From an uncultured Paracoccaceae bacterium (GTDB taxonomy: Bacteria > Pseudomonadota > Alphaproteobacteria > Rhodobacterales > Rhodobacteraceae): a stretch of 64,000 nucleotides of DNA. The DNA lies in contig CANNFA010000001.1 of assembly GCA_947503765.1 (NCBI GenBank), positions 434,001-498,000 of the forward strand, read 5' to 3'. The notes below the pieces were generated by a model that saw only the letters and a program-made list of their open reading frames with translations, had not been told where the DNA came from and ran no database searches. Made by a program: the position numbers and the translations under genes. Positions 1 through 64,000 of this stretch are shown here, in pieces. Positions within the stretch are counted from its first letter, which is position 1. The number at the start of each line of letters is the position of its first letter.

Positions 1-1089
1 GGTCACCGACAGAAGCGGTCCGTAATTGTGGTTGCGGAACTCCTTGATGGTGAACTTGCCCCATTTCATCGGCGCGTCGGCATCGACCATCGTGTCGGCA
101 CCGACAAGCCCCAGCTCCATCGCCTGGGCGATGGCAAAGATCTTGAAGGTCGAGCCAAGCTCGTACACGCCCTGCACCGCGCGGTTGAACAGCGGGCTGT
201 CGGACGCATCGCCCTTGGTCAGCGGCACGGGGCGGTCGTTCGGGTCGAAGTCGGGAAGGCTGGCCATGGCGACCACCTCGCCGGTCATCGCGTCCATCAG
301 TACGCCGGCCGCGCCCTTGGCGTTCATCAGCGTCATGCCGCCATGCAGGATCTCTTCCAGCGCGGCCTGGATCGTCAGGTCCAGCGACAATTCCAGCGGC
401 CGCCCGTTCTCGGCCGGATCGCGCAGAAAGTCGTCGAACGCCTTCTCCACGCCGGCGGTGCCGATCACCTCGGCGGCATAGACGCCCTCGCGTCCGAACC
501 CGTAGCCGCCCAGGATATGCGCGGCCAATGCGCCGTTCGGATACAGCCGCATCTCGCGCGGGCCGAACATCAGGCCGGGCTCGCCGATATCGTGCACCTG
601 CTGCTGCTGCTCGGGTGACAGGACCTTCTTGATCCAGATGAACTTGCGCTTGCCGGTGAACTGCTCGACCAGCTTTTCCTCGTCCAGATCGGGAAAGATG
701 CGCACCAGCTCGCGCGCGGCGCGCAGCTTGTCGACCATCTGCGGCGGCTGCGCGTACAGGCTGTGGGTGCGCAGGTTGGTGGCCAGGATCTTGCCGTTGC
801 GGTCCACGATGTCGGCCCGCTGCGCGGTGATTTCCGAGGTCGAGACGGCGCTGCGCGGCTCTTCGGGGACCGTCGCGGCCATCAGCCCCATCCGCGCGCC
901 GACCAGGGCGAAGCCGCAGAAGAACAGCACGCCCAGCACCAGCAGCCGGCCCTCGGCGCTCTGGCGGGCGCGGTCGCGCATTTCCTCGTGGCGCAGGCGG
1001 ATGTTCTCGCGCTCGATCGCGTCGGGATTCTCGCCCTTGCGGCGGGCTTCCAGGATCCGGGCCAGCGGGCGCAGCGGAACGCGGCTCAT
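1..1089 (-). CDS. ftsI: Penicillin-binding protein 3 FtsI, septal peptidoglycan transpeptidase (C-terminus outside window)
   Basis: This is the N-terminal 363 residues of FtsI, which crosslinks peptidoglycan at the division septum with FtsW. A cytoplasmic N-terminus of about 45 residues is followed by one membrane anchor (about residues 46-70), the PBP dimer domain, and the start of the transpeptidase domain. The catalytic serine sits in the GSTFK motif at S313 with K316. The ATG at 1089-1087 overlaps the ftsL stop as ATGA, so the two are probably translationally coupled. The SxN and KTG motifs lie beyond the window edge. The cluster order mraZ-rsmH-ftsL-ftsI identifies it as the division PBP and not PBP2, which is encoded separately at the other end of the window. 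Confidence 0.96.
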   Translation of the reverse strand, partial: MSRVPLRPLARILEARRKGENPDAIERENIRLRHEEMRDRARQSAEGRLLVLGVLFFCGFALVGARMGLMAATVPEEPRSAVSTSEITAQRADIVDRNGKILATNLRTHSLYAQPPQMVDKLRAARELVRIFPDLDEEKLVEQFTGKRKFIWIKKVLSPEQQQQVHDIGEPGLMFGPREMRLYPNGALAAHILGGYGFGREGVYAAEVIGTAGVEKAFDDFLRDPAENGRPLELSLDLTIQAALEEILHGGMTLMNAKGAAGVLMDAMTGEVVAMASLPDFDPNDRPVPLTKGDASDSPLFNRAVQGVYELGSTFKIFAIAQAMELGLVGADTMVDADAPMKWGKFTIKEFRNHNYGPLLSVT

Positions 1090-1469
1090 GGCTCAAGCTC
1101 CTCGGTGTCGATATGGGTGTCCGCGGGCAGGATCGCACTGACGCTGACCGGGTTCAGGATGTCAGGCTCCGGCTCCGGCTCGGGCTGCGGATAGGCGATC
1201 TGTTCGACCCGGCCGAATTGCTGCGGCGACAGCGGCACCAGCCCCAGTTTCTGGAAATTCATTCCCACAAGGTCGCGCAGCCGGTCGGGCCGGTTCAGAT
1301 AGGCCCATTCGGCCTTCAGCACTGCGCGCGTCTCGCGCAGATAGCCGATTTCATGGCGCAGATCCTCGACCTCCCCTAGCGCGTGCTGGGTCTTGTAATT
1401 CTCGCTATAGGCCCAGAAGGCCAGGCCCATCACGGCCATGATCGACAACACGAAAGCGAAGGTTCTCAA
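1086..1469 (-). CDS. ftsL: Cell division protein FtsL
   Basis: FtsL is a 127-residue bitopic division protein that forms a complex with FtsB and FtsQ and activates FtsWI. A very short N-terminus leads into one transmembrane segment (about residues 4-20), then a periplasmic coiled-coil stretch (about 30-60, heptads of L, V and I), then a proline/glutamate-rich tail (PQPEPEPEP) typical of the alphaproteobacterial form. The start appears to be TTG at 1469-1467, overlapping the rsmH stop as TTGA. FtsL is poorly conserved, so the call rests on size, topology and position between rsmH and ftsI. Confidence 0.9.
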
Positions 1470-2464
1470 TGGCGTATCCCCCTGTTTGGCATCGGCATTC
1501 CCAGATCCTCGCGCGGCACGCGCCCCGCCGGCGCATCCAGCCGCCGCCCGACGCGCAGCCGCGCGGACCGGGCGCGCGGGTTGGCGGCAAGTTCCTGCGC
1601 GTCGGGCGCCACCGCCTTGCGCGTGACCTGCGCGAATCGCGGCGCGTCCTGTTCGATCTTCGGCGCGTGGCGGCTGCCCTGTCCGCGCCCGCCCGAGCGT
1701 AGCTGGAAGAACCGCTTGACCATCCGGTCCTCCAGCGAGTGAAAGGTCACCACGGCCAGCATGCCGCCGGGTTTCAGTGCGCGTTCGGCGGCCTCCAGCC
1801 CGGCGGCAAGCTCGCCGAATTCGTCGTTCACCGCGATTCGGATCGCCTGGAAGGTGCGGGTGGCGGGATGCACCTGGCCGGGCTTGGCGCGCGGCAACTG
1901 CGATTCGACCACGCGCGCCAGATCCAGCGTCGTCTCTAGCGGCGCGGCCGCACGCGCACGCACGATCGCCCGCGCGATGCGCCGCGACGCGCGCTCTTCG
2001 CCATAAAGAAACAGGATGTCGGCCAGTTCGGCCTCTTCGGCGGTGTTCACCAGGTCGCGCGCGGACGGGCCACCGTCGCCCATCCGCATGTCGAGCGGGC
2101 CATCATTGCGGAACGAAAAGCCGCGCTCGGGCTGGTCGAGCTGCATCGACGACACGCCGAGATCCAGCACCACGCCGTCCAGATCGGTGCCATGTTCGTC
2201 CAGCCGCCCGAACGTGCCCTGCACCAGCGTCAGCCGCCCGGCATAGGCGTCCGCCCATTCGGCCGCCATCGCGAACACGGCCGGGTCGCGGTCGATCCCG
2301 ATGACATGCTCCGCCCCCGCCTCCAGCAGCCCGCGCGCATAGCCACCCGCGCCGAAGGTGCCGTCCAGCCAGCGGCCCTGCACCGGCGCGACCGCCGCCA
2401 GCAGCGGACGCAGCAGGACGGGGACATGCGGGGCGGGGGCGTCGGAGCCGTCTGCCTCTGCCAT
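1466..2464 (-). CDS. rsmH: 16S rRNA (cytosine1402-N4)-methyltransferase RsmH (MraW)
   Basis: This 332-residue S-adenosylmethionine-dependent enzyme adds the N4-methyl group to C1402 in the ribosomal P site. Visible family marks are the N-terminal HVPVLL, the SAM-binding [14 protein letters not shown] around residues 35-49, the [10 protein letters not shown] block, the [15 protein letters not shown] block, and the C-terminal SLEDRMVK motif. The length is normal for the family. The start at 2464 lies 3 bases after the mraZ stop, and the 3' end overlaps ftsL, so it is part of a tight mraZ-rsmH-ftsL-ftsI operon. Confidence 0.97.
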
Positions 2465-2467
2465 GGC

Positions 2468-2971
2468 CTACCCTTCCCGCTTTGCGTCCAGCAGGGTGAG
2501 CGGGTCGAAATCGTCGTCGAAGTTTTCCAGCCAGGCTTCGGTCTTGGCCAGTTCCTCGGTCTCGTAGACGTCGGGCTGCCAGATCTGGAACGTGTCGCCG
2601 GTGGCGATGAAGAACGCTTCGTCGCCAAGGCCGATCTTCTCGCGCAGTTTCTTGGCCAGCACGATGCGGCCGGTCTCGTCGACCGAGATCTGGGTCGACT
2701 GGCCGGAGAACATCTTTTCCAGCATCTTGCGCTCGACAGAGCCGCGCTGCATCCCGGCAATCTGGTCGTCGACCTCGTCGATTGCCTGAATAGTGTAACA
2801 TTCAAGGAATTTTCGGCGGTGGTCGCCATATACAATGACGAATTCGGGTGATTTTCCGTCGGACCAGCCGGGATCGCCCTGCTCCAGCACACGGCGAAAC
2901 TGGGCCGGGATGGACACCCTGCCCTTGCCATCCACCTTCTGGTGGAATTCGCCTCTGAACCGTCGCGCCAC
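2468..2971 (-). CDS. mraZ: Transcriptional regulator MraZ
   Basis: MraZ is the first gene of the division and cell wall cluster. It is a 167-residue protein with two SpoVT-AbrB-like domains: FHQKVDGKGRVSIPAQFR near the N-terminus and the matching DETGRIVLAKKLREKIGL near residues 99-117. MraZ forms a ring-shaped oligomer and represses its own operon by binding short direct repeats upstream. Four ATGGRA-like repeats with about 10-base spacing lie at 3245-3279, about 275 bases upstream of this start, and are the likely operator. The fixed spacing of D-x-x-GR in both halves makes the assignment firm. Confidence 0.96.
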   Translation of the reverse strand: MARRFRGEFHQKVDGKGRVSIPAQFRRVLEQGDPGWSDGKSPEFVIVYGDHRRKFLECYTIQAIDEVDDQIAGMQRGSVERKMLEKMFSGQSTQISVDETGRIVLAKKLREKIGLGDEAFFIATGDTFQIWQPDVYETEELAKTEAWLENFDDDFDPLTLLDAKREG

Positions 2972-3244
2972 TGTCCCGCGGCTCCTTTACCCCCCGTGCT
3001 TCCCGGTTCCGCCTGAAACGGAAATGGCGGATTGAGCTGCTGCCACTGCCCAATCCGCCATCCATGGCCCGCTTGGCGGGTAGTCCAGCTGCGCGCGCCA
3101 CCTGGGGGGATGTCTGCTCGCCCGCGCGCCGGATCTCTGTCGTCGATGAAAGCGGGGTGCCTGTATGAAACCTGCTTTTTTTATTGTTGGTTTTCGGGGT
3201 CTTGCGCCCCTTTGGCCCGTCTTCATCGTGTGAACAGGGATGCC

Positions 3245-3279
3245 ATGGGATTTCATGGAAGTAAATGGAAAAGATGGTG
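3245..3279. promoter_or_regulatory. Candidate MraZ operator (four ATGGRA-type direct repeats)
   Basis: The + strand shows ATGGGA at 3245, ATGGAA at 3255, ATGGAA at 3265 and ATGGTG at 3274, giving a period of 10, 10 and 9 bases. MraZ in other bacteria binds TGGGA/GTGGG direct repeats separated by about 5 bases, so the spacing fits. The array reads opposite to mraZ and sits about 275 bases upstream, implying a long leader. The link to MraZ is inferred from spacing and position. Confidence 0.55.
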
Positions 3280-3762
3280 GCGACCTATGTGAAAGGGGGT
3301 GAATGCTGGCACAAAAAGCACACTTTGTGGAAGAGGCAGGGTCTGAAAAACCATATATAGATCAAACCACTTTGCCGAACACCATATAGCCGAAATCCCC
3401 TCCCTGAAAAAAGTTCCACGAATTCCCGTGAAAGTCTCCACCCTCACCCGTTCTGACCGATCCTGTGAGTCAAATCCACGGGAATCATCGGTCTTGCGGC
3501 AAGAATTCCGGGGGATTCTGCAAGCGGAGCCGGAATCGGCCGGGCAGTTCCATGAATTCCCAATCGCGGCCTCCCCAGCGCCTTTGCGCCTGCGGCCGCG
3601 CCGTCCGGCATGCCCACGCTCGCCGCAGCGCAGCATTCGCATTCCCGGCGGCCGCCCTGCACAGAGTCGACAATTTTCAACAATCAAATCGCTTTGAGGC
3701 GAAGTTTCACTGCCGCTACGTCACATATGCAGCGGCCGCATAGCGGAGTTGAGGCTTCGTCT

Positions 3763-3790
3763 ATTGTGCATTCGCAGCATTCGCATATCT
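3763..3790 (+). promoter_or_regulatory. Candidate RpoH-type (heat-shock sigma) promoter for the DUF1127-CcsR transcript
   Basis: ATTG at 3763-3766, a 17-base spacer, then CATATCT at 3784-3790. This resembles the alphaproteobacterial RpoH pattern CTTG-N17-CYTATNT with two mismatches. Transcription would start near 3797, leaving a leader of about 60 bases before the DUF1127 ATG. In Rhodobacter sphaeroides the homologous locus is driven by RpoHI/RpoHII, which supports the idea but does not prove this site. Confidence 0.45.
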
Positions 3791-3859
3791 TCCTGCTCAA
3801 CAGCGACGGACATGCACCGCCGCCGACCGAGACACAGAATTGATATGAGGGAAAGCACC

Positions 3860-4084
3860 ATGGCTTTCATGAACGACACACACGCCCTTCGTGGCACGAA
3901 CCCGGGCCTGATGAACCGTATGCGCACCGAATTCTCGCGGGTCCGCGAGAACGCCGCCAAGCGCCGCCTGTTCCGCGAAACGCTGAACGAGCTGCAGGGC
4001 CTGACCCCGCGCGAGCTTGACGACATGGGCATCGCCCCCGGCCAGTTGCGCGATGTCGCCTGGACGGCGACCTACGGCAAGTAA
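3860..4084 (+). CDS. DUF1127 small protein, CcaF1-like RNA-binding protein
   Basis: A 74-residue basic protein whose C-terminal half carries the DUF1127 pattern (RLFRETLNELQGLTPRELDDMGI, residues about 38-60, shown here in two overlapping pieces: RLFRETLNELQ and LTPRELDDMGI). A ribosome-binding site GAGGGA lies 8 bases before the ATG. It is followed directly by four CcsR-type small RNAs. In R. sphaeroides this same arrangement is known: the DUF1127 protein CcaF1 is cotranscribed with CcsR1-4, and the RNAs are cut from its 3' UTR. CcaF1 is reported to bind RNA and help CcsR maturation. I infer the same role here from synteny and the motif. The symbol is left blank because this copy is untested. 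Confidence 0.88.
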   Translation: MAFMNDTHALRGTNPGLMNRMRTEFSRVRENAAKRRLFRETLNELQGLTPRELDDMGIAPGQLRDVAWTATYGK

Positions 4085-4092
4085 GAGTTTCG

Positions 4093-4170
4093 ATTTCAGA
4101 CCACCCTCTCCTCCTCCCTGGGGGGTCTGAATTCAAGCGGCGGCATCTTCCTCCTCCCTGATGCTGCCGC
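4093..4170 (+). ncRNA. CcsR1-type small RNA (double hairpin with CCUCCUCCC loops)
   Basis: The first unit of the array. Hairpin 1 pairs TTCAGACC (4095-4102) with GGTCTGAA (4124-4131) and exposes CCTCCTCCC at 4110-4118. Hairpin 2 pairs 4137-4147 with 4160-4170 (11 pairs including one G-U) and exposes CCTCCTCCC at 4150-4158. This two-hairpin design with anti-Shine-Dalgarno loops is the hallmark of the CcsR or 'cuckoo' RNA family. It starts 8 bases after the DUF1127 stop, so it is probably processed from that mRNA. Confidence 0.85.
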
Positions 4171-4177
4171 ACCGATA

Positions 4178-4255
4178 CGCGGGCGCCGGCTCCTCCCATA
4201 ACGGCGCGCGCGCATGAAGGCGGCGGCACCCTCTCCTCCTCCCTGGGTGCCGCCG
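4178..4255 (+). ncRNA. CcsR2-type small RNA (double hairpin)
   Basis: The second unit. Hairpin 1 pairs GCGCCG (4183-4188) with CGGCGC (4202-4207), extended below by CG-rich pairing. Its loop carries the shortened motif CTCCTCCC at 4190-4197, the only one of the eight loops without the full nine bases. Hairpin 2 is a perfect 11-base-pair stem (4221-4231 with 4245-4255) around CCTCCTCCC at 4235-4243. Confidence 0.82.
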
Positions 4256-4272
4256 ACCTACTTGAAACGGGA

Positions 4273-4350
4273 TCGGACAGGCCCACCTCCTCCCGGGCAT
4301 GTCCGTAAGCGAAGTCGGCGGCTCCCTCTCCTCCTCCCTGGGGGCCGCCG
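4273..4350 (+). ncRNA. CcsR3-type small RNA (double hairpin)
   Basis: The third unit. Hairpin 1 pairs CGGACAGGCCC (4274-4284) with GGGCATGTCCG (4295-4305), with a single internal mismatch, and the loop is essentially only the motif CCTCCTCCC (4286-4294). Hairpin 2 pairs 4316-4326 with 4340-4350 (one G-U pair) and exposes CCTCCTCCC at 4330-4338. The stems differ in sequence from the other units while the loops are fixed, so selection is acting on the exposed loop. Confidence 0.85.
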
Positions 4351-4366
4351 CACTTCCACTCACGGA

Positions 4367-4445
4367 TCGGACGCCGGACCTCCTCCCGGAATGGCGTTCG
4401 CAGCGAAGCGGCGGTGTCCTCCTCCCTGGGCATCGCCGTTTTCGT
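4367..4445 (+). ncRNA. CcsR4-type small RNA, last unit with terminator-like tail
   Basis: The fourth unit. Hairpin 1 pairs CGGACGCC (4368-4375) with GGCGTTCG (4393-4400), with CCTCCTCCC at 4379-4387. Hairpin 2 pairs CGGCGGTG (4409-4416) with CATCGCCG (4431-4438), with CCTCCTCCC at 4418-4426. It is followed by TTTTCGTTT (4439-4447), so this hairpin probably also acts as the intrinsic terminator of the whole DUF1127-CcsR transcript. trpA begins about 70 bases later. Confidence 0.82.
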
Positions 4446-4513
4446 TTCCGCTTTGCCCATTGATTTCCGCCCGCGTCTTCGCCAAACCCGCCGGGACGGA
4501 ACCGGGGGAAAAG

Positions 4514-5305
4514 ATGACACGGATCGACGCCAAATTCGCCGAATTGCGCAAGGCCGGGCGCCGCGCCTTCGTGTCCTATGTCATGGCGGGCGATCCCGAC
4601 TATGCCGCCTCGCTCGAACTGGTGAAGGGGTTGCCGGCCGCGGGCGTGGACATCATCGAGCTGGGCCTGCCCTTCACCGACCCGATGGCCGACGGCCCGA
4701 CGATCCAGTTGGCGGGGCAGCGCGCGCTTGCCGCGGGAATGAGCCTTCAGCGCACGCTCGACCTGGCGGCCGAATTCCGCAAGACGGACGACACCACCCC
4801 GATCGTACTGATGGGGTATTACAACCCGATCTACAATCGCGGCGTCGACACCTTTCTTGCCGACGCCAGGGCGGCCGGGATCGACGGGCTGATCGTGGTG
4901 GACCTGCCGCCCGAAGAGGATGACGAGCTGTGCATCCCGGCGCAGAAGGCGGGGCTGAACTTCATCCGCCTTGCCACCCCCACCACCGACGACAAGCGGC
5001 TGCCGCGCGTGCTGCAGAACACGTCGGGCTTCGTCTATTACGTCTCGATCACCGGCATCACCGGCGCGGCCGAGGCGCGGCCCGAGGATGTCGCGCCCGA
5101 GGTCGCGCGCATCAAGGCGCAGACCGATCTGCCCATCGTGGTGGGATTCGGCATCACCACCCCGGACGCGGCCGAGGGCATCGCCGGCATCGCCGATGGC
5201 GCGGTCGTGGGGTCGGCCATAGTGTCGCGGATCGCCCGCGGAGAGCCGGCGCAAAAGGTGCTGGATTTCGTCAAGACCCTTGCCGATGGGGCGCACCGCG
5301 CCTGA
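4514..5305 (+). CDS. trpA: Tryptophan synthase alpha subunit
   Basis: TrpA cleaves indole-3-glycerol phosphate to indole and glyceraldehyde 3-phosphate, and channels indole to TrpB. It has 263 residues with a TIM-barrel. The two catalytic acids fall at exactly the reference numbers, E49 ([11 protein letters not shown]) and D60 (MADGP). The C-terminal phosphate-binding GFGITTP and GSAIV loops are present. The ATG at 4514 has GGGGGAA 4 bases upstream. trpB is not in the window, and the gene stands alone after the CcsR array, so it may depend on its own promoter between 4446 and 4513 or on read-through. Confidence 0.97.
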
Positions 5306-5344
5306 CGGGCTTGCGGGCGCGCGCGCAACATGCATCCTGCGTCC

Positions 5345-6166
5345 ATGACATTGCCCCCCGACCGTATCGCCGCCCTTGCCGAGCAACTTCTGGCCGCGCG
5401 TGACGCGAACCGCCAGATCGCGCCGATTTCCGCGCGCGAGCCGGATTTCGACTGGCCCGATGCCCATGCCATTGCCGGCCGGATCCGCACCCTGCGCTTT
5501 GCCTCGGGCGAGGTGCCGGTGGGCCGCAAGATCGGCTTTACCAACCGCACCCTCTGGGAGCGCTACGGTGTGACCGGCCCGATCTGGGGCGACATGTTCG
5601 ACCGCAGCGTGCACCGGCTGGACACGCCGCGCGCGACCGTTCCGCTGCCGCCCCTGCCCGAGCTGCGGATCGAGCCGGAGATCGCCTTCGGCCTTGGCAC
5701 CGCGCCCGAGCCGGGGATGGATGTGGCCAGCCTTGCGCGCTGCATCGCCTGGGTCGCGCACGGGTTCGAACTTGTCAGCTCGGTCTTCCCCGGCTGGCGT
5801 TTCACCGGGCTGGACAGCCACGCCGCCTTCGGGCTGCACGGCGCGCTCTATCTCGGCCCCGCCCACAAGCCGGAGGGGTTCGGCAGCGACCTGCCCGCCG
5901 CACTGTCCGGCCTGACGCTAAGCCTGTCCGGCGGCGCCGGGGTCGAGGCACAGGGCAAGGGCACCGACGTGCTGGACGGGCCGGTGCAGGCGCTCGGATT
6001 CCTGGTGGAAGGGATCGCCGCCGCACCCGGAGAGGCGCCGCTGCGGGCCGGCGACATCGTCACGACCGGCACTTTGACCGACGCGATGCCGGTGGCCAAG
6101 GGCGACACCTGGCGCACCGTTCTGACGGGCGGCCCGCTGCCAGGGCTTGAGCTGACGTTTTCCTGA
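5345..6166 (+). CDS. 2-keto-4-pentenoate hydratase family protein (FAH superfamily)
   Basis: A 273-residue protein of the MhpD/HpaH-type hydratase and decarboxylase family within the fumarylacetoacetate hydrolase fold. Such enzymes act on 2-oxo-dienoic acids from aromatic or lignin degradation. Family marks are GRKIGFTNRTLWE in the first third, the metal-binding EPEIAF around residue 105, HGFELVSSVFPGW, and the closing GDIVTTGTLTDAMPV. No other aromatic-degradation gene is nearby, so the substrate cannot be guessed. The start at 5345 is chosen because the family begins near it. An in-frame ATG at 5330 is also possible, and neither has a good ribosome-binding site. Confidence 0.85.
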   Translation: MTLPPDRIAALAEQLLAARDANRQIAPISAREPDFDWPDAHAIAGRIRTLRFASGEVPVGRKIGFTNRTLWERYGVTGPIWGDMFDRSVHRLDTPRATVPLPPLPELRIEPEIAFGLGTAPEPGMDVASLARCIAWVAHGFELVSSVFPGWRFTGLDSHAAFGLHGALYLGPAHKPEGFGSDLPAALSGLTLSLSGGAGVEAQGKGTDVLDGPVQALGFLVEGIAAAPGEAPLRAGDIVTTGTLTDAMPVAKGDTWRTVLTGGPLPGLELTFS

Positions 6167-6406
6167 TGGCGGGGAATGCCGTGCTGCAATATTCATATAT
6201 CGAACATTCGCATGAAAATTTTGCGGCTTTGATGCTGGATAATCGTACATATATTGGATTCGGGGATTATTGGGCATCAGGCCGAAAGCGTCCCCGCGGC
6301 GCGACGGCGCTTGCCGCGCGCCCGCGCCTGTGGCACCTCGGCGGCAGGGAGGCACCGGCCGCAAAGCCCACGGCCGGGCCGGCGCACCGTTTGCGGGGAT
6401 GAACGC
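6167..6406 (+). promoter_or_regulatory. AT-rich leader and probable promoter region of glcEF
   Basis: The first 100 bases are unusually AT-rich for this window. A loose promoter fit is TTGATG (6229-6234) with TATATT (6250-6255) at 15-base spacing, which is short. The second half is GC-rich and holds no clear open frame. It starts the glcE-glcF transcript. Notably no glcD precedes it. Confidence 0.3.
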
Positions 6407-7546
6407 ATGATCGCACCCAGATCAGAGGCAGAGCTTGCAGAGGCCATCCGCACGGCCAACAGCCCGCTGCGCATCCGCGGCGGCGGCACCCGCGACATCG
6501 GCCGCCCGGTCGAGGCACCGCCGCTGTCGGTCGCCGGTCTCGCCGGGATCGAGCTCTACGAGCCGGGCGCGCTGACGCTGGTGGTCCGCGCCGGCACGCC
6601 GCTGGCCGAAGTCGAGGCCGCGCTGGCCGATGAGAACCAGCGCCTGGCCTTCGAGCCGATGGATCACCGCCGGCTTCTGGGCACGGATGGCACGCCGACC
6701 ATCGGCGGTGTCGTCGCCGCGAATGTGTCCGGCCCGCGCCGGATACAGGCCGGGGCGTGCCGCGATGCGCTGCTGGGCGTGCGCTTTGTCGATGGGTCAG
6801 GCACCGTGATCCGCAATGGCGGGCGGGTGATGAAGAACGTCACGGGCTACGACCTTGTGCGGCTGCTGGCCGGCAGTCACGGCACGCTGGGCGTTCTGAC
6901 CGAGGTCGCGTTCAAGGTGCTGGCCCGCCCGGAAACCGAATGCACGCTGGTCGCCGATGGGCTGGACGCCGCGGCGGGGGTCGCCGCGCTGTCCAGGGCT
7001 CTGGGCTCGCCCTTCGATGTCAGCGGCGCCGCGCATCTCGATGTGGACGGTGCGCCGCGCACGCAGGTGCGGCTGGAGGGGATGGCCGTATCCGTCGCCT
7101 ATCGCCGCGACCGGCTGCTGGCGGACATGCCGGAATTCGCCGCCGTCGAGGGCGAAGACAGCGCCGCGCTCTGGCAGGAGGTGCGCGATGTCACCCCGTT
7201 TGCCGGGGCCGAGGGCGCGGTCTGGCGCGTCTCGGTCAAACCCGCCGACGGCCCGGTCCTGACCGCCGCGCTGGAGGAACGCGGCCTCAAGGCGCGGGCG
7301 GTCTACGACTGGGGTGGCGGGCTGGTCTGGCTGCTGGTGCCCGAGGCGGACCATGCCGGCGCCGAGGCGGTCCGCGGCGCGGTGCAGCGCCTTGGCGGCC
7401 ATGCCACGCTGATCCGTGCCGCGCAGGACACGCGCGCCGCCGTGCCGGTCTTTCAGCCCGAGCCGGGACCGCTTGCGGTGATCTCGCGCGGGCTCAGGGC
7501 GAAATTCGACCCGCGCGGCATCCTGAATCCGGGGCTGATGGACTGA
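6407..7546 (+). CDS. glcE: Glycolate oxidase FAD-binding subunit GlcE
   Basis: GlcE is the second FAD-binding subunit of the three-part glycolate dehydrogenase, which oxidises glycolate to glyoxylate and passes electrons to the quinone pool. The protein has 379 residues. The FAD-binding (PCMH-type) region spans about residues 5-180, with IRGGGTRD, LVVRAGTPLAEVE, TIGGVVAANVSGPRR, GGRVMKNVTGYDLVRLLAGSHGTLGV. The C-terminus ends in the family-typical FDPRGILNPG. The ATG at 6407 has GGGGATGAA upstream. It is followed after 42 bases by glcF. GlcD is not next to it, which is unusual. Confidence 0.95.
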   Translation: MIAPRSEAELAEAIRTANSPLRIRGGGTRDIGRPVEAPPLSVAGLAGIELYEPGALTLVVRAGTPLAEVEAALADENQRLAFEPMDHRRLLGTDGTPTIGGVVAANVSGPRRIQAGACRDALLGVRFVDGSGTVIRNGGRVMKNVTGYDLVRLLAGSHGTLGVLTEVAFKVLARPETECTLVADGLDAAAGVAALSRALGSPFDVSGAAHLDVDGAPRTQVRLEGMAVSVAYRRDRLLADMPEFAAVEGEDSAALWQEVRDVTPFAGAEGAVWRVSVKPADGPVLTAALEERGLKARAVYDWGGGLVWLLVPEADHAGAEAVRGAVQRLGGHATLIRAAQDTRAAVPVFQPEPGPLAVISRGLRAKFDPRGILNPGLMD

Positions 7547-7588
7547 CGGCGAGACGGCCTGCACGAGGGGCCGCAAAGCGAGGACGCG

Positions 7589-8872
7589 ATGCAGACGAAC
7601 TTCACCGAGGAACAGCTCAAGGATGCCGCGACCGCGCGGTCCAACGAGGTTCTGCGCGCCTGCGTCCATTGCGGGTTCTGCATCGCCACCTGCCCGACCT
7701 ACCAGGTGCTTGGCGACGAATTGGACAGCCCGCGCGGCCGCATCTACCTGATCAAGGACATGCTGGAGAGCGGCCGCCCGGCGGATGCCACCACGGTCAA
7801 GCATATCGACCGCTGCCTGTCCTGCCTTGCCTGCATGACGACCTGCCCGTCGGGCGTTCATTACATGCATCTTGTCGACCATGCGCGCGCCTATATCGAA
7901 AAGACCTACAAGCGTCCGCTGCACGAACGCGCCCTGCGCTGGACCCTGGCGCGCATCCTGCCCTATCCCGGCCGGTTCCGGCTGGCGCTGCTGGGCGCCA
8001 AGATCGGCCGTCCGTTCCGCCGCCTGCTGCCCGACCCGCGGCTGCGCGCGATGCTGGAAATGGCGCCGCGCCAAATCCCGCCGGTCAGCCGCAACGACGA
8101 CCCGCAGGTCTTTCCCGCCAAGGGCCCGGAGCGGCACCGCGTCGCGCTGATGACCGGCTGCGCGCAGCGGGCGCTGAACACCGACATCAACGACGCGACC
8201 ATCCGCCTGCTGACCCGGCTGGGCTGCGAGGTGGTGGTGGCGCGCGGCATGGGCTGCTGCGGTGCGCTGGTGCATCACATGGGCCGCGAGGACGAAAGCC
8301 ATGCCGCCGCCGCCCGCAACATCCGCGCCTGGACCGCCGAGGACCGGGCGGGCGGGCTGGATGCGATCGTCATCAACACCTCGGGCTGCGGCACGACGGT
8401 CAAGGATTACGGCCACATGCTGCGGAACGATGCGCTTGCCGGCGATGCGGCGCGGGTCTCGGATCTTGCGGTGGACATCACCGAATTGCTGGAACGGATC
8501 GGCCTGCCCGAAGGCGCACCGCAGGATCTGCGCGTCGCCTACCATTCGGCCTGCTCGCTGCAACATGGCCAGAAAGTGACGCAGGCCCCCAAGGCCCTGC
8601 TGCGCCGCGCCGGGTTCGAGGTGGTGGAGCCGGCCGATGCGCATCTGTGCTGCGGCTCTGCCGGCACCTACAACCTGATGCAGCCCGAAATCTCGAAACA
8701 ACTGAAGGATCGCAAGGTCCGCACGCTTGAGGCGAAAAAGCCCGACGTGATTGCCGCGGGCAATATCGGCTGCATGATGCAGATCGGATCGGGCACCGAT
8801 GTGCCGATCGTGCACACGGTGGAATTGCTCGACTGGGCAACAGGCGGCCCGAAACCGCCATCATTGTCCTAG
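7589..8872 (+). CDS. glcF: Glycolate oxidase iron-sulfur subunit GlcF
   Basis: A 427-residue iron-sulfur protein that carries electrons in glycolate oxidation. Two 4Fe-4S sites are clear: C25, C28, C31, C35 (CVHCGFCIATCP) and C76, C79, C82, C86 (CLSCLACMTTCP). Two CCG domains follow, each with GCCGAL or CCGSAG-type cysteine pairs near the middle and the C-terminus. The length is usual for GlcF. It forms a two-gene unit with glcE. Confidence 0.96.
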   Translation: MQTNFTEEQLKDAATARSNEVLRACVHCGFCIATCPTYQVLGDELDSPRGRIYLIKDMLESGRPADATTVKHIDRCLSCLACMTTCPSGVHYMHLVDHARAYIEKTYKRPLHERALRWTLARILPYPGRFRLALLGAKIGRPFRRLLPDPRLRAMLEMAPRQIPPVSRNDDPQVFPAKGPERHRVALMTGCAQRALNTDINDATIRLLTRLGCEVVVARGMGCCGALVHHMGREDESHAAAARNIRAWTAEDRAGGLDAIVINTSGCGTTVKDYGHMLRNDALAGDAARVSDLAVDITELLERIGLPEGAPQDLRVAYHSACSLQHGQKVTQAPKALLRRAGFEVVEPADAHLCCGSAGTYNLMQPEISKQLKDRKVRTLEAKKPDVIAAGNIGCMMQIGSGTDVPIVHTVELLDWATGGPKPPSLS

Positions 8873-8915
8873 AAACAAGCCCAATCGCGCCCAATTCCGG
8901 CCGCGGCCGCCCGCT

Positions 8916-8941
8916 ACCCCTATGATCAGGAGTATAGGGGT
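8916..8941 (+). promoter_or_regulatory. Perfect hairpin over the ribosome-binding site of the protease gene
   Basis: ACCCCTAT (8916-8923) and ATAGGGGT (8934-8941) form a perfect 8-base-pair inverted repeat. The loop holds AGGAG (8928-8932), and the 3' arm lies 6-10 bases before the ATG at 8947. In RNA it would hide or reposition the ribosome-binding site. In DNA it could equally be an operator. Confidence 0.5.
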
Positions 8942-8946
8942 TTGCG

Positions 8947-9765
8947 ATGAAACGCGGTCTGATCTTGCTGATTCTTCTGGTTGTCTGGATCGTCCCCGCG
9001 CGGGCCGGCACGGAAACCGAATTGCGCACGCTGCTGACCGGCGACGACAGCCGCGGCTGGAACGCGGTGGGGCGGCTCAATTTCGGCAAGGTGGCGTTCT
9101 GCACCGGCGCGCTGATCGCGCCCGACCTTGTGCTGACCGCCGCGCATTGCATGTTCGACCCGGACACCGGCGCGCGCATCCCCGATGCCGAGATCGAGTT
9201 CCTGGCCGATTGGCGCGGCGGCCGCGCGGCAGCCTATCGCGGCGTGCGCAGGTCGCTGGTGCATCCGAACTTCACCTTCAATGCCGACAATTTCGCCGAG
9301 CGGGTGGCGCATGATGTCGCGCTCATCGAACTCGACACGCCGATCCGCAAGACCTCGATCACGCCGTTCCGCACCGGCGCGCATCCGCATGAAGGCGACC
9401 GCGTGGGCGTGGTCAGCTACGCCTTCGACCGCCCCGACAGCCCGTCGCTGCAAGAGGTGTGCCATGTGCTCGATGAACGCAGCGAGGCGCTGGTGCTGTC
9501 CTGCGATGTCGATTTCGGCTCTTCCGGGGCACCGATCTTCGTGGTTGTCGGCGGCGAGGCGCGCATCGTCTCGGTGGTCTCCGCCAAGGCCGAGATGAGC
9601 GGCGCGCGCGTCGCCCTGGGCATGGACCTGGCCGCGCCGCTGGCCGACCTGATGGCGATGCGCGGTGCCGGCGACGGCGTCTTCGCCGCCGAAAAGCCGG
9701 TGGTCCGCCGGCTGACCCTGTCCGGCGCGCGCAACAGCACCGGGGCGAAATTCATCCGCCCCTGA
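8947..9765 (+). CDS. Exported trypsin-like serine peptidase
   Basis: A 272-residue chymotrypsin-fold (S1 family) protein. Residues 1-20 form a signal peptide ending in PARA. The catalytic triad is readable: H67 in LTAAHC, D123 in HDVALIEL, and S193 in DFGSSGAP. Cysteines C52/C68 and C172/C186 would form the usual disulfides in the periplasm. Similar small trypsin-like proteins are common in Rhodobacteraceae. The substrate is unknown. A perfect hairpin covers the region just before the ATG. The gene stands alone on this strand. Confidence 0.88.
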   Translation: MKRGLILLILLVVWIVPARAGTETELRTLLTGDDSRGWNAVGRLNFGKVAFCTGALIAPDLVLTAAHCMFDPDTGARIPDAEIEFLADWRGGRAAAYRGVRRSLVHPNFTFNADNFAERVAHDVALIELDTPIRKTSITPFRTGAHPHEGDRVGVVSYAFDRPDSPSLQEVCHVLDERSEALVLSCDVDFGSSGAPIFVVVGGEARIVSVVSAKAEMSGARVALGMDLAAPLADLMAMRGAGDGVFAAEKPVVRRLTLSGARNSTGAKFIRP

Positions 9766-9792
9766 CCGGCGCCGCACCCCGCCTGCGCGGGT

Positions 9793-9821
9793 CTTGACAG
9801 CCGCTTGGCCACTTCCCACAT
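9793..9821 (+). promoter_or_regulatory. Candidate heat-shock promoter for hsp20
   Basis: CTTGACA at 9793-9799 and CCCACAT at 9815-9821, separated by 15 bases, resemble the RpoH-type pattern (CTTG ... CCCAnnT). It sits about 95 bases upstream of the Hsp20 start, leaving room for the structured leader. Confidence 0.45.
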
Positions 9822-9842
9822 CCACCATGCCGGATGCCCGAA

Positions 9843-9914
9843 CGGGGCCGGCGGACCGGCCCGTCCCCTGCGGGAGGGCCATGAAAACAGTTGTCGCTCA
9901 ATGGAGGATGACCC
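9843..9914 (+). promoter_or_regulatory. Candidate ROSE-like RNA thermometer in the hsp20 leader
   Basis: The leader has a strong hairpin (GGGCCGG 9845-9851 with CCGGCCC 9856-9862, tetraloop CGGA), then the sequence UCGCU (9894-9898) five bases before the ribosome-binding site GGAGGA (9903-9908). UCGCU fits the U(U/C)GCU core of ROSE elements, and it pairs with GAGG around a four-base loop with the characteristic G opposite G. ROSE elements are typical of alphaproteobacterial hsp20 mRNAs. The fold is read by eye. Confidence 0.5.
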
Positions 9915-10385
9915 ATGCGTAACTACGATCTCTCGCCGCTTTACCGCGGCACGGTCGGCTTCGACCGAATCGCCGACCTGATGGACCGGGTGTTGACCAA
10001 CGATGTCGCCCAGCCCGGTTATCCGCCCTACAACATCGAAAAGACCGACGAGAACGCGTATCGCATCTCGCTCGCGGTGGCCGGTTTCACCGATGACGAA
10101 CTTGGCGTCGAAGTGCGCGAACAGGCACTGATCGTGTCCGCCCGCAAGGCCGAGGACGACACCCCGCGTACCTACCTGCACCGCGGCATCGCCACCCGTG
10201 CCTTCGAGCGCAAGTTCCAGCTCGCCGACCACATCCGCATCACCGGCGCGCTGCACGAGAACGGGATGCTGCATATCGACCTGGTGCACGAAGTGCCCGA
10301 GGCGCTGAAACCGCGCCGGATCGAGATCGCCGGCGGCAAGACGGTCGAGGCGAAGGCCGTCGAACACGAGACCGCTGAGGCCTGA
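9915..10385 (+). CDS. Small heat-shock protein, Hsp20/IbpA family
   Basis: A 156-residue alpha-crystallin-type chaperone that holds unfolding proteins for refolding. The N-terminus (YDLSPLYRGTVGFDRIADLMDR) is typical of the IbpA/HspA class. The alpha-crystallin domain spans about residues 38-125, with YRISLAVAGFTDDELGVEV and the RGIATRAFERKFQLAD block. The conserved I-x-I-like C-terminal anchor appears as RRIEIAG. An excellent site GGAGGA lies 6 bases before the ATG, inside a ROSE-like element. A strong intrinsic terminator follows. Confidence 0.96.
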   Translation: MRNYDLSPLYRGTVGFDRIADLMDRVLTNDVAQPGYPPYNIEKTDENAYRISLAVAGFTDDELGVEVREQALIVSARKAEDDTPRTYLHRGIATRAFERKFQLADHIRITGALHENGMLHIDLVHEVPEALKPRRIEIAGGKTVEAKAVEHETAEA

Positions 10386-10420
10386 CCGGCGCCCATGCGC
10401 CGCGTGTGATTGTGTGGGAA

Positions 10421-10449
10421 GGGCGCGCCTTGCGGGGCGCGTCCTTTTT
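10421..10449 (+). terminator. Intrinsic terminator of hsp20
   Basis: GGGCGCGCC (10421-10429) pairs with GGCGCGTCC (10436-10444), nine pairs with one G-U and a six-base loop, followed by TTTTT (10445-10449). Confidence 0.88.
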
Positions 10450-10482
10450 CTATCGCCCCCGGTCCCGCGCGGCCCGCGTTCC

Positions 10483-10531
10483 TCCTCATCTTGCCCCAAA
10501 TACCTTGGGGGTCTGGGGGTGAAACCCCCAG
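10483..10531. repeat. Intergenic repeat, family A (subtype 1, minus orientation)
   Basis: TCATCTTGCCCCAAATACC, then TTGGGG, then a perfect hairpin CTGGGGGT (10513-10520) / ACCCCCAG (10524-10531). The same block with a different hairpin occurs at 36208-36262. It lies between the convergent hsp20 and preA genes, where the hairpin may help end the preA message. Confidence 0.7.
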
Positions 10532-10568
10532 CCGGTCGGATCGCCGCAGGCGATCCGATCCCGATGCC

Positions 10569-11873
10569 TCACTCCGCCGCGGTCGCCGCCGGATTGTTCG
10601 GATGCGTGGTCCAGTTGGCATAATCCGGCTCGACGACCTTGCCGGTGCGCTCGTCGATCTCGCCCGCCTCCAGCCGCACCATGGTGATGCAATCCTCGAC
10701 CGGGCAGACATTGACGCACAGGTTGCAGGCGACGCATTCGTCGTCCTTCACCTCGAACACCCGGCCGGGGTTCATCGCGATGGCCTGGTGGCTGGTATCC
10801 TCGCAGGCGGCAAAGCAGCGGCCGCACTTGATGCACAGATCCTGGTCGATCCGCGCCTTGGTGATGTAGTTGAGGTTCAGGTGCTTCCAGTCTGTCACGT
10901 TCGGCACCGCGCAGCCCACCACCTCGTCGACGGAGGCATAGCCCTTTTCGTCCATCCATTGCGACAGGCCCGAGATCATCTCCTCGACGATCTTGAAGCC
11001 GTAGGTCATCGCCGCCGTGCAGACCTGCACGTTGCCGGCGCCCAGCACCAGGAACTCGGCCGCGTCGCGCCAGGTGGTCACGCCGCCGATCCCGGAAATC
11101 GGTAGACCGGCGGTTTCGGGATCGCGGGCGATTTCCGACACCATCGACAGCGCGATCGGCTTGACCGCCGGCCCGCAATAGCCGCCGTGGCTGCCCTTGC
11201 CGTCGATCTTCGGCTCGGGTGCCAGATCGTCCAGATCCACCGCGGTGATCGAGTTGATCGTGTTGATCAGCGACACCGCGTCGGCGCCGCCATTCTTCGC
11301 CGCGGCCGCGGGCTTGCGGATGTCGGTGATGTTCGGCGTCAGTTTCACGATCACCGGGCGGCTGTAATACTTCTTGCACCAGCGGGTGACCATCTCGATA
11401 TATTCGGGCACCTGCCCCACGGCGCTGCCCATGCCGCGCTCGCTCATCCCGTGCGGGCAGCCGAAATTCAGCTCGATCCCGTCGGCGCCGGTTTCCTCGA
11501 CACGCGGCAGGATCGCCTTCCAGGCCTCTTCCTCGCAGGGCACCATGATCGAGGCGATCAGCGCGCGGTCCGGGTAATCGGCCTTGACGCGCGCCATTTC
11601 CTCCAGGTTCACCTCCAGCGGGCGGTCGGTGATGAGCTCGATGTTGTTCAGGCCCAGAAGCTGCCGGTCCGCCCCGTACAGCACGCCATAGCGCGGCCCG
11701 TTCACGTTGACGATCGGCGGGCCTTCCGATCCCAGCGTCTTCCAGACGACGCCGCCCCAGCCGGCCTCGAAGGCGCGGCGCACGTTGTATTCCTTGTCCG
11801 TCGGCGGGGCCGAGGCCAGCCAGAACGGGTTGGGGGAACGGATCCCCAGGAAATCGCTAGTCAGGTCTGCCAT
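10569..11873 (-). CDS. preA: NAD-dependent dihydropyrimidine dehydrogenase, subunit PreA
   Basis: PreA is the catalytic subunit that reduces uracil and thymine to the 5,6-dihydro forms, the first step of reductive pyrimidine breakdown. The 434-residue protein has an FMN-binding dihydroorotate dehydrogenase-like barrel (about residues 1-310; PNPFWLASAPPT, ELNFGCPHGM, SGIGGVTTW). A C-terminal ferredoxin domain follows with two 4Fe-4S motifs, CIKCGRCFAAC and CVACNLCVNVCP. The start at 11873 (MADLTSDF) is chosen over an upstream in-frame start at 11975 because that would overlap preT and is outside the family alignment. It lies 98 bases after preT. Confidence 0.96.
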   Translation of the reverse strand: MADLTSDFLGIRSPNPFWLASAPPTDKEYNVRRAFEAGWGGVVWKTLGSEGPPIVNVNGPRYGVLYGADRQLLGLNNIELITDRPLEVNLEEMARVKADYPDRALIASIMVPCEEEAWKAILPRVEETGADGIELNFGCPHGMSERGMGSAVGQVPEYIEMVTRWCKKYYSRPVIVKLTPNITDIRKPAAAAKNGGADAVSLINTINSITAVDLDDLAPEPKIDGKGSHGGYCGPAVKPIALSMVSEIARDPETAGLPISGIGGVTTWRDAAEFLVLGAGNVQVCTAAMTYGFKIVEEMISGLSQWMDEKGYASVDEVVGCAVPNVTDWKHLNLNYITKARIDQDLCIKCGRCFAACEDTSHQAIAMNPGRVFEVKDDECVACNLCVNVCPVEDCITMVRLEAGEIDERTGKVVEPDYANWTTHPNNPAATAAE

Positions 11874-11971
11874 GACGGCCCCTCCCTTTGGCTGTGTCAG
11901 GCGCGCGCGTCGCTTCTCGGCGCGCGTGTATTGCAGGTAGACCGGCCGGCTCTCTCCCCCCGGCCGGCACA

Positions 11972-13306
11972 TCACGACAGCTGCGCATGGATGTCCTCGG
12001 CCGCGTCGCGTCCCTCGGCCACCGCCGTCACGGTCAGGTCGTCGCCGCCTGCCGCGCAGTCGCCGCCCGCCCAGACGTTCGGCATCGAGGTGCGGCCCGC
12101 GCCGCTCACGGCGATCTTGCCGCCCTCCAGCGTCAGCCCGTCCGGCGCCCCTTCCAGACGCTGGCCGATGGCGCGCAGCAGCTGGTCGGCCCGCAGCCGG
12201 AACGTCTCTCCGGTCGGCTCCAGTCCGTTCGGGCCGTCGCTGGTATATTCGAATTCCACCTCGCGCACGGCCCCGTTGCCGATCACCCGCACGGGCATGG
12301 CATGGTGCACGATGTGCACGCCCTTGGACGCCGCGAGATCCTGTTCGTATTCCGAGGCGGACATGCGGTCCCGGCCGCGCCGGTAGACCAGCGTGACGTT
12401 CTGCGCGCCCAGCAGTTTCGACTGCACCGCGGCGTCGATCGCGGTCATGCCGCCGCCGATCACCACCACGTCGCGCCCGACCGGCAGCGTGGCCAGATCG
12501 CGTGCCTGGCGCAGATCCTCGATGAAATCCACGGCATCGGCGACATTGCCGGTCTCCTCGCCCTCGGCGCCAAGCGCATTGACGCCGCCCAGCCCGATCC
12601 CGAGGAACACCGCGTCATGGTCTGCCGCCAGCGCGTCCAGCGTCAGCCCGCCCTCGCCCAGCGCGCGTCCGGTCTGCACCTCGATCCCGCCGATCCGCAG
12701 CAGCCAGTCGACTTCCTTCTGCGCGAAATCGTCCACCGTCTTGTAGCTGGCGATGCCGTATTCGTTGAGCCCGCCCGCCTTGGGCCGCGCGTCGAACACC
12801 GTGACCGAATGGCCCTTCATCGCCAGCCGATGCGCGCAGGCCAGGCCCGCCGGCCCGGCGCCGACCACCGCGATGCGCTTGCCGGTGGGGGCGGCGCGTT
12901 CGAAGGGATGGGCGTTCTTCGCCATCAGGGTGTCGGTGGCATAGCGTTGCAGGCGGCCGATCTCGACCGGCTTGCCCTCGGCCACCTCGCGCACGCAGAC
13001 CTCCTCGCAAAGCTGTTCGACCGGACAGACGCGGGCACACATGCCGCCCAGGATGTTCTGGTCGAAGATCGTCTTCGCAGCCGCCTCGGGGGTGCCGGTG
13101 GCGATCTGCCGGATGAACAGCGGGATGTCGATGGTGGTCGGGCATGCTTCCATGCAGGGCGCATCATAGCAGAAATAGCAGCGATCCGCCGCCACATGCG
13201 CCTCGTGGGCGGTGTACGGCGCGTGCAGGTCGCCGAAATTCTCGGCCAGCGCTTCTGCCGGCAGCCGCGCCGATACCACGCCGGGGGTGAATGGGCTGTT
13301 ACCCAT
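11972..13306 (-). CDS. preT: NAD-dependent dihydropyrimidine dehydrogenase, subunit PreT
   Basis: PreT takes electrons from NAD(P)H and delivers them to PreA. The 444-residue protein belongs to the GltD-like flavin oxidoreductases. The N-terminal cysteine-rich segment (CYFCYDAPCMEACP and CARVCPVEQLCEEVC, about residues 43-105) binds iron-sulfur clusters. The FAD-binding GAGPAGLACAHRLA follows near residue 150, a second Rossmann motif GGGMTAIDAA binds the nicotinamide nucleotide, and GGDCAAGG closes the FAD site. It is first in the preT-preA operon. A palindrome about 45-60 bases upstream may be the operator. Confidence 0.95.
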   Translation of the reverse strand: MGNSPFTPGVVSARLPAEALAENFGDLHAPYTAHEAHVAADRCYFCYDAPCMEACPTTIDIPLFIRQIATGTPEAAAKTIFDQNILGGMCARVCPVEQLCEEVCVREVAEGKPVEIGRLQRYATDTLMAKNAHPFERAAPTGKRIAVVGAGPAGLACAHRLAMKGHSVTVFDARPKAGGLNEYGIASYKTVDDFAQKEVDWLLRIGGIEVQTGRALGEGGLTLDALAADHDAVFLGIGLGGVNALGAEGEETGNVADAVDFIEDLRQARDLATLPVGRDVVVIGGGMTAIDAAVQSKLLGAQNVTLVYRRGRDRMSASEYEQDLAASKGVHIVHHAMPVRVIGNGAVREVEFEYTSDGPNGLEPTGETFRLRADQLLRAIGQRLEGAPDGLTLEGGKIAVSGAGRTSMPNVWAGGDCAAGGDDLTVTAVAEGRDAAEDIHAQLS

Positions 13307-13348
13307 GGCGATCTCCCTGTCGGTTGTTATCGGGGCAGAGTGCCACAG

Positions 13349-13365
13349 GTTGAAATTTTATCAAC
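13349..13365. promoter_or_regulatory. Candidate operator upstream of preT
   Basis: GTTGA (13349-13353) and TCAAC (13361-13365) form an inverted repeat around an AT-only centre of seven bases, inside an AT-rich patch 43-59 bases before the preT start. GntR-type regulators of pyrimidine catabolism use sites of this shape, but no regulator gene is in the window. Confidence 0.35.
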
Positions 13366-13388
13366 TGGTAAATTTTCAGACGGACGAT

Positions 13389-13823
13389 TTACCCCGACCG
13401 CAGACCGTCCGACAGTTCCGAGAGCCGGCCGGGCGCGTTCGCCAGAAGCCGAAGCGCCGTGTCCGCGGCCTTGCTTAGCACGACGTCGCCGGATTCGTAT
13501 TTCTGAAACGCATTCGGCCCTCCGCCGATCAGCCGTCCGGCCTCTCGCTGCGTCAGGCCCAGCTTGCGTCGGATTTCGCGGATTTGCGCGGGCGCCAGAA
13601 GCCCAGCCTCGCGCGCCTTCATCGCGTTCACCGCGCGATCCGAGACCTGCATGTCCCTGGCATCGTGAATTCCCTGCTCCGCCGACGGATCCTGTGCCGG
13701 GTACCAGCCGGGCAGATCGACCGTTTCCGTCTGGCCGCGGTAGCTCAACGTCACGGCGCGAACCCCGCGGGTCAGCGCCAATCCGGTTTCCGGATGGATC
13801 CTAGTGGACGTGCGCGCCGGCAT
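13389..13823 (-). CDS. mqsA: MqsA-family antitoxin with XRE-type DNA-binding domain
   Basis: A 144-residue antitoxin that should neutralise MqsR and repress the operon. The C-terminal half matches the MqsA helix-turn-helix closely: IREIRRKLGLTQREA followed by GGGPNAFQKYESGD (about residues 82-112). The N-terminal half (RGVRAVTLSYRG, PGWYP) is shared with the family, but the protein contains no cysteine at all, so the zinc-binding fold of E. coli MqsA (four cysteines) is absent. The ATG at 13823 lies one base after the toxin stop, so the two are coupled. The toxin comes first, as in E. coli. Confidence 0.86.
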   Translation of the reverse strand: MPARTSTRIHPETGLALTRGVRAVTLSYRGQTETVDLPGWYPAQDPSAEQGIHDARDMQVSDRAVNAMKAREAGLLAPAQIREIRRKLGLTQREAGRLIGGGPNAFQKYESGDVVLSKAADTALRLLANAPGRLSELSDGLRSG

Positions 13824-13824
13824 T

Positions 13825-14127
13825 TCATTTCTCCTTGAAGGAAGTGCAGGTGAACTCCGCGACGGTGTCCTGCACGAACTTTATATAAATGACCAACCCT
13901 TCGGACCTGCCATGATAGACATCCATCCAGACCCGGTGGTCGCGATGGGCGGTCATGGACTTGCGGAAGTCGCGGCGGGTCAGCTCCCTGACAATGCGGA
14001 TCATGTCGGCGCGCGTCAGCCCGATTTCCGCCGCGCCGCGCAATGCGGCAAAGGCAAAGTGCATATTGGTGCCTGCGGCGGCCTGGATAGCCGCAAGATC
14101 GTATGTCGGTCTCCTCTTTTCCGTCAT
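13825..14127 (-). CDS. mqsR: MqsR-family toxin (ribosome-independent mRNA interferase)
   Basis: A 100-residue protein that aligns over its whole length with E. coli MqsR, an RNase that cuts mRNA at GCU. Shared blocks are RRDFRKSMTAHRDH, W-x-DVY, VYIKF-like and the C-terminal SFKEK. The catalytic K56 and Y81 fall at the same numbers as in E. coli, while Q68 is replaced by methionine (M68). The gene has no clear ribosome-binding site. A palindrome, ACACCAT-T-ATGGTGT, lies 3 bases upstream of the ATG. The pair sits in a less GC-rich patch, which hints at acquisition by transfer. Confidence 0.9.
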   Translation of the reverse strand: MTEKRRPTYDLAAIQAAAGTNMHFAFAALRGAAEIGLTRADMIRIVRELTRRDFRKSMTAHRDHRVWMDVYHGRSEGLVIYIKFVQDTVAEFTCTSFKEK

Positions 14128-14130
14128 TTA

Positions 14131-14145
14131 ACACCATTATGGTGT
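14131..14145. promoter_or_regulatory. Palindromic operator of the mqsRA pair
   Basis: ACACCAT (14131-14137), one central base, ATGGTGT (14139-14145): a perfect 7-base palindrome starting 3 bases before the mqsR ATG. Position and symmetry fit autorepression by the antitoxin dimer. Because it fills the place of a ribosome-binding site, the mqsR message may have a very short leader. Confidence 0.65.
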
Positions 14146-14245
14146 AATTTCAATATATGCGGCCGAGCGCTCTTCATGCGTATTGTAGTATTTCGCCGGC
14201 GGTTAACATTCGGTGTCGATCGGGGGAAAAGTCTGCAACGCCCCG

Positions 14246-15067
14246 TCAGCCCCAGATACCGTAGACGCTGCGCATATGGGCGATGGCATGGCGGTTCGCG
14301 TCGGCCCGCGCCAGGCCGTCCGTCTCGGTCCGGCACAGCGGGTCGGCGGCCTCGGCCTCGGTGTCGACGGGGTCGCGATAGCCGCCCTCGACCCAGATCG
14401 GCACGCCCTGCCGCGCGGCGCAGCCAGACAGCCACACGTCATCCACCGCCCAGGCTTCGGGCGGGACGTCGAACACGTCCGGAGGGAAGAATTCGCCCCG
14501 CACCAGCACGCCGCCGCGCCCTTCGAAGATGTCGGCATAGCCCGAGCGGCGCACGACCCGCCGCCCCGGCGCGGGCAGACCGCGCCCGCGGGTCACATCC
14601 TGCCACAGATAGCGCAGCTGAAAGCCGATATCCGTCACGCGCCAGCGCCGCACCATGCGCGGGGACGGCCGGCGGGTGGGCGCACCCCCCGCCGCGTCAT
14701 GCGCCTGCATCCCCAGCATCGCCAGCGCATTGCCCGGCCGTGCCGCCTTGAGCGCCAGGAACCGCCCGGCCCAGTCCGGCGGATAATACTGGTCGTCGTC
14801 GCAGAACAGGATGTCCACGTCCCCGGGATGCGCCGCCAGCGCACCCAGCAGCTTGGTGGCCGGGCCCCAATCCTCTTCGGCGCGCCGGATCGTCACGCCC
14901 GGCGGAACCTCCGGCAGGGTGCCGTCCCAGTCCGGGAACCGCCGGTAGGCGCGCGGGATCTGCAGCTCCACCGCGTCCAGCGGCGCCCGCTGCGCCAGCA
15001 GCGATGCCAGCGTCGCCCCGATCTTGCCGAACCGCGGCGGCACGGACGAGAGCGAGACGACCGGCAT
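14246..15067 (-). CDS. Glycosyltransferase-like protein (GT-A type), tandem paralogue 2
   Basis: A 273-residue soluble protein of unknown substrate. It starts VVSLSSVPPRFG, then FPDWDGTLPEVPPGV, and has the acidic cluster ILFCDDDQYYPPDW (about residues 85-98), which looks like the metal-binding DxD of GT-A glycosyltransferases. Later blocks are SGYADIFEG and WAVDDVWLSG. It is a close relative of the gene at 15068-15901, and its ATG touches that gene's stop codon (TAGATG). Both probably modify sugars or glycans, but nothing nearby identifies the acceptor. Confidence 0.72.
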   Translation of the reverse strand: MPVVSLSSVPPRFGKIGATLASLLAQRAPLDAVELQIPRAYRRFPDWDGTLPEVPPGVTIRRAEEDWGPATKLLGALAAHPGDVDILFCDDDQYYPPDWAGRFLALKAARPGNALAMLGMQAHDAAGGAPTRRPSPRMVRRWRVTDIGFQLRYLWQDVTRGRGLPAPGRRVVRRSGYADIFEGRGGVLVRGEFFPPDVFDVPPEAWAVDDVWLSGCAARQGVPIWVEGGYRDPVDTEAEAADPLCRTETDGLARADANRHAIAHMRSVYGIWG

Positions 15068-15901
15068 CTAGGGCCAGATCCCGTAGGTGTTCTGGAAATA
15101 GGCGATGCAGCGCTTGTTCGCCTCGTCGCGGTCGGCGCCCTCGATCTGCGACATGTAAAGCGCGTCGGACACGCCGGCGGGGGTGTGCTGCGTGTCGAAC
15201 TGGCCGGCGACCACCCAGATCGGCACGCCCATCCGCGCCAGGTGCCCCGACAGCCACACATCGTCCACGGTCCAGACCACGGGCGGGATGTCGAACGCCG
15301 CGTCGTCGAAAAACTCGGGCCGCACCATCGCGCCGGCGAACCCCTCGAAACAGTCGACATAGCCCGACTGGCGGAACAGGCGGCGCACCGGCTCGCGCAG
15401 GAACTTGCGTTCCACCGGCGGGAACAGGAATTCCCAGACCATCCGCGCCTGGAATTTCAGATCAAGCGTGCGGCTGCGCCGGCGCGCCCGTGGCTGCGGG
15501 CGATCCAGCATCCGGCTCTGGCCATAGCGGTCCGCCTCGAACCCGGCGATGGCCAGGCACACGCCCGGATGGTCGCGCCGCGCATCGACATAGGTCTGCG
15601 CCCAATGCGGCTTGTAGCGGCGGTCGTCGTCGCACAGCAGGATGTCCACATCCTGCCCGCGATACTCCCTGGCGGCGTAGAGCACCTTGGTCGCGGGTCC
15701 GAGATCTTCGTCGCAGCGCACGATCTCGACGCCGCGCGGCACTTCGGGCAGGGTGCCGTCCCAGTCGGGAAAGCGGCGATAGCGGTGCGGGATGTAAAGC
15801 CGGATATGATCCACCTTCGCCTCCTGCCGCAGCAGGCAGTCCAGCGTCGGCCCCAGCAGGCCGAACCGCGGCGGGATCGACGACAGCGAAACGATCAGCA
15901 C
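15068..15901 (-). CDS. Glycosyltransferase-like protein (GT-A type), tandem paralogue 1
   Basis: A 277-residue paralogue of the next gene, sharing IVSLSSIPPRFG, YRRFPDWDGTLPEVPRGV, ILLCDDDRRYKPHW (candidate DxD), SGYVDCFEGFAGAMV, and WTVDDVWLSGHLARMGVPIW in the same order. The two copies have diverged mainly in the middle third, where this one carries an arginine-rich stretch (QPRARRRSRT). The tandem arrangement with no gap between the genes indicates an old duplication kept as a two-gene unit. The function is unassigned beyond the likely transferase fold. Confidence 0.72.
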   Translation of the reverse strand: MLIVSLSSIPPRFGLLGPTLDCLLRQEAKVDHIRLYIPHRYRRFPDWDGTLPEVPRGVEIVRCDEDLGPATKVLYAAREYRGQDVDILLCDDDRRYKPHWAQTYVDARRDHPGVCLAIAGFEADRYGQSRMLDRPQPRARRRSRTLDLKFQARMVWEFLFPPVERKFLREPVRRLFRQSGYVDCFEGFAGAMVRPEFFDDAAFDIPPVVWTVDDVWLSGHLARMGVPIWVVAGQFDTQHTPAGVSDALYMSQIEGADRDEANKRCIAYFQNTYGIWP

Positions 15902-16168
15902 CGGCGCGCTCCGGCGCGGCCGATCGGGCGGAATGTGGTGACGTCCAGTCGCATCGAAATCCCGTGTCCAGCAACCGTGCGCTTTTGGGTGGCGCGCCCG
16001 TGCTTGTCAAGCGATGCACCGCCCGCGAAAGCCCGCATCGCGCCCGAAAGCGCGTCGGGCGCAAGGGCTTTTCTGTCCGGGGCGCGTGACGTATAAGCGG
16101 CGGGCGCTGCACCGGGGCCGACCCGGACGCGGCACGCGAACGGGCCAAGCATTCGGGGCAATAACGAC

Positions 16169-16654
16169 ATGGCGAAACCGACGAACCAAGACGACACGGC
16201 CTTTGTCGAGGCGATGGCCGCGATCCTGCGCGAGAACGACCTTGCCGAGCTGGAGGTCGAGCGCGGCACCAAGGAGGACGGCAAGCTGAAGCTGCGCCTG
16301 TCGCGCGCGCCCCGCACCGCGCCCGCCGCTGCCCCGGCGCCGGCCGCCGCAGCCGCGCCCGCACCGGCCGCAGCCGCCGCCGAGCCGTCCCAGCCGGCCA
16401 GCGACGATCCCGCCGATCTGCCCGGCGCCGTGACCTCGCCCATGGTCGGCACCGTGTACCTGTCGCCCGAACCGGGCGCCGACGCCTTCGTCAAGGTCGG
16501 CGACCAGGTGGCCGAGGGGCAGACCCTGCTGATCGTCGAGGCGATGAAGACGATGAACCAGATCCCCTCGCCCCGCGCGGGCACGGTGCGCCGGGTGGTG
16601 GTCGAGGATGCCTCGCCCGTCGAGTTCGGCGCGCCGCTGATGGTCATCGAATAA
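16169..16654 (+). CDS. accB: Acetyl-CoA carboxylase biotin carboxyl carrier protein
   Basis: AccB carries biotin between the carboxylase and transferase sites in the first step of fatty acid synthesis. The protein has 161 residues: an N-terminal domain, an alanine/proline linker (about residues 50-75), and a C-terminal biotinyl domain. Biotin attaches to K127 in VEAMKTMNQ. It is followed by accC after one base, the usual accBC arrangement. The 267 bases upstream hold no gene and probably the promoter, although I could not pick out a clear -35/-10 pair. Confidence 0.97.
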
Positions 16655-16655
16655 G

Positions 16656-18002
16656 ATGTTCGACAAGATCCTGATCGCCAACCGGGGCGAGATCGCCCTG
16701 CGCGTCATCCGCGCCTGCCGCGAGATGGGCATCGCCAGCGTCGCCGTGCATTCCACCGCCGACAGCGACGCCATGCATGTGCGCATGGCCGACGAGGCGA
16801 TCTGCATCGGCCCGCCCTCGGCCGCGCAAAGCTATCTGTCGATCCCGTCGATCATCGCGGCCTGCGAGATCTCGGGCGCGCAGGCGATCCATCCCGGCTA
16901 TGGATTCCTGTCCGAGAACGCGAATTTCGTGCAGATCGTCGAGGATCACGAGATCGCGTTCATCGGCCCCCGGGCCGAGCATATCCGCACGATGGGCGAC
17001 AAGATCACCGCCAAGGAAACGATGCGCAAGCTGGGCGTGCCCTGCGTGCCGGGATCCGAAGGCGGCGTGCCCGACCTGGACGCGGCAATGCGGATCGGGG
17101 CCGAGATCGGCTATCCGGTGATCGTCAAGGCGACGGCGGGCGGCGGCGGGCGCGGCATGAAACTGGCCCGCAGCGCCGAGGAAATGGGCCATGCCTTTCC
17201 CACAGCGCGGGCCGAATCCAAGGCCGCCTTCGGCAATGACGAGGTCTATATCGAAAAATACCTCGGCAATCCGCGGCATATCGAGATCCAGGTGTTCGGC
17301 GACGGCAAGGGCGGCGCGGTACATCTGGGCGAGCGTGACTGCTCGTTGCAACGTCGCCACCAGAAGGTGTTCGAAGAAGCGCCCGGCCCCTCGATCGACG
17401 CCGCCACCCGCGCCCGGATCGGCAAGACCTGCGCCGACGCCGTGGCTGCCATCGGCTATGCCGGCGCCGGCACGATCGAGTTCCTCTACGAGGATGGCGA
17501 ATTCTATTTCATCGAGATGAACACCCGCCTTCAGGTCGAGCATCCGGTGACCGAGGCGGTCTTCGGCATCGACCTGGTGCAGGAACAGATCCGCGTTGCG
17601 GCCGGTCTGCCGATGTCGGTCCGGCAGGAGGATCTGGCGGTGAACGGCCACGCCATCGAGGTGCGCATCAACGCCGAGAAACTGCCGAATTTCGCGCCCT
17701 CGCCGGGCCGGATCACCCAGTACCACGCCCCCGGCGGGCTGGGCGTGCGGATGGATTCGGCGCTTTATGACGGCTACGCGATCCCGCCCTATTACGACAG
17801 CCTGATCGGCAAGCTGATCGTCCACGCGCCCGACCGCCCCGCCGCGCTGGCCCGGCTGCGCCGCGCGCTTGGCGAGCTGATCGTGGACGGTATCGACACC
17901 ACGGTGCCGCTGTTCGACGCGCTGCTGAACGAAGAGGCGGTGCAGACCGGCGACTACACGATCCACTGGCTGGAAAAATGGCTGGCCGAGAACCTGGGTT
18001 GA
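16656..18002 (+). CDS. accC: Acetyl-CoA carboxylase, biotin carboxylase subunit
   Basis: AccC carboxylates the biotin on AccB using ATP and bicarbonate. At 448 residues it is full length. It begins with the standard [17 protein letters not shown]. The ATP-grasp domain has the glycine loop [12 protein letters not shown], the EKYL and HIEIQV blocks, and [16 protein letters not shown] with the catalytic residues. The C-terminal domain follows the [10 protein letters not shown] motif. The start lies one base after the accB stop. Confidence 0.98.
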
Positions 18003-18036
18003 GCGGGCCCGCATCCGCGATGCGGCCGGCAGCGCC

Positions 18037-18687
18037 ATGCACCCACGCCCCCCGGCCCTGACCCCCGAGACGCTGCTGCGCGCCTATGCTGCCGGGATTT
18101 TCCCGATGGCGGAGGCGGCGGACTCGGACGACGTGTTCTGGGTCGATCCGCGGCGGCGCGGGATCCTGCCGCTGGACGGCTTTCACATCTCGCGCTCGCT
18201 GGTCCGCCGGATCCGGCGCGGCGGCTATCAGGCCACGCTGAACCGCGATTTCGAGGGTGTTCTGTGGGGCTGCGCCGACCGCGACGAGACCTGGATCAAC
18301 GCGACCATCTTCGGGCTGTATACCGCGCTGCACCGGCGCGGGAACGCCCAGTCGATCGAGATCTGGCAGGACGGCGCGCTGGCCGGCGGCGTCTATGGCG
18401 TCACGCTTGGCGCGGCCTTCTTCGGCGAAAGCATGTTCTCGCGCCGGACCGATGCGTCGAAGCTCGCGCTTGCACATCTGACCGCGCATCTGGCGCGCTG
18501 CGGCTTCGTGCTGTTCGACACGCAGTTCGTGACCCCGCACCTCGCCGGTCTTGGCGCCATCGAGATCGACCGCGCCGCCTATCACCTGGCGCTGAACGCT
18601 GCCCTGGCCGCGCGGGCCGATTTCGACGCATATCCCGCCCCGCCGGACGGTCAGTCGATCCTGCAGGACAGAAGCCAGACATCGTAG
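18037..18687 (+). CDS. aat: Leucyl/phenylalanyl-tRNA--protein transferase
   Basis: Aat adds leucine or phenylalanine to proteins that begin with arginine or lysine, marking them for ClpS-ClpAP in the N-degron pathway. The 216-residue protein shows LLRAYAAGIFPMAE, FWVDPRRRGILPLD, the NRDFEGVLWGCADR block, TWINATIFGLYTALH, and the catalytic-region GGVYGVTLGAAFFGESMFSRRTDASK (given here as separate short motifs GGVYGVTLG, FFGESMFSR). It follows accC by 34 bases and is probably read with it. Its last 37 bases overlap the tail of the DUF2155 gene on the other strand. Confidence 0.95.
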   Translation: MHPRPPALTPETLLRAYAAGIFPMAEAADSDDVFWVDPRRRGILPLDGFHISRSLVRRIRRGGYQATLNRDFEGVLWGCADRDETWINATIFGLYTALHRRGNAQSIEIWQDGALAGGVYGVTLGAAFFGESMFSRRTDASKLALAHLTAHLARCGFVLFDTQFVTPHLAGLGAIEIDRAAYHLALNAALAARADFDAYPAPPDGQSILQDRSQTS

Positions 18688-19157
18688 CGCGCGTGATCCA
18701 TCGCGTTCAGCGCCGGCGACGAGGCGATCATCCAGCCCTGGAACAGCGGCTCTTCCTTGCCTTCGGGCCGGATCACGAGGAACGCATAGGCATCGCCCGA
18801 AGGGTTGCCTTCGGGATAGCGGCATTCGCCCAACGTGACCTGGATATGCCCGAAAGCCGCCGTCTGGCCGGGGGACAGGTCGAGATCGCGCACCTCGTTC
18901 GCCGCCCGGTCCAGCGCCCGGACCACGGCGCCGGCCGCGGTGACGGCGGCGATCTGCGGCTCTTCGGGGATATCCGGGTCGGGCACGAATTCGAGGTCGA
19001 GGTCGGGCTCCAGCAGGCTCTCGCCGTCCTCGCGCGGCATGGGCCGGATGATCGTGCCGTCATCCTCGGGCGGCACGATCAGGACCGAGCCGTCATCGGT
19101 CTGCGCCAGCGCCGGGCCGGCCCCCAGCGCAAGGGCCAGCAGGGCGGCGCGGATCAT
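18651..19157 (-). CDS. DUF2155 domain-containing exported protein
   Basis: A 168-residue protein with a signal peptide (residues 1-19, ending in ALAQ). An acidic proline-rich region follows, then the DUF2155 domain (about residues 75-168), with ALDRAANEVRDLDL and FQGWMIASSPALNAMDHARYDVWLLSC split across its end. The role of this domain is not established. In alphaproteobacteria it is encoded next to mlaD and NDUFA12 genes, as here. Its ATG overlaps the mlaD stop (ATGA). Confidence 0.85.
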   Translation of the reverse strand: MIRAALLALALGAGPALAQTDDGSVLIVPPEDDGTIIRPMPREDGESLLEPDLDLEFVPDPDIPEEPQIAAVTAAGAVVRALDRAANEVRDLDLSPGQTAAFGHIQVTLGECRYPEGNPSGDAYAFLVIRPEGKEEPLFQGWMIASSPALNAMDHARYDVWLLSCRID

Positions 19158-19621
19158 TGCCCGTCCTCCTCCGGCCCGCCGGCGACGAACTTGGTGAGCA
19201 GGGTGATCAGGCTGATCGCGGACTGGGTGTCGAGGATCTCGCCGCCCGGCTCGATCTCCTCCAGCATGCCGCCGGGAACCAGCTCGATGAAGGTGCCGCC
19301 CAGCAAGCCCTCGGACGCGATCACGATTGCGGTATCCTCGGGCAGGCGGATGTCCTTGTCGATCACCAGAGAGGTTTCCGCGCGGAAGGTCTGCGGGTTC
19401 AGGTCCAGCGCGGTCACCGTGCCGACCTTCACGCCCGCCATGCGCACATCCGTGCCGACCGACACCCCCTCGACCGAGCGGAACGACGCGGTATAGGGCG
19501 ATCGGTCGCCCCCCGACGTGCCGCCGATCAGGCCGGATACCTGGCCGGCATAGAACAGGAACCCCGCGGCGACGGCCAGAACGACCCCGCCGACAAGCAC
19601 TTCGGATACGCGTTCTGCCAT
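19154..19621 (-). CDS. mlaD: Phospholipid-transport MCE protein MlaD
   Basis: A 155-residue protein with an N-terminal membrane anchor (about residues 8-32) and one MCE domain (about residues 40-120: GVSVGTDVRMAGVKVGTV, ASEGLLGGTFIEL). MlaD forms the periplasmic hexamer of the Mla system that moves phospholipids between the membranes. The other mla genes (mlaE, mlaF) are not in the window, as is usual for this synteny block in alphaproteobacteria. The stop overlaps the next gene and the start is 3 bases after the NDUFA12 reading frame begins upstream. Confidence 0.92.
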   Translation of the reverse strand: MAERVSEVLVGGVVLAVAAGFLFYAGQVSGLIGGTSGGDRSPYTASFRSVEGVSVGTDVRMAGVKVGTVTALDLNPQTFRAETSLVIDKDIRLPEDTAIVIASEGLLGGTFIELVPGGMLEEIEPGGEILDTQSAISLITLLTKFVAGGPEEDGQ

Positions 19622-19624
19622 CGG

Positions 19625-20008
19625 TTACTCCGGCTGCCAGGCCTCGTAGTCGCGCCGCTCCACAGGGTCGGGGCGCCGGATCGAGCCGGGCGGCGCATAG
19701 GCCAGCATCGTGCCGGTCAGGTTCTCCTGGTGCGGAATTTCCCAGGATTTGCGCGGCAGCGTCTTGGCCGAGGGCGGATCGGCGAAGGTGTGGTGCAGCC
19801 AGCCATGCCACTCGGCATTGACGCGGCTCGCCTCGGCCTCGCCGTTGAAGATCACCCAACGGCGCTTGCCGCCGGCGGTCTGGTAATACTTGTTGCCCTC
19901 GTCATCCTCGCCGACCAGCGTGCCCTTGCGCCAGGTCCACAGCTGGGTGTTCAGCGTCTGGCCATTCCACCATGTGACGGCGCGCAGCAGCGTGTTCAGA
20001 ATGCCCAT
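19625..20008 (-). CDS. NDUFA12 family subunit of NADH:ubiquinone oxidoreductase
   Basis: A 127-residue homologue of the complex I accessory subunit NDUFA12 (B17.2), found in alphaproteobacteria and mitochondria. Family blocks are [49 protein letters not shown], and [10 protein letters not shown]. The start at 20008 (MGILNTLLR) is chosen from homology. An earlier in-frame start at 20080 lacks family similarity. It leads a three-gene unit with mlaD and the DUF2155 gene. Confidence 0.94.
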
Positions 20009-20097
20009 CGGCACCTCCGCAATTTCCCGCGTCAGGTATGGCCCAACCGCGCACCGAGGTCCAGTGCTTCCCCGCCGCACCCGCGCCGCCCGGCCCG

Positions 20098-20163
20098 GCT
20101 TCTTCGGTTCGCAAATATCCCGGGGGAGTCCCGGCCCGCGGCCGGGACGGGGGCAGCGCCCCC

Positions 20164-20164
<1 letters not shown>
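20098..20164. repeat. Intergenic repeat, family A (subtype 2, minus orientation)
   Basis: Read on the minus strand: GGGGGC-agc-GCCCCC hairpin at the clpX stop, a second hairpin (GTCCCGGCC/GGCCGGGAC, 20129-20137 with 20141-20149), then CCCCCGGGATATTTG and AACCGAAGAAG. It lies just after clpX and probably ends its transcript. Confidence 0.75.
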
Positions 20165-21426
<1,262 letters not shown>

Positions 21427-21592
21427 GTCTAAACCTCTGAGTCGGTTGACTCTGCGGCGCGGTTCGCCGCACTCGATCCGAATATTCCCGCCATCGGCGC
21501 AAGCCTAGGGCACGCACCATTCGGGTACAACGCCAAAATGCCGCGCGCCCGGGACCGCGGGCGGGAAGATGCCCCTGCCGGCCGCCCCGCGA

Positions 21593-22228
21593 TCAGCTGT
21601 CTCCTTCGGGCACGGCGCGGCTTTCCACGATCTCGTCGAGATGGCCCCATTCCAGCGCCTCCTGCGGCGACATGAAATTGTCGCGCTCGAGCGCGGCTTC
21701 CACCGCCTCCACCGGCTGGCCGGAATGTTTCGAGTAGATCTCGTTCAGCCGCTTCTTCAGCTTCTGCGTCTCCTCGGCATGGATCATGATGTCGGTCGCC
21801 TGGCCCTGGTAGCCGCCCGAGGGCTGGTGCACCATGATGCGCGAATTGGGCAGGGCAAAGCGCATCTTGGGCGCGCCGGCACAGGCCAGAAGCGAGCCCA
21901 TCGACGCCGCCTGCCCGACGATCAGCGTGCTGACCGGCGGGCGCACGTATTGCATCGTGTCGTAGATCGACAGCCCCGATGTCACCACGCCGCCGGGGCT
22001 GTTGATGTACATCGAGATTTCCTTTTTCGGGTTCTCCGATTCCAGGAACAGAAGCTGCGCGACCACCAGGGTCGACATGCCGTCATGCACCGGGCCGTTC
22101 AGGAAGATGATCCGTTCCTTCAGCAGCCGCGAGAAGATGTCGTAGGCGCGCTCGCCCCGGCTGGTCTGTTCGACCACCATGGGAACGAGGTTGTTCATGT
22201 AGTGCTTGTACTGATCGATCGGATCCAT
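21593..22228 (-). CDS. clpP: ATP-dependent Clp protease proteolytic subunit ClpP
   Basis: ClpP forms the double-ring peptidase that degrades substrates delivered by ClpX or ClpA. The protein has 211 residues with the catalytic serine S109 in GQAASMGS and H134 in [10 protein letters not shown]. The family line [13 protein letters not shown] and the SKHSGQPVE block are present. The start at 22228 ([16 protein letters not shown]) is preferred to an in-frame ATG at 22255. It is divergent from deoC across a 213-base gap. Confidence 0.98.
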
Positions 22229-22441
22229 CGTGCCGCCTGCCTTTATTGTCCGCACCGGTCTACCCGGCGACTGTGAACAGAGTCTTAGTCACGCCAAAAA
22301 CCGGCTGCAAGGGCATGGGGTGCGAATCGCGGCGCATGGACCCGGCCCGTGCGCCGCACGGGCGCCCGCGCGGCGGCCGGTTGCCAACACCCCGCCCCCA
22401 TGCCACCTTTCGGCGGTCAGCGGGAACCACGAGGAGCCGCC

Positions 22442-23467
22442 ATGCACGACCCTGCCCAGACCGCTTCCGACCGGGCCGCCCACGGCGCCGCCGCGCAAGG
22501 CGGCGCGCAATTGCCGCAGGTCCACGAGACCTGCAATCCCGGCATGGCGCTGGATCTCGACTGGGTGCTGTCGGCAGAGGCCAACACCTCTGCCATCGAG
22601 CGCCGCGCCGCCACCCTGCCCGGCCGCCGCAGCGTCAAGAAGGAGTGGCAGGCGGCATGGCTGTGCCGCGCGATCACGCTGATCGACCTGACGACTCTGG
22701 CCGGCGACGACACGCCCGGCCGGGTGCGCCGGCTATGCGCCAAGGCGATGGCGCCGGTGCGGCAGGACATCCTGGACGCGCTGGAAATGGGGCCGATCAC
22801 CACCGGCGCGGTCTGCGTCTATCACGACATGGTGAAGACGGCGGCAGAGGCGCTGGACGGCTCGGGCGTGCCGGTCGCGGCAGTGTCCACCGGGTTTCCC
22901 GCCGGGCTGTCGCCACTGAACCTGCGCATCGCCGAGATCGGCGAGAGCGTCCGCGCCGGGGCGGACGAGATCGACATCGTGATCTCGCGCCGGCACGTCC
23001 TGACCGGCAACTGGCAGGCGCTGTACGACGAGATGCGCGCCTTCCGCGCGGCCTGCGGCGAAGCGCATGTGAAGGCGATCCTGGCGACCGGAGAGCTGGG
23101 ATCCCTGCGCAACGTGGCGCGCGCCAGCCTGGTCTGCATGATGGGCGGGGCCGATTTCATCAAGACATCCACCGGCAAGGAGGCCGTCAACGCCACCCTG
23201 CCGGTCAGCCTCGTGATGATCCGCGCGCTGCGCGACTACCACGAGCGGACGGGATACCGCATCGGCTACAAGCCCGCCGGCGGGATCTCGAAGGCGAAGG
23301 ACGCGCTGACCTATCTGGCGCTGATCAAGGACGAGCTGGGCGAGCGGTGGCTCAGGCCCGATCTGTTCCGCTTCGGCGCCTCGTCGCTGCTGGGCGATAT
23401 CGAGCGGCAGTTGGAGCACCACGTCACGGGCCGGTATTCGGCCGGCTGGCGCCACGCGATGGGCTGA
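22442..23467 (+). CDS. deoC: Deoxyribose-phosphate aldolase
   Basis: DeoC splits 2-deoxyribose 5-phosphate into acetaldehyde and glyceraldehyde 3-phosphate. The 341-residue protein is the longer form of the family. The Schiff-base lysine is K211 (HVKAILATGEL), the proton-relay lysine K241 (FIKTSTGK), and D178 lies in ADEIDIVI. The ATG at 22442 has GAGGAG 6 bases upstream. It pairs with the downstream ALDH16 gene, which could oxidise the acetaldehyde formed. The deoA/deoB genes that supply its substrate are at 43394-45903. Confidence 0.96.
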   Translation: MHDPAQTASDRAAHGAAAQGGAQLPQVHETCNPGMALDLDWVLSAEANTSAIERRAATLPGRRSVKKEWQAAWLCRAITLIDLTTLAGDDTPGRVRRLCAKAMAPVRQDILDALEMGPITTGAVCVYHDMVKTAAEALDGSGVPVAAVSTGFPAGLSPLNLRIAEIGESVRAGADEIDIVISRRHVLTGNWQALYDEMRAFRAACGEAHVKAILATGELGSLRNVARASLVCMMGGADFIKTSTGKEAVNATLPVSLVMIRALRDYHERTGYRIGYKPAGGISKAKDALTYLALIKDELGERWLRPDLFRFGASSLLGDIERQLEHHVTGRYSAGWRHAMG

Positions 23468-23474
23468 GGCCGCG

Positions 23475-23520
23475 CCCGGCGGACCCGCCGGGATCTTGCG
23501 TATTTGAAACGAGAAGAAGC
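23475..23520. repeat. Intergenic repeat, family A (subtype 2), supplying the ribosome-binding site of the next gene
   Basis: Hairpin CCCGGCGG (23475-23482) / CCGCCGGG (23485-23492), then TATTTGAAAC and GAGAAGAAG directly before the ALDH ATG at 23522. The purine-rich tail of the repeat is in the place of the ribosome-binding site. Confidence 0.7.
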
Positions 23521-23521
23521 C

Positions 23522-25873
23522 ATGAACGTCTCCGAGATATTCGACACGATGGAATACGGCCCCGCCCCCGAAAGCGCCGCCGATGCCTGGGCCTGGCTGG
23601 TCGATGGCGGCGCGCGGTATGGCCATTTCATCGACGGGAAGATGACCGAGCCCGCGGGCGGGTTCGACTCGAAGAACCCGGCGACGGACGAGGTTCTGGC
23701 GACGATGAGCCAGGCCACCGAGGCAGACGTGGACGCCGCCGTCGCCGCCGCGCGGCGCGCGCAGCCGAAATGGGCCGGGCTGCCCGGGCACGAACGGGCG
23801 AAATACCTCTATGCGCTGGCCCGGCTGGTGCAGAAGCATGCGCGCCTGCTGGCCGTGCTGGAGACGATGGACAACGGCAAGCCGATCCGCGAGAGCCGCG
23901 ATATCGACATCCCCCTGGTGGTGCGGCATTTCTACTACCATGCCGGCATGGCGCAGCTGATGGAGACCGAACTGCCGGGCCGCGAGCCGCTGGGCGTCTG
24001 CGGGCAGATCATCCCGTGGAACTTTCCGCTGCTGATGCTGTCGTGGAAGATCGCGCCGGCGATCGCGATGGGCAACACGGTGGTGCTGAAACCGGCCGAA
24101 TACACCTCGCTCACCGCGCTGCTGTTCGCCGATCTGTGCCGCGAGGCCGGGCTGCCGAAGGGCGTGGTCAACATCGTCACCGGCGACGGCGCGGTGGGCG
24201 AGATGATCGTGCGCCACGAGGGCATCGACAAGATCGCCTTTACCGGGTCCACCGCCGTGGGCCGGCGGATCCGCGAGGCGACGGCGGGCACCGGCAAGGC
24301 GCTGACGCTGGAGCTGGGCGGCAAGTCGCCCTACATCGTGTTCGACGATGCCGATCTCGACAGCGCGGTCGAGGGGCTGGTGGACGCGATCTGGTTCAAC
24401 GGCGGGCAGGTCTGCTGCGCCGGCTCGCGCCTGCTGGTGCAGGAGGGCGTGGCGGAGCGGTTCTATGACAAGCTGAAGCGGCGGATGGACGGGCTGCGGG
24501 TGGGCGACCCGCTGGACAAGTGCATCGACGTGGGCGCGATCGTCGATCCGGTGCAGTTGCGAGCCATCGCCGACATGCTCAAGGACGCGCCGGGCGATGT
24601 GCACCGCGCCGCCTGCGACATCCCGGAAACCGGCTGCTTTCACGCGCCGGTGCTGATCACCGGGCTGGCCCCGTCCGACCGGCTGATGCAGGAGGAGATT
24701 TTCGGCCCGGTGCTGGTCGCGTCCACCTTCCGCACCCCCGCCGAGGCGGTGGAGCTGGCGAACAACACCCGCTACGGGCTGGCCGCGACCGTCTGGAGCG
24801 AGAACGTCAACCTCGCGCTCGATGTCGCGCCGAAGCTGGCCGCGGGCGTGGTCTGGGTCAACGCCACCAACCTGTTCGACGCCGCCGCCGGGTTCGGCGG
24901 GGTCCGCGAGAGCGGGTTCGGCCGCGAGGGCGGCTGGGAAGGGCTGCTGGCCTACACGAAACCGCGCCGAAGGGCGGCCGCGCTGAAGCGGATCGAGCCG
25001 GTGCACCCCCCCGCCGAGGCCAAGGTGGACGGGCTGGACCGCACCGCCAAGCTGTATATCGGCGGCAAGCAGGCGCGGCCCGATGGCGGCTATTCCCGCG
25101 CGGTATGGTCGGGCAAGGGCGCGCTTCTGGGCCATGCGCCGGTGGCGAACCGCAAGGACGTGCGCAATGCTGTCGAGGCGGCGCAGGGCGCGGCCGGCTG
25201 GGGCCGCACGGCGGGGCATCTGCGCGCGCAGATCCTGTATTACCTGGCCGAGAACCTGTCGGCGCGGGCGGGCGAGTTCGCCGGCCGGCTGCGCGATCTG
25301 ACGGGCGCCACGGCCAAGGCGGCGGAGACCGAGGTGGCGGCATCGGTGTCGCGGCTGTTCACCTGGGCTGCCTGGGCGGACAAGCATGACGGCGCGGCCA
25401 AGGGCGTGCCGCTGCGCGGCATCGCGCTGGCGATGAACGGGCCGGCGGGCATCGTCGGCGCCTTCTGCCCGGACGAGGCGCCGCTGCTGGGGCTGGTCTC
25501 GGTGCTGGGGCCGGCCCTGGCGATGGGCAACCGGCTGGTCGCGGTGGCGTCCGAGCCGTATCCGCTGGCGGCAACGGATTTCTACCAGCTGCTGGAGACG
25601 TCGGACGTGCCGGCGGGCGTGGCCAATATCCTGACCGGCCGGCACGAGGAGCTGGCGCCGCATCTCGCTGGGCATCTGGGGGTCGATGCGGTGTGGTCGT
25701 TCTCGTCCGCGGATCTGTCGGGCGTGATCGAGCGGGAAGCGGCCGGCAACCTCAAGCGCACATGGGTCAATCACGGCCGCGCACGCGACTGGTCCGGCCC
25801 CGAGGGCGAAGGGCGCGACTTCCTGGATGCCGCGACCGAAATCAGGACGATCTGGGTGCCCTACGGCGAGTGA
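23522..25873 (+). CDS. Aldehyde dehydrogenase of the ALDH16 type (one complete and one partial ALDH domain)
   Basis: A 783-residue NAD-dependent aldehyde dehydrogenase. Domain 1 (about residues 30-490) is complete: IIPWNFPLLML, the NAD site FTGSTAVGRR, general base E264 in LELGGKSP, and catalytic C298 in NGGQVCCAGSR. Domain 2 (about 505-783) repeats the ALDH nucleotide-binding part only (YIGGKQARPDGGYSR, GPAGIVGAFCPDEAP) and lacks a catalytic cysteine region. This layout is the ALDH16 family, known from Loktanella. Lying next to deoC, it probably oxidises acetaldehyde or a similar product of deoxyribose catabolism. The start is set by the methionine that follows the AGAAGAAG site. Confidence 0.9.
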   Translation: MNVSEIFDTMEYGPAPESAADAWAWLVDGGARYGHFIDGKMTEPAGGFDSKNPATDEVLATMSQATEADVDAAVAAARRAQPKWAGLPGHERAKYLYALARLVQKHARLLAVLETMDNGKPIRESRDIDIPLVVRHFYYHAGMAQLMETELPGREPLGVCGQIIPWNFPLLMLSWKIAPAIAMGNTVVLKPAEYTSLTALLFADLCREAGLPKGVVNIVTGDGAVGEMIVRHEGIDKIAFTGSTAVGRRIREATAGTGKALTLELGGKSPYIVFDDADLDSAVEGLVDAIWFNGGQVCCAGSRLLVQEGVAERFYDKLKRRMDGLRVGDPLDKCIDVGAIVDPVQLRAIADMLKDAPGDVHRAACDIPETGCFHAPVLITGLAPSDRLMQEEIFGPVLVASTFRTPAEAVELANNTRYGLAATVWSENVNLALDVAPKLAAGVVWVNATNLFDAAAGFGGVRESGFGREGGWEGLLAYTKPRRRAAALKRIEPVHPPAEAKVDGLDRTAKLYIGGKQARPDGGYSRAVWSGKGALLGHAPVANRKDVRNAVEAAQGAAGWGRTAGHLRAQILYYLAENLSARAGEFAGRLRDLTGATAKAAETEVAASVSRLFTWAAWADKHDGAAKGVPLRGIALAMNGPAGIVGAFCPDEAPLLGLVSVLGPALAMGNRLVAVASEPYPLAATDFYQLLETSDVPAGVANILTGRHEELAPHLAGHLGVDAVWSFSSADLSGVIEREAAGNLKRTWVNHGRARDWSGPEGEGRDFLDAATEIRTIWVPYGE

Positions 25874-25897
25874 GGCGCGCGGGGCCGGGCTGAACAA

Positions 25898-25947
25898 GCG
25901 AGGGGCCAGCCCCTCGCGCTCCCCGGGATATTTGAAAACCGAAGAAG
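25898..25947. repeat. Intergenic repeat, family A (subtype 2)
   Basis: Hairpin GCGAGGGG (25898-25905) / CCCCTCGC (25910-25917), then CTCCCCGGGATATTTG and AAAACCGAAGAAG to 25947. It sits between the convergent ALDH16 and DUF167 genes and could terminate either. Confidence 0.78.
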
Positions 25948-26012
25948 CTGGAGAGTGCGGAAGGTTGCCGCGGGCATTCGAATGGTATGGCGGCGAAGCG
26001 GCGCAGCAGAAG

Positions 26013-26261
26013 TCACTCCACTCGGAACACCTTGTCGCGCGCGGTCTGGCCGCGGATGAGTGTCAGGCGCGACTTTGGAAGGCCGATCGCGCGGGCCAGC
26101 AGTTTCACGGCTGCCGCGTTGGCCTTGCCGTCTTCGGGAACCGCCGTGACGTAGATGCGGATGCTGCTGCCATCGGCCTTGAGCTCGTTGCGCGACGCCT
26201 TCGGGGTGACACGCACGGCGATCTCGGTGCCCGGATCGGCAAGGTGGCTCAGGTCGGTCAT
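26013..26261 (-). CDS. DUF167 (YggU) family protein
   Basis: An 82-residue protein of the conserved DUF167 family, whose biochemical role is not known. The family line AVRVTPKASRNEL near residue 15, then VTAVPEDGKANAA (the K-A-N core), VKLLARAIGLPKSRLTLIRG, and the terminal RDKVFRV are all present at normal length. It is a single gene that converges with ALDH16 and diverges from the deacetylase gene at 26327. Confidence 0.92.
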   Translation of the reverse strand: MTDLSHLADPGTEIAVRVTPKASRNELKADGSSIRIYVTAVPEDGKANAAAVKLLARAIGLPKSRLTLIRGQTARDKVFRVE

Positions 26262-26326
26262 CGGGTTGGAACCTCCGCGCGCCGGGTCTAGGGTTTTCCG
26301 GCGAGGTTGACCAGCAGGAGGGGGCG

Positions 26327-27439
26327 ATGCGCCGCACCGGGTTTTTCTGGGACGAAAGCTGTTTCTGGCATTCCGGCGGGAATTACGCGTTGACCTTCCC
26401 GGTGGGCGGGCTGGTGCAGCCGCTGGCGGCGGGCGGCTTGCCGGAAAGCCCCGAGACCAAGCGGCGGCTGAAGAACCTGATCGACCTGACCGGGCTGTCG
26501 GGCGAGATGGCGATGCAGGGGGCGGCGCCTGCGGGGCGCGCCGATCTGGAACGGGTGCATCCGGCCGCGTTCCTCGACCGGTTCAAGGCGCTGTCGGATG
26601 CGGGCGGCGGCGAGTTGGGGCTGCGCACCCCGTTCGGGCGCGGCGGCTACGAGATCGCGGCGCAATCGGCGGGGCTGGCGAAGGCCGCGCTGGCAGGGGT
26701 GATGCGCGGCGAACTGGAGAACGCCTATGCGCTGTCGCGCCCGCCGGGGCATCACTGCCTGCCCGACTGGCCCAACGGGTTCTGCCTGCTGGCCAATATC
26801 GCCATCGCCATCGAGGCGGCGCGCGCCGAGGGGCTGGTGCGGCGCGTCGCGGTGGTGGACTGGGACGTGCATCACGGCAACGGGACCGAGGCGATCTATA
26901 TCGCCGATCCCGACGTCCTGACGATCTCGATCCACCAGGAACACAATTACCCGCTGGATACCGGCGGCATCGAGGTGACGGGGGGCGGCGCGGCGCAGGG
27001 CACCAACATGAACATCCCGCTGCCCCCCGGCGCCGGGCACCACGCCTATGTCGAGGCGATGGAGCGGCTGATCGTGCCGAAGCTGCGCGCCTTCGCGCCC
27101 GAGGTGATCGTGGTCGCCTGCGGCTTCGACGCGTCGGCGTTCGATCCGCTGTCGCGGATGATGGCCAGCGCGGACACGTTCCGCCGGATGACCCGCGCGG
27201 TGATGGAGACGGCGGACGCGCTGTGTGGCGGGCGCGTGGTGATGGTGCACGAGGGCGGCTATTCCGAGGCGCATGTGCCGTTCTGCGGCCATGCCGTGCT
27301 GGAGGAGATGTCGGGCAGCAGCGTCACCGCGCCCGATCCGCTGGCCGAAACGCTGGAGATCCGGCAGCCCAACGAACGGATGCGGGCAGTGCACTCGGTT
27401 TACTTGAGTGAATTAGTCGAGTACTTCTCGGTGTCCTGA
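26327..27439 (+). CDS. Histone deacetylase-like amidohydrolase (HDAH type)
   Basis: A 370-residue zinc amidohydrolase of the class II histone deacetylase family. The zinc ligands D180, H182 (VVDWDVHHGNGT) and D268 (GFDAS), the paired catalytic H142-H143 (PPGHHC) and Y312 (HEGGY) match the numbering I recall for the bacterial HDAH of strain FB188. That enzyme removes acetyl or trifluoroacetyl groups from lysine-like substrates. The natural substrate is unknown and could be acetylated polyamines or small amides. The gene stands alone between DUF167 and the nitroreductase gene. A ribosome-binding site GGAGGGGG precedes the ATG. Confidence 0.93.
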   Translation: MRRTGFFWDESCFWHSGGNYALTFPVGGLVQPLAAGGLPESPETKRRLKNLIDLTGLSGEMAMQGAAPAGRADLERVHPAAFLDRFKALSDAGGGELGLRTPFGRGGYEIAAQSAGLAKAALAGVMRGELENAYALSRPPGHHCLPDWPNGFCLLANIAIAIEAARAEGLVRRVAVVDWDVHHGNGTEAIYIADPDVLTISIHQEHNYPLDTGGIEVTGGGAAQGTNMNIPLPPGAGHHAYVEAMERLIVPKLRAFAPEVIVVACGFDASAFDPLSRMMASADTFRRMTRAVMETADALCGGRVVMVHEGGYSEAHVPFCGHAVLEEMSGSSVTAPDPLAETLEIRQPNERMRAVHSVYLSELVEYFSVS

Positions 27440-27492
27440 CAGAAGTTTGCGCGCCGCCAGGCAGGTCTGCGCGGCGCAGTGATGGAGGTTGC

Positions 27493-28071
27493 ATGCCCAA
27501 GACGAACCAGCCCGCCCTCGATTTCCTGCTGACGCGCCGCTCGCGCCCGGCCAAGACACTGCGCGCTCCGGTCCCGGACCGCGACGCCCTGCGCGTGCTG
27601 CTGACGGCGGCGGCGCGCAGCCCCGATCACGGCAAGCTGGAGCCGTGGCGCTTCGTCGTGCTGGAAAAGCCGGCGCTGGCGCGGCTGGCCGACCTCGTGC
27701 CGGTTCACGGCGAACAGCTTGGCCAGCCCGAGGACAAGATCGCCAAGAGCCGCGCGCAATTCGCCGATGCCGATCTTGCGGTGGCCGTGATCTCGGCGCC
27801 CAAGGCGTCCGAGAAGATCCCGCAGATCGAACAGCTTCTGTCGGCCGGCGCGGTGTGTCTGGCGCTGCTGAACGCGGCGCTGGCCGCCGGATGGGGGGCG
27901 AACTGGCTGACCGGCTGGCCGAGCCACGACGAAGGCTTTACCGCCGAGGCGCTGGACCTGGCGCCGGGCGAGCGGGTCGCCGGGTTCATCCATATCGGCA
28001 CCGAAACCGCCGCCCCGCCCGAGCGGCCGCGCCCGGACGTGGACGCGATCACCACCTGGATGTCCGCGTGA
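27493..28071 (+). CDS. Nitroreductase family protein (YdjA-like)
   Basis: A 192-residue FMN-dependent oxidoreductase of the nitroreductase superfamily, closest in style to the short YdjA group. It has the N-terminal FLLTRRSRPAKTLRAP, AARSPDHGKLEPWRF (FMN contact), GAVCLALLNAALAAGWGANWLTGW, and a C-terminal GFIHIGTE. Such enzymes reduce nitro groups or quinones with NAD(P)H. The natural substrate is unknown. Its stop overlaps the GTG start of the next gene (GTGA), so the two are cotranslated. Confidence 0.9.
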   Translation: MPKTNQPALDFLLTRRSRPAKTLRAPVPDRDALRVLLTAAARSPDHGKLEPWRFVVLEKPALARLADLVPVHGEQLGQPEDKIAKSRAQFADADLAVAVISAPKASEKIPQIEQLLSAGAVCLALLNAALAAGWGANWLTGWPSHDEGFTAEALDLAPGERVAGFIHIGTETAAPPERPRPDVDAITTWMSA

Positions 28072-28766
28072 TCTTTGGCGATTTCGCCCGCGCGCTTGCG
28101 CAGCTTGGCGATCCGCGGTTCCGCCGGGTGCTGTGGCTGGGCCTCGCGCTCAGCCTGGCGCTGCTGTTCGCGGTCTATGCCGTGTTCCTCGGCTTTCTGA
28201 ACTGGGTGATGCCCGATACGGTGATGCTGCCGTATTTCGGCGAGATCACCTGGGTCGACGACCTGCTGTCCTTCGCGTCGGTCCTGCTGATGCTGACGCT
28301 CAGCATCTTTCTGATGATGCCGGTCGCGTCGCTGTTCACCGGGCTGTTCCTCGAAGACGTGGCGGCCGCGGTGGAGCAGCAGCATTACCCGGACCTGCCA
28401 CCGGTGCCGCGCATTCCGTGGCGCGACGCGGTGTCGGACACGCTGGCCTTCTTCGGGCTGCTGGTGATCGTGAACATCGCCGCCTTCGTGCTGTCGGTGT
28501 TCTTTGCGCCCTTCGCGCCGTTCATCTTCTACGGCGCGAACGGGTTCCTGCTGGGGCGCGAATACTTCCAGATCGCGGCGATGCGGCGCCTTGGCCGGCA
28601 GGCGGCCCGTGATGCCTGGCGGGACAATGCGTGGCAGGTCACGGTGGCCGGAATGCTGATGGCGGTGCCGCTATCGGTGCCGCTGGTGAACCTGATCGTG
28701 CCGATCCTGGGCGCGGCGACCTTTACCCATATGTTCCACCGCCTGTCAGGCAATCGGTCCGGTTGA
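28068..28766 (+). CDS. EI24/CysZ-like integral membrane protein
   Basis: A 232-residue membrane protein of the EI24 domain family, which includes the sulfate transporter CysZ. Four or five hydrophobic segments are visible (about residues 20-45, 70-95, 130-165, 190-220). The FFAPFAPFIFYGANGFLLGREYF region and the C-terminal FTHMFHRL end are typical. No cysteine-synthesis gene is near, so a sulfate role is not implied. The GTG at 28068 overlaps the nitroreductase stop. The last 44 bases overlap the DUF1467 gene on the other strand. Confidence 0.85.
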   Translation: MIFGDFARALAQLGDPRFRRVLWLGLALSLALLFAVYAVFLGFLNWVMPDTVMLPYFGEITWVDDLLSFASVLLMLTLSIFLMMPVASLFTGLFLEDVAAAVEQQHYPDLPPVPRIPWRDAVSDTLAFFGLLVIVNIAAFVLSVFFAPFAPFIFYGANGFLLGREYFQIAAMRRLGRQAARDAWRDNAWQVTVAGMLMAVPLSVPLVNLIVPILGAATFTHMFHRLSGNRSG

Positions 28767-29016
28767 ACCAGTCCAGATCGCAGATCGAGATCACGCCCGA
28801 CAGGATGACCGCCACCGACGCCGCCCAGAGGACGAAGGCGACGATGCTGACGATCACCATCTTGCGCTTCATGTGGTGTTCCTCGGGCGCGCCGGACATG
28901 GTGCCGGGCACGATGCGCCCCGCCTCGCCCTGCGTCTTGAGCCGGATCGGCAAGGCGACGAACAGGGTCATGAACCAGATGATCGCGAACAGGACCAGGG
29001 CCGAGGTGATGCTCAT
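28723..29016 (-). CDS. DUF1467 family small membrane protein
   Basis: A 97-residue protein with two hydrophobic segments (about residues 3-25 and 52-75) separated by a short polar stretch (IRLKTQGEAGRIVPGTM). This pattern, including the VALPIRLKTQ motif, is the DUF1467 family, of unknown function and widespread in alphaproteobacteria. It is regularly encoded just after methylmalonyl-CoA epimerase, and here the two overlap by one base (TGATG). Its 3' end overlaps the CysZ-like gene by 44 bases. Confidence 0.88.
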   Translation of the reverse strand: MSITSALVLFAIIWFMTLFVALPIRLKTQGEAGRIVPGTMSGAPEEHHMKRKMVIVSIVAFVLWAASVAVILSGVISICDLDWFNRTDCLTGGGTYG

Positions 29017-29420
29017 CAGACTTGCTCCAGTTCGATCAGGGTGCCGTTGAAATCCTTGGGGTGCAGGAACAGCACGGGCTTGCGGTGCGCGCCGATCTTC
29101 GGCTCGCCGTCCCCCAGCACCCGTGCGCCCTGCGCCTGCAGCCGGTCGCGCGCGGCAAGGATGTCGTCCACCTCGTAGCAGACATGGTGGATGCCGCCCG
29201 AGGGGTTCTTGTCCAGAAAGCCGCGGATTGGCGATGCCGCGCCCAGCGGCGCCAGAAGCTCGATCCGGGTGTTGGGCAGGTCGATGAACACCACCGTGAC
29301 GCCGTGATCGGGCTCGTCCTGCGCCGGACCGACATTGGCGCCCAGCATATCGCGGTACTGCGCGGCGGCGGCGTCCAGGTCGGGCACGGCGATGGCCACG
29401 TGATTGAGACGTCCGATCAT
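29016..29420 (-). CDS. mce: Methylmalonyl-CoA epimerase
   Basis: A 134-residue glyoxalase-fold enzyme that converts the S and R forms of methylmalonyl-CoA in the propionyl-CoA pathway. The start is MIGRLNHVAIAVPDL, a metal-binding histidine being in LNHVAIAV. Further family marks are PDHGVTVVFIDLPNTRIELL, GGIHHVCYEVDDI (second histidine) and FLHPKDFNGTLIELEQ (glutamate ligand). The start at 29420 is chosen from homology. It forms a coupled pair with the DUF1467 gene. The mutase genes are not in the window. Confidence 0.95.
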   Translation of the reverse strand: MIGRLNHVAIAVPDLDAAAAQYRDMLGANVGPAQDEPDHGVTVVFIDLPNTRIELLAPLGAASPIRGFLDKNPSGGIHHVCYEVDDILAARDRLQAQGARVLGDGEPKIGAHRKPVLFLHPKDFNGTLIELEQV

Positions 29421-29614
29421 CGGCGGGGCTCCTTGGGCGGGACCGTCCCCCAATGCCAAAACGCGGCGCGAATTGCCAGCGCCGCGCGGCCGGTCTCGCG
29501 GAAAAGTGCGCCATCGCGGGCGGGAGGGCGAAAAATCGGGCGATCCCCGGCAGTCTTAACCCCGGATTCACTTTCCTGCGCCTAGCTGGAGGGGCAGAGC
29601 CGAAAGGACACGCC

Positions 29615-30334
29615 ATGCCGACCCTGATCGACCACCCGCCGCACCTGTCGCCCATCGGCCCGCCGCAGCCGCTGTCCGGGCTGACCGTCCTGGTGATCGA
29701 GGACAGCCGCTTCGCCAGCGAGGCGGTGCGCCTTCTGTGCCTGAAAAGCGGCGCACGGATCCGGCGCGCCGACAGCCTTGGCGCGGCGCATCGGCACCTT
29801 GCGGTGTATCTGCCCACGGTCGTGATCGTCGATGTCGGATTGCCGGACGGGTCGGGCATCGACCTGATCCGCACCCTTGCCCACGCGGTCCAGCGGATCC
29901 CGGTGATCCTGGCCACCTCGGGCGATGACCGCCGCTTTCCCGACGCGCTTGATGCGGGCGCCGACGGGCTGCTGGCGAAACCGATCGAAAGCCTCGGGCT
30001 GTTCCAGAAAACCGTGCGCGATCTGCTGCCGCCCGAACAGCGCCCCGGCGGGCTGCGCATCGTGCCCTCGGACGTGGTGGTCCCCGATCCGATCGCGTTC
30101 CACGACGATCTTGCGCATATCGCCGAGGTTCTGAACGGCCGCGAGGATGCCAGGACACTCGATTACGCGGCGCATTTCCTCGCCGGCGTTGCGCGCTCCG
30201 CCCATGACGGCGCGCTGGAACAGGCCGCCGAACGGCTGGCGCAGACCCGGGCGCGAGGGGGCTGTTTCGGCACCGACCTCGCCCGGCTGGCGGGGCTGTT
30301 GCAGGACCGTCTGGAAAGCCGCGCGGTGATCTGA
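29615..30334 (+). CDS. Response regulator with receiver domain and uncharacterised C-terminus
   Basis: A 239-residue protein with a receiver domain at about residues 22-140. E29 and D30 form the acidic pocket, D73 (VVIVDVGLPDGSG) is the phosphate acceptor, T101-S102 the switch, and K122 the conserved lysine (LLAKPIE). The C-terminal 95 residues are mostly helical by eye and resemble no output domain I recognise. They may be an Hpt-like bundle (HDDLAHIAEVL, TLDYAAHFLAGVAR). No histidine kinase is nearby. The ATG at 29615 follows GGAGGGGCAGAG by about 20 bases and AAAGGA by 7. Confidence 0.83.
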   Translation: MPTLIDHPPHLSPIGPPQPLSGLTVLVIEDSRFASEAVRLLCLKSGARIRRADSLGAAHRHLAVYLPTVVIVDVGLPDGSGIDLIRTLAHAVQRIPVILATSGDDRRFPDALDAGADGLLAKPIESLGLFQKTVRDLLPPEQRPGGLRIVPSDVVVPDPIAFHDDLAHIAEVLNGREDARTLDYAAHFLAGVARSAHDGALEQAAERLAQTRARGGCFGTDLARLAGLLQDRLESRAVI

Positions 30335-30382
30335 ACGTCGCGTCGTCCCACCCTTGGCGGCGGCGGACCCCGATCTAATTTG

Positions 30383-30404
30383 CCTTGAAAGACACGTTTC
30401 AAGG
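30383..30404 (+). promoter_or_regulatory. Perfect hairpin overlapping the ribosome-binding site of the hemerythrin gene
   Basis: CCTTGAAA (30383-30390) and TTTCAAGG (30397-30404) form a perfect 8-base-pair stem with loop GACACG. The ribosome-binding site AAGGAG (30401-30406) begins inside the 3' arm, 8 bases before the ATG at 30414. In RNA the site would be partly closed. In DNA it could be an operator. Confidence 0.5.
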
Positions 30405-30413
30405 AGATTGCGG

Positions 30414-30890
30414 ATGCCCGACATCTACACGGCGATAAAGGACGACCACGACGACCACCGCGCCCTGCTCAAGCGGATCGGCAACACCGAAGGCGACAGC
30501 AAGGACCGCCGCGACGCCTGGAGCGCCTTCTACCACGAGGTGAAATCCCACGCCGCCGCGGAGGAGGAGACGTTCTATTCCAAGCTGATCTCGAAGACCT
30601 GGGGCCAGGACGCCGCGCGCCATTCGGTGCACGAGCACCAGCAGCTCGACGACCTGATGGAAGAGCTGAACGGGATGGACATGTCCTCTTCCGGGTGGCT
30701 GCAGAAGTTCCGCACGCTCGAGCATGACTACCTGCACCATATCGAGGAAGAGGAGAATGAGGTTTTCGCCCGCGCCCGCGAAGAGATCGACGAGAGCGAG
30801 ATCGACGGTTACGGCGCGCGGTTCCTCGACCGCAAGAAGGAAGAACGCGCGCTGATCGACGAAAAGCGCGCCGACAGCCTGGAAGACTGA
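30414..30890 (+). CDS. Hemerythrin domain-containing protein
   Basis: A 158-residue all-helical protein with the HHE cation-binding domain (about residues 5-125). Candidate iron ligands are H12 and H15 (DDHDDHRALLKR), H46 and E50 (SHAAAEEETF), H73/H75 (SVHEHQQLDD), and H109-H110 with following glutamates (YLHHIEEEENEVF). Proteins of this type bind a di-iron centre and have been linked to oxygen, nitric oxide or iron stress. The exact role here is not known. The C-terminus is strongly charged (DRKKEERALIDEKRAD). A perfect hairpin lies over the ribosome-binding site. Confidence 0.9.
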   Translation: MPDIYTAIKDDHDDHRALLKRIGNTEGDSKDRRDAWSAFYHEVKSHAAAEEETFYSKLISKTWGQDAARHSVHEHQQLDDLMEELNGMDMSSSGWLQKFRTLEHDYLHHIEEEENEVFARAREEIDESEIDGYGARFLDRKKEERALIDEKRADSLED

Positions 30891-30914
30891 CCGCCCGCCC
30901 CGACGGCGCCTGGT

Positions 30915-31685
30915 TCAGCGGCCGGGCGCCCCGCCGCCGGCCAGCGCGGGATCGACAGCGGCGAGGCACGGCGCGGTCAGCGCCGACAGGCTTTGCCGTT
31001 GCCGCCCGTCCGCGCCGAAATTGCCCGGCGCCAGCCAGGTGCGGAAGGCCGCGTCCAGCGCCGGCCATTCCTTGTCGATCGCCGCGAACCAGGCGGTGTC
31101 GCGGTTGCGCCCCTTGACCACGGCCGCCTGCCGGAACACCCCCTCATAGCTGAACCCCAGACGCTGCGCCGCGCGCCGCGACGCCATGTTGCGCGCGTCG
31201 CACTTCCATTCATAGCGCCGATACCCGGCCTCGAACGCCCAGCGCATCATCAGATGCATCGCCTCTGTCGCCGCGCGGGTCCGTTGCAGGCGGGGCGCGA
31301 AGGTGATGCTGCCCACCTCGATGCTGCCGGCCGGGGGCGCGATTCGCATGTAGCTGGCAACGCCGCCCCAGGCGCCGCTGTCCCGGTCGAGGATCGCGTA
31401 GAAGACCGGATCGTCCTTGCCGCAGACGCTGTCGACCCAGGCGCGATAGGCCGCGGCATCGGCAAAGGGACCGATGCCCATATAGGTCCAGATCGCCGGA
31501 TCGGCGGCATTCGCGGCGTGCAGGGCATCGGCATGGCGCGGCGCCAGCCGTTCCAGCCGGGCATGATCGCCTTCGAACACCGCCTTGTCCGGGCGTTTCG
31601 GGGGCGTCCAGTTTACCAGGTCTTCATCGGTCTGTGCTGAATATTGCACGAGTTTCACCCAAATCGCGCCGCAAAGCCCGGCCAT
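30915..31685 (-). CDS. GNAT family acetyltransferase (RimJ/RimL-like)
   Basis: A 256-residue protein with a GNAT fold over about residues 35-215. Visible parts are ARLERLAPRHADALHAAN, the beta-strand GVASYMRIAPPAGSIEVGSITFAPRLQ, the acetyl-CoA loop RTRAATEAMHLMM, and RRYEWKCDARNMASRRAAQRLGFSYEG given here as short motifs (CDARNMASR, RLGFSYEG). This resembles the RimJ/RimL-type N-acetyltransferases. The substrate is unknown. The start is uncertain: 31685 is used, but the conserved part begins near residue 27. The 35-residue C-terminal tail is unrelated to the fold. Confidence 0.85.
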   Translation of the reverse strand: MAGLCGAIWVKLVQYSAQTDEDLVNWTPPKRPDKAVFEGDHARLERLAPRHADALHAANAADPAIWTYMGIGPFADAAAYRAWVDSVCGKDDPVFYAILDRDSGAWGGVASYMRIAPPAGSIEVGSITFAPRLQRTRAATEAMHLMMRWAFEAGYRRYEWKCDARNMASRRAAQRLGFSYEGVFRQAAVVKGRNRDTAWFAAIDKEWPALDAAFRTWLAPGNFGADGRQRQSLSALTAPCLAAVDPALAGGGAPGR

Positions 31686-31754
31686 TGTGACGCGAAAGGC
31701 TGCCGGGGCAAAGCCGGAAAGCGGCGGCACCGGGCGACAAGGAAAGAGGATCAG

Positions 31755-31937
31755 ATGCAGACACCCGACGACAGGACCGGCACGGCAGAGCGGCTTCTTG
31801 ACTGGGCGGTGTTCGGCACCGGCGCCTTCGCGCTGTCCACGGCGATCCTTGCGACGGCGTTCCTGCACCTGACCGACGGAATGGGCCGCGCCGCCCCGGT
31901 CGAACTCGCGCAAATGCAGCTCGACCCGAACGGTTAG
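31755..31937 (+). CDS. Small single-span membrane protein, unknown
   Basis: A 60-residue protein preceded by a strong ribosome-binding site (GGAAAGAGG, 6 bases before the ATG). It has one hydrophobic segment (about residues 17-40, AVFGTGAFALSTAILATAFL) and a short polar tail ending in MQLDPNG. I do not recognise a family. The organisation and the good site support a real small gene between the divergent GNAT gene and the convergent aspS gene, which ends 10 bases away. Confidence 0.6.
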   Translation: MQTPDDRTGTAERLLDWAVFGTGAFALSTAILATAFLHLTDGMGRAAPVELAQMQLDPNG

Positions 31938-31947
31938 ACAGCGCCGA

Positions 31948-33726
31948 TCACTCCTCGCGCGGCAGGACGCGCAGGCCAAGCTCCATGAGCTGCTCGGCGC
32001 TGGCTTCGGCCGGGGCCTCCATCATCAGGTCTTCGGCGCGCTGGTTCATCGGGAACAGCATGACCTCGCGGATGTTCTCCTCGTCGGCCAGCAGCATCAC
32101 GATCCGGTCGATCCCGGCGGCGCAGCCGCCGTGCGGCGGCGCGCCGTATTTGAAGGCACCCACCATGCCGCCGAAGCGTTTCGTGACCTCTTCGCGCGGA
32201 TAGCCGGCGATCTCGAAGGCCTTGAACATGATTTCGGGCTTGTGGTTGCGGATCGCGCCCGACAGGATTTCATAGCCGTTGCACGACAGGTCATACTGAT
32301 AGCCGACCACGTCCAGCGGGTCGCCATTCAGCGCCTCCATCCCGCCCTGCGGCATCGAGAACGGGTTGTGCTCGAAGTCGATGCGCCCGGTTTCCTCGTC
32401 GCGCTCGTAAAGCGGAAAATCGACGATCCAGGCAAAGGCGAACCGGTCCTGCTCGGTCAGGCCCAGTTCCTCGCCGATCACGTCGCGCGCCTTGCCAGCG
32501 ACCCGTTCGAAGGTGGCGGGCTTGCCGCCCAGGAAGAACGCCGCATCGCCGACACCAAGGCCAAGCTGCCGGCGGATCGCCTCGGTCCGCTCGGGGCCGA
32601 TATTCTTGGCCAGCGGGCCGGCGGCCTCGGTCTCGCCGTCCTTGTCGCGCCAGAAGATATAGCCCATCCCCGGCAGCCCTTCCTTCTGGGCAAAGGCGTT
32701 CATCCGGTCGCAGAACTTGCGGCTGCCGCCCGTGGGCGCGGGAATCGCGCGGATCTGGGTTCCGTCCTGCTCCAGCAGCTTGGCAAAGATCGCAAAGCCA
32801 GACCCGCGGAAATGCTCGGACACGTCCTGCATCTCGATCGGGTTGCGCAGGTCGGGCTTGTCGGTGCCGTATTTCAGCGCCGCCTCGGCATAGGTGATCT
32901 GCGGCCAGACCTCGTCGACCGTGCGGCCGCCGCCGAATTCCTCGAACACGCCGCGGATCACCGGGGTCACGGTGTCGAACACGTCCTGCTGGGTGACGAA
33001 GGACATCTCGACATCGAGCTGGTAGAAATCGGTGGGCGAGCGGTCGGCGCGCGGATCCTCGTCGCGAAAACACGGCGCGATCTGGAAATACTTGTCGAAG
33101 CCCGACACCATCAGCAGCTGCTTGAACTGCTGCGGCGCCTGCGGCAGCGCGTAGAAGCGGCCCGGATGCAGCCGGCTGGGCACCAGGAAATCGCGCGCGC
33201 CCTCGGGGCTGGAGGCGGTGATGATCGGCGTCTGGAATTCACGAAATCCGATGTCCCACATCCGCTTGCGGAACGAGGCGACGACGTCCGAGCGCAGCGT
33301 CATGTTGCGCTGCATCACCTCGCGGCGCAGGTCGAGATAGCGGTAGCGCAGGCGCGTTTCCTCGGGGTATTCCTGATCGCCGAACACCTGAAGCGGCAAT
33401 TCCTCGGCCGCGCTCAGAACCTCCATGTCGCGGATGAACACCTCGATCTCGCCGGTCGGGATCCGCGGGTTCACCAGGCTTTCGTCGCGCGCCTTGACCG
33501 TGCCGTCGATGCGGATGCACCATTCGGCGCGGACCTTTTCGACCTCGGCAAAGACCGGGCTGTCGGGATCGCACAGCACCTGGGTGACGCCGTAATGGTC
33601 GCGCAGGTCGATGAACAGCACCCCGCCATGGTCGCGCACCCGGTGCACCCAGCCGGCAAGGCGCACGGTGTCGCCCACATTGTCGCGTGTCAGGTCGGCG
33701 CAGGTATGGCTGCGAAAGGCGTGCAT
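31948..33726 (-). CDS. aspS: Aspartyl-tRNA synthetase
   Basis: A 592-residue class II synthetase that charges tRNA-Asp (or tRNA-Asp and tRNA-Asn if non-discriminating). The OB-fold anticodon-binding domain is at about residues 1-105. The catalytic core carries motif 1 ([16 protein letters not shown]), motif 2 ([19 protein letters not shown]), the bacterial GAD insert in the middle, and motif 3 ([14 protein letters not shown]). The length is standard for bacterial AspRS. The amide-forming route to Asn-tRNA cannot be judged because gatCAB is not in the window. Confidence 0.98.
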
Positions 33727-33993
33727 GGAAAAACCCCTGGATGCGTCTGGCGGACTGCGCGCGATACACCGCGTGGGGCCGGGGAAGTCAAGGGAGCGAA
33801 AAATACCCGCTGCCGGGAACCGTCATCGGCGGGAAGGCGTTCGTATTCGACAGGACTGTGTACCGTCGTGGACAAGCGGCAGGTTTTTTTGCAGTCTTGA
33901 GGCGATCTTTCTCATTCCAGGCGCCAAGGCGGGTCGCGGAAAGCCCTTGGCGCCAGTCGGCACGGGGCCGGCGGGACGACAAGGGGGTGAATG

Positions 33994-35241
33994 ATGGTTG
34001 AGCGACTATTCGACAGGATGCTGCGCACCTTGATGCAGAAAAACGCGTTGCGGGTGACCTTTCCCGACGGGACGACTCGCGATTACGGGGACGGCACGCC
34101 CGACCCGGTGCATGTGACCATTCATGACCGCAAGACGCTGCGGCGGCTCGGGGTCAATCCCGAACTGGGGCTGGGCGAGTCCTACATGAACGGCGCGCTG
34201 ACCATCGAGAACGACGACCTGCACGGCCTGTTCTCGGCGGTTCTGGTGAACATGGCCGAGGGGCACCGCACCGCCCTGCAGGAGGCGCATGGCGCGCTGC
34301 GTTCGGCCGGGCGCTGGATCGCGCATTATAACCCGGCGCGGCGGTCGCGGCGCAACGTGGCGCATCACTACGACCTGTCGGGGCAGCTTTACGATCTGTT
34401 CCTCGATTGCGACAAGCAGTATTCCTGCGCCTATTTCCGGTCGCCGGACGACACGCTGGACCAGGCGCAGGCGCAGAAGAAGGCGCATATCGCCGGCAAG
34501 CTGCTGATCGAGCCAGGGATGCGCGTGCTGGATATCGGCTGCGGCTGGGGCGGCATGGGCCTGACACTGGCGCGCGATTTCGGCGCAAGCGTCGTCGGCG
34601 TCACCCTGTCCGAGGAACAGCACAAGATCGCCCGCGCCCGTGCCCGCGCCGAGGGGCTTGAGGATCGCGTGGATTTCCGGCTGATGGATTACCGCGACGT
34701 GGACGAGACCTTCGACCGGATCGTCTCGGTCGGCATGTTCGAGCATCTCGGCAGCCGGCATTTCCGCGAGTATTTCCGCCATGTCCGCGGCAAGCTGACC
34801 GAGGACGGCGTCGCGCTGATCCACACGATCGGGCGCACCTCGCCGCCCGGCACCACCAATCCGTGGATCGCCAAGTACATCTTTCCCGGCGGCTATACCC
34901 CGTCGATGTCCGAGGTGATGAAGGCGATCGAGAAGGAGGATCTGTATCCGACCGATGTCGAGGTCTGGCGCCTGCACTACGCCGAGACGCTGCGCCACTG
35001 GTACGAGCGGTTCATGGCGAACCGCGACCGGGTGCGCGAGATCTACGACGAACGGTTCTGCCGGATGTGGAAATTCTACCTTGTCGCCTGCGAGATGACC
35101 TTCCGGCTGAACCGGCAATGCGTGTTCCAGTTCCAGCTTGCCCGCCGGCAGGAGGCCGTGCCGCTGACCCGCGACTACCTGTACCGCGAGGACGCATCGG
35201 AACCTGCGCGCGCCCCGGCGGCGTCTCATGCGGCCGAGTGA
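33994..35241 (+). CDS. cfa: Cyclopropane-fatty-acyl-phospholipid synthase family protein
   Basis: A 415-residue enzyme that adds a methylene group from S-adenosylmethionine across double bonds of membrane lipid chains. The N-terminal domain is followed by RRNVAHHYDLSGQLYDLFLD, the SAM-binding VLDIGCGWGGMG, GVTLSEEQHKIA, and the active-site region near the C-terminus, including NRQCVFQFQLARRQ with a conserved cysteine. Two start codons lie in tandem (33991 and 33994). The second has the better spacing to GGGGGTG. In R. sphaeroides a cfa gene belongs to the singlet-oxygen response, but I find no convincing sigma-E promoter here. Confidence 0.94.
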   Translation: MVERLFDRMLRTLMQKNALRVTFPDGTTRDYGDGTPDPVHVTIHDRKTLRRLGVNPELGLGESYMNGALTIENDDLHGLFSAVLVNMAEGHRTALQEAHGALRSAGRWIAHYNPARRSRRNVAHHYDLSGQLYDLFLDCDKQYSCAYFRSPDDTLDQAQAQKKAHIAGKLLIEPGMRVLDIGCGWGGMGLTLARDFGASVVGVTLSEEQHKIARARARAEGLEDRVDFRLMDYRDVDETFDRIVSVGMFEHLGSRHFREYFRHVRGKLTEDGVALIHTIGRTSPPGTTNPWIAKYIFPGGYTPSMSEVMKAIEKEDLYPTDVEVWRLHYAETLRHWYERFMANRDRVREIYDERFCRMWKFYLVACEMTFRLNRQCVFQFQLARRQEAVPLTRDYLYREDASEPARAPAASHAAE

Positions 35242-35369
35242 CGACGCGGGCCCTGGCGGCGGCGGGGGCAATCCCCGGCGCCACTGTGCGCGATACGTCG
35301 ACAATCCCGCTGTTTCCCGATTGCCACAGGGTGCGTCGAGACAATGCCGCAAATTCGCCGTATTTGATG

Positions 35370-35476
35370 CGTAGCCTGGGGCTACAAACAAGAAGAAAAG
35401 AACGAGTTCCGGCGTTGTGTGTGCGCCACCATTTTCCTCCCTGACTGGACGGGCCGCCTTGGGCGGCTCTTTTTTT
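35370..35476 (+). ncRNA. Possible small RNA or 3' UTR fragment ending at an intrinsic terminator
   Basis: The intergenic region after cfa carries a small hairpin (GTAGCC-TGG-GGCTAC, about 35371-35385), a CCTCCC segment (35437-35442), and a strong terminator at 35451-35476, more than 200 bases after the cfa stop. Such distance suggests either a long 3' UTR or a separate small RNA. No clear promoter could be assigned. Confidence 0.35.
35451..35476 (+). terminator. Strong intrinsic terminator downstream of cfa
   Basis: GCCGCC (35453-35458), TTG, GGCGGC (35462-35467), extended by one G-U and one G-C pair, followed by CTCTTTTTTT. It reads on the + strand. Confidence 0.88.
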
Positions 35477-35502
35477 CTTCCGCGCCCGGCAGGGCGTCGG
35501 CG

Positions 35503-36177
35503 TCACTCCGCGCCATCCTCCAGCGGCGCGATCAGGTCCGCCCCCTGCGCCCGGTTGGAATTGACCGCCCGTCCCACCCGCCGAGCCGACACCGCCATGC
35601 CCGGCGCATCCCGCAGCAGCCGCGCCGCGCCCTTCCCCGCCTCTCCCAGCCAGAGCGGCCAGTCCGCCTCGGCCAGGGTTGCCGGCATCCGGTGGTGGAT
35701 CCTGGTCATCGCGCCCGCCGCGGGCACCGTCACGATGGCACAGGTGGTCAGCGCATCGCCGCCGCCTTCCCAGACCTGCCAGATCCCGGCAAAGGCCAGC
35801 GGCGCGCCATCCGCGCGGGTGATGTACCAGGGCAGACGGCGCCCGTCCGCGTCCTTCGTCCACTCGTAGAACCCGCTTGCCGGGATCAGGCAGCGCCGCG
35901 CGCGGCAGGCGGCGCGAAAGGCCGGCTTCTCCGCCAGCGTCTCGGCCCGCGCATTGATCAGCAGCGGGCCGTCCGAGGGTGCCTTGTACCAATGCGGCAC
36001 GAAGCCCCAGCGCATCGCCGACAGGCGCCGCGTTCCCTCGGCCGAGGTGACGGCGAACACGTCATCCGTGGGACAGACATTGTAGTTCGGCACCTGCGGC
36101 AAATCGTTCGCCGGCGCCGCCCCGAACAATTGCGCCATGGCGTCCGGCGGCAATGTGATCGCAAATCGTCCGCACAT
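35503..36177 (-). CDS. yedK: SOS response-associated peptidase (HMCES/YedK family)
   Basis: A 224-residue protein that covalently traps abasic sites in single-stranded DNA through its N-terminal cysteine. C2 directly follows the initiator methionine (MCGRFAI), and N75 (INARAET), E105 (SGFYEW) and H161/H162 (IHHRMP) are the other conserved active-site residues. All match the SRAP fold. The gene is alone on its strand, with a family A repeat just upstream. Confidence 0.96.
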   Translation of the reverse strand: MCGRFAITLPPDAMAQLFGAAPANDLPQVPNYNVCPTDDVFAVTSAEGTRRLSAMRWGFVPHWYKAPSDGPLLINARAETLAEKPAFRAACRARRCLIPASGFYEWTKDADGRRLPWYITRADGAPLAFAGIWQVWEGGGDALTTCAIVTVPAAGAMTRIHHRMPATLAEADWPLWLGEAGKGAARLLRDAPGMAVSARRVGRAVNSNRAQGADLIAPLEDGAE

Positions 36178-36207
36178 ATCCCCATCCGCGCCAAAGCGCC
36201 GCGCTGT

Positions 36208-36262
36208 TCCTCATCTTGCCCCAAATACCTCGGGGAGGTCCGGAGGGGCAGAGCCCCTCCGG
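36208..36262. repeat. Intergenic repeat, family A (subtype 1, minus orientation)
   Basis: TCATCTTGCCCCAAATACC, then TCGGGG, then hairpin CCGGAGGGG (36240-36248) / CCCCTCCGG (36254-36262). It shares its first 25 bases with the copy at 10483, while the hairpin stem is different in sequence. Confidence 0.75.
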
Positions 36263-36266
36263 CGAT

Positions 36267-36668
36267 CTATTGCAACACGTCGCCACGGTCGTATTCCGCC
36301 CATTCCGAGCTGCCGTCGTCATAGGTCAGCTCGACCCGCAGCGATTTCACCGACCCAAGCGGAAAGCCGGTATAGGGCACGATCTCCGCCCCGATCTCGG
36401 AAAATGTCCCGTCGCCGTCGCAGGGCGCGGTCTGCCAGACCTTCGGCTTGCCGTCATTGACCCGGTAGCGGATCTGCTCGATCCCGCACCGATAGACCTC
36501 GAGCAGGGTGAAATACAGCAGATCCTGCCCGTCATATTCGCGCAGCGACACCCATTGCGGCTTGATCATCTTCAGGATCGGCTTCACCTGCTCGGACGTG
36601 TCGAACTGCGCCGCGCCGGGCCCGGCGGCAAGCGCCGCGGCGAGCGTCAGCATCCCCAAAAGCCGCAT
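36267..36668 (-). CDS. Exported protein of unknown function
   Basis: A 133-residue protein with a signal peptide (residues 1-20, cut after AGPGAAQ). The mature part has no membrane span. It contains two cysteines (YRCGIEQ and TAPCDGDG) about 22 residues apart that could pair in the periplasm, and a repeated mixture of beta-strand-like stretches (LRVELTYDDGSSEWAEYD near the end). I do not recognise the family. Its neighbours give no hint about its role. Confidence 0.7.
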   Translation of the reverse strand: MRLLGMLTLAAALAAGPGAAQFDTSEQVKPILKMIKPQWVSLREYDGQDLLYFTLLEVYRCGIEQIRYRVNDGKPKVWQTAPCDGDGTFSEIGAEIVPYTGFPLGSVKSLRVELTYDDGSSEWAEYDRGDVLQ

Positions 36669-36749
36669 CGCAAAATCCTTTCATCAATCCAGTCTTTTGG
36701 GCGGGACCGATCCCGCCTATAGTCCGGCCGGAACCGCACGGGCAGCAGC

Positions 36750-37754
36750 ATGGCGAAAAAACGCGGCAAAGGCCAACCTTTCAACGTGATGATCGTCGGG
36801 CAATCCGGGCGGCTGGCCTATGAGGCGGCGCTGTTCGCCGCCAGCCTGCGCCATTCGGACCCGGATTTCGCGGGCCGGCTGATCGTGGCCGAACCGCAGC
36901 CCGGCCCGCTCTGGCCCAACGATCCGCGCATCCCCGAGGGCGAGCTGCGCGCGCTGCTGGCCGAGCTGGGGGCAGAGATCGTGCCGTTCGAATCGCGCCA
37001 TTTCGGGCGGAAATACCCCTATGGCAACAAGATCGAGGGGCTGTTCGCCCTGCCCGCAGGCGAGCCGTTCGTGTTCTTCGACACCGACACGCTGATCACC
37101 GGCAAGCTGTCGGCGGTGCCGTTCGATTTCGACCGGCCCTGCGCCTCGCTCCGGGTCGAGGGGACATGGCCCCAGCCAGAGCTTTACGGGCCGGGCTATG
37201 CCGGGATCTGGGGCGCGCTCTACGACCGGTTCGGGCTGGACATCGGCCCCACGATCGACACGGCCCAGCCCGAGGAATACTGGCGGCGGTTCATGTATTT
37301 CAACGCCGGGTTCTTCTTCTTCCGCTGCCCGCACGAATTCGGGCAGCGGTTCCTCGACTATGCGCTGTCGGTGCGGGACGACCCGCCGCCCGAACTGGTG
37401 GGCCAGTCGCTCGATCCGTGGCTCGACCAGATCGTGCTGCCACTGGTCATCCATTCGCTGGGCGGCGCGCGGCAGACCCTGCCCGAGGGGCTTCTGGACG
37501 GCACGGTGAGCTGCCACTACCGGCTGTTCCCGATGCTCTATGCGCGCGAGGCCGACGCGGTCGTGGACGTGCTGGAAACCGTTGCCGCGCCGAACCGCAT
37601 CAAGAAGGTGCTCAAGGGTCACGAGCCGATCAAGCGTATGGTCTTCCAGCGCAAGGGCCACAAGGTGCGCGCGCTGTTCGACCGCGATCACCTGCCGCGC
37701 CGCGAACAGGTGATCCGCAACCGGATCAAGAAGGAAAACCTCTGGATGCGGTAG
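36750..37754 (+). CDS. Uncharacterised protein with glycosyltransferase-like features
   Basis: A 334-residue soluble protein. The N-terminus (FNVMIVGQSGRLAYEAALFAASL) looks like a nucleotide-binding strand-loop, and VFFDTDTLITG near residue 117 resembles the DxD metal site of GT-A glycosyltransferases. FNAGFFFFRCP and YDYALS-like segments follow. The C-terminal part is very basic (KKVLKGHEPIKRMVFQRKGHKV). I infer a sugar transferase acting in the cytoplasm, but the evidence is the DxD and overall look only. It has no obvious partner gene. Confidence 0.65.
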   Translation: MAKKRGKGQPFNVMIVGQSGRLAYEAALFAASLRHSDPDFAGRLIVAEPQPGPLWPNDPRIPEGELRALLAELGAEIVPFESRHFGRKYPYGNKIEGLFALPAGEPFVFFDTDTLITGKLSAVPFDFDRPCASLRVEGTWPQPELYGPGYAGIWGALYDRFGLDIGPTIDTAQPEEYWRRFMYFNAGFFFFRCPHEFGQRFLDYALSVRDDPPPELVGQSLDPWLDQIVLPLVIHSLGGARQTLPEGLLDGTVSCHYRLFPMLYAREADAVVDVLETVAAPNRIKKVLKGHEPIKRMVFQRKGHKVRALFDRDHLPRREQVIRNRIKKENLWMR

Positions 37755-37992
37755 TGCGCGGCCTTCCCGCACGGCGCGCCTCGACCCGCGCCAACAAAGG
37801 CGAGCCGCGCGAGCGCCTGGCCGAGGGATGGCGCTGCAACGGTCGTTCGGCTTGGTTTATCCAGGCCGCAATCGCACGACATCCGGGCATCGCGCAAACG
37901 CCGACAAAGCGCCAGCCCGCCGGACCGGGCAGGCGCTCGCGCGGCGGCCTGCGGCCTTGTCCCGCGCGCGGCGATGCGCGGCACCGCCACGC

Positions 37993-39363
37993 TTAGACCG
38001 GCACCGCCCCGCCGCCGGCCCGTGCCGCGCTGCGGAACCGTGCCAGCAGCGTCACCGCCGCCAGCGCCAGCCCCACGACCAGGCCCAGCCAGACCCCCAT
38101 CGCCCCGAGGCCCAGCACAAAGCCCATCACATAGCTGGCCGGCATCCCGATCACCCAGTAGGAGATGCCGGCATAGATCATCGGCCATTTCGTGTCCTGC
38201 AACCCGCGCAGCAGGCCCAGCGCCACCACCTGCAACCCGTCCACCAGCTGGAACAGCGCCGCCACCATCAGCAGCGTCGTGCCGATGGCGACGATGGCCG
38301 GCCGCTCGGGATCGGACGGGTCGATGAACAGGCCGACCAGCAGTTCGGGCATGGTCAGGTACAGCGTCACCGTCACGGCAGAGAAGCAGACCGACAGCGC
38401 GATCGCCGCGCGCGCGCCCGTCAGCAGCGCCGGCCGGTCGCCGCGGCCCAGCGCCGAGCCGGCACGCACCGTCGCCGCCTGGCTCAGCCCGACATGCACC
38501 ATGAAGGTGATCGCCGTCAGTTGCAGCGCCACGCCATGCGCCGCCAGCGGCTGTGCGCCCAGCCAGCCGATCATCACCGAGGCGGCCGAAAACAGCCCGC
38601 TTTCGGCCAGGTTGGTCAGCCCGATCGGCCAGCCCAGCCGCGCCACCCGCCCGAACGCTTCGCCATCGGGCCGCCACAGACGGGTGAACAGCGCGTGTTC
38701 CGGCGTCACCCGCGCGGCATAGACCGCGAACACCCCCAGCCCGACGAGGTTGGCGATGACCGAAGCGATGGCCGCACCGCGCAGGCCCAGTTCGGGAAAG
38801 CCCAGATTGCCGAAGATCAGCGCCCAGTTGACACCCACGTTCAGCACCGCGGTCGCCACTGTGATCCACAGCACCGACTGGCTGCGCTCCAGCGCGGCAA
38901 GGTAGCTTTTCAGCACCATCATCAGCAGCGCCGGGATCATCGCGAAAGCGGCGATGCGCATGTAGCGTTCGGCAAGCATGGATGTCTCGGGCGATTGCCC
39001 CAGCGCCAGGAACAGCGGCTCCGACCAGATCAGCGCCGGCATCACCGCCAGCCCGAACAGCGCCGACAGCCACATTCCCATCCGGGTGACGCGGCGCACC
39101 TGCGTGTCGTCGCCCGCGCCCAGCGCCGAGGCGACCATCGGCAGCACCGCGAACGCAAAGCCCGAGCCGACGATGAAACACAGGAACCAGACCGACTGCG
39201 CCAGCGTCATCGCGGCAAGCGCGGTGACATCGTACCAGCCCAGCATCACCGTGTCGGTGGCCACGATGGCGATCTGCGCCAGGTGGCTGCCGATCAGCGG
39301 CACACCCAGCACCAGCAGTCCGCGCAGATGCGGCCGGTATGTGGCGAAGACGGTCGTCATCAC
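37993..39363 (-). CDS. MATE family efflux transporter
   Basis: A 456-residue membrane protein with about 12 hydrophobic segments and the MATE (NorM-like) pattern. Members use sodium or proton gradients to export drugs and cationic compounds. Typical parts are LLVLGVPLIGSHLAQIA, TVMLGWYDVTALAAM, GSGFAFAVLPMVASALGAGD, and the second-half repeat GVALQLTAITFMVHVGLSQAATVRAG. It is upstream-adjacent to a methyltransferase and an isomerase on the same strand. The substrate cannot be read from sequence. Confidence 0.93.
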   Translation of the reverse strand: MMTTVFATYRPHLRGLLVLGVPLIGSHLAQIAIVATDTVMLGWYDVTALAAMTLAQSVWFLCFIVGSGFAFAVLPMVASALGAGDDTQVRRVTRMGMWLSALFGLAVMPALIWSEPLFLALGQSPETSMLAERYMRIAAFAMIPALLMMVLKSYLAALERSQSVLWITVATAVLNVGVNWALIFGNLGFPELGLRGAAIASVIANLVGLGVFAVYAARVTPEHALFTRLWRPDGEAFGRVARLGWPIGLTNLAESGLFSAASVMIGWLGAQPLAAHGVALQLTAITFMVHVGLSQAATVRAGSALGRGDRPALLTGARAAIALSVCFSAVTVTLYLTMPELLVGLFIDPSDPERPAIVAIGTTLLMVAALFQLVDGLQVVALGLLRGLQDTKWPMIYAGISYWVIGMPASYVMGFVLGLGAMGVWLGLVVGLALAAVTLLARFRSAARAGGGAVPV

Positions 39364-39405
39364 CGGCGATTACGCCAAGCCCGGCGCAGCGGCAAGACAG
39401 CGCGC

Positions 39406-40032
39406 TCAGCCGCCCGGCTTGACACCCACGAAATCGACCATCGCGGCCAGCCCGCTATGCCCCGCGCCGCTGTCCACATGGGCATCGTAATCAGCCATGT
39501 GCAGCGGCAGATAGCCGGGAAAGGCGGCGCGCAGCATGTCCAGCGTGTACATGTTGGCCCGCTCGGGCGGGCCGCCGGTGCCGTAATCCACCTGCCTCGG
39601 GGCGAAGCCGTGCAGCAAGAGCAGGCCGCCGGGGCGCAGCGCGGTATCGAGCCCGGCAAAGATGCGCGCGCGCATCTGCGGCGCGGCGAACTGGATGTAC
39701 ACGGCCAGTACGGCGTCGTAGGTGCGCGCCGACCAGTCCCAGTCCGCGATGTCGGCATGCCGGAAATCGACCCGGACACCCCTGTCCGCCGCCAGCGCGC
39801 GCGCCTTGTCCAGCCCGCGCGTCGAGGCATCCATCGCCGTCACGTCCAGCCCGCGCGCGGCGAGCCAGACAGAGTTGCGCCCTTCGCCGTCGGCGACGGC
39901 CAGCACGCGGCTGCCGGACGGCAGATCCGCCGCGTGCCGCGTCACGAAATCGGCCGGCGCGGTGCCATAGAAATAGTCGGGCCGGTCGAACCGTGCGTCC
40001 CACGCCGCCCCGGCATCGCGCGTTCCGGTCAT
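39406..40032 (-). CDS. Class I SAM-dependent methyltransferase
   Basis: A 208-residue methyltransferase with the Rossmann fold. Motif I is VLAVADGEGRNSVWLA, then the acidic loop LDVTAMDAS, then ADIADWDW, and motif LRPGGLLLLHGF. The opening WDARFDRPDYFYGTAPADFV recalls the TehB/thiopurine group of small-molecule methyltransferases. The substrate is unknown. It lies 14 bases after the FKBP isomerase gene and 42 bases before the MATE gene, so the three may form an operon. Confidence 0.88.
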   Translation of the reverse strand: MTGTRDAGAAWDARFDRPDYFYGTAPADFVTRHAADLPSGSRVLAVADGEGRNSVWLAARGLDVTAMDASTRGLDKARALAADRGVRVDFRHADIADWDWSARTYDAVLAVYIQFAAPQMRARIFAGLDTALRPGGLLLLHGFAPRQVDYGTGGPPERANMYTLDMLRAAFPGYLPLHMADYDAHVDSGAGHSGLAAMVDFVGVKPGG

Positions 40033-40046
40033 GCCGTCACCCGCCC

Positions 40047-40475
40047 TCAGACGATCTCGACCAGTTCGACGTCGAAGGTCAGGTCGCGGCCCGCAAGCGG
40101 GTGGTTGGCGTCAAGCGTGATCTCGGTATCGGTCGCGCCGGTCACGACCACCGGAATCGCCTGCCCCTCGGGGGTCTGCATCTGTAGCTGGGTGCCCGGA
40201 TCGGTGGGAATATCCGCGGGGATCTTGTCGCGCGGAACGGTCTGTACGCGCGACGGATCGTGGTCGCCATAGGCATGTTCCGGCGCGATCTTGACCTGCT
40301 TCTGCTCGCCCGGTTCCATGCCCGAGATCTCGCGGTCGAGTCCGGGGATGATCTGGCCCGATCCGACGGTGAATTCCAGCGGGTCACGGCCCGCCGACGA
40401 ATCGAACGTCGTGCCGTCGTCGAGGGTACCGGTATAGTGGACGCGGACGGTGTCTCCGGCCTTGGCCTCTGTCAT
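40047..40475 (-). CDS. FKBP-type peptidyl-prolyl isomerase, SlyD-like
   Basis: A 142-residue protein with an FKBP domain (VRVHYTGTLDDGTTFDSS, FTVGSGQIIPGLDREISGM) and an inserted IF domain (about residues 65-125), which in SlyD acts as a chaperone. The last strand returns to the FKBP fold (LTFDVELVEIV). The histidine-rich metal-binding tail of E. coli SlyD is missing. The start at 40475 has the site CAGGAG 7 bases upstream and is better than the earlier in-frame codon at 40562. Confidence 0.9.
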   Translation of the reverse strand: MTEAKAGDTVRVHYTGTLDDGTTFDSSAGRDPLEFTVGSGQIIPGLDREISGMEPGEQKQVKIAPEHAYGDHDPSRVQTVPRDKIPADIPTDPGTQLQMQTPEGQAIPVVVTGATDTEITLDANHPLAGRDLTFDVELVEIV

Positions 40476-40631
40476 GGGGAACTCCTGATATGGGGATTGG
40501 GAATTTGCCGAGGCCGCATCCGGCGGGTTCTCGGTCGTCATGGCCCTGAAACTTGCAGCCATGTTTGCGATTGTAAACCCCGCCGGCCGGCGCGGGACGC
40601 GGGGGCACCGTCTCCTGCCGCCTTTTGCGCG

Positions 40632-40783
40632 GCGAGACCCCGGCGCGGCCGCCCCTGGGTGGGCGCTTGCGTGACTGGCAAGCGGCGCACTTTATCCTCG
40701 CCTTCCCGCATACCCTCGCTTCGGCGCTCATTGTCTGAACAGGCGCCCGCCCGAGGGAAGGGCGGGCGCGGCGGGGGCTGGTC
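40632..40783. repeat. Intergenic repeat, family B (single diverged copy)
   Basis: A GC-rich element with CCCCTGGGTGGGCGC, TTTATCCTCGCCTTCCCGCA, and a perfect 10-base-pair hairpin GCGCCCGCCC (40743-40752) / GGGCGGGCGC (40760-40769), ending GCGGGGGCTGGTCGC. It is related to the two tandem copies at 49537-49908. Apart from this repeat, the 362-base gap to 40838 shows nothing else. Confidence 0.65.
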
Positions 40784-40837
40784 GCGGTGTAATCGTCCTT
40801 AACGGAGGCTGGCGCCCCCCACCTTCACGCGCGGCGC

Positions 40838-41689
40838 TCAGCGCCGGCCGGTGATGGTGAATTCCCGGTCCGAATTCGGCACCGCGTTGACGGCGTAATA
40901 GCGTTCCTGCTGCCGGTAGCTTGTGAACGGGTATTTCAGGCCCGGAAACAGCGGGGTCACGTCGCGGCCGTTCCCGGCATTGACCAGGCGGCGCGGCACA
41001 CCGGCGGTCCAGACAAGGCGCATCTGCACGAAGCCTTCGCGCGTCACATGGCCGCGGTTCGGGTTGAACCGCCCCTCTTCCGGGTCGAACGCGGACTTGT
41101 AGCCCGGCGGCGGCGCGATCTTCGGCGGCATCGGCACATGGATCACGCCGGATGCGTCGCCGCTGACATAGGGGCTGGCAGGCTGCGGGCCGCAGCGCAC
41201 CTTGTGATTGCCGCGCGGCACATAGCGCTGGCCCAGCGGCGACAGCCCCGGACAGGCGGTGTTCACGGTTGCGGGCGGCGGCGCGACCCTGGCCGGCGGC
41301 GGCGCGGTCACCACGCGCTTGGGCGGCGGGGGCGCGACCCGCGCGGGCGGCGTCGCCTTGGGCGGCGGTGCCACGGCCACGGTGGTGCGCGGCGGCGGCG
41401 TGGCGGTGCGCGGCGGCTTGGTCGCGGCCGGCGGCGCGGCGGCAAAGGTCGGCGCGGCACCGCAGACCACCTTGCGCGCCCGGCTCATCCGCGGCACCCA
41501 GTTGACGGCCCCGCCGAACCCGGCGCGGACATAGACGCAGCCGCGACTGTCCACGTATTGCTTGCCGGTAAAGCTGGCCGGCGGAATCTCTGCCGGGGTC
41601 ATCTTGGATTGTGCCGTGGCGGTCGTTGCAGCCATCGCGCCGACCGACAGCCCGAAGGCGATCGCGGCGACTTTCATCAAGTCGTTCAT
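40838..41689 (-). CDS. Exported proline-rich protein of unknown function
   Basis: A 283-residue protein with a signal peptide (residues 1-27, [11 protein letters not shown]). A short cysteine-containing domain follows ([33 protein letters not shown], given in short motifs [11 protein letters not shown] and RARKVVCG). A long proline/alanine/threonine linker (about residues 85-150) leads to a second domain with CPGLSP, VRCGPQ and [14 protein letters not shown]. Similar N-terminal cysteine pairs occur in Rhodobacteraceae SPOR-domain proteins, but the C-terminus does not look like SPOR to me. It is probably a periplasmic cell-wall-associated protein. The start at 41689 has GGGGG 7 bases upstream. 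Confidence 0.75.
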
Positions 41690-41778
41690 AATGTGCCCCC
41701 ACACATTTGATTTCGACCGGAACCATGCCCGAGAACCGCCTGTGGGTAAAGAGGGCGAAAGGCGCTAATTTCGAGGGG

Positions 41779-42411
41779 TTACTTGGTGCCGTACATGCGG
41801 TCGCCCGCGTCGCCGAGGCCCGGCACGATATAGCCCTTTTCATTCAGGCGCTCATCCAGCGCGGCGGTGAAGATCGGCACGTCGGGATGCGCCTCCTTCA
41901 TGCGGGCGACACCTTCGGGGGCGGCCAGAAGACACAGGAACCGGATGTCCTTTGCGCCCGATTTCTTCAACAATTCAATGGCAGCGGCACTACTGTTTCC
42001 GGTGGCCAGCATCGGGTCCACCGCGATCACCAGCCGCTGGTCCAGCCCGGTGGGCACCTTGTAGTAATATTGCACGGGTTGCAGCGTTTCCTCGTCTCGG
42101 TACAGCCCGACAAAGCCGACCCGCGCGGCGGGAATCAGCTCCAGCACCCCGTCCAGAAGACCGTTGCCCGCGCGCAGGATCGACACAAGCGCCAGCTTCT
42201 TGCCCTCGATCAGGGGCGCGTCCATCCCGGTCAGCGGGGTTTCGATTCGCTGCATCGACATCGGCAATTCGCGCGTGACCTCGTAGGCCAGCAGCAGGCT
42301 GATCTCGCGCAGAAGCTGCCGGAACGACGCGGTCGAGGTGTCCTTCTTGCGCATCAAGGTCAGCTTGTGCTGCACCAGCGGGTGGGTGACGATGGTCAGG
42401 TGGTCGGTCAT
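41779..42411 (-). CDS. upp: Uracil phosphoribosyltransferase
   Basis: Upp turns uracil and PRPP into UMP, the pyrimidine salvage step. The 210-residue protein opens with [16 protein letters not shown], and has the family line [17 protein letters not shown] and the PRPP-binding loop [15 protein letters not shown]. It is last in the cdd-deoA-deoB-add-upp operon, its ATG overlapping the add stop (ATGA). Confidence 0.97.
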
Positions 42412-43397
42412 TCGGCAGGCTCCAGCAGTTTTCGGATGCGCGCGCGCGTCGGCTCGTCGCAAAAGGCGGCGGCGGCCGCTTCCTGCGCCAATGCGCGGAA
42501 ATCGTCCTCGTCCCAGCCGAAGACGCGGTTCAGCATCTGGTATTCGCTTGTCATGTCGGTGCGGAAAAACGGCGGATCGTCGGTGGACACGGTCACTGCG
42601 ACGCCCGATTCGCGCAGCTTTTCGATCGGGTGATCGTGCCGGTGCTTGTAGACGCCCAGAAACACGTTCGAGCCGGGGCAGACCTCCAGCACGATGCCCT
42701 TTCGCGCGATCTCCTCGACCAGCGCGGGGTCGTGCCAGGCCTGCACCCCGTGCCCGATTCGCGCCGGGTTCAGCGCGTCGATGGCATCCTTCACGCTTTC
42801 CGGCCCGCCCCATTCGCCGGCATGGACGGTGATCCCCAGCCCCGCCTCGCGCGCGCAGTCGAAGGCCCAGGCGAAATCGGCCGGCTTGCCCTGCGCCTCG
42901 TCGCCGGCCATGCCGAACCCGGTCAGCCAGTCGCCCGCCGTCTCGGCGGCGCAGATCGCGGTCTCGCGCGCCCTTTCGGGGCCGAAATGGCGGATGCAGG
43001 TGACGATGCCGCGCATGGTGATGCCCATCTTGCGCTCTGCCTCGTCCGCCGCGTCGCGGATCGCGGCAAGATAGTCGCGCCACGCCGCCACGTCGCGCCC
43101 GCCGCAGAAATCGGGGCTGATGAAGGATTCGGTGTAGACGACGCCGTTGGCGGCGCTCTGCTCCAGCACGGCGAGGGTCAGGCGGCGGTAATCCTCGGGC
43201 GTGGTCAGGACCGAGGTCGCGGTCTCGTAAACCTCGAGAAAGTGCAGGAAATCGCGGTAGGCATAGCCGCCATCCGGGGTGAAGATGCCGGATATGTCCA
43301 TGTTCTTTTCCTGCGCCAGCCCGGCGATGAAACTGGGCGGCGCGCCGCCTTCGAGATGCAGGTGCAGCTCGACCTTGGGCAGATCACGATAACTCAC
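42408..43397 (-). CDS. add: Adenosine deaminase
   Basis: Adenosine deaminase converts adenosine or deoxyadenosine to the inosine form. The 329-residue protein has the zinc ligands HLHLEGG near residue 12-18, H in [13 protein letters not shown], the RIGHGVQA block, and the catalytic STDDPPFF. The start is GTG at 43397, overlapping the deoB stop (GTGA). An upstream in-frame extension to 43754 lies inside deoB and is not real. It is the fourth gene of the salvage operon. Confidence 0.95.
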
Positions 43398-44596
43398 AGG
43401 AAACTCCTTCCCGGCCCCTCTGCCGGCACGTCCAGATGCGCCGCGACCGAGGCGCCGACATCGGCGAAACCGACCAGCCCGATCTCGCGCAGGCCCAGCC
43501 CGTGGCCGATGACCGGCACCCGTTCGCGGGTGTGATCGGTGCCGCGCCATGTCGGATCGTTGCCGTGATCGGCGGTGAAGATCGCCAGATCGCCGGGGCG
43601 CAGCAGGTCGAGGAATCGCGGCAGCGCGGCGTCGAACCATTCCAGCGCGCTTGCATATCCGGACACGTCGCGGCGGTGGCCATAGATGCTGTCGAACTCG
43701 ACAAAGTTGGCAAAGGTCAAGGAACCATCCACAGCCTCGGCGGCGAAGGCGCACAGATGTTCGAATAGGTCGGAATCAGCGCCTTTGCGCACCTCGTCGA
43801 TGCCGCGCATCGAAAAGATATCCCCGATCTTGCCCACAGCGTTGACGCGGCGTCCGGCGCCCTGCACCCAGTCGCACAGGGTCGGCGAAGGCGGGTCGAT
43901 GGCGAAGTCGCGGCGGTTGGTGGTGCGGGTGAACCCCTCGGCCTCGGACCCGGTGAAGGGGCGCGCGATCACGCGGCCGACTTTCATTGCATGCAGGCGC
44001 GGCGCGATCGCCTCGCACAGGTCATAGAGCTTTTGCAGCCCGAAGATCGCCGGATCCTCGTGCGCGGCGATCTGGAACACGCTGTCGACCGAGGTATAGC
44101 AGATCGGCCGGCCGGTGCGCACATGCGCGCCCCCTTCCTCGTCGACGATCAGCGTGCCGGATGCGTGGCGGTTGCCGAGGATGCCGTCGGTGCCGGCAAG
44201 GCGCGCGACCTCCGCCACGAGATCGGCGTCGAAGCACGGCTCGGTCTGCGGGAAGTAATGCCAGTCCCACGGCACCGGCACACCGGCCAGTTCCCAATGG
44301 CCGGACGGTGTATCCTTGCCCTGCGACACCTCGGTCGCCGCGCCCCAAAGACCGCCGGGCGCGGCCTCCAGTCCCGGCGTCGCCGCGCCGCTGGCCAGCC
44401 GGATCGCCGCGCCAAGGCCCAGCCCGTCGAGGGTCGGCATCTTCAGCGGCCCGCTGCGCCCCTCTTCGGCGCGGCCTGCGGCGCAGGCCTGGGCGATATG
44501 GCCCAGCGTATTGGCCCCCGCATCGCCGAAATCGGCGGCATCGGGGGCACCGCCGCATCCGACGGAATCGAGGACGACGAGAAAGGCACGCGGCAT
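43394..44596 (-). CDS. deoB: Phosphopentomutase
   Basis: DeoB interconverts deoxyribose 1-phosphate and 5-phosphate, linking deoA to deoC. The 400-residue protein belongs to the alkaline phosphatase superfamily with two metals. FLVVLDSVGCGGAPDA carries the first aspartates, NTLGHIAQA the threonine nucleophile region, DTPSGHWE follows, and FTADHGNDP and HTRERVPV carry the distal metal ligands. Two ATGs lie in tandem. The one at 44596 overlaps the deoA stop, the likely start. The deoC partner is far away at 22442. Confidence 0.96.
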   Translation of the reverse strand: MPRAFLVVLDSVGCGGAPDAADFGDAGANTLGHIAQACAAGRAEEGRSGPLKMPTLDGLGLGAAIRLASGAATPGLEAAPGGLWGAATEVSQGKDTPSGHWELAGVPVPWDWHYFPQTEPCFDADLVAEVARLAGTDGILGNRHASGTLIVDEEGGAHVRTGRPICYTSVDSVFQIAAHEDPAIFGLQKLYDLCEAIAPRLHAMKVGRVIARPFTGSEAEGFTRTTNRRDFAIDPPSPTLCDWVQGAGRRVNAVGKIGDIFSMRGIDEVRKGADSDLFEHLCAFAAEAVDGSLTFANFVEFDSIYGHRRDVSGYASALEWFDAALPRFLDLLRPGDLAIFTADHGNDPTWRGTDHTRERVPVIGHGLGLREIGLVGFADVGASVAAHLDVPAEGPGRSFL

Positions 44597-45903
44597 CAAG
44601 GAACGCTCCGGTAGATCATCGGGGGCAGGTCGGGCACGTCATGCGCGACGGTGAAGGCGCCGGTCAGCGCCGCGACGGCCATGGCCGCGTCGGAATCCGT
44701 GGCGGCATGGACCACCGCCAGCGGCGCGCCGGCATCCACCGGATCGCCCAGCAGCGCCACGTCCGACAGGCCGACCGAATGGTCGATCTTCTCGCCCGCG
44801 CGCATCCGGCCGCCGCCAAGGCGCACCACCGCGTTGCCCAGCGCCTCGGCGTCGATTGCGGTGAGGTAGCCCGAGGCGGGCGCGGGCACCGCCTGCACCG
44901 CGGGGGCGGATGGCAGCCGGTCGCGCCAGCGGTCCACGAAATCGCCCGGCCCGCCCATGGCGCGCACCATGCGGCCGAACCGTTCGGCGGCCGCACCCGA
45001 CGCGATGGCGCCCATCACCATCTCGGCGCCTTCGGGGCGGGTATCGGCCATGCCGGCAAGGCGCAGCATCTCGCCGCCCAGATCGGCGGTCAGATCGCAG
45101 ATCAGGCTGCCGGCATCGCCGCCGGTCAGCGCCTCCATCACCTCCATCACCTCGAGCGCATTGCCGATGGCGGGCACGCAGGGTTGGTTCATGTCGGTGA
45201 TCAGCGCGCTGGCCGGACAGCCCGCCCCGCTTGATGTTTCCACCAGCGCCTCGGCCAGCGCCAGCGCGTCCTCCATGGTCTTCATGAAGGCGCCCGAGCC
45301 GACCTTGACGTCCAGCACCAGCGCATCCAGCCCGGCGGCCAGTTTCTTGGACAGGATCGACGCGGTGATCAGGTCTATGGATTCGACGCAGGCGGTGATG
45401 TCGCGGATCGCGTAAAGCCGCCGGTCGGCCGGGGCGGTTTCGGTCGAGGCGGCGACGATGGCGCAGCCGGCATCGCGGGTGATGCGGCGGAATTCATCCT
45501 CGGGCATCTCGACGTTCAGGCCGGGGATCGATTCCAGCTTGTCGAGCGTGCCGCCGGTATGCCCCAGCCCGCGGCCCGACACCATCGGCACGAACGTGCC
45601 CAGGGCCGCCATCGCCGGGGCCAGCAGCAGCGACACGCAATCGCCCACGCCGCCGGTGGAATGCTTGTCCAGCACCGGGCCGGGCAGATCCCAGTCCAGC
45701 ACCTTGCCCGAATCGCGCATCGCCAGGGTAAGGGCGACCCGCTCCTCCTCGCTGCGCGGCACAAGGCAGAGCGCCATGGCGAAGGCACCGGCCTGCGCGT
45801 CGTCCACCGCGCCGCTGGCCAGCCCCTGCGCGAACCAGGCGATCTGGTCCGCGTCCAGCGTCTCGCCCCGGCGCAGCCGGGCCAGAACCTCGCGCGCATC
45901 CAT
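44596..45903 (-). CDS. deoA: Thymidine phosphorylase
   Basis: DeoA splits thymidine (and deoxyuridine) with phosphate to the base and deoxyribose 1-phosphate. The 435-residue protein has the phosphate and nucleoside site KHSTGGVGDCVSLLLAP, GRGLGHTGGTLDKLESIPG, the DVKVGSGAFMK block and ALITDMNQP. The N-terminal LARLRRGETL is normal. The gene is second in the operon, overlapping cdd by one base (TGATG) and touching deoB at the 3' end. Confidence 0.97.
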   Translation of the reverse strand: MDAREVLARLRRGETLDADQIAWFAQGLASGAVDDAQAGAFAMALCLVPRSEEERVALTLAMRDSGKVLDWDLPGPVLDKHSTGGVGDCVSLLLAPAMAALGTFVPMVSGRGLGHTGGTLDKLESIPGLNVEMPEDEFRRITRDAGCAIVAASTETAPADRRLYAIRDITACVESIDLITASILSKKLAAGLDALVLDVKVGSGAFMKTMEDALALAEALVETSSGAGCPASALITDMNQPCVPAIGNALEVMEVMEALTGGDAGSLICDLTADLGGEMLRLAGMADTRPEGAEMVMGAIASGAAAERFGRMVRAMGGPGDFVDRWRDRLPSAPAVQAVPAPASGYLTAIDAEALGNAVVRLGGGRMRAGEKIDHSVGLSDVALLGDPVDAGAPLAVVHAATDSDAAMAVAALTGAFTVAHDVPDLPPMIYRSVP

Positions 45904-46295
45904 CAGCGCGGCTCCATCGCGGCGCTGGAAAATGCGCCGGGCAGCAGGTCGGCGACGGTGACGGTCGCCGTGCGGCCCGATGTGGTGGCCATGGTCACGC
46001 GCATGTCCGGCGCGGCGAATTCGGCGATCTTCTGGCGGCAGCCGCCACAGGGGGCCACCGGCTCGGGGCTGTCGGCGATCACCGCCAGTTCCTTGATGCG
46101 CGTCTCGCCCGCCGCGATCATCGCCGCGATGGCGCCGGCCTCGGCGCAGGTGCCTTCGGGATAGGCCGCATTCTCGACATTGACGCCGACATGCACCCCG
46201 CCGGCTTCGCCGCGCAGGGCCGCGCCGACCTTGAACCCCGAATAGGGGGCATAGGCGTTGATGCGCGCCCGCGCGGCATCCTCCAGAAGTGTCAT
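45903..46295 (-). CDS. cdd: Cytidine deaminase
   Basis: Cytidine deaminase turns cytidine and deoxycytidine into uridine forms. The 130-residue tetrameric form shows AYAPYSGFKVGAAL, the catalytic CAEAGAIAAMI (C-A-E) and the zinc-binding PCGGCRQ. The gene is first in the operon, so the promoter should lie in the 122 bases up to 46417, shared with the divergent DUF3072 gene. I could not pick out a definite promoter there. Confidence 0.96.
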   Translation of the reverse strand: MTLLEDAARARINAYAPYSGFKVGAALRGEAGGVHVGVNVENAAYPEGTCAEAGAIAAMIAAGETRIKELAVIADSPEPVAPCGGCRQKIAEFAAPDMRVTMATTSGRTATVTVADLLPGAFSSAAMEPR

Positions 46296-46417
46296 CGGCA
46301 GCGGCCCCTTCGTTTCGTGCCAGCCTGCGGCGGCGCTGCCCGATGTGCAAGCCCCGAGCTTGGGGGAACGACCGCCCGGCGCCGCGCGTTTGCCTCGAAA
46401 GCCGAAGGAGACCCGCC

Positions 46418-46657
46418 ATGACCACACCCAGACGCCCCGCCGCACCGGGGGCCGACCCCATCGCCGCCGCCCAGGGGACCATGCCCGCCGCCGATCCCGG
46501 CACGCCCGAGGATACGCCGATGACCGACCGGCAGGCGGCCGAGCTTCGGATGCTGACCGACAAGACCGGCGAAGCCTTCGACACCGCCCTGACAAAGCGG
46601 CAGGCCGCCGAGCGGATCGCCTATCTGCGCGAGAGGGCAGGCAAGTCGCAGGAGTGA
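46418..46657 (+). CDS. DUF3072 domain-containing protein, copy 1
   Basis: A 79-residue protein with a disordered proline/alanine N-terminus and a DUF3072 domain in the second half (about residues 33-75): DTPMTDRQAAELRMLTD, GEAFDTALTKRQAAERIAYLR (given in short motifs EAFDTALTKRQA, RIAYLRER). The function of this domain is unknown. It resembles a small helical unit. AAGGAG lies 8 bases before the ATG. A second copy follows at 46966. Confidence 0.85.
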   Translation: MTTPRRPAAPGADPIAAAQGTMPAADPGTPEDTPMTDRQAAELRMLTDKTGEAFDTALTKRQAAERIAYLRERAGKSQE

Positions 46658-46965
46658 ATGGATGGAGCAGCGCGATCGCCGGACCGCGGGATGGCGATCC
46701 ATCGTCTGTTCTGTGCACTTGATGGTAGCCAAGTCCGAAAACCCGGGGAGCGAGGCGCGCATGCCGGCCAAATCGCCAGCCCGGGGTGCGGTCTGGCGAT
46801 CGCGCTGCGGCCTGCGGCCGCTGACTCGCGCGAAGTCGGTTTCAAGCGGCGCATAACGGCCGCGCATCAGCCGAAACGCGCGCACCGATCCGCCCCGAAC
46901 GGCGCGCGGGTGGCGCGCGACGGCCGAAAATGCTATCCTTCCGCCCCGTACCGGAAGGACACGCG
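46658..46965. other. Gap between the two DUF3072 genes with no recognisable feature
   Basis: About 308 bases, GC-rich, with short inverted GCGATCGC-type motifs but no hairpin strong enough to call and no open frame with a ribosome-binding site. The two flanking genes may once have been tandem. Confidence 0.4.
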
Positions 46966-47163
46966 ATGATCCGTCAGGCGGACCAGACCCCGCCTTCCAA
47001 GGCGCGTGAAGACACGCCGATGACCGCGCTGCAGATCGCCGAGCTGCGCGGCCTTGCCGACCGCGCCGGAGAGCCGTTCGCCCCCACCCTGACCCGCCGA
47101 GAGGCGCGCGAGCGCATCCTCGCCCTTCGCTCCCGCTTGCAGGTCTGTTTGGATTTTCCGTAG
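46966..47163 (+). CDS. DUF3072 domain-containing protein, copy 2
   Basis: A 65-residue protein that repeats the domain of the preceding gene: EDTPMTALQIAELRGLADR, GEPFAPTLTRREARERILALR (shown in short motifs EPFAPTLTRREA and RILALRSRL). The N-terminal extension of copy 1 is missing, and the C-terminus ends differently (LQVCLDFP). It lies 57 bases upstream of maeB. The site CCGGAAGGAC is 6 bases before the ATG. The function is unknown. Confidence 0.8.
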   Translation: MIRQADQTPPSKAREDTPMTALQIAELRGLADRAGEPFAPTLTRREARERILALRSRLQVCLDFP

Positions 47164-47220
47164 TTTCCGATCCCGGCGAAACTGGCTAAGCATCCAGATG
47201 AAGCCCCCGGGAGGAAACCG

Positions 47221-49500
47221 ATGTCCGATCAGCAAAACGACGTGTTCCGCCAGACCGCACTGGCCTATCACGAGCATCCCAAGCCCGGAAAGCTGGAGAT
47301 CCGCGCGACCAAGCCGCTGGCCAATGGCCGCGACCTGAGCCTGGCCTATTCGCCCGGCGTTGCCGAGGCCTGCCTTGAAATCAAGGCCGACCCGCAGGCT
47401 GCCAGCCGCTACACCGCCAAGGCCAATCTGGTGGCCGTGGTGTCGAACGGAACGGCGGTGCTGGGCCTGGGCAATATCGGCGGGCTGGCCTCCAAGCCGG
47501 TGATGGAGGGCAAGGCCGTCCTGTTCAAGAAATTCGCCAATATCGACTGTTTCGATATCGAGTTGAACGAGAACGACCCCGAAAAGCTGGCCGAGATCGT
47601 CTGCGCGATGGAGCCGACCTTCGGCGCCGTCAACCTCGAGGATATCAAGGCGCCCGATTGCTTCATCGTCGAAAAGCTGTGCCGCGAGCGGATGAACATC
47701 CCCGTCTTTCACGACGACCAGCACGGCACCGCCATCGTGGTCGGCGCGGCGGCGACCAATGCGCTGCGCGTCGCCGGCAAGCGGTTCGAGGAGATCAAGC
47801 TGGTCTCGACGGGCGGCGGGGCGGCCGGCATCGCCTGCCTGAACATGCTGCTGAAACTCGGCGTGAAGCGCGAGAACATCTGGCTGTGCGACATTCACGG
47901 GCTGGTCCATGAGGGGCGCGAGGTGGACATGAACCCGCAAAAGGCCGCCTTCGCGCAGCCCGGCGGGCCGCGCGATCTGGACGCGGTGATCGACGGGGCG
48001 GACCTGTTCCTTGGCCTGTCGGGGCCGAACGTGCTCAAGCCCGAGATGGTGGCGCGGATGACGCGGCAGCCGATCATCTTCGCGCTGGCCAACCCGAACC
48101 CGGAAATCGCGCCGGACCTCGCGCGGGAAACGGCGCCCGATGCGATCATCGCCACCGGGCGGTCGGATTTTCCCAACCAGGTCAACAATGTCCTGTGCTT
48201 TCCGTTCATCTTCCGCGGCGCGCTGGATGTCGGCGCGACAGAGATCAACGACGCGATGCAGATCGCCTGTATCGAGGGCATCGCCGCTTTGGCCCGCGCC
48301 ACCACCTCGGCCGAGGCGGCGGCGGCCTACCAGGGCGAACAGCTGACCTTCGGGGCCGATTACCTGATCCCCAAACCCTTCGATCCGCGGCTGATCGGGG
48401 TCGTGGCCTCGGCCGTGGCGCACGCGGCGATGGAGTCGGGCGTCGCCACCCGCCCCGTTGCCGATATCGACGCCTACAAGCGGCGGCTCGACGGATCGGT
48501 ATTCCGCTCGGCGCTGATCATGCGGCCGGTGTTCCAGGCCGCCGCGACCGCCAAGCGCGCCATCGTCTTTGCCGAGGGCGAGGACGAGCGCGTGCTGCGC
48601 GCCGCCAACGCGATGATCGAGGAAACCACCGACACCCCGATCCTGATCGGCCGGCCCGACGTGGTCGGGATGCGTTGCGAACGGTCCGGGCTGGCGATCC
48701 GGCCGGGCAAGGATTTCGACCTGGTGAACCCGGAAAACGACCCGCGCTACCGCGAATACTGGGAAACCTATCACCAGATCATGGCGCGGCGCGGCGTCAC
48801 CCCCGACATCGCGCGCGCGGTCATGCGCACCAACACCACCGCCATCGGCGCCGTCATGGTACAGCGCGGCGAGGCCGACAGCATGATCTGCGGCACGTTG
48901 GGGCAGTTCGGCTGGCACCTGAAATATGTCCGGCAGGTGCTTGCGAACCGCCAGCTGCACCCGGTCGGCGCGCTCAGCCTGATGATCCTCGAGGACGGGC
49001 CGCTGTTCATCGCCGATACCCAGGTGCACCAGACCCCGTCCGCCGAGGAGATCGCGGAAACCGCCATCGGCGCCGCGCGCCATGTGCGCCGCTTCGGGAT
49101 AGAGCCGCGCGTGGCGCTGTGCGCCCATTCGCAATTCGGCAATCTCGACAGCGAAAGCGGCCGCCGTATGCGGCGCGCGCTGGAGATCCTCGACGAGCGG
49201 CAGGCCGATTTCCCGTTCGACGGCGAGATGCAGGTCGATGCCGCGCTCGACAATGCGCTGCGCGACCGGCTGCTACCCGGCTCGCGGTTCGAGGGGGCGG
49301 CGAACGTACTGATCTTCGGCTCGGCCGATGCCGCCAGCGGCGCGCGCAACGTGCTCAAGATGAAGGCCGGCGGGCTGGAAGTGGGGCCGATCCTGATGGG
49401 GATGGGCAACCGCGCGCATGTCGTCACGCCGTCGATCACCGCGCGCGGCCTGCTGAACATGTCCGCCATCGCCGGCACGCCGGTCGCGCATTACAGCTAG
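47221..49500 (+). CDS. maeB: NADP-dependent malic enzyme with C-terminal phosphotransacetylase-like domain
   Basis: MaeB decarboxylates malate to pyruvate with NADP. The 759-residue protein is the large bacterial form. The malic enzyme domain spans about residues 15-430: [39 protein letters not shown] (NADP loop), [32 protein letters not shown] split in two. The C-terminal half (about 440-759) is a phosphotransacetylase-like domain ([46 protein letters not shown]), thought to be regulatory and not catalytic. GGGAGGAAAC lies before the ATG. Confidence 0.97.
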
Positions 49501-49536
49501 GGCGGCAGCGGGGCTGAGGTTCTTCCGTCTGACCCG

Positions 49537-49703
49537 AAGCGCGGGGCCAGACCCCGGTGTGCCCGCCCCTGGGTGGGCGCTGGCGGAACCTTGGTTCAGC
49601 GCAGTTTATACCCGCCTTCCCGCAGCACATCCCTTCAGTGCGAGGCGTCACCCATGCGCCCGCCCAAAGGGAGGGGCGGACGCGGCGGGGGCTGGTCGCC
49701 CCT
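49537..49703. repeat. Intergenic repeat, family B, tandem copy 1
   Basis: Starts AAGCGCGGGGCCAGACCCCG, then GTGCCCGCCCCTGGGTGGGC, TTGGTTCAGCGCAGTTTATA, and ends GCGGGGGCTGGTCGCC. Copy 2 begins 204 bases later and is almost identical over the first 120 bases. No open frame of interest. Confidence 0.88.
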
Positions 49704-49740
49704 GCCATTGCGGCTCGCGCGTCATTATCTATCGGCCTGC

Positions 49741-49908
49741 AAGCGCGGGGCCAGACCCCGGCGTGCCCGCCCCTGGGTGGGCGCTGGCGGAACCTTGGTT
49801 CAGCGCAGTTTATACCCGCCTTCCCGCAGCACATCCCTCCGGCGCGAGGCGTCCACCATGCGCCCGACCACAGAAAAGGGGCGGGCGCGGCGGGGGCAGG
49901 TCGCCCCC
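49741..49908. repeat. Intergenic repeat, family B, tandem copy 2
   Basis: A near-exact repeat of 49537-49703 with a 37-base spacer between. The central part (GGCGGAACCTTGGTTCAGCG) is identical. Differences collect in the second half, where a small hairpin region has drifted. It lies between convergent maeB and the SLC13 permease gene. Confidence 0.88.
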
Positions 49909-49934
49909 GCAACCATCGCCCGGCCATGCGCCGC

Positions 49935-51710
49935 CTATAACGGCCAGAACACCAGGATCGCCGGCACCGAGACCGCGATCACGATGATCTCCAGCGGCAG
50001 GCCCATGCGCCAGTAGTCGCCGAACCTGTAGCCCCCCGGCCCCAGGATCAGCGTGTTGTTCTTGTGCCCGATCGGGGTCAGGAAAGCGCAGGACGCCGCC
50101 ACCGCCACCGCCATCAGGAACGGGTCGGGATTGACGCCCAGCGTGTCCGCCATGCGAATCCCCACCGGCGCCGCGACGATCGCCGTGGCAGTGTTGTTGA
50201 GGATGTCCGACAGGCTCATCGTCACCACCATCAGCACCGTCAGGATCGCCCAGGCCGGAAGCCCCCCGGTCAGCCCGACCAGCGCGCCCGCGATCAGTTC
50301 CGTCCCGCCCGAGGTTTCCAGCGCCGCGCCCAGCGGGATCATCGAGCCCAGCAGCACCACGACGGGCCACTCGATCTGGTCGTACAGCTCGCGCAGCGGC
50401 ATGATCCCGGTCAGCGCATAGCCGACCACCACGATGCCCAGCGCCACCGGCAGGTAGACCAGCCCGAAGGACGCCGCCGCGACCGCCGCGCCGAACAGGC
50501 CGATCGCCAGCCAGACCTTGCGGTTCTCGGTCACGGCCAGCCCGCGTTCGGCCAGCGGCAGGCAGCCCAGCCAGTCGGCGATCTCGGCCTCGTGGCCGCG
50601 CGGGACCAGCAGCAGCAGGATGTCGCCCGGTTTCACCACCGTGCGCCGCACCTGGCTGCGGATCGCGGCGCCCTTGCGCGAGATGCCCAGCAGAACCGCG
50701 CGCCGGCGCCAGTTCAGCCCGACCGACAGCGATGTCTTGCCCGCGATCCGCGCGCCCTCGGGAACGACGACCTCGATCTTCGACAGGCCCTCGGCCTCGG
50801 CCAGGAGGTTTTCTTCACGCGCGGATTCGGCGAAGTTCAGCTTCATCGCGGCGCGAAATTCGTCCAGCGCAGCCGGCGCGGCCTGCAGCACCAGCGCATC
50901 CTGCGGCTCGAGCATGGTGTTGCGCTGGCTGCCGTAAAGCCGCTTGCCGCCGCGCACGAGGCCAAGCACCGCGACATCGGCCTTTTCGGCATCCTCGACC
51001 AGTTGCGACAGGCGCTTGCCGATATGCTTCGACTCCTCCGGCACCGTCAGCTCGGCCATGTAGTCGGTGGTGTCGAGCGCGCCCGCCGATTTCTGCGATT
51101 CGGGCTGCGGGATCAGGCGCCAGCCGATCAGGGCGACGAACAGCAGCCCGACCGCCGCGGTGATCGCCCCGACCGGGGCGTAGTCGAACATCGCGAATGG
51201 CTCGCCCAGCGCATCGCCCCGGATAGAGGCGACGATGATGTTGGGCGGCGTGCCGATCAGCGTGACCATGCCGCCCAGGATCGTGGCGAAGGACAGCGGC
51301 ATCAGCGACAGCCCCGGCTCGCGCCCCGCCTTGTGCGCGGTCTGGATGTCGACCGGCATCAGCAGCGCCAGCGCGGCGACGTTGTTCATGAAGGCCGAAA
51401 GGATACCCCCCACCCCGCCCATGATGGCGATATGCGCGCCCAGGCTGCGCGAGCTGTCCACCATGGTGCGGGTGATCAGGTAGACCGCGCCCGAGCGCAC
51501 CAGCCCGCCCGAGACCACCAGCACCAGCGCCACGATCAGCGTCGCCGGGTGGCCGAAGCCGGAAAACGCGGCATCGGTCGGCACGACGCCCAGCAGGACG
51601 CCCAGCATCAGCGCCGCGAAGGCGACGATGTCATAGCGGATCCGGCCCCAGAGCAGCATGGCGAAGACGGCGGCGAACAGGGCGAACAGGATGATCTGGT
51701 CTTGTGTCAT
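49935..51710 (-). CDS. SLC13 family permease with two TrkA-C (RCK_C) domains
   Basis: A 591-residue membrane protein of the divalent anion/sodium symporter family. The N-terminal half has several hydrophobic spans with AFMNNVAALALLMPVDIQTA and LIGTPPNIIVASIRG. A cytoplasmic insert of about residues 205-380 carries two RCK_C domains (HIGKRLSQLVEDAEKADVAVL and AGKTSLSVGLNWRRRAVLLGISRKG, given in short motifs). The C-terminal half repeats the transport pattern, SLSDILNNTATAIVAAP. Such proteins may carry sulfate, dicarboxylates or other anions. The substrate is not clear. Confidence 0.92.
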   Translation of the reverse strand: MTQDQIILFALFAAVFAMLLWGRIRYDIVAFAALMLGVLLGVVPTDAAFSGFGHPATLIVALVLVVSGGLVRSGAVYLITRTMVDSSRSLGAHIAIMGGVGGILSAFMNNVAALALLMPVDIQTAHKAGREPGLSLMPLSFATILGGMVTLIGTPPNIIVASIRGDALGEPFAMFDYAPVGAITAAVGLLFVALIGWRLIPQPESQKSAGALDTTDYMAELTVPEESKHIGKRLSQLVEDAEKADVAVLGLVRGGKRLYGSQRNTMLEPQDALVLQAAPAALDEFRAAMKLNFAESAREENLLAEAEGLSKIEVVVPEGARIAGKTSLSVGLNWRRRAVLLGISRKGAAIRSQVRRTVVKPGDILLLLVPRGHEAEIADWLGCLPLAERGLAVTENRKVWLAIGLFGAAVAAASFGLVYLPVALGIVVVGYALTGIMPLRELYDQIEWPVVVLLGSMIPLGAALETSGGTELIAGALVGLTGGLPAWAILTVLMVVTMSLSDILNNTATAIVAAPVGIRMADTLGVNPDPFLMAVAVAASCAFLTPIGHKNNTLILGPGGYRFGDYWRMGLPLEIIVIAVSVPAILVFWPL

Positions 51711-51800
51711 GGACGGACCCTAGTGGGGATCGGGGCGAAGCGGAATATCGCGGCGGCAGGGTTCGGCGCGAAAGATCGGGCGCGCGGTGCGGCGGCGCGG

Positions 51801-51838
51801 GCCGGAGCCTCCGGCGGGGATATTTGAAAACCGGAGAA
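51801..51838. repeat. Intergenic repeat, family A (subtype 2)
   Basis: Short hairpin GCCGGA (51801-51806) / TCCGGC (51810-51815), then GGGGATATTTGAAAACCGGAGAAG to 51838 (shown as GGGGATATTTG and AAAACCGGAGAAG). It lies between the permease and tadA genes. Confidence 0.75.
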
Positions 51839-51856
51839 GACCGGGACGGGGCGCAT

Positions 51857-52309
51857 TCATCGGCGCGATGCAAAGAAGTCCCGGAGCAGGGTCTCTGCCT
51901 CGGTCTCGGCGATGGAATCGTGGATCTCGGGGACGTGATGCGCCTGGGGATGGGCGAAGACGCGCGCGCCATGCGCCACGCCGCCGGATTTCGGATCGGA
52001 CGCGCCGTAATAGAGGCGCGCGATCCGGGCAAAGCCGATGGCGGCGGCGCACATCGCGCAAGGCTCCAGCGTGACATAGAGTGCGTGGCCCGGCAGCCGT
52101 TCGGACCCGGCGGCGGCGCAGGCGGCGCGCAGGGCCAGGATCTCGGCATGGGCGGTGGGATCGGACAGCTCGCGCGTGCGGTTGCCGGCACGCGCGACGA
52201 TGCGCCCAGCCGGATCGGCGATGACTGCGCCCACCGGCACCTCGCCGCGGGCGGCGGCGGCGCGGGCCTCTGCCAGGGCGGCATCCATGTGGCTGGCGAA
52301 ACGGCTCAT
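51857..52309 (-). CDS. tadA: tRNA-specific adenosine deaminase TadA
   Basis: TadA converts adenosine 34 to inosine in the anticodon of tRNA-Arg. The 150-residue protein has the catalytic HAE at H54-A55-E56 (PTAHAEILAL) and zinc-binding C84 and C87 (LEPCAMC). GEVPVGAVI near residue 22 and the C-terminal LLRDFFASRR are typical. It diverges from rluB across a 123-base gap. Confidence 0.96.
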   Translation of the reverse strand: MSRFASHMDAALAEARAAAARGEVPVGAVIADPAGRIVARAGNRTRELSDPTAHAEILALRAACAAAGSERLPGHALYVTLEPCAMCAAAIGFARIARLYYGASDPKSGGVAHGARVFAHPQAHHVPEIHDSIAETEAETLLRDFFASRR

Positions 52310-52432
52310 GGCCCTACATGGACCAGCGGCGCGCCGGTTTCCAGTTTCCCCCTCGCTTTCCCCGCCGCTTTCCCCTCCGCGCGGGGCGTCTGGGCATTTG
52401 CCAGCGGGCCGCCGGGCGGCTATGGCAGGGCC

Positions 52433-53269
52433 ATGAGCGACACTCCCCCTCCCGGCGACCGGATCGCCAAGGTTCTGGCGCGCGCCGGCGTGGCCAGCCG
52501 GCGCGAGGCCGAGCGGATGATCGAGGCCGGGCGCGTGGCGGTGAACGGCAAGCCGATCGCGTCGCCCGCGCTGAACGTGACCGGGGCCGACCAGATCGAG
52601 GTGGACGGCAAGCCGCTGGCCGCGCCCGAGCCGCCGCGCCTGTGGCTGTACCACAAGCCCGCCGGGCTGGTGACCAGCGCGCGCGACGAACAGGGCCGGC
52701 GCACCGTGTTCGATGCGCTGCCCGAAGGCATGCCGCGGGTGATGAGCGTCGGGCGGCTGGATCTCAATTCCGAGGGGCTTCTGCTGCTGACCAATGACGG
52801 GGCGATCAAGCGGCGGCTGGAACTGCCCTCGACCGGGTGGCTGCGGCGCTACCGGGTGCGGGTCAAGGGCGCGCCGGACGAGGCCATGCTGGCACCGCTG
52901 CGCCGCGGCATGGAGATCGAGGGCGACCGGTTCCAGCCGATCGAGGTGGCGCTGGACCGCCAGCAGGGCGCGAATGCCTGGCTGACGGTGGGGCTGCGCG
53001 AGGGCAAGAACCGGGAAATCCGCCGCCTGATGGAGGCCGTGGGGCTGAGCGTGAACCGGCTGATCCGCGTCAGCTATGGCCCGTTCCAGCTTGGCAAGCT
53101 GGCAGCCGGCGAGGTTGCCGAGATCAAGGGCCGGGTGCTGCGCGACCAGCTGGGCCTGGAAGAGCCCGAAACGGCAGATCCGAAGCGCGGCGGCGGGCCG
53201 AAAGGCAAGCGGCCGGGGGCGGGCACGGCTATCGGAAAGCACGCGGCCAGGGGCGGGCGCCGCCGGTAG
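52433..53269 (+). CDS. rluB: 23S rRNA pseudouridine synthase RluB family
   Basis: A 278-residue pseudouridine synthase that modifies 23S rRNA near position 2605. The N-terminal S4 domain (about residues 8-60: RIAKVLARAGVASRREAERMI) is followed by the catalytic GRLDLNSEGLLLLTNDG, whose aspartate is the nucleophile. The closing GREGKNREIRRLMEAVGL-like block (REGKNREIRRLMEAV) is present. A basic glycine-rich tail (KGKRPGAGT, ARGGRRR) ends the protein. RluB and RluE/F share this layout, so the exact target is inferred. Confidence 0.92.
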   Translation: MSDTPPPGDRIAKVLARAGVASRREAERMIEAGRVAVNGKPIASPALNVTGADQIEVDGKPLAAPEPPRLWLYHKPAGLVTSARDEQGRRTVFDALPEGMPRVMSVGRLDLNSEGLLLLTNDGAIKRRLELPSTGWLRRYRVRVKGAPDEAMLAPLRRGMEIEGDRFQPIEVALDRQQGANAWLTVGLREGKNREIRRLMEAVGLSVNRLIRVSYGPFQLGKLAAGEVAEIKGRVLRDQLGLEEPETADPKRGGGPKGKRPGAGTAIGKHAARGGRRR

Positions 53270-53272
53270 AAT

Positions 53273-54811
53273 TCATACCTTGGCGCCGCGCGACAACCGG
53301 TCCAGCAGCCTTTCGGCCCCGTCCAGCACCGCGCTTCGGCGATCCGCATCCATCCGGTCCCAGGTGCGGTACATGTTGGTCATGCGCCCGTTCTGCGCGA
53401 AACGCGCGCGGTGCCGGTCGAGGAAATGCCAGTAGAGCAGGTTGAACGGGCAGGCATCGGGGCCGGTCTTGGCGCGCACGCTGTAGGCGCAGGATTTGCA
53501 GTAATCGGACATCCGGTCGATATAGCTGCCCGACGAGACGTAAGGCTTCGACGCCATCAGCCCGCCATCGGCGAACTGGCTCATGCCGATGACATTCGCG
53601 GCCATCACCCAGCCATAGGCGTCGGCATAGACGGCCATGTACCACGCGTGCAGCTCGGCCGGGTTCACGCCCGCGATCAGCGCGAAATTGCCGGTGATCA
53701 TCAGCCGCTGGATGTGGTGCGCATAGGCATGATCGCGGGTCTGCGCGACGGTCTGCGCGATGCAGTGCATGTCCGTGTCGCCCGTCCAGTAGAAGTCGGG
53801 CAGGCCCCGCTGGTGGTTCAGCGCGTTGCGCGACGGGTAATCGCGGCCCTGAAGGAAGTAGATGCCGCGCACGAATTCGCGCCAGCCGATCACCTGCCGG
53901 ATGAAGCCCTCGGCGGCGTTGATCGGCACGTCGCCTTCGCGCCAGGCATCCTCGACCGCGCGGCAGATCTCCAGCGGCGCCAGCAGGCCGGCATTGAGAT
54001 AGACCGACAGCATGGAGTGATAGAGGAACGGCTCGCCCGTCAGCATCGCATCCTGGTAGTCGCCGAAAAGCGGCAGGGCGCGGCACACGAAATGGGCCAG
54101 CGCGCGCCGCGCCTGCCCGCGTGTCGTGGCAAGGCGAAACGGGCGCAGCGTGCCGAAATTGCCGCCAAAGCGATCCTCGACCAGCGCCAGCACCTCCTTG
54201 GCCGCGTCCGTGGGGGTGAACTGCATCGGGCCGGTGAACTCGTGGTCCTTCGGGGCGGGCTTGCGGTTGTCGTGGTCGAAATTCCACTGCCCGCCCGCCG
54301 GCGCGCCGTCTTCCATCAGAAGGCCCGTCCTGCGCCGCATGTCGCGGTAGAAATATTCCATCCGCAGGGATTTGCGCCCTTCGGCCCAGCGTTCGAAATC
54401 GGCATGCGAGCACAGGAACCGGTCGTCTTCGAACATGCGGGCCGGCACCGGCAGCGCGCTTTCCAGATCCGCCAGCAGGTCGATCAGCCGCCACTCGCCC
54501 GGTTCGGTGTACCACAGCGCGCCCACGCCGGTTTCCTCCAGCCGGCGCAGGATTTCGCCGCTGATCGAGCCGCTGTTTTCCGCGTCGTCCAGCCGGGTAT
54601 AGGCCACGTGCCAGCCCTGCCCGCGCAGCTCCTCGGCAAAGGCGCGCATGGCGGCGAAACAGAAGGCGATCTTCTTGGGATGGTGCGGGACGTATCGCGC
54701 TTCGTCGGCGACTTCGGCCATCATCACCGTGTCGCGCGCCTTGTCGGCGCCGGCCAGCGCGGCGATGTCGGGCGACAGCTGGTCGCCGAGCACGAGGATC
54801 AGCCGGCTCAC
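53273..54811 (-). CDS. Cryptochrome/photolyase family protein of the FeS-BCP (PhrB/CryB) type
   Basis: A 512-residue flavoprotein of the iron-sulfur bacterial cryptochrome and photolyase clade, which repairs (6-4) photoproducts or senses light. The N-terminal antenna domain starts LILVLGDQLSPD. The FAD-binding domain holds PINAAEGFIRQVIGWREFVRG, RLMITGNFALIAGVNP and WVMAANVIGMSQFADGG. The 4Fe-4S ligands include the cysteines in DYCKSCAYS and PDACPFN and an earlier one in DMHCIAQ. A GTG at 54811 overlaps the SDR stop (GTGA) and is the likely start. One codon earlier is also GTG. Confidence 0.92.
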   Translation of the reverse strand: MSRLILVLGDQLSPDIAALAGADKARDTVMMAEVADEARYVPHHPKKIAFCFAAMRAFAEELRGQGWHVAYTRLDDAENSGSISGEILRRLEETGVGALWYTEPGEWRLIDLLADLESALPVPARMFEDDRFLCSHADFERWAEGRKSLRMEYFYRDMRRRTGLLMEDGAPAGGQWNFDHDNRKPAPKDHEFTGPMQFTPTDAAKEVLALVEDRFGGNFGTLRPFRLATTRGQARRALAHFVCRALPLFGDYQDAMLTGEPFLYHSMLSVYLNAGLLAPLEICRAVEDAWREGDVPINAAEGFIRQVIGWREFVRGIYFLQGRDYPSRNALNHQRGLPDFYWTGDTDMHCIAQTVAQTRDHAYAHHIQRLMITGNFALIAGVNPAELHAWYMAVYADAYGWVMAANVIGMSQFADGGLMASKPYVSSGSYIDRMSDYCKSCAYSVRAKTGPDACPFNLLYWHFLDRHRARFAQNGRMTNMYRTWDRMDADRRSAVLDGAERLLDRLSRGAKV

Positions 54812-55473
54812 CACGCGATCTCCCGCCCGGCATAATCGAAGAAGCCGCCGGTCTGCGCCGGCCTCAGCGCGCCGATCACGTCCAGCAGGTTGCGCGCGGC
54901 CTCGGCGGGGGGCGTCGCCTTTTCCGGGCTGACGAAATCGGCGGTAAAGGGTGTGGCGACGGTCCCCGGATGCAAAGCGGCAACGACCGCCTGCTTGTGG
55001 GTACGCGCGATCTCGATGCTGGCCGTGTGCACGATCTGGTTCACCGCCGCCTTCGACGCGCGGTAGCCGTACCAGCCCCCCAGCCCGTTATCCCCGACCG
55101 AGCCGACCCGCGCCGACAGTACCGCCAGCACCGCGCGCCGATCCCGCGGCAACAGCCGCAGCGCGTGCTTGACGATCAGCGCGGGGCCGATGGCGTTGAC
55201 CGCGAACTGGTCGCGCAGCGCGCCGGCATCAAGCTGCCGCAGCGCCTTTTCCGGCCCGTTCCCGCCGATCTGCAAGGCGCCGGTGGCGACGAAAACCAGA
55301 TCGAACGGCGGCTCCAGCGGCGCCATGGCGCGTTCGACGGACGCCTCGTCGGTGATGTCCAGCCCGTCCGCGCTGCGCGACAGGCCGGTGACCTGCGCGC
55401 CGCGCGCCGCAGCCTCCGCCGCCAGCGCGCGGCCGATGCCGCCCGACGATCCCACGATCAATGCCCGTTCCAT
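54808..55473 (-). CDS. Short-chain dehydrogenase/reductase (SDR) family protein
   Basis: A 221-residue SDR protein. The nucleotide-binding loop is LIVGSSGGIGRAL, followed by FVATGALQ and NAIGPALI. The catalytic triad is readable as S in LSARVGSVGDN and Y-x-x-x-K in GYRASKAAVNQ. It overlaps the photolyase gene by four bases (GTGA). In Rhodobacteraceae the pairing of such an SDR with a FeS-BCP is seen often. Its substrate is unknown. Confidence 0.9.
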   Translation of the reverse strand: MERALIVGSSGGIGRALAAEAAARGAQVTGLSRSADGLDITDEASVERAMAPLEPPFDLVFVATGALQIGGNGPEKALRQLDAGALRDQFAVNAIGPALIVKHALRLLPRDRRAVLAVLSARVGSVGDNGLGGWYGYRASKAAVNQIVHTASIEIARTHKQAVVAALHPGTVATPFTADFVSPEKATPPAEAARNLLDVIGALRPAQTGGFFDYAGREIAW

Positions 55474-55610
55474 TCGCGCCCCCTGTCCGGCAACCTGACG
55501 GCGCAAGCTAGCGCGGCGCGGCGGCGCGGAAATGGCAGGGCCGGTTCCGCGCGCGAAAGCGGCGAAATTTGCCCTTTTTAATCCGACGCCGCCATTGTAC
55601 GCTGCGCGCC

Positions 55611-55697
55611 ATGACGATCCTGCGGCATATCCCCATCCTGCCCGCGCGCCGCGCGGACCTGCCGCTTGCCGCTCTTCTGCTCCTTAGCCGCCTCTGA
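55611..55697 (+). CDS. leuL: Leucine leader peptide upstream of leuA (attenuation)
   Basis: A 28-codon open frame starting ATG at 55611, 79 bases before leuA begins. The peptide is short and leucine-rich (nine Leu, including four in a row at codons 22-25: CTT CTG CTC CTT, 55674-55685). It is followed by structures that could act as an attenuator. This is the classic layout of leu operon leader peptides. It is too short to be found by usual gene-size cut-offs. No clear ribosome-binding site is visible. Confidence 0.72.
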   Translation: MTILRHIPILPARRADLPLAALLLLSRL

Positions 55698-55747
55698 GCG
55701 TGCCGTTCCGGCGCGACCGCTCAGGGGACGACTTGCGCGCCACGCAA
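55695..55747 (+). promoter_or_regulatory. Candidate attenuator structures between leuL and leuA
   Basis: TGAGCG (55695-55700, including the leuL stop) pairs with CGCTCA (55718-55723), with an inner GCCG (55702-55705) / CGGC (55709-55712) stem. A second small hairpin is TTGCG (55733-55737) / CGCAA (55743-55747). No U-tract follows, so the mechanism could differ from a standard terminator. Confidence 0.4.
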
Positions 55748-55775
55748 CGCTAAGGACAACAGACTGGATTCCGAC

Positions 55776-58840
<3,065 letters not shown>

Positions 58841-58905
58841 AAGCGCGCGCCAGGGCGATCCGCCTGTCGCGGCGCGCGCCCATCGGTCTCGGGACGGAGA
58901 CGGAC

Positions 58906-59805
58906 GTGGCCAGGAACGGAAATGCCAGCGACATCTATGTCCGCCCGGTCAGGCGCATCCTGATCGGCCTGCTGGTCTTTGCATTGCTGGCCGTGTTCGT
59001 GCTGTGGCGCATCGACAGCCCGCGCGTCGAACGTGTCCGCGCGCAGATCATCGACCGAGTGGTGCCGGGGTTCGACTGGCTGCTGGTGCCGGTGACGGGC
59101 GCCGCCGGCATGATCGAGGATTTCCGGTCCTACGCGCGCATCCACGAGCAGAACCAGGAATTGCGCCGCGAATTGCAGCAGATGAAGGCGTGGAAAGAGG
59201 CCGCGCTGCAGCTGGAGCAGCAGAACGCCAAGCTGCTGGATCTGAACAACGTGCGGCTGGACCCGAAGCTGACCTATGTCACCGGCGTCGTGCTGGCCGA
59301 CAGCGGCTCTCCTTTCCGGCAATCGGTGCTGCTGAACATCGGCGCGCGCGACGGGATCGTCGACGGCTGGGCGGCGACCGACGGGCTGGGTCTGGTGGGG
59401 CGGATCAGCGGCGTCGGCAAGTCGACCAGCCGGGTGATCCTGCTGACCGACAGCAACAGCCGCATTCCGGTGACGATCCAGCCCTCGGGGCAGAAGGCGC
59501 TGCTGTCGGGCGACAACTCGAACCTGCCGCCGGTCGATTTCATCGAGGCGCCCGAACAGGTGCGGCCCGGCGACCGGGTGGTCAGTTCCGGCGATGGCGG
59601 CGTGTTCCCGGCCGACATGCTTGTCGGGACGGTCGTGCAGGGCGCCGACCGGCGGCTGCGGGTAAGGCTGGCGGCCGATTACGAGCGGCTGGATTTCCTG
59701 CGGGTGCTGCGGGCGCATCCCAAGGCGCCGCTGACCGATCCGGGCCGGCTGGTGCTGCCCGGCGACGAGGCGGCCTCGATCCGGGTGGACGGGGCCGATG
59801 GTTAG
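58906..59805 (+). CDS. mreC: Rod shape-determining protein MreC
   Basis: MreC is a bitopic periplasmic protein that activates PBP2. The 299-residue protein has a short cytoplasmic part, one membrane span (about residues 18-37), a coiled coil (about 70-110: EQNQELRRELQQMKAWKEAALQLEQQ, given in short motifs), and beta-domains with VTGVVLADSGSPFRQS and VVSSGDGGVFPADMLVG. The start is GTG at 58906. Its last 8 bases overlap mreD. Confidence 0.95.
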   Translation: MARNGNASDIYVRPVRRILIGLLVFALLAVFVLWRIDSPRVERVRAQIIDRVVPGFDWLLVPVTGAAGMIEDFRSYARIHEQNQELRRELQQMKAWKEAALQLEQQNAKLLDLNNVRLDPKLTYVTGVVLADSGSPFRQSVLLNIGARDGIVDGWAATDGLGLVGRISGVGKSTSRVILLTDSNSRIPVTIQPSGQKALLSGDNSNLPPVDFIEAPEQVRPGDRVVSSGDGGVFPADMLVGTVVQGADRRLRVRLAADYERLDFLRVLRAHPKAPLTDPGRLVLPGDEAASIRVDGADG

Positions 59806-60337
59806 GGGGGGCACGGCAGAGCGGTGGGTCTGGGGCGCGGCCTATTTTGGGCTGAGCGCGGTTCTGCTGCTGCTGCACATCCTGCCGATGGATATCGGGC
59901 CCAAGGGCTATCCGGGGCCGGATCTGCTGTTGTGCATCACTTTCGTCTGGGTGCTGCGGCGGCCGCATTACCTGCCGCCGTTGCTGATCGCCGCGGCGTT
60001 CCTGCTGACCGACATCCTGTACATGCGCCCGCCGGGGCTGTGGACCGCGCTGGTGGTCATCGCCACCGAGATGCTGCGCAGCCGCGAGGCCACCCTGCGC
60101 GAGTTGCCGATCGGCGCCGAGATGGGCACGGTCGCGGCGATCCTGGTGGCGATGCAGGCGGTCGAATGGCTGGTGCTGCTGATCTTCGGCGTGCCGCAGG
60201 CGCGGTTCGGGATGATGCTGCTGCAACTGATCGCCACGCTGCTGGCCTATCCGGTGGTGGCCGCGGTGGCGCGGGTGGTGTTCAGGGTCCACCGCCTGAA
60301 TCCGGCCGAATTCGGTGCAACGAGGCGCGCGAGATGA
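59798..60337 (+). CDS. mreD: Rod shape-determining protein MreD
   Basis: A 179-residue integral membrane protein with about five hydrophobic spans and few polar loops. It is part of the MreBCD complex. The segment IGPKGYPGPDLLLCITFVWVLRRP (shown as GYPGPDLLLC and WVLRRPHYLPP) is typical of alphaproteobacterial MreD. It overlaps mreC by 8 bases and mrdA by 4 (ATGA). Confidence 0.9.
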   Translation: MVRGGTAERWVWGAAYFGLSAVLLLLHILPMDIGPKGYPGPDLLLCITFVWVLRRPHYLPPLLIAAAFLLTDILYMRPPGLWTALVVIATEMLRSREATLRELPIGAEMGTVAAILVAMQAVEWLVLLIFGVPQARFGMMLLQLIATLLAYPVVAAVARVVFRVHRLNPAEFGATRRAR

Positions 60338-62283
60338 GACGCACACCCAAGGATACCGCAGAGGGCGCGCGGATCGTCAACCGCCGGGGGCTTATCCTGG
60401 GCGGCGCGATGGCCGCGTTTTCCGGTCTGCTGATCGCGCGGATGCGATTCATGCAGGTCGAGCAGGCCGACGAGTTCCGTCTGCTGGCCGACGAGAACCG
60501 CATCAACATCCGCCTTGTGCCGCCCTCTCGGGGGCTGATCTTCGACCGGCGCGGCGTGCCGCTGGCCGAGAACGAGCAGAATTACCGCGTCGTGCTGGTC
60601 CGCGAGGATGCCGGCGATGTGGGCGAGGTGCTGGCGCGGCTGCAACGCATCATCCACCTGCCCGAAGAGGACTTGCAGAAGGTCCGCGAAGAGATCGAGC
60701 GCCGCTCGCCCTTCGTGCCGGTCACCGTGGCGGACCGGCTGAGCTGGGAGGCGTTTTCCGAGATCGCGGTGAACGCCCCTGCCCTGCCCGGCGTCGCCCC
60801 CGAGGTCGGGCAAAGCCGGATCTACCCGCTGGACCAGGATTTCGCCCATGTCGTCGGCTATGTCGGCCCGGTCAGCGATTACGACCTGACCGAGGGCTAC
60901 CTGTCCGAGGATACCGACCCGCTGCTTCAGATCCCGAAATTCCAGGTCGGCAAGACCGGGGTCGAGGCGAAGATGGAGCATGATCTGCGCGGCCAGGCCG
61001 GCACCCGCCGGATCGAGGTCAACGCGCAGGGCCGCGTCATGCGCGAGCTGGGCCGGATTTCCGGTCGTGCCGGCGACAATATCCGCCTGACCGTCGACAG
61101 CGCGCTGCAGAACTATGTCCAGGTGCGGCTGGGCGAGGAAAGCGCGAGCGCGGTGGTCATGGATTGCGAAAGCGGCGATCTGCTGGCCGTCGGCTCTGCC
61201 CCGTCCTTCGATCCGAACAAGTTCGTGCGCGGCATCAGCGTGGCCGATTACCGCGCGCTGCTGGAAAACGACCACCGGCCGCTGCACAACAAGTCGGTGC
61301 AGGGCACCTATCCGCCCGGCTCAACCTTCAAGATGGTCACGGCGCTGGCGGCGCTGGAACACGGGGTGGTGGAGCCGGACGAGACGATCTTCTGCGGCGG
61401 CTACAAGGAGCTTGGCAATCGCCGGTTCCACTGCTGGCGGCGCGGCGGGCACGGGCGGCTGCCGCTGGTCAATGCGCTGGAGCAATCCTGCGACGTCTAT
61501 TTCTACGAGATCGCCGAGCGGGTCGGGATCGAGAACATTTCCGCGATGGCGCGCAAGCTGGGCCTTGGCGAGCGCCACGACATCCCGATGTCGGCGGTGG
61601 CCAGCGGGCTGACCCCGACCAAGGCGTGGAAGCGCGAGAACCGCGACACCGACTGGCTGATCGGCGACACGTTCAATTCCGGGATCGGCCAGGGCTTCGT
61701 GCTGGCCTCGCCGTTGCAACTGGCGGTGATGACGGCACGGATCGCATCGGGCCGCGCGGTGGCGCCGCGGCTGGTGCGCCCGCTCGATGCCGGCGAGCCG
61801 GACCCCGAGGCGCCGCTGCTGGACATCGACCCCGCGCATCTGCGCTTCGTGCGCGAGGGCATGTATGCGGTGACCAACTCCGCCCGCGGCACGGCGCGGG
61901 CCAGCCGCGTGGTCGCCGACGGGATCCGCATGGCCGGCAAGACCGGCACCAGCCAGGTGCGCAACATCACCGCCGCCGAACGGGCGGCCGGCGTCACCCG
62001 CAACGAGGATCTGCCCTGGGACCGGCGCGACCACGCGCTGTTCGTCAGCTATGCGCCGCATGACGCGCCCAAGATCGCCTGTTCGGTCGTGGTCGAACAT
62101 GGCGGCGGCGGCTCTGCCGTGGCCGCGCCGATCGCGCGGGACATCGTGTTGCAGGCGTTGTACGGCGGCACCCCGCCGCTCGATGCCTATCCGACCAGCC
62201 AGCGCGGCACGATCCGCACCCGGCAAGACGAATTGCCTTTGCGCGATCCGTCCAGTTTCAGCATCGGACGTATCCGCGCATGA
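60334..62283 (+). CDS. mrdA: Penicillin-binding protein 2, elongasome transpeptidase
   Basis: PBP2 crosslinks lateral wall peptidoglycan together with RodA. The 649-residue protein has a cytoplasmic tip, one membrane anchor (about residues 20-38), the dimer domain (SRGLIFDRRGVPLAENEQNYRV, given in short motifs RGLIFDRRG and LAENEQNYRV), and the transpeptidase domain. The catalytic serine is S330 in PPGSTFKM, SxN follows as SCDVYFYE region, and the KTG motif is AGKTGTSQ. Its ends overlap mreD and rodA by four bases each. Confidence 0.96.
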   Translation: MRRTPKDTAEGARIVNRRGLILGGAMAAFSGLLIARMRFMQVEQADEFRLLADENRINIRLVPPSRGLIFDRRGVPLAENEQNYRVVLVREDAGDVGEVLARLQRIIHLPEEDLQKVREEIERRSPFVPVTVADRLSWEAFSEIAVNAPALPGVAPEVGQSRIYPLDQDFAHVVGYVGPVSDYDLTEGYLSEDTDPLLQIPKFQVGKTGVEAKMEHDLRGQAGTRRIEVNAQGRVMRELGRISGRAGDNIRLTVDSALQNYVQVRLGEESASAVVMDCESGDLLAVGSAPSFDPNKFVRGISVADYRALLENDHRPLHNKSVQGTYPPGSTFKMVTALAALEHGVVEPDETIFCGGYKELGNRRFHCWRRGGHGRLPLVNALEQSCDVYFYEIAERVGIENISAMARKLGLGERHDIPMSAVASGLTPTKAWKRENRDTDWLIGDTFNSGIGQGFVLASPLQLAVMTARIASGRAVAPRLVRPLDAGEPDPEAPLLDIDPAHLRFVREGMYAVTNSARGTARASRVVADGIRMAGKTGTSQVRNITAAERAAGVTRNEDLPWDRRDHALFVSYAPHDAPKIACSVVVEHGGGGSAVAAPIARDIVLQALYGGTPPLDAYPTSQRGTIRTRQDELPLRDPSSFSIGRIRA

Positions 62284-63428
62284 GCTATCTTGAATATACC
62301 GTGCGCCGGGTGCCGACCGGTCCGGCCAAGGTGCTGTACCTGAACTGGCCGCTGCTGGTGCTGGTAGCCACCGCGGCGGCGATCGGGTTCGTCATGCTCT
62401 ATTCCGTCGCGGGCGGGTCGATGTCGCCCTGGGTGGAGCCGCAGCTCAAACGCTTCGCGGTGGGCATGGTGCTGATGCTGGGCGTGGCGATGGTGCCGAT
62501 CTGGTTCTGGCGCAATGTCAGCGGGCTGGCCTTCGGCGTGTCGCTGTTGCTGCTGGTCGGGGTGGAATTCTTCGGCGATGTGCGGATGGGGGCGCAGCGC
62601 TGGATCGACCTCGGCGTGATCCGCCTGCAACCGTCCGAGCTGACCAAGATCACGCTGGTGATGATGCTGGCGGCCTATTACGACTGGCTCGACATCCGCA
62701 AGGTGTCGCGCCCGCTCTGGGTGGCGATCCCGGTGCTGCTGATCCTGCTGCCGACGGCGCTGGTGCTGACGCAGCCCGACCTTGGCACCGCGATCCTGCT
62801 GGTGGCGGGGGGCGGCATCGTGATGTTCGTCGCGGGGGTCCACTGGCTATACTTCGCGTCGGTCTTCGCGGCGGCGGGGGGGCTGGTGACGACGGTGTTC
62901 TGGTCGCGCGGGACATCATGGCAATTGCTGAAGGATTACCAGTTCCGGCGCATCGACACGTTCCTGAACCCGGACATCGACCCGCTGGACGCGGGCTATC
63001 ACATCACCCAGGCCAAGATCGCGCTGGGCTCGGGCGGCTGGACCGGGCGCGGTTTCATGCAGGGCACGCAGTCGCGGCTGAACTTCCTGCCCGAAAAGCA
63101 CACCGATTTCATCTTCACCACCCTGGCCGAGGAGTTCGGCTTTGTCGGCGGCATGGGGCTGCTGGCGATCTACGCGCTGATCATCTTCTTCTGCATCGCG
63201 TCGGCGCTGGGCAACCAGAACCGCTATGGCGCGATCCTGACGCTGGGCATCGCGGCGGCGTTCTTTCTGTTCTTTGCGGTCAACATGTCGATGGTGATGG
63301 GGCTGGCGCCGGTCGTCGGGGTGCCGCTGCCGCTTGTAAGTTACGGCGGATCGGCCATGCTGGTGCTGATGGTCGCCTTCGGCCTTGCCCAGTCGGCCCA
63401 TATCCACAGACCGAGGACCCGTGCATGA
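62280..63428 (+). CDS. rodA: Rod shape-determining protein RodA, SEDS glycosyltransferase
   Basis: RodA is the SEDS-family enzyme that polymerises lateral glycan strands from lipid II, paired with PBP2. The 382-residue protein has about ten membrane spans. Family marks are RWIDLGVIRLQPSELTKI, LTQPDLGTAILL, PEKHTDFIFTTLAEEFGFVGG (short motifs EKHTDFIF, AEEFGFVGG), and the C-terminal VGVPLPLVSYGGSAML. It overlaps mrdA and the next gene by 4 bases each. Confidence 0.97.
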   Translation: MSYLEYTVRRVPTGPAKVLYLNWPLLVLVATAAAIGFVMLYSVAGGSMSPWVEPQLKRFAVGMVLMLGVAMVPIWFWRNVSGLAFGVSLLLLVGVEFFGDVRMGAQRWIDLGVIRLQPSELTKITLVMMLAAYYDWLDIRKVSRPLWVAIPVLLILLPTALVLTQPDLGTAILLVAGGGIVMFVAGVHWLYFASVFAAAGGLVTTVFWSRGTSWQLLKDYQFRRIDTFLNPDIDPLDAGYHITQAKIALGSGGWTGRGFMQGTQSRLNFLPEKHTDFIFTTLAEEFGFVGGMGLLAIYALIIFFCIASALGNQNRYGAILTLGIAAAFFLFFAVNMSMVMGLAPVVGVPLPLVSYGGSAMLVLMVAFGLAQSAHIHRPRTRA

Positions 63429-64000
63429 GTCTCAATATCCTGTTCGCCGGCGGCGCCCGCCGCTGGCCGGATTACCGCGCGCCGCTGGAAGCGGCGCTGA
63501 AGGCAGAGGGCATCGACGCCGATCTGGACACCGCGTTTCCGCCCGAGGCGGTCGATTACATCGTCTATGCCCCGAATGACGAGCTGACCGATTTCTCGCC
63601 CTTCGTGAATGCGAAGGCCGTGATGAACCTCTGGGCCGGGGTCGAGGACCTGGCCGGCAACCCGACGCTGACCCAGCCGCTGACGCGGATGGTCGATAGC
63701 GGCCTGCGCGAGGGGATGGTGCAATGGGTAGCGGGCCATGTGTTGCGTCATCACCTGGGACTGGACGCCGATATCGTCAATCCGGCGCATGAATGGAAGC
63801 CGCGCCTGCCGCCGCTGACACGGCAGCGGCCGGTGACGATCCTCGGTCTGGGGCAGTTGGGGGCGGCCTGCGGGCAGGCGCTGGCGGGCCTGGGCTTTCC
63901 GGTGACCGGCTGGAGCCGCAGCCGCAAGTCCCTGGACGGCATCGACTGCCTGTCGGGCGAGGACGGGCTGGCCGAGGCGCTGCACCGGGCGGAGATCGCG
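63425..64000 (+). CDS. ghrA: Glyoxylate/hydroxypyruvate reductase A-like protein (partial, 3' end outside window)
   Basis: The first 192 codons of a D-2-hydroxyacid dehydrogenase. It opens ILFAGGARRWPDYRAPLEAAL and has VMNLWAGVEDLAGNP, VAGHVLRHHLG and the NAD(P)-binding loop ILGLGQLGAACGQALA followed by a basic SRSRKS, which suggests NADPH. This fits the GhrA group that reduces glyoxylate and hydroxypyruvate. Its ATG overlaps the rodA stop (ATGA), so it is read at the end of the shape operon although its function is metabolic. The C-terminal catalytic residues lie outside the window. Confidence 0.85.
   Translation, partial: MSLNILFAGGARRWPDYRAPLEAALKAEGIDADLDTAFPPEAVDYIVYAPNDELTDFSPFVNAKAVMNLWAGVEDLAGNPTLTQPLTRMVDSGLREGMVQWVAGHVLRHHLGLDADIVNPAHEWKPRLPPLTRQRPVTILGLGQLGAACGQALAGLGFPVTGWSRSRKSLDGIDCLSGEDGLAEALHRAEIA

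Follow-up and report, generated by a model that had tools for sequence, protein, structure and literature searches.

An array of CcsR-like anti-Shine-Dalgarno hairpins behind a DUF1127 gene in a Roseobacter-group bacterium

The described systems closest to the locus analyzed here are the ccaF1-CcsR1-4 locus of R. sphaeroides, the ar14 RNAs of rhizobia, and the cuckoo RNA family/CIN1 locus. In R. sphaeroides, a DUF1127 gene is followed by a hairpin array in its 3' UTR (PMC10253847, PMC8625941), and a figure legend places an RpoHI/RpoHII promoter upstream of ccaF1 (PMC10253847). Earlier work describes flhR mRNA as a target of CcsR1-4 and reports an effect of these RNAs on the pyruvate dehydrogenase complex (PMC8307010); in alphaproteobacteria, CcsR-like RNAs are said to be accompanied frequently by a short DUF1127 gene (PMC10253847). 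Members of ar14 are described with three hairpins; the ar14 RNA NfeR1 has its own sigma-70 promoter, and most of its target candidates are ABC transport systems (PMC10746234).

We analyzed a stretch of 64,000 nt, hereafter the window, from the genome of an uncultured marine Paracoccaceae bacterium (3.98 Mb in 30 contigs). Among the 80 named trpA loci that were kept, a set from which very near records were possibly left out, the nearest TrpA was that of Antarcticimicrobium luteum (86%), which identifies the host as a Roseobacter-group bacterium. The window contains a hairpin array that is itself a known, well-conserved kind of regulatory RNA locus. With high confidence, we read the locus as a ccaF1-CcsR operon of the CIN1/cuckoo/ar14 kind, in which a DUF1127 protein is encoded together with four two-hairpin RNAs that would block translation via anti-Shine-Dalgarno loops, with importers as likely targets. 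This confidence does not extend to control by the regulator PhaR, which is weighed separately below.

The hairpin array of the window

The array lies behind a ccaF1-like gene on the forward strand (3860-4084, 74 aa), whose product matched the DUF1127 domain (PF06568; 38 bits, E 1.3e-9), in agreement with the initial annotation. Eight copies of CTCCTCCC were located at 4111, 4151, 4190, 4236, 4287, 4331, 4380, and 4419. No further copy was found outside the array on either strand of the 64-kb window, and 8 of the 50 copies in the 3.98-Mb genome fall within the array, with no second cluster among the listed sites. The base before the motif was C in seven loops, giving CCTCCTCCC, and G in the third (4190), giving GCTCCTCCC; the seven identical loops and one deviant loop described initially were thus recovered. 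In a fold of the whole 3' UTR, all eight motif sites formed hairpins, the first of which starts 7 nt 3' of the DUF1127 stop codon. Eight hairpins had been placed at 4093-4438 from inspection of the sequence, and both count and coordinates proved correct (4092-4446 by the folds). In the same fold, the mean unpaired probability of the motif was 0.99-1.0 in hairpins 1-4 and 6, and 0.59, 0.80, and 0.87 in hairpins 5, 7, and 8, respectively. Reading frames across the array were mechanical, and a coding role was set aside.

Based on the folds, the eight hairpins can be read as four two-hairpin units, all on the forward strand: unit 1 at 4092-4175 (hairpins 4092-4134 and 4137-4170), unit 2 at 4178-4259 (hairpins 4178-4212, with the odd loop GCTCCTCCC, and 4218-4259), unit 3 at 4270-4356 (hairpins 4274-4305 and 4311-4356), and unit 4 at 4364-4447 (hairpins 4368-4400 and 4402-4446). 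In an Rfam search at E 0.1, the CcsR1 model (RF02791) matched units 1, 3, and 4 over its full length. The scores of 43.5 bits (E 6.5e-9), 45.2 bits (E 2.1e-9), and 20.8 bits (E 0.035), respectively, are all below the gathering score of 65.3 bits, and the E-values refer to a 1701-base search. The pair at 4178-4259 gave no CcsR1 match at E 0.1; its first hairpin lies inside a match to ar14 (RF02344) at 4090-4216, which extends over hairpins 1-3 and scored 59.6 bits, narrowly above the gathering score of 58.8 bits. When 11 other array loci were searched at the gathering score, ar14 was matched in four and CcsR1 in none. The covariance search suggested at the outset therefore returned ar14 above its cut-off and CcsR1 three times below, twice with strong E-values. 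Because the CcsR1 matches are significant but below the cut-off, we file the array as CcsR-like and not as a curated member of RF02791. Together with the gene order, the matches support an array of the ccaF1-CcsR1-4 type, inside the cuckoo/ar14 kind, as had been proposed from the sequence.

The final stem of unit 4 runs into TTTTCGTTTCC and may double as a terminator; a terminator scan that admits loops of 3-8 only did not report it. Across 301 hairpins from 31 arrays, stems were fitted to their own partners: with the motif held open in the calculation, the mean folding energy was -20.8 kcal/mol with the own flanks vs -10.7 kcal/mol with 3' flanks swapped within an array and -9.6 kcal/mol with flanks swapped between arrays. 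Moreover, 259 of the 301 hairpins folded better than all three within-array flank swaps drawn for each, which bears out the earlier claim of compensated stems around a fixed loop. Nearly equal folding with one of the swapped flanks was nevertheless seen for several of the window's hairpins (e.g. hairpin 6, -26.2 vs -25.8). The stems had also been called unrelated, and they do vary in general, but this description fails for hairpins 4 and 6, whose 5' flanks are 89% identical, and for hairpins 1/4 and 1/6 (56% each).

Compared with R. sphaeroides ccaF1-CcsR1-4, the window has the same order of a DUF1127 gene and then CCUCCUCCC-loop hairpins, readable as four pairs; by its position, the array lies in the 3' UTR of the DUF1127 gene, and the folds give two hairpins per unit with CCUCCUCCC loops. 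An alternative-sigma promoter has been reported there, and a conserved promoter unlike that of sigma-70 precedes the array here. Unlike the R. sphaeroides locus, the window has CcsR1 scores below the cut-off, one unmatched unit, one GCTCCTCCC loop, and a trpA gene 3' of the array, the last being a trait of the window's genus. The ar14/NfeR1 RNAs of rhizobia share several CCUCCUCCC-loop hairpins with differing stems, but ar14 is described with three hairpins and NfeR1 with its own promoter, whereas the window has eight hairpins behind a gene. With the cuckoo family and the CIN1 locus, the window shares a short DUF1127 gene beside CcsR-like RNAs and, as judged from folds and flank swaps in place of the published matcher, a fixed CCUCCUCCC loop on freely varying, self-fitting stems; in contrast to them, relatives of the window include arrays without DUF1127.

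Arrays, DUF1127 genes, and neighbors in relatives

Of 292 genomes of the order, which all belong to one family, 278 have a pair of motifs 20-48 nt apart, as do all five genomes of the genus, the window's own included; a reversed-pattern control was rarer in nearly all rows. For closer comparison we used 31 arrays, namely the window and 30 loci picked from the listed coordinates. Six of the seven large arrays were taken in deliberately, and several loci come from one genus or nearly repeat one another (e.g. L158/L175 and L168/L169/L170). In this set, chosen to contain large arrays, the number of exact loops ranged from 3 to 23, where a loop is an exact CTCCTCCC at most 170 nt from the next and variant loops are missed. 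Within the window's genus the counts were 8 (window), 10, 12, 12, and 14. The largest array, with 23 exact loops (L168, genome G151), contains longer stretches that recur almost unchanged. Four genomes (G106, G136, G155, and G231) have the promoter block described below and lack the exact motif pair; their loops may have diverged.

DUF1127 frames were sought with an HMM built iteratively from two of the 31 array loci and their matches. In 25 of the 31 arrays, the DUF1127 frame ends upstream of the hairpins, with its last sense codon 20-47 nt ahead of the first loop motif. A further locus, L177, has a three-loop array with the DUF1127 frame downstream and no detectable second promoter element (element 2, below). 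In the remaining five arrays (L148, L149, L151, L160, and L162), no DUF1127 match was found within 3 kb. Three of these (L148, L149, and L151) belong to the window's genus, have arrays of 12-14 loops, and carry reduced frames of 41, 36, and 41 aa, respectively, with a similar start and ending at about the same place; the short frames of L149 and L151 gave no Pfam match at E 1. Upstream of L160 and L162 there is no such short frame, and these arrays lie behind the conserved promoter block. Since five of 31 arrays lack DUF1127 within 3 kb, the DUF1127 protein is dispensable for upkeep of an array. The range of 3-23 loops, together with the lack of a detectable DUF1127 domain in five of the 31 arrays, three of them from the window's genus, may be a new observation. 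The window's own genome holds an additional DUF1127-like stretch with an in-frame TGA (L140; G000:C6:163230-163397).

On the upstream side, the array is divergent to mraZ (2468-2971, reverse strand; PF02381), an arrangement conserved in the family: the window shows it, as do 26 of 30 other fetched loci, and in the remaining four mraZ was absent from the 671, 4638, 5336, and 6050 nt fetched upstream. In 24 of the 26 mraZ loci, a frame of 350-418 aa lies between, on the mraZ strand, and the three that were scanned were Mrp-like (NUBPL family). This frame is missing between mraZ and the DUF1127 gene in the window (2972-3859), as well as in L160 and L162. The initial annotation had suggested that the divergent mra cluster and the nearby trpA may feel the locus. 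For the mra cluster, the linkage is indeed conserved, but a regulatory effect found no support, and linkage does not amount to regulation. In 2900-4071, examined for an UpsM-like RNA in the mraZ leader, no match at E 0.1 was obtained to Rfam, which may or may not include UpsM; the minus strand had one terminator-like site vs a shuffle mean of 1.7.

Downstream, trpA (4514-5305, forward strand; PF00290) adjoins the array in the window and in all four genus relatives, and in none of the 26 other fetched array loci. Conversely, none of the 80 named trpA loci had an array upstream, three of them with only 63, 600, and 636 nt of upstream sequence. Coupling to trpA as a general feature was rejected, as the adjacency is confined to the genus, and the suggested influence on trpA found no support. 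A plasmid search with window positions 2500-6200 returned trpA alone among the matches listed. Two records titled Nocardioides marinus (L035) and Enemella evansiae (L100) hold trpA genes 85% and 76% identical, respectively, and their titles look wrong.

The promoter block and its possible link to PhaR

Upstream of the DUF1127 gene, the forward strand of the window contains two TGC-rich elements. Element 1 (3725-3751) reads TATGCAGCGGCCGCATAGCGGAGTTG, with a consensus of TATGCAnTTGCTGCATAGCnGCATTG in relatives, and includes the dyad CCGCATAGCGG at 3736-3746. Element 2 (3764-3779) reads TTGTGCATTCGCAGCA and overlaps a putative -35 hexamer, TTGTGC (3764-3769); a putative -10 element, TATCTT (3786-3791), was recognized by column conservation in 46 loci. 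From the conserved columns in these 46 loci (TTGTGC-N15/16-YTATNTT), we infer a transcription start near 3799-3800. Promoter scoring covered 57 array loci (59 minus two without PhaR), allowing at most two substitutions in element 2 and at most five in element 1. Both elements were present upstream of 46 of the 57, with the consensus TATGCAnTTGCTGCATAGCnGCATTG plus ATTGTGCRnnYGCAGCAT, which leans on the search pattern used; three of the misses (L274, L275, and L291) are two-motif places that are probably not arrays. A strict composite block was detected in 200 of the 292 genomes, as a single copy except in seven genomes with two places, and its reversed control in none; the position of the block beside an array was confirmed for only part of the 200. 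Within two substitutions, TTGTGCANNNGCAGCA was found upstream of 30 of 31 arrays; the same pattern alone has 238 places in the window's genome, or about 0.05 per 900 nt. Element 2 has 15 one-mismatch copies in that genome, one of them in the phasin promoter. This conserved block, whose two TGC-rich elements resemble PhaR boxes and which is akin to phasin promoters, may be new.

The PhaR site of R. sphaeroides is reported as CTGCNNNGCAG, and two copies are described as flanking the -35 element of S. meliloti phaP1 and phaP2 (PMC12542648). A phaR gene is present in the window's genome (G000:C2:544642-544821) and in 290 of the 292 genomes of the order. The phasin gene of the window's genome adjoins phaR, with a Pfam score of 22.3 bits vs a cut-off of 24.9 bits. 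For comparison we used the best 30 of the 290 PhaR loci and that of the window's genome; 27 of the 31 had a phasin match. The promoter test could draw on 25 loci, and the 3' UTR test on 25 loci chosen by a different criterion. PhaR is not known to bind a ccaF1 promoter.

Whether PhaR adds control over the array promoter appears, on comparative grounds, to be evenly balanced. Of the 57 array-upstream regions, 29 contained an exact CTGCNNNGCAG (background 0.07 per 700 nt) and 53 a copy within one mismatch (background 0.6), and 24 of 25 phasin promoters contained the exact site (background 0.04 per 250 nt). When an element-1 matrix was applied to the phasin loci, the phasin promoter was the best place in 19 of 25, against 1.9 expected; 200 permuted matrices gave a mean of 1.9 and a maximum of 16. 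In the two genomes without PhaR (G081 and G246, of one genus), the GCAGCA of element 2 is lost. These observations argue against the alternative that some regulator besides PhaR acts at the block, or that the block belongs to an extended RpoH promoter, a reading to which we give a little less than an even chance. The same PhaR-less pair favors this alternative in another respect, as both genomes retain ATTGTGC and, in element 1, the core GCATGGC. Neither has an exact CTGCNNNGCAG, and one copy within a mismatch was found in L272. The window's own elements contain no CTGCNNNGCAG, exact or at one mismatch; the dyad CCGCATAGCGG of element 1 differs from the PhaR site at two positions and shares with it the GC-N3-GC core alone, the GC pairs of element 2 are separated by four bases, and three one-mismatch copies of CTGCNNNGCAG lie elsewhere in the 700 nt upstream. 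An element-2 matrix picked the phasin promoter in only 8 of 25 loci, no more than permuted matrices can achieve (up to 14). Among loci with PhaR, L279, L283, L285, and L298 deviate from the standard form of element 2, and L177 lacks the element. The RpoHI/RpoHII promoter placed before ccaF1 in the figure legend cited above (PMC10253847) likewise favors the alternative.

The phaP gene itself carries a motif of the same kind. Among 25 phaP-phaR loci, 24 have their first CCTCC 5-33 nt past the phaP stop, in most of them in a hairpin loop; in L220, L222, and L223 it was without a convincing hairpin. The full CTCCTCCC (CUCCUCCC) was found between phaP and phaR in 8 of the 25 loci. In a shuffle control, CCTCC occurred within 100 nt in a mean of 5.9 and at most 12 of 25, and at 305 frame ends of the window's genome CCTCC was found within 40 nt in 13 and CTCCTCCC in none. 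The phaP 3' UTR of the window's genome (L210:3999-4063, on G000:C2) gave Rfam matches that were all below cut-off, the best being SorX with 28.9 vs 46.6 bits. PhaR-controlled phaP of Rhodobacteraceae thus resembles the array locus in its TGC-rich promoter dyads and its CCUCC motif, mostly loop-borne, just 3' of the stop; it differs in having a single motif, and the window's dyad is CCGCATAGCGG and not CTGCNNNGCAG. A single anti-Shine-Dalgarno motif behind phaP may be new as well. Among the matches listed in a literature search, seen as titles and the starts of abstracts, none links PhaR, phasins or polyhydroxybutyrate with CcsR or DUF1127; such a link may exist in the core papers on the system. 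In the accessible parts of PMC10371769, PMC9230146, and PMC11354728, several of the terms co-occur and the PhaR-CcsR link is not made. The main text of PMC8625941 contains neither phaP nor phasin, and PMC12218461 names DUF1127 and phaP, with PhaR and CcsR absent.

Candidate targets and interpretation

Outside the array, 42 copies of GGGAGGAG in the genome were compared with 42 of its complement CTCCTCCC. Twelve of the 42 are followed at 4-10 nt by an ATG whose frame stays open as far as the fragment reaches, vs 2 of 42 for the complement (P 0.003). When GTG and TTG were admitted, the numbers were 16 and 10. With a looser rule for the start codon, 21 of the 42 passed, as did 13 of 42 in the control, a high number. 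Of the 21 candidates from the looser test, 20 were scanned, the short frame L305 being left out; L356, at 76 aa and without a match in Pfam, is unlikely to be a gene. Importer components (ABC/TRAP solute-binding proteins and permeases), as read from Pfam names, made up 11 of the 20 scanned genes behind a perfect 8-nt complement vs 4 of 39 controls with strong Shine-Dalgarno sequences (P 0.0004). Counting EamA and an ABC-exporter-like protein, the controls rose to 6 of 39 (P 0.002). Of 40 controls drawn, one at a fragment edge was dropped; they were matched for Shine-Dalgarno strength roughly and scanned at E 1e-5 vs 1e-3 for the candidates, all 11 importer calls passing 1e-5. The frequency of importers among genes behind perfect complements may likewise be new, although importer genes might simply favor strong Shine-Dalgarno sequences. 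The pattern fits an anti-Shine-Dalgarno mechanism, short of proof.

Taken together, a single transcript would start near 3800 and comprise the small DUF1127 protein's frame, then eight hairpins in four pairs. By analogy with R. sphaeroides, where such processing has been reported, RNase E, assisted by the DUF1127 protein, probably cuts the transcript into four small RNAs. The loops, showing CCUCCUCCC or a near variant, would pair with GGGAGGAG-type ribosome-binding sites and block translation, and the computed predictions point to solute importers as likely targets. Given that one sequence is repeated from loop to loop, the number of copies may set a dose. The two TGC-rich promoter elements suggest additional control by PhaR, a regulator tied to polyhydroxybutyrate granules.

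Other functions of the hairpins can be weighed against this mechanism. It is improbable, in our judgment, that they mainly dock a protein (Hfq or the DUF1127 protein) or sponge an RNA-binding protein, with mRNA pairing secondary. CcsR is described as interacting with Hfq (PMC8307010), and the spread in the 31 arrays, from 3 to 23 exact loops, is what a titration device would permit; however, the loop is an anti-Shine-Dalgarno sequence whose perfect complements precede importer start codons, and the survival of arrays with a truncated or missing DUF1127 domain speaks against a role for the DUF1127 protein alone. Far less probable is that the array serves purely as the structural 3' end of the ccaF1 mRNA, a terminator or nuclease barrier that has no function in trans. 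A barrier needs no fixed loop, and here the loops are alike while the stems vary and fit their own partners; the GC-rich stems and the U-rich tail after the last stem would suit such an end, but trans effects of CcsR have been described for R. sphaeroides (PMC8625941, PMC8307010).

The array itself is one more instance of a stress-RNA system already described, to which the comparison supplies testable additions, among them the importer-rich candidate list. Bench work is merited for the possible link to PhaR, for the hairpin behind phasin genes, and for the lost DUF1127 domain; lineages without this domain that keep a large array would allow the function of the RNA to be separated from that of the protein. 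Tentatively, and with less confidence than in PhaR control of the array promoter, we propose that ccaF1-CcsR and phaP form the two arms of a single regulon that responds to polyhydroxybutyrate. PhaR would hold both promoters via TGC-rich dyads, granules would draw PhaR off, and both transcripts would rise, so that storage doses a brake on importers. Both transcripts carry anti-Shine-Dalgarno hairpins behind a stop codon, one at phaP and 3-23 at ccaF1. In this view an array can survive the loss of its protein, as in those members of the genus that have 12-14 loops and no DUF1127 domain. If the proposed regulon is real, carbon storage would set the dose of a general brake on the translation of solute importers.
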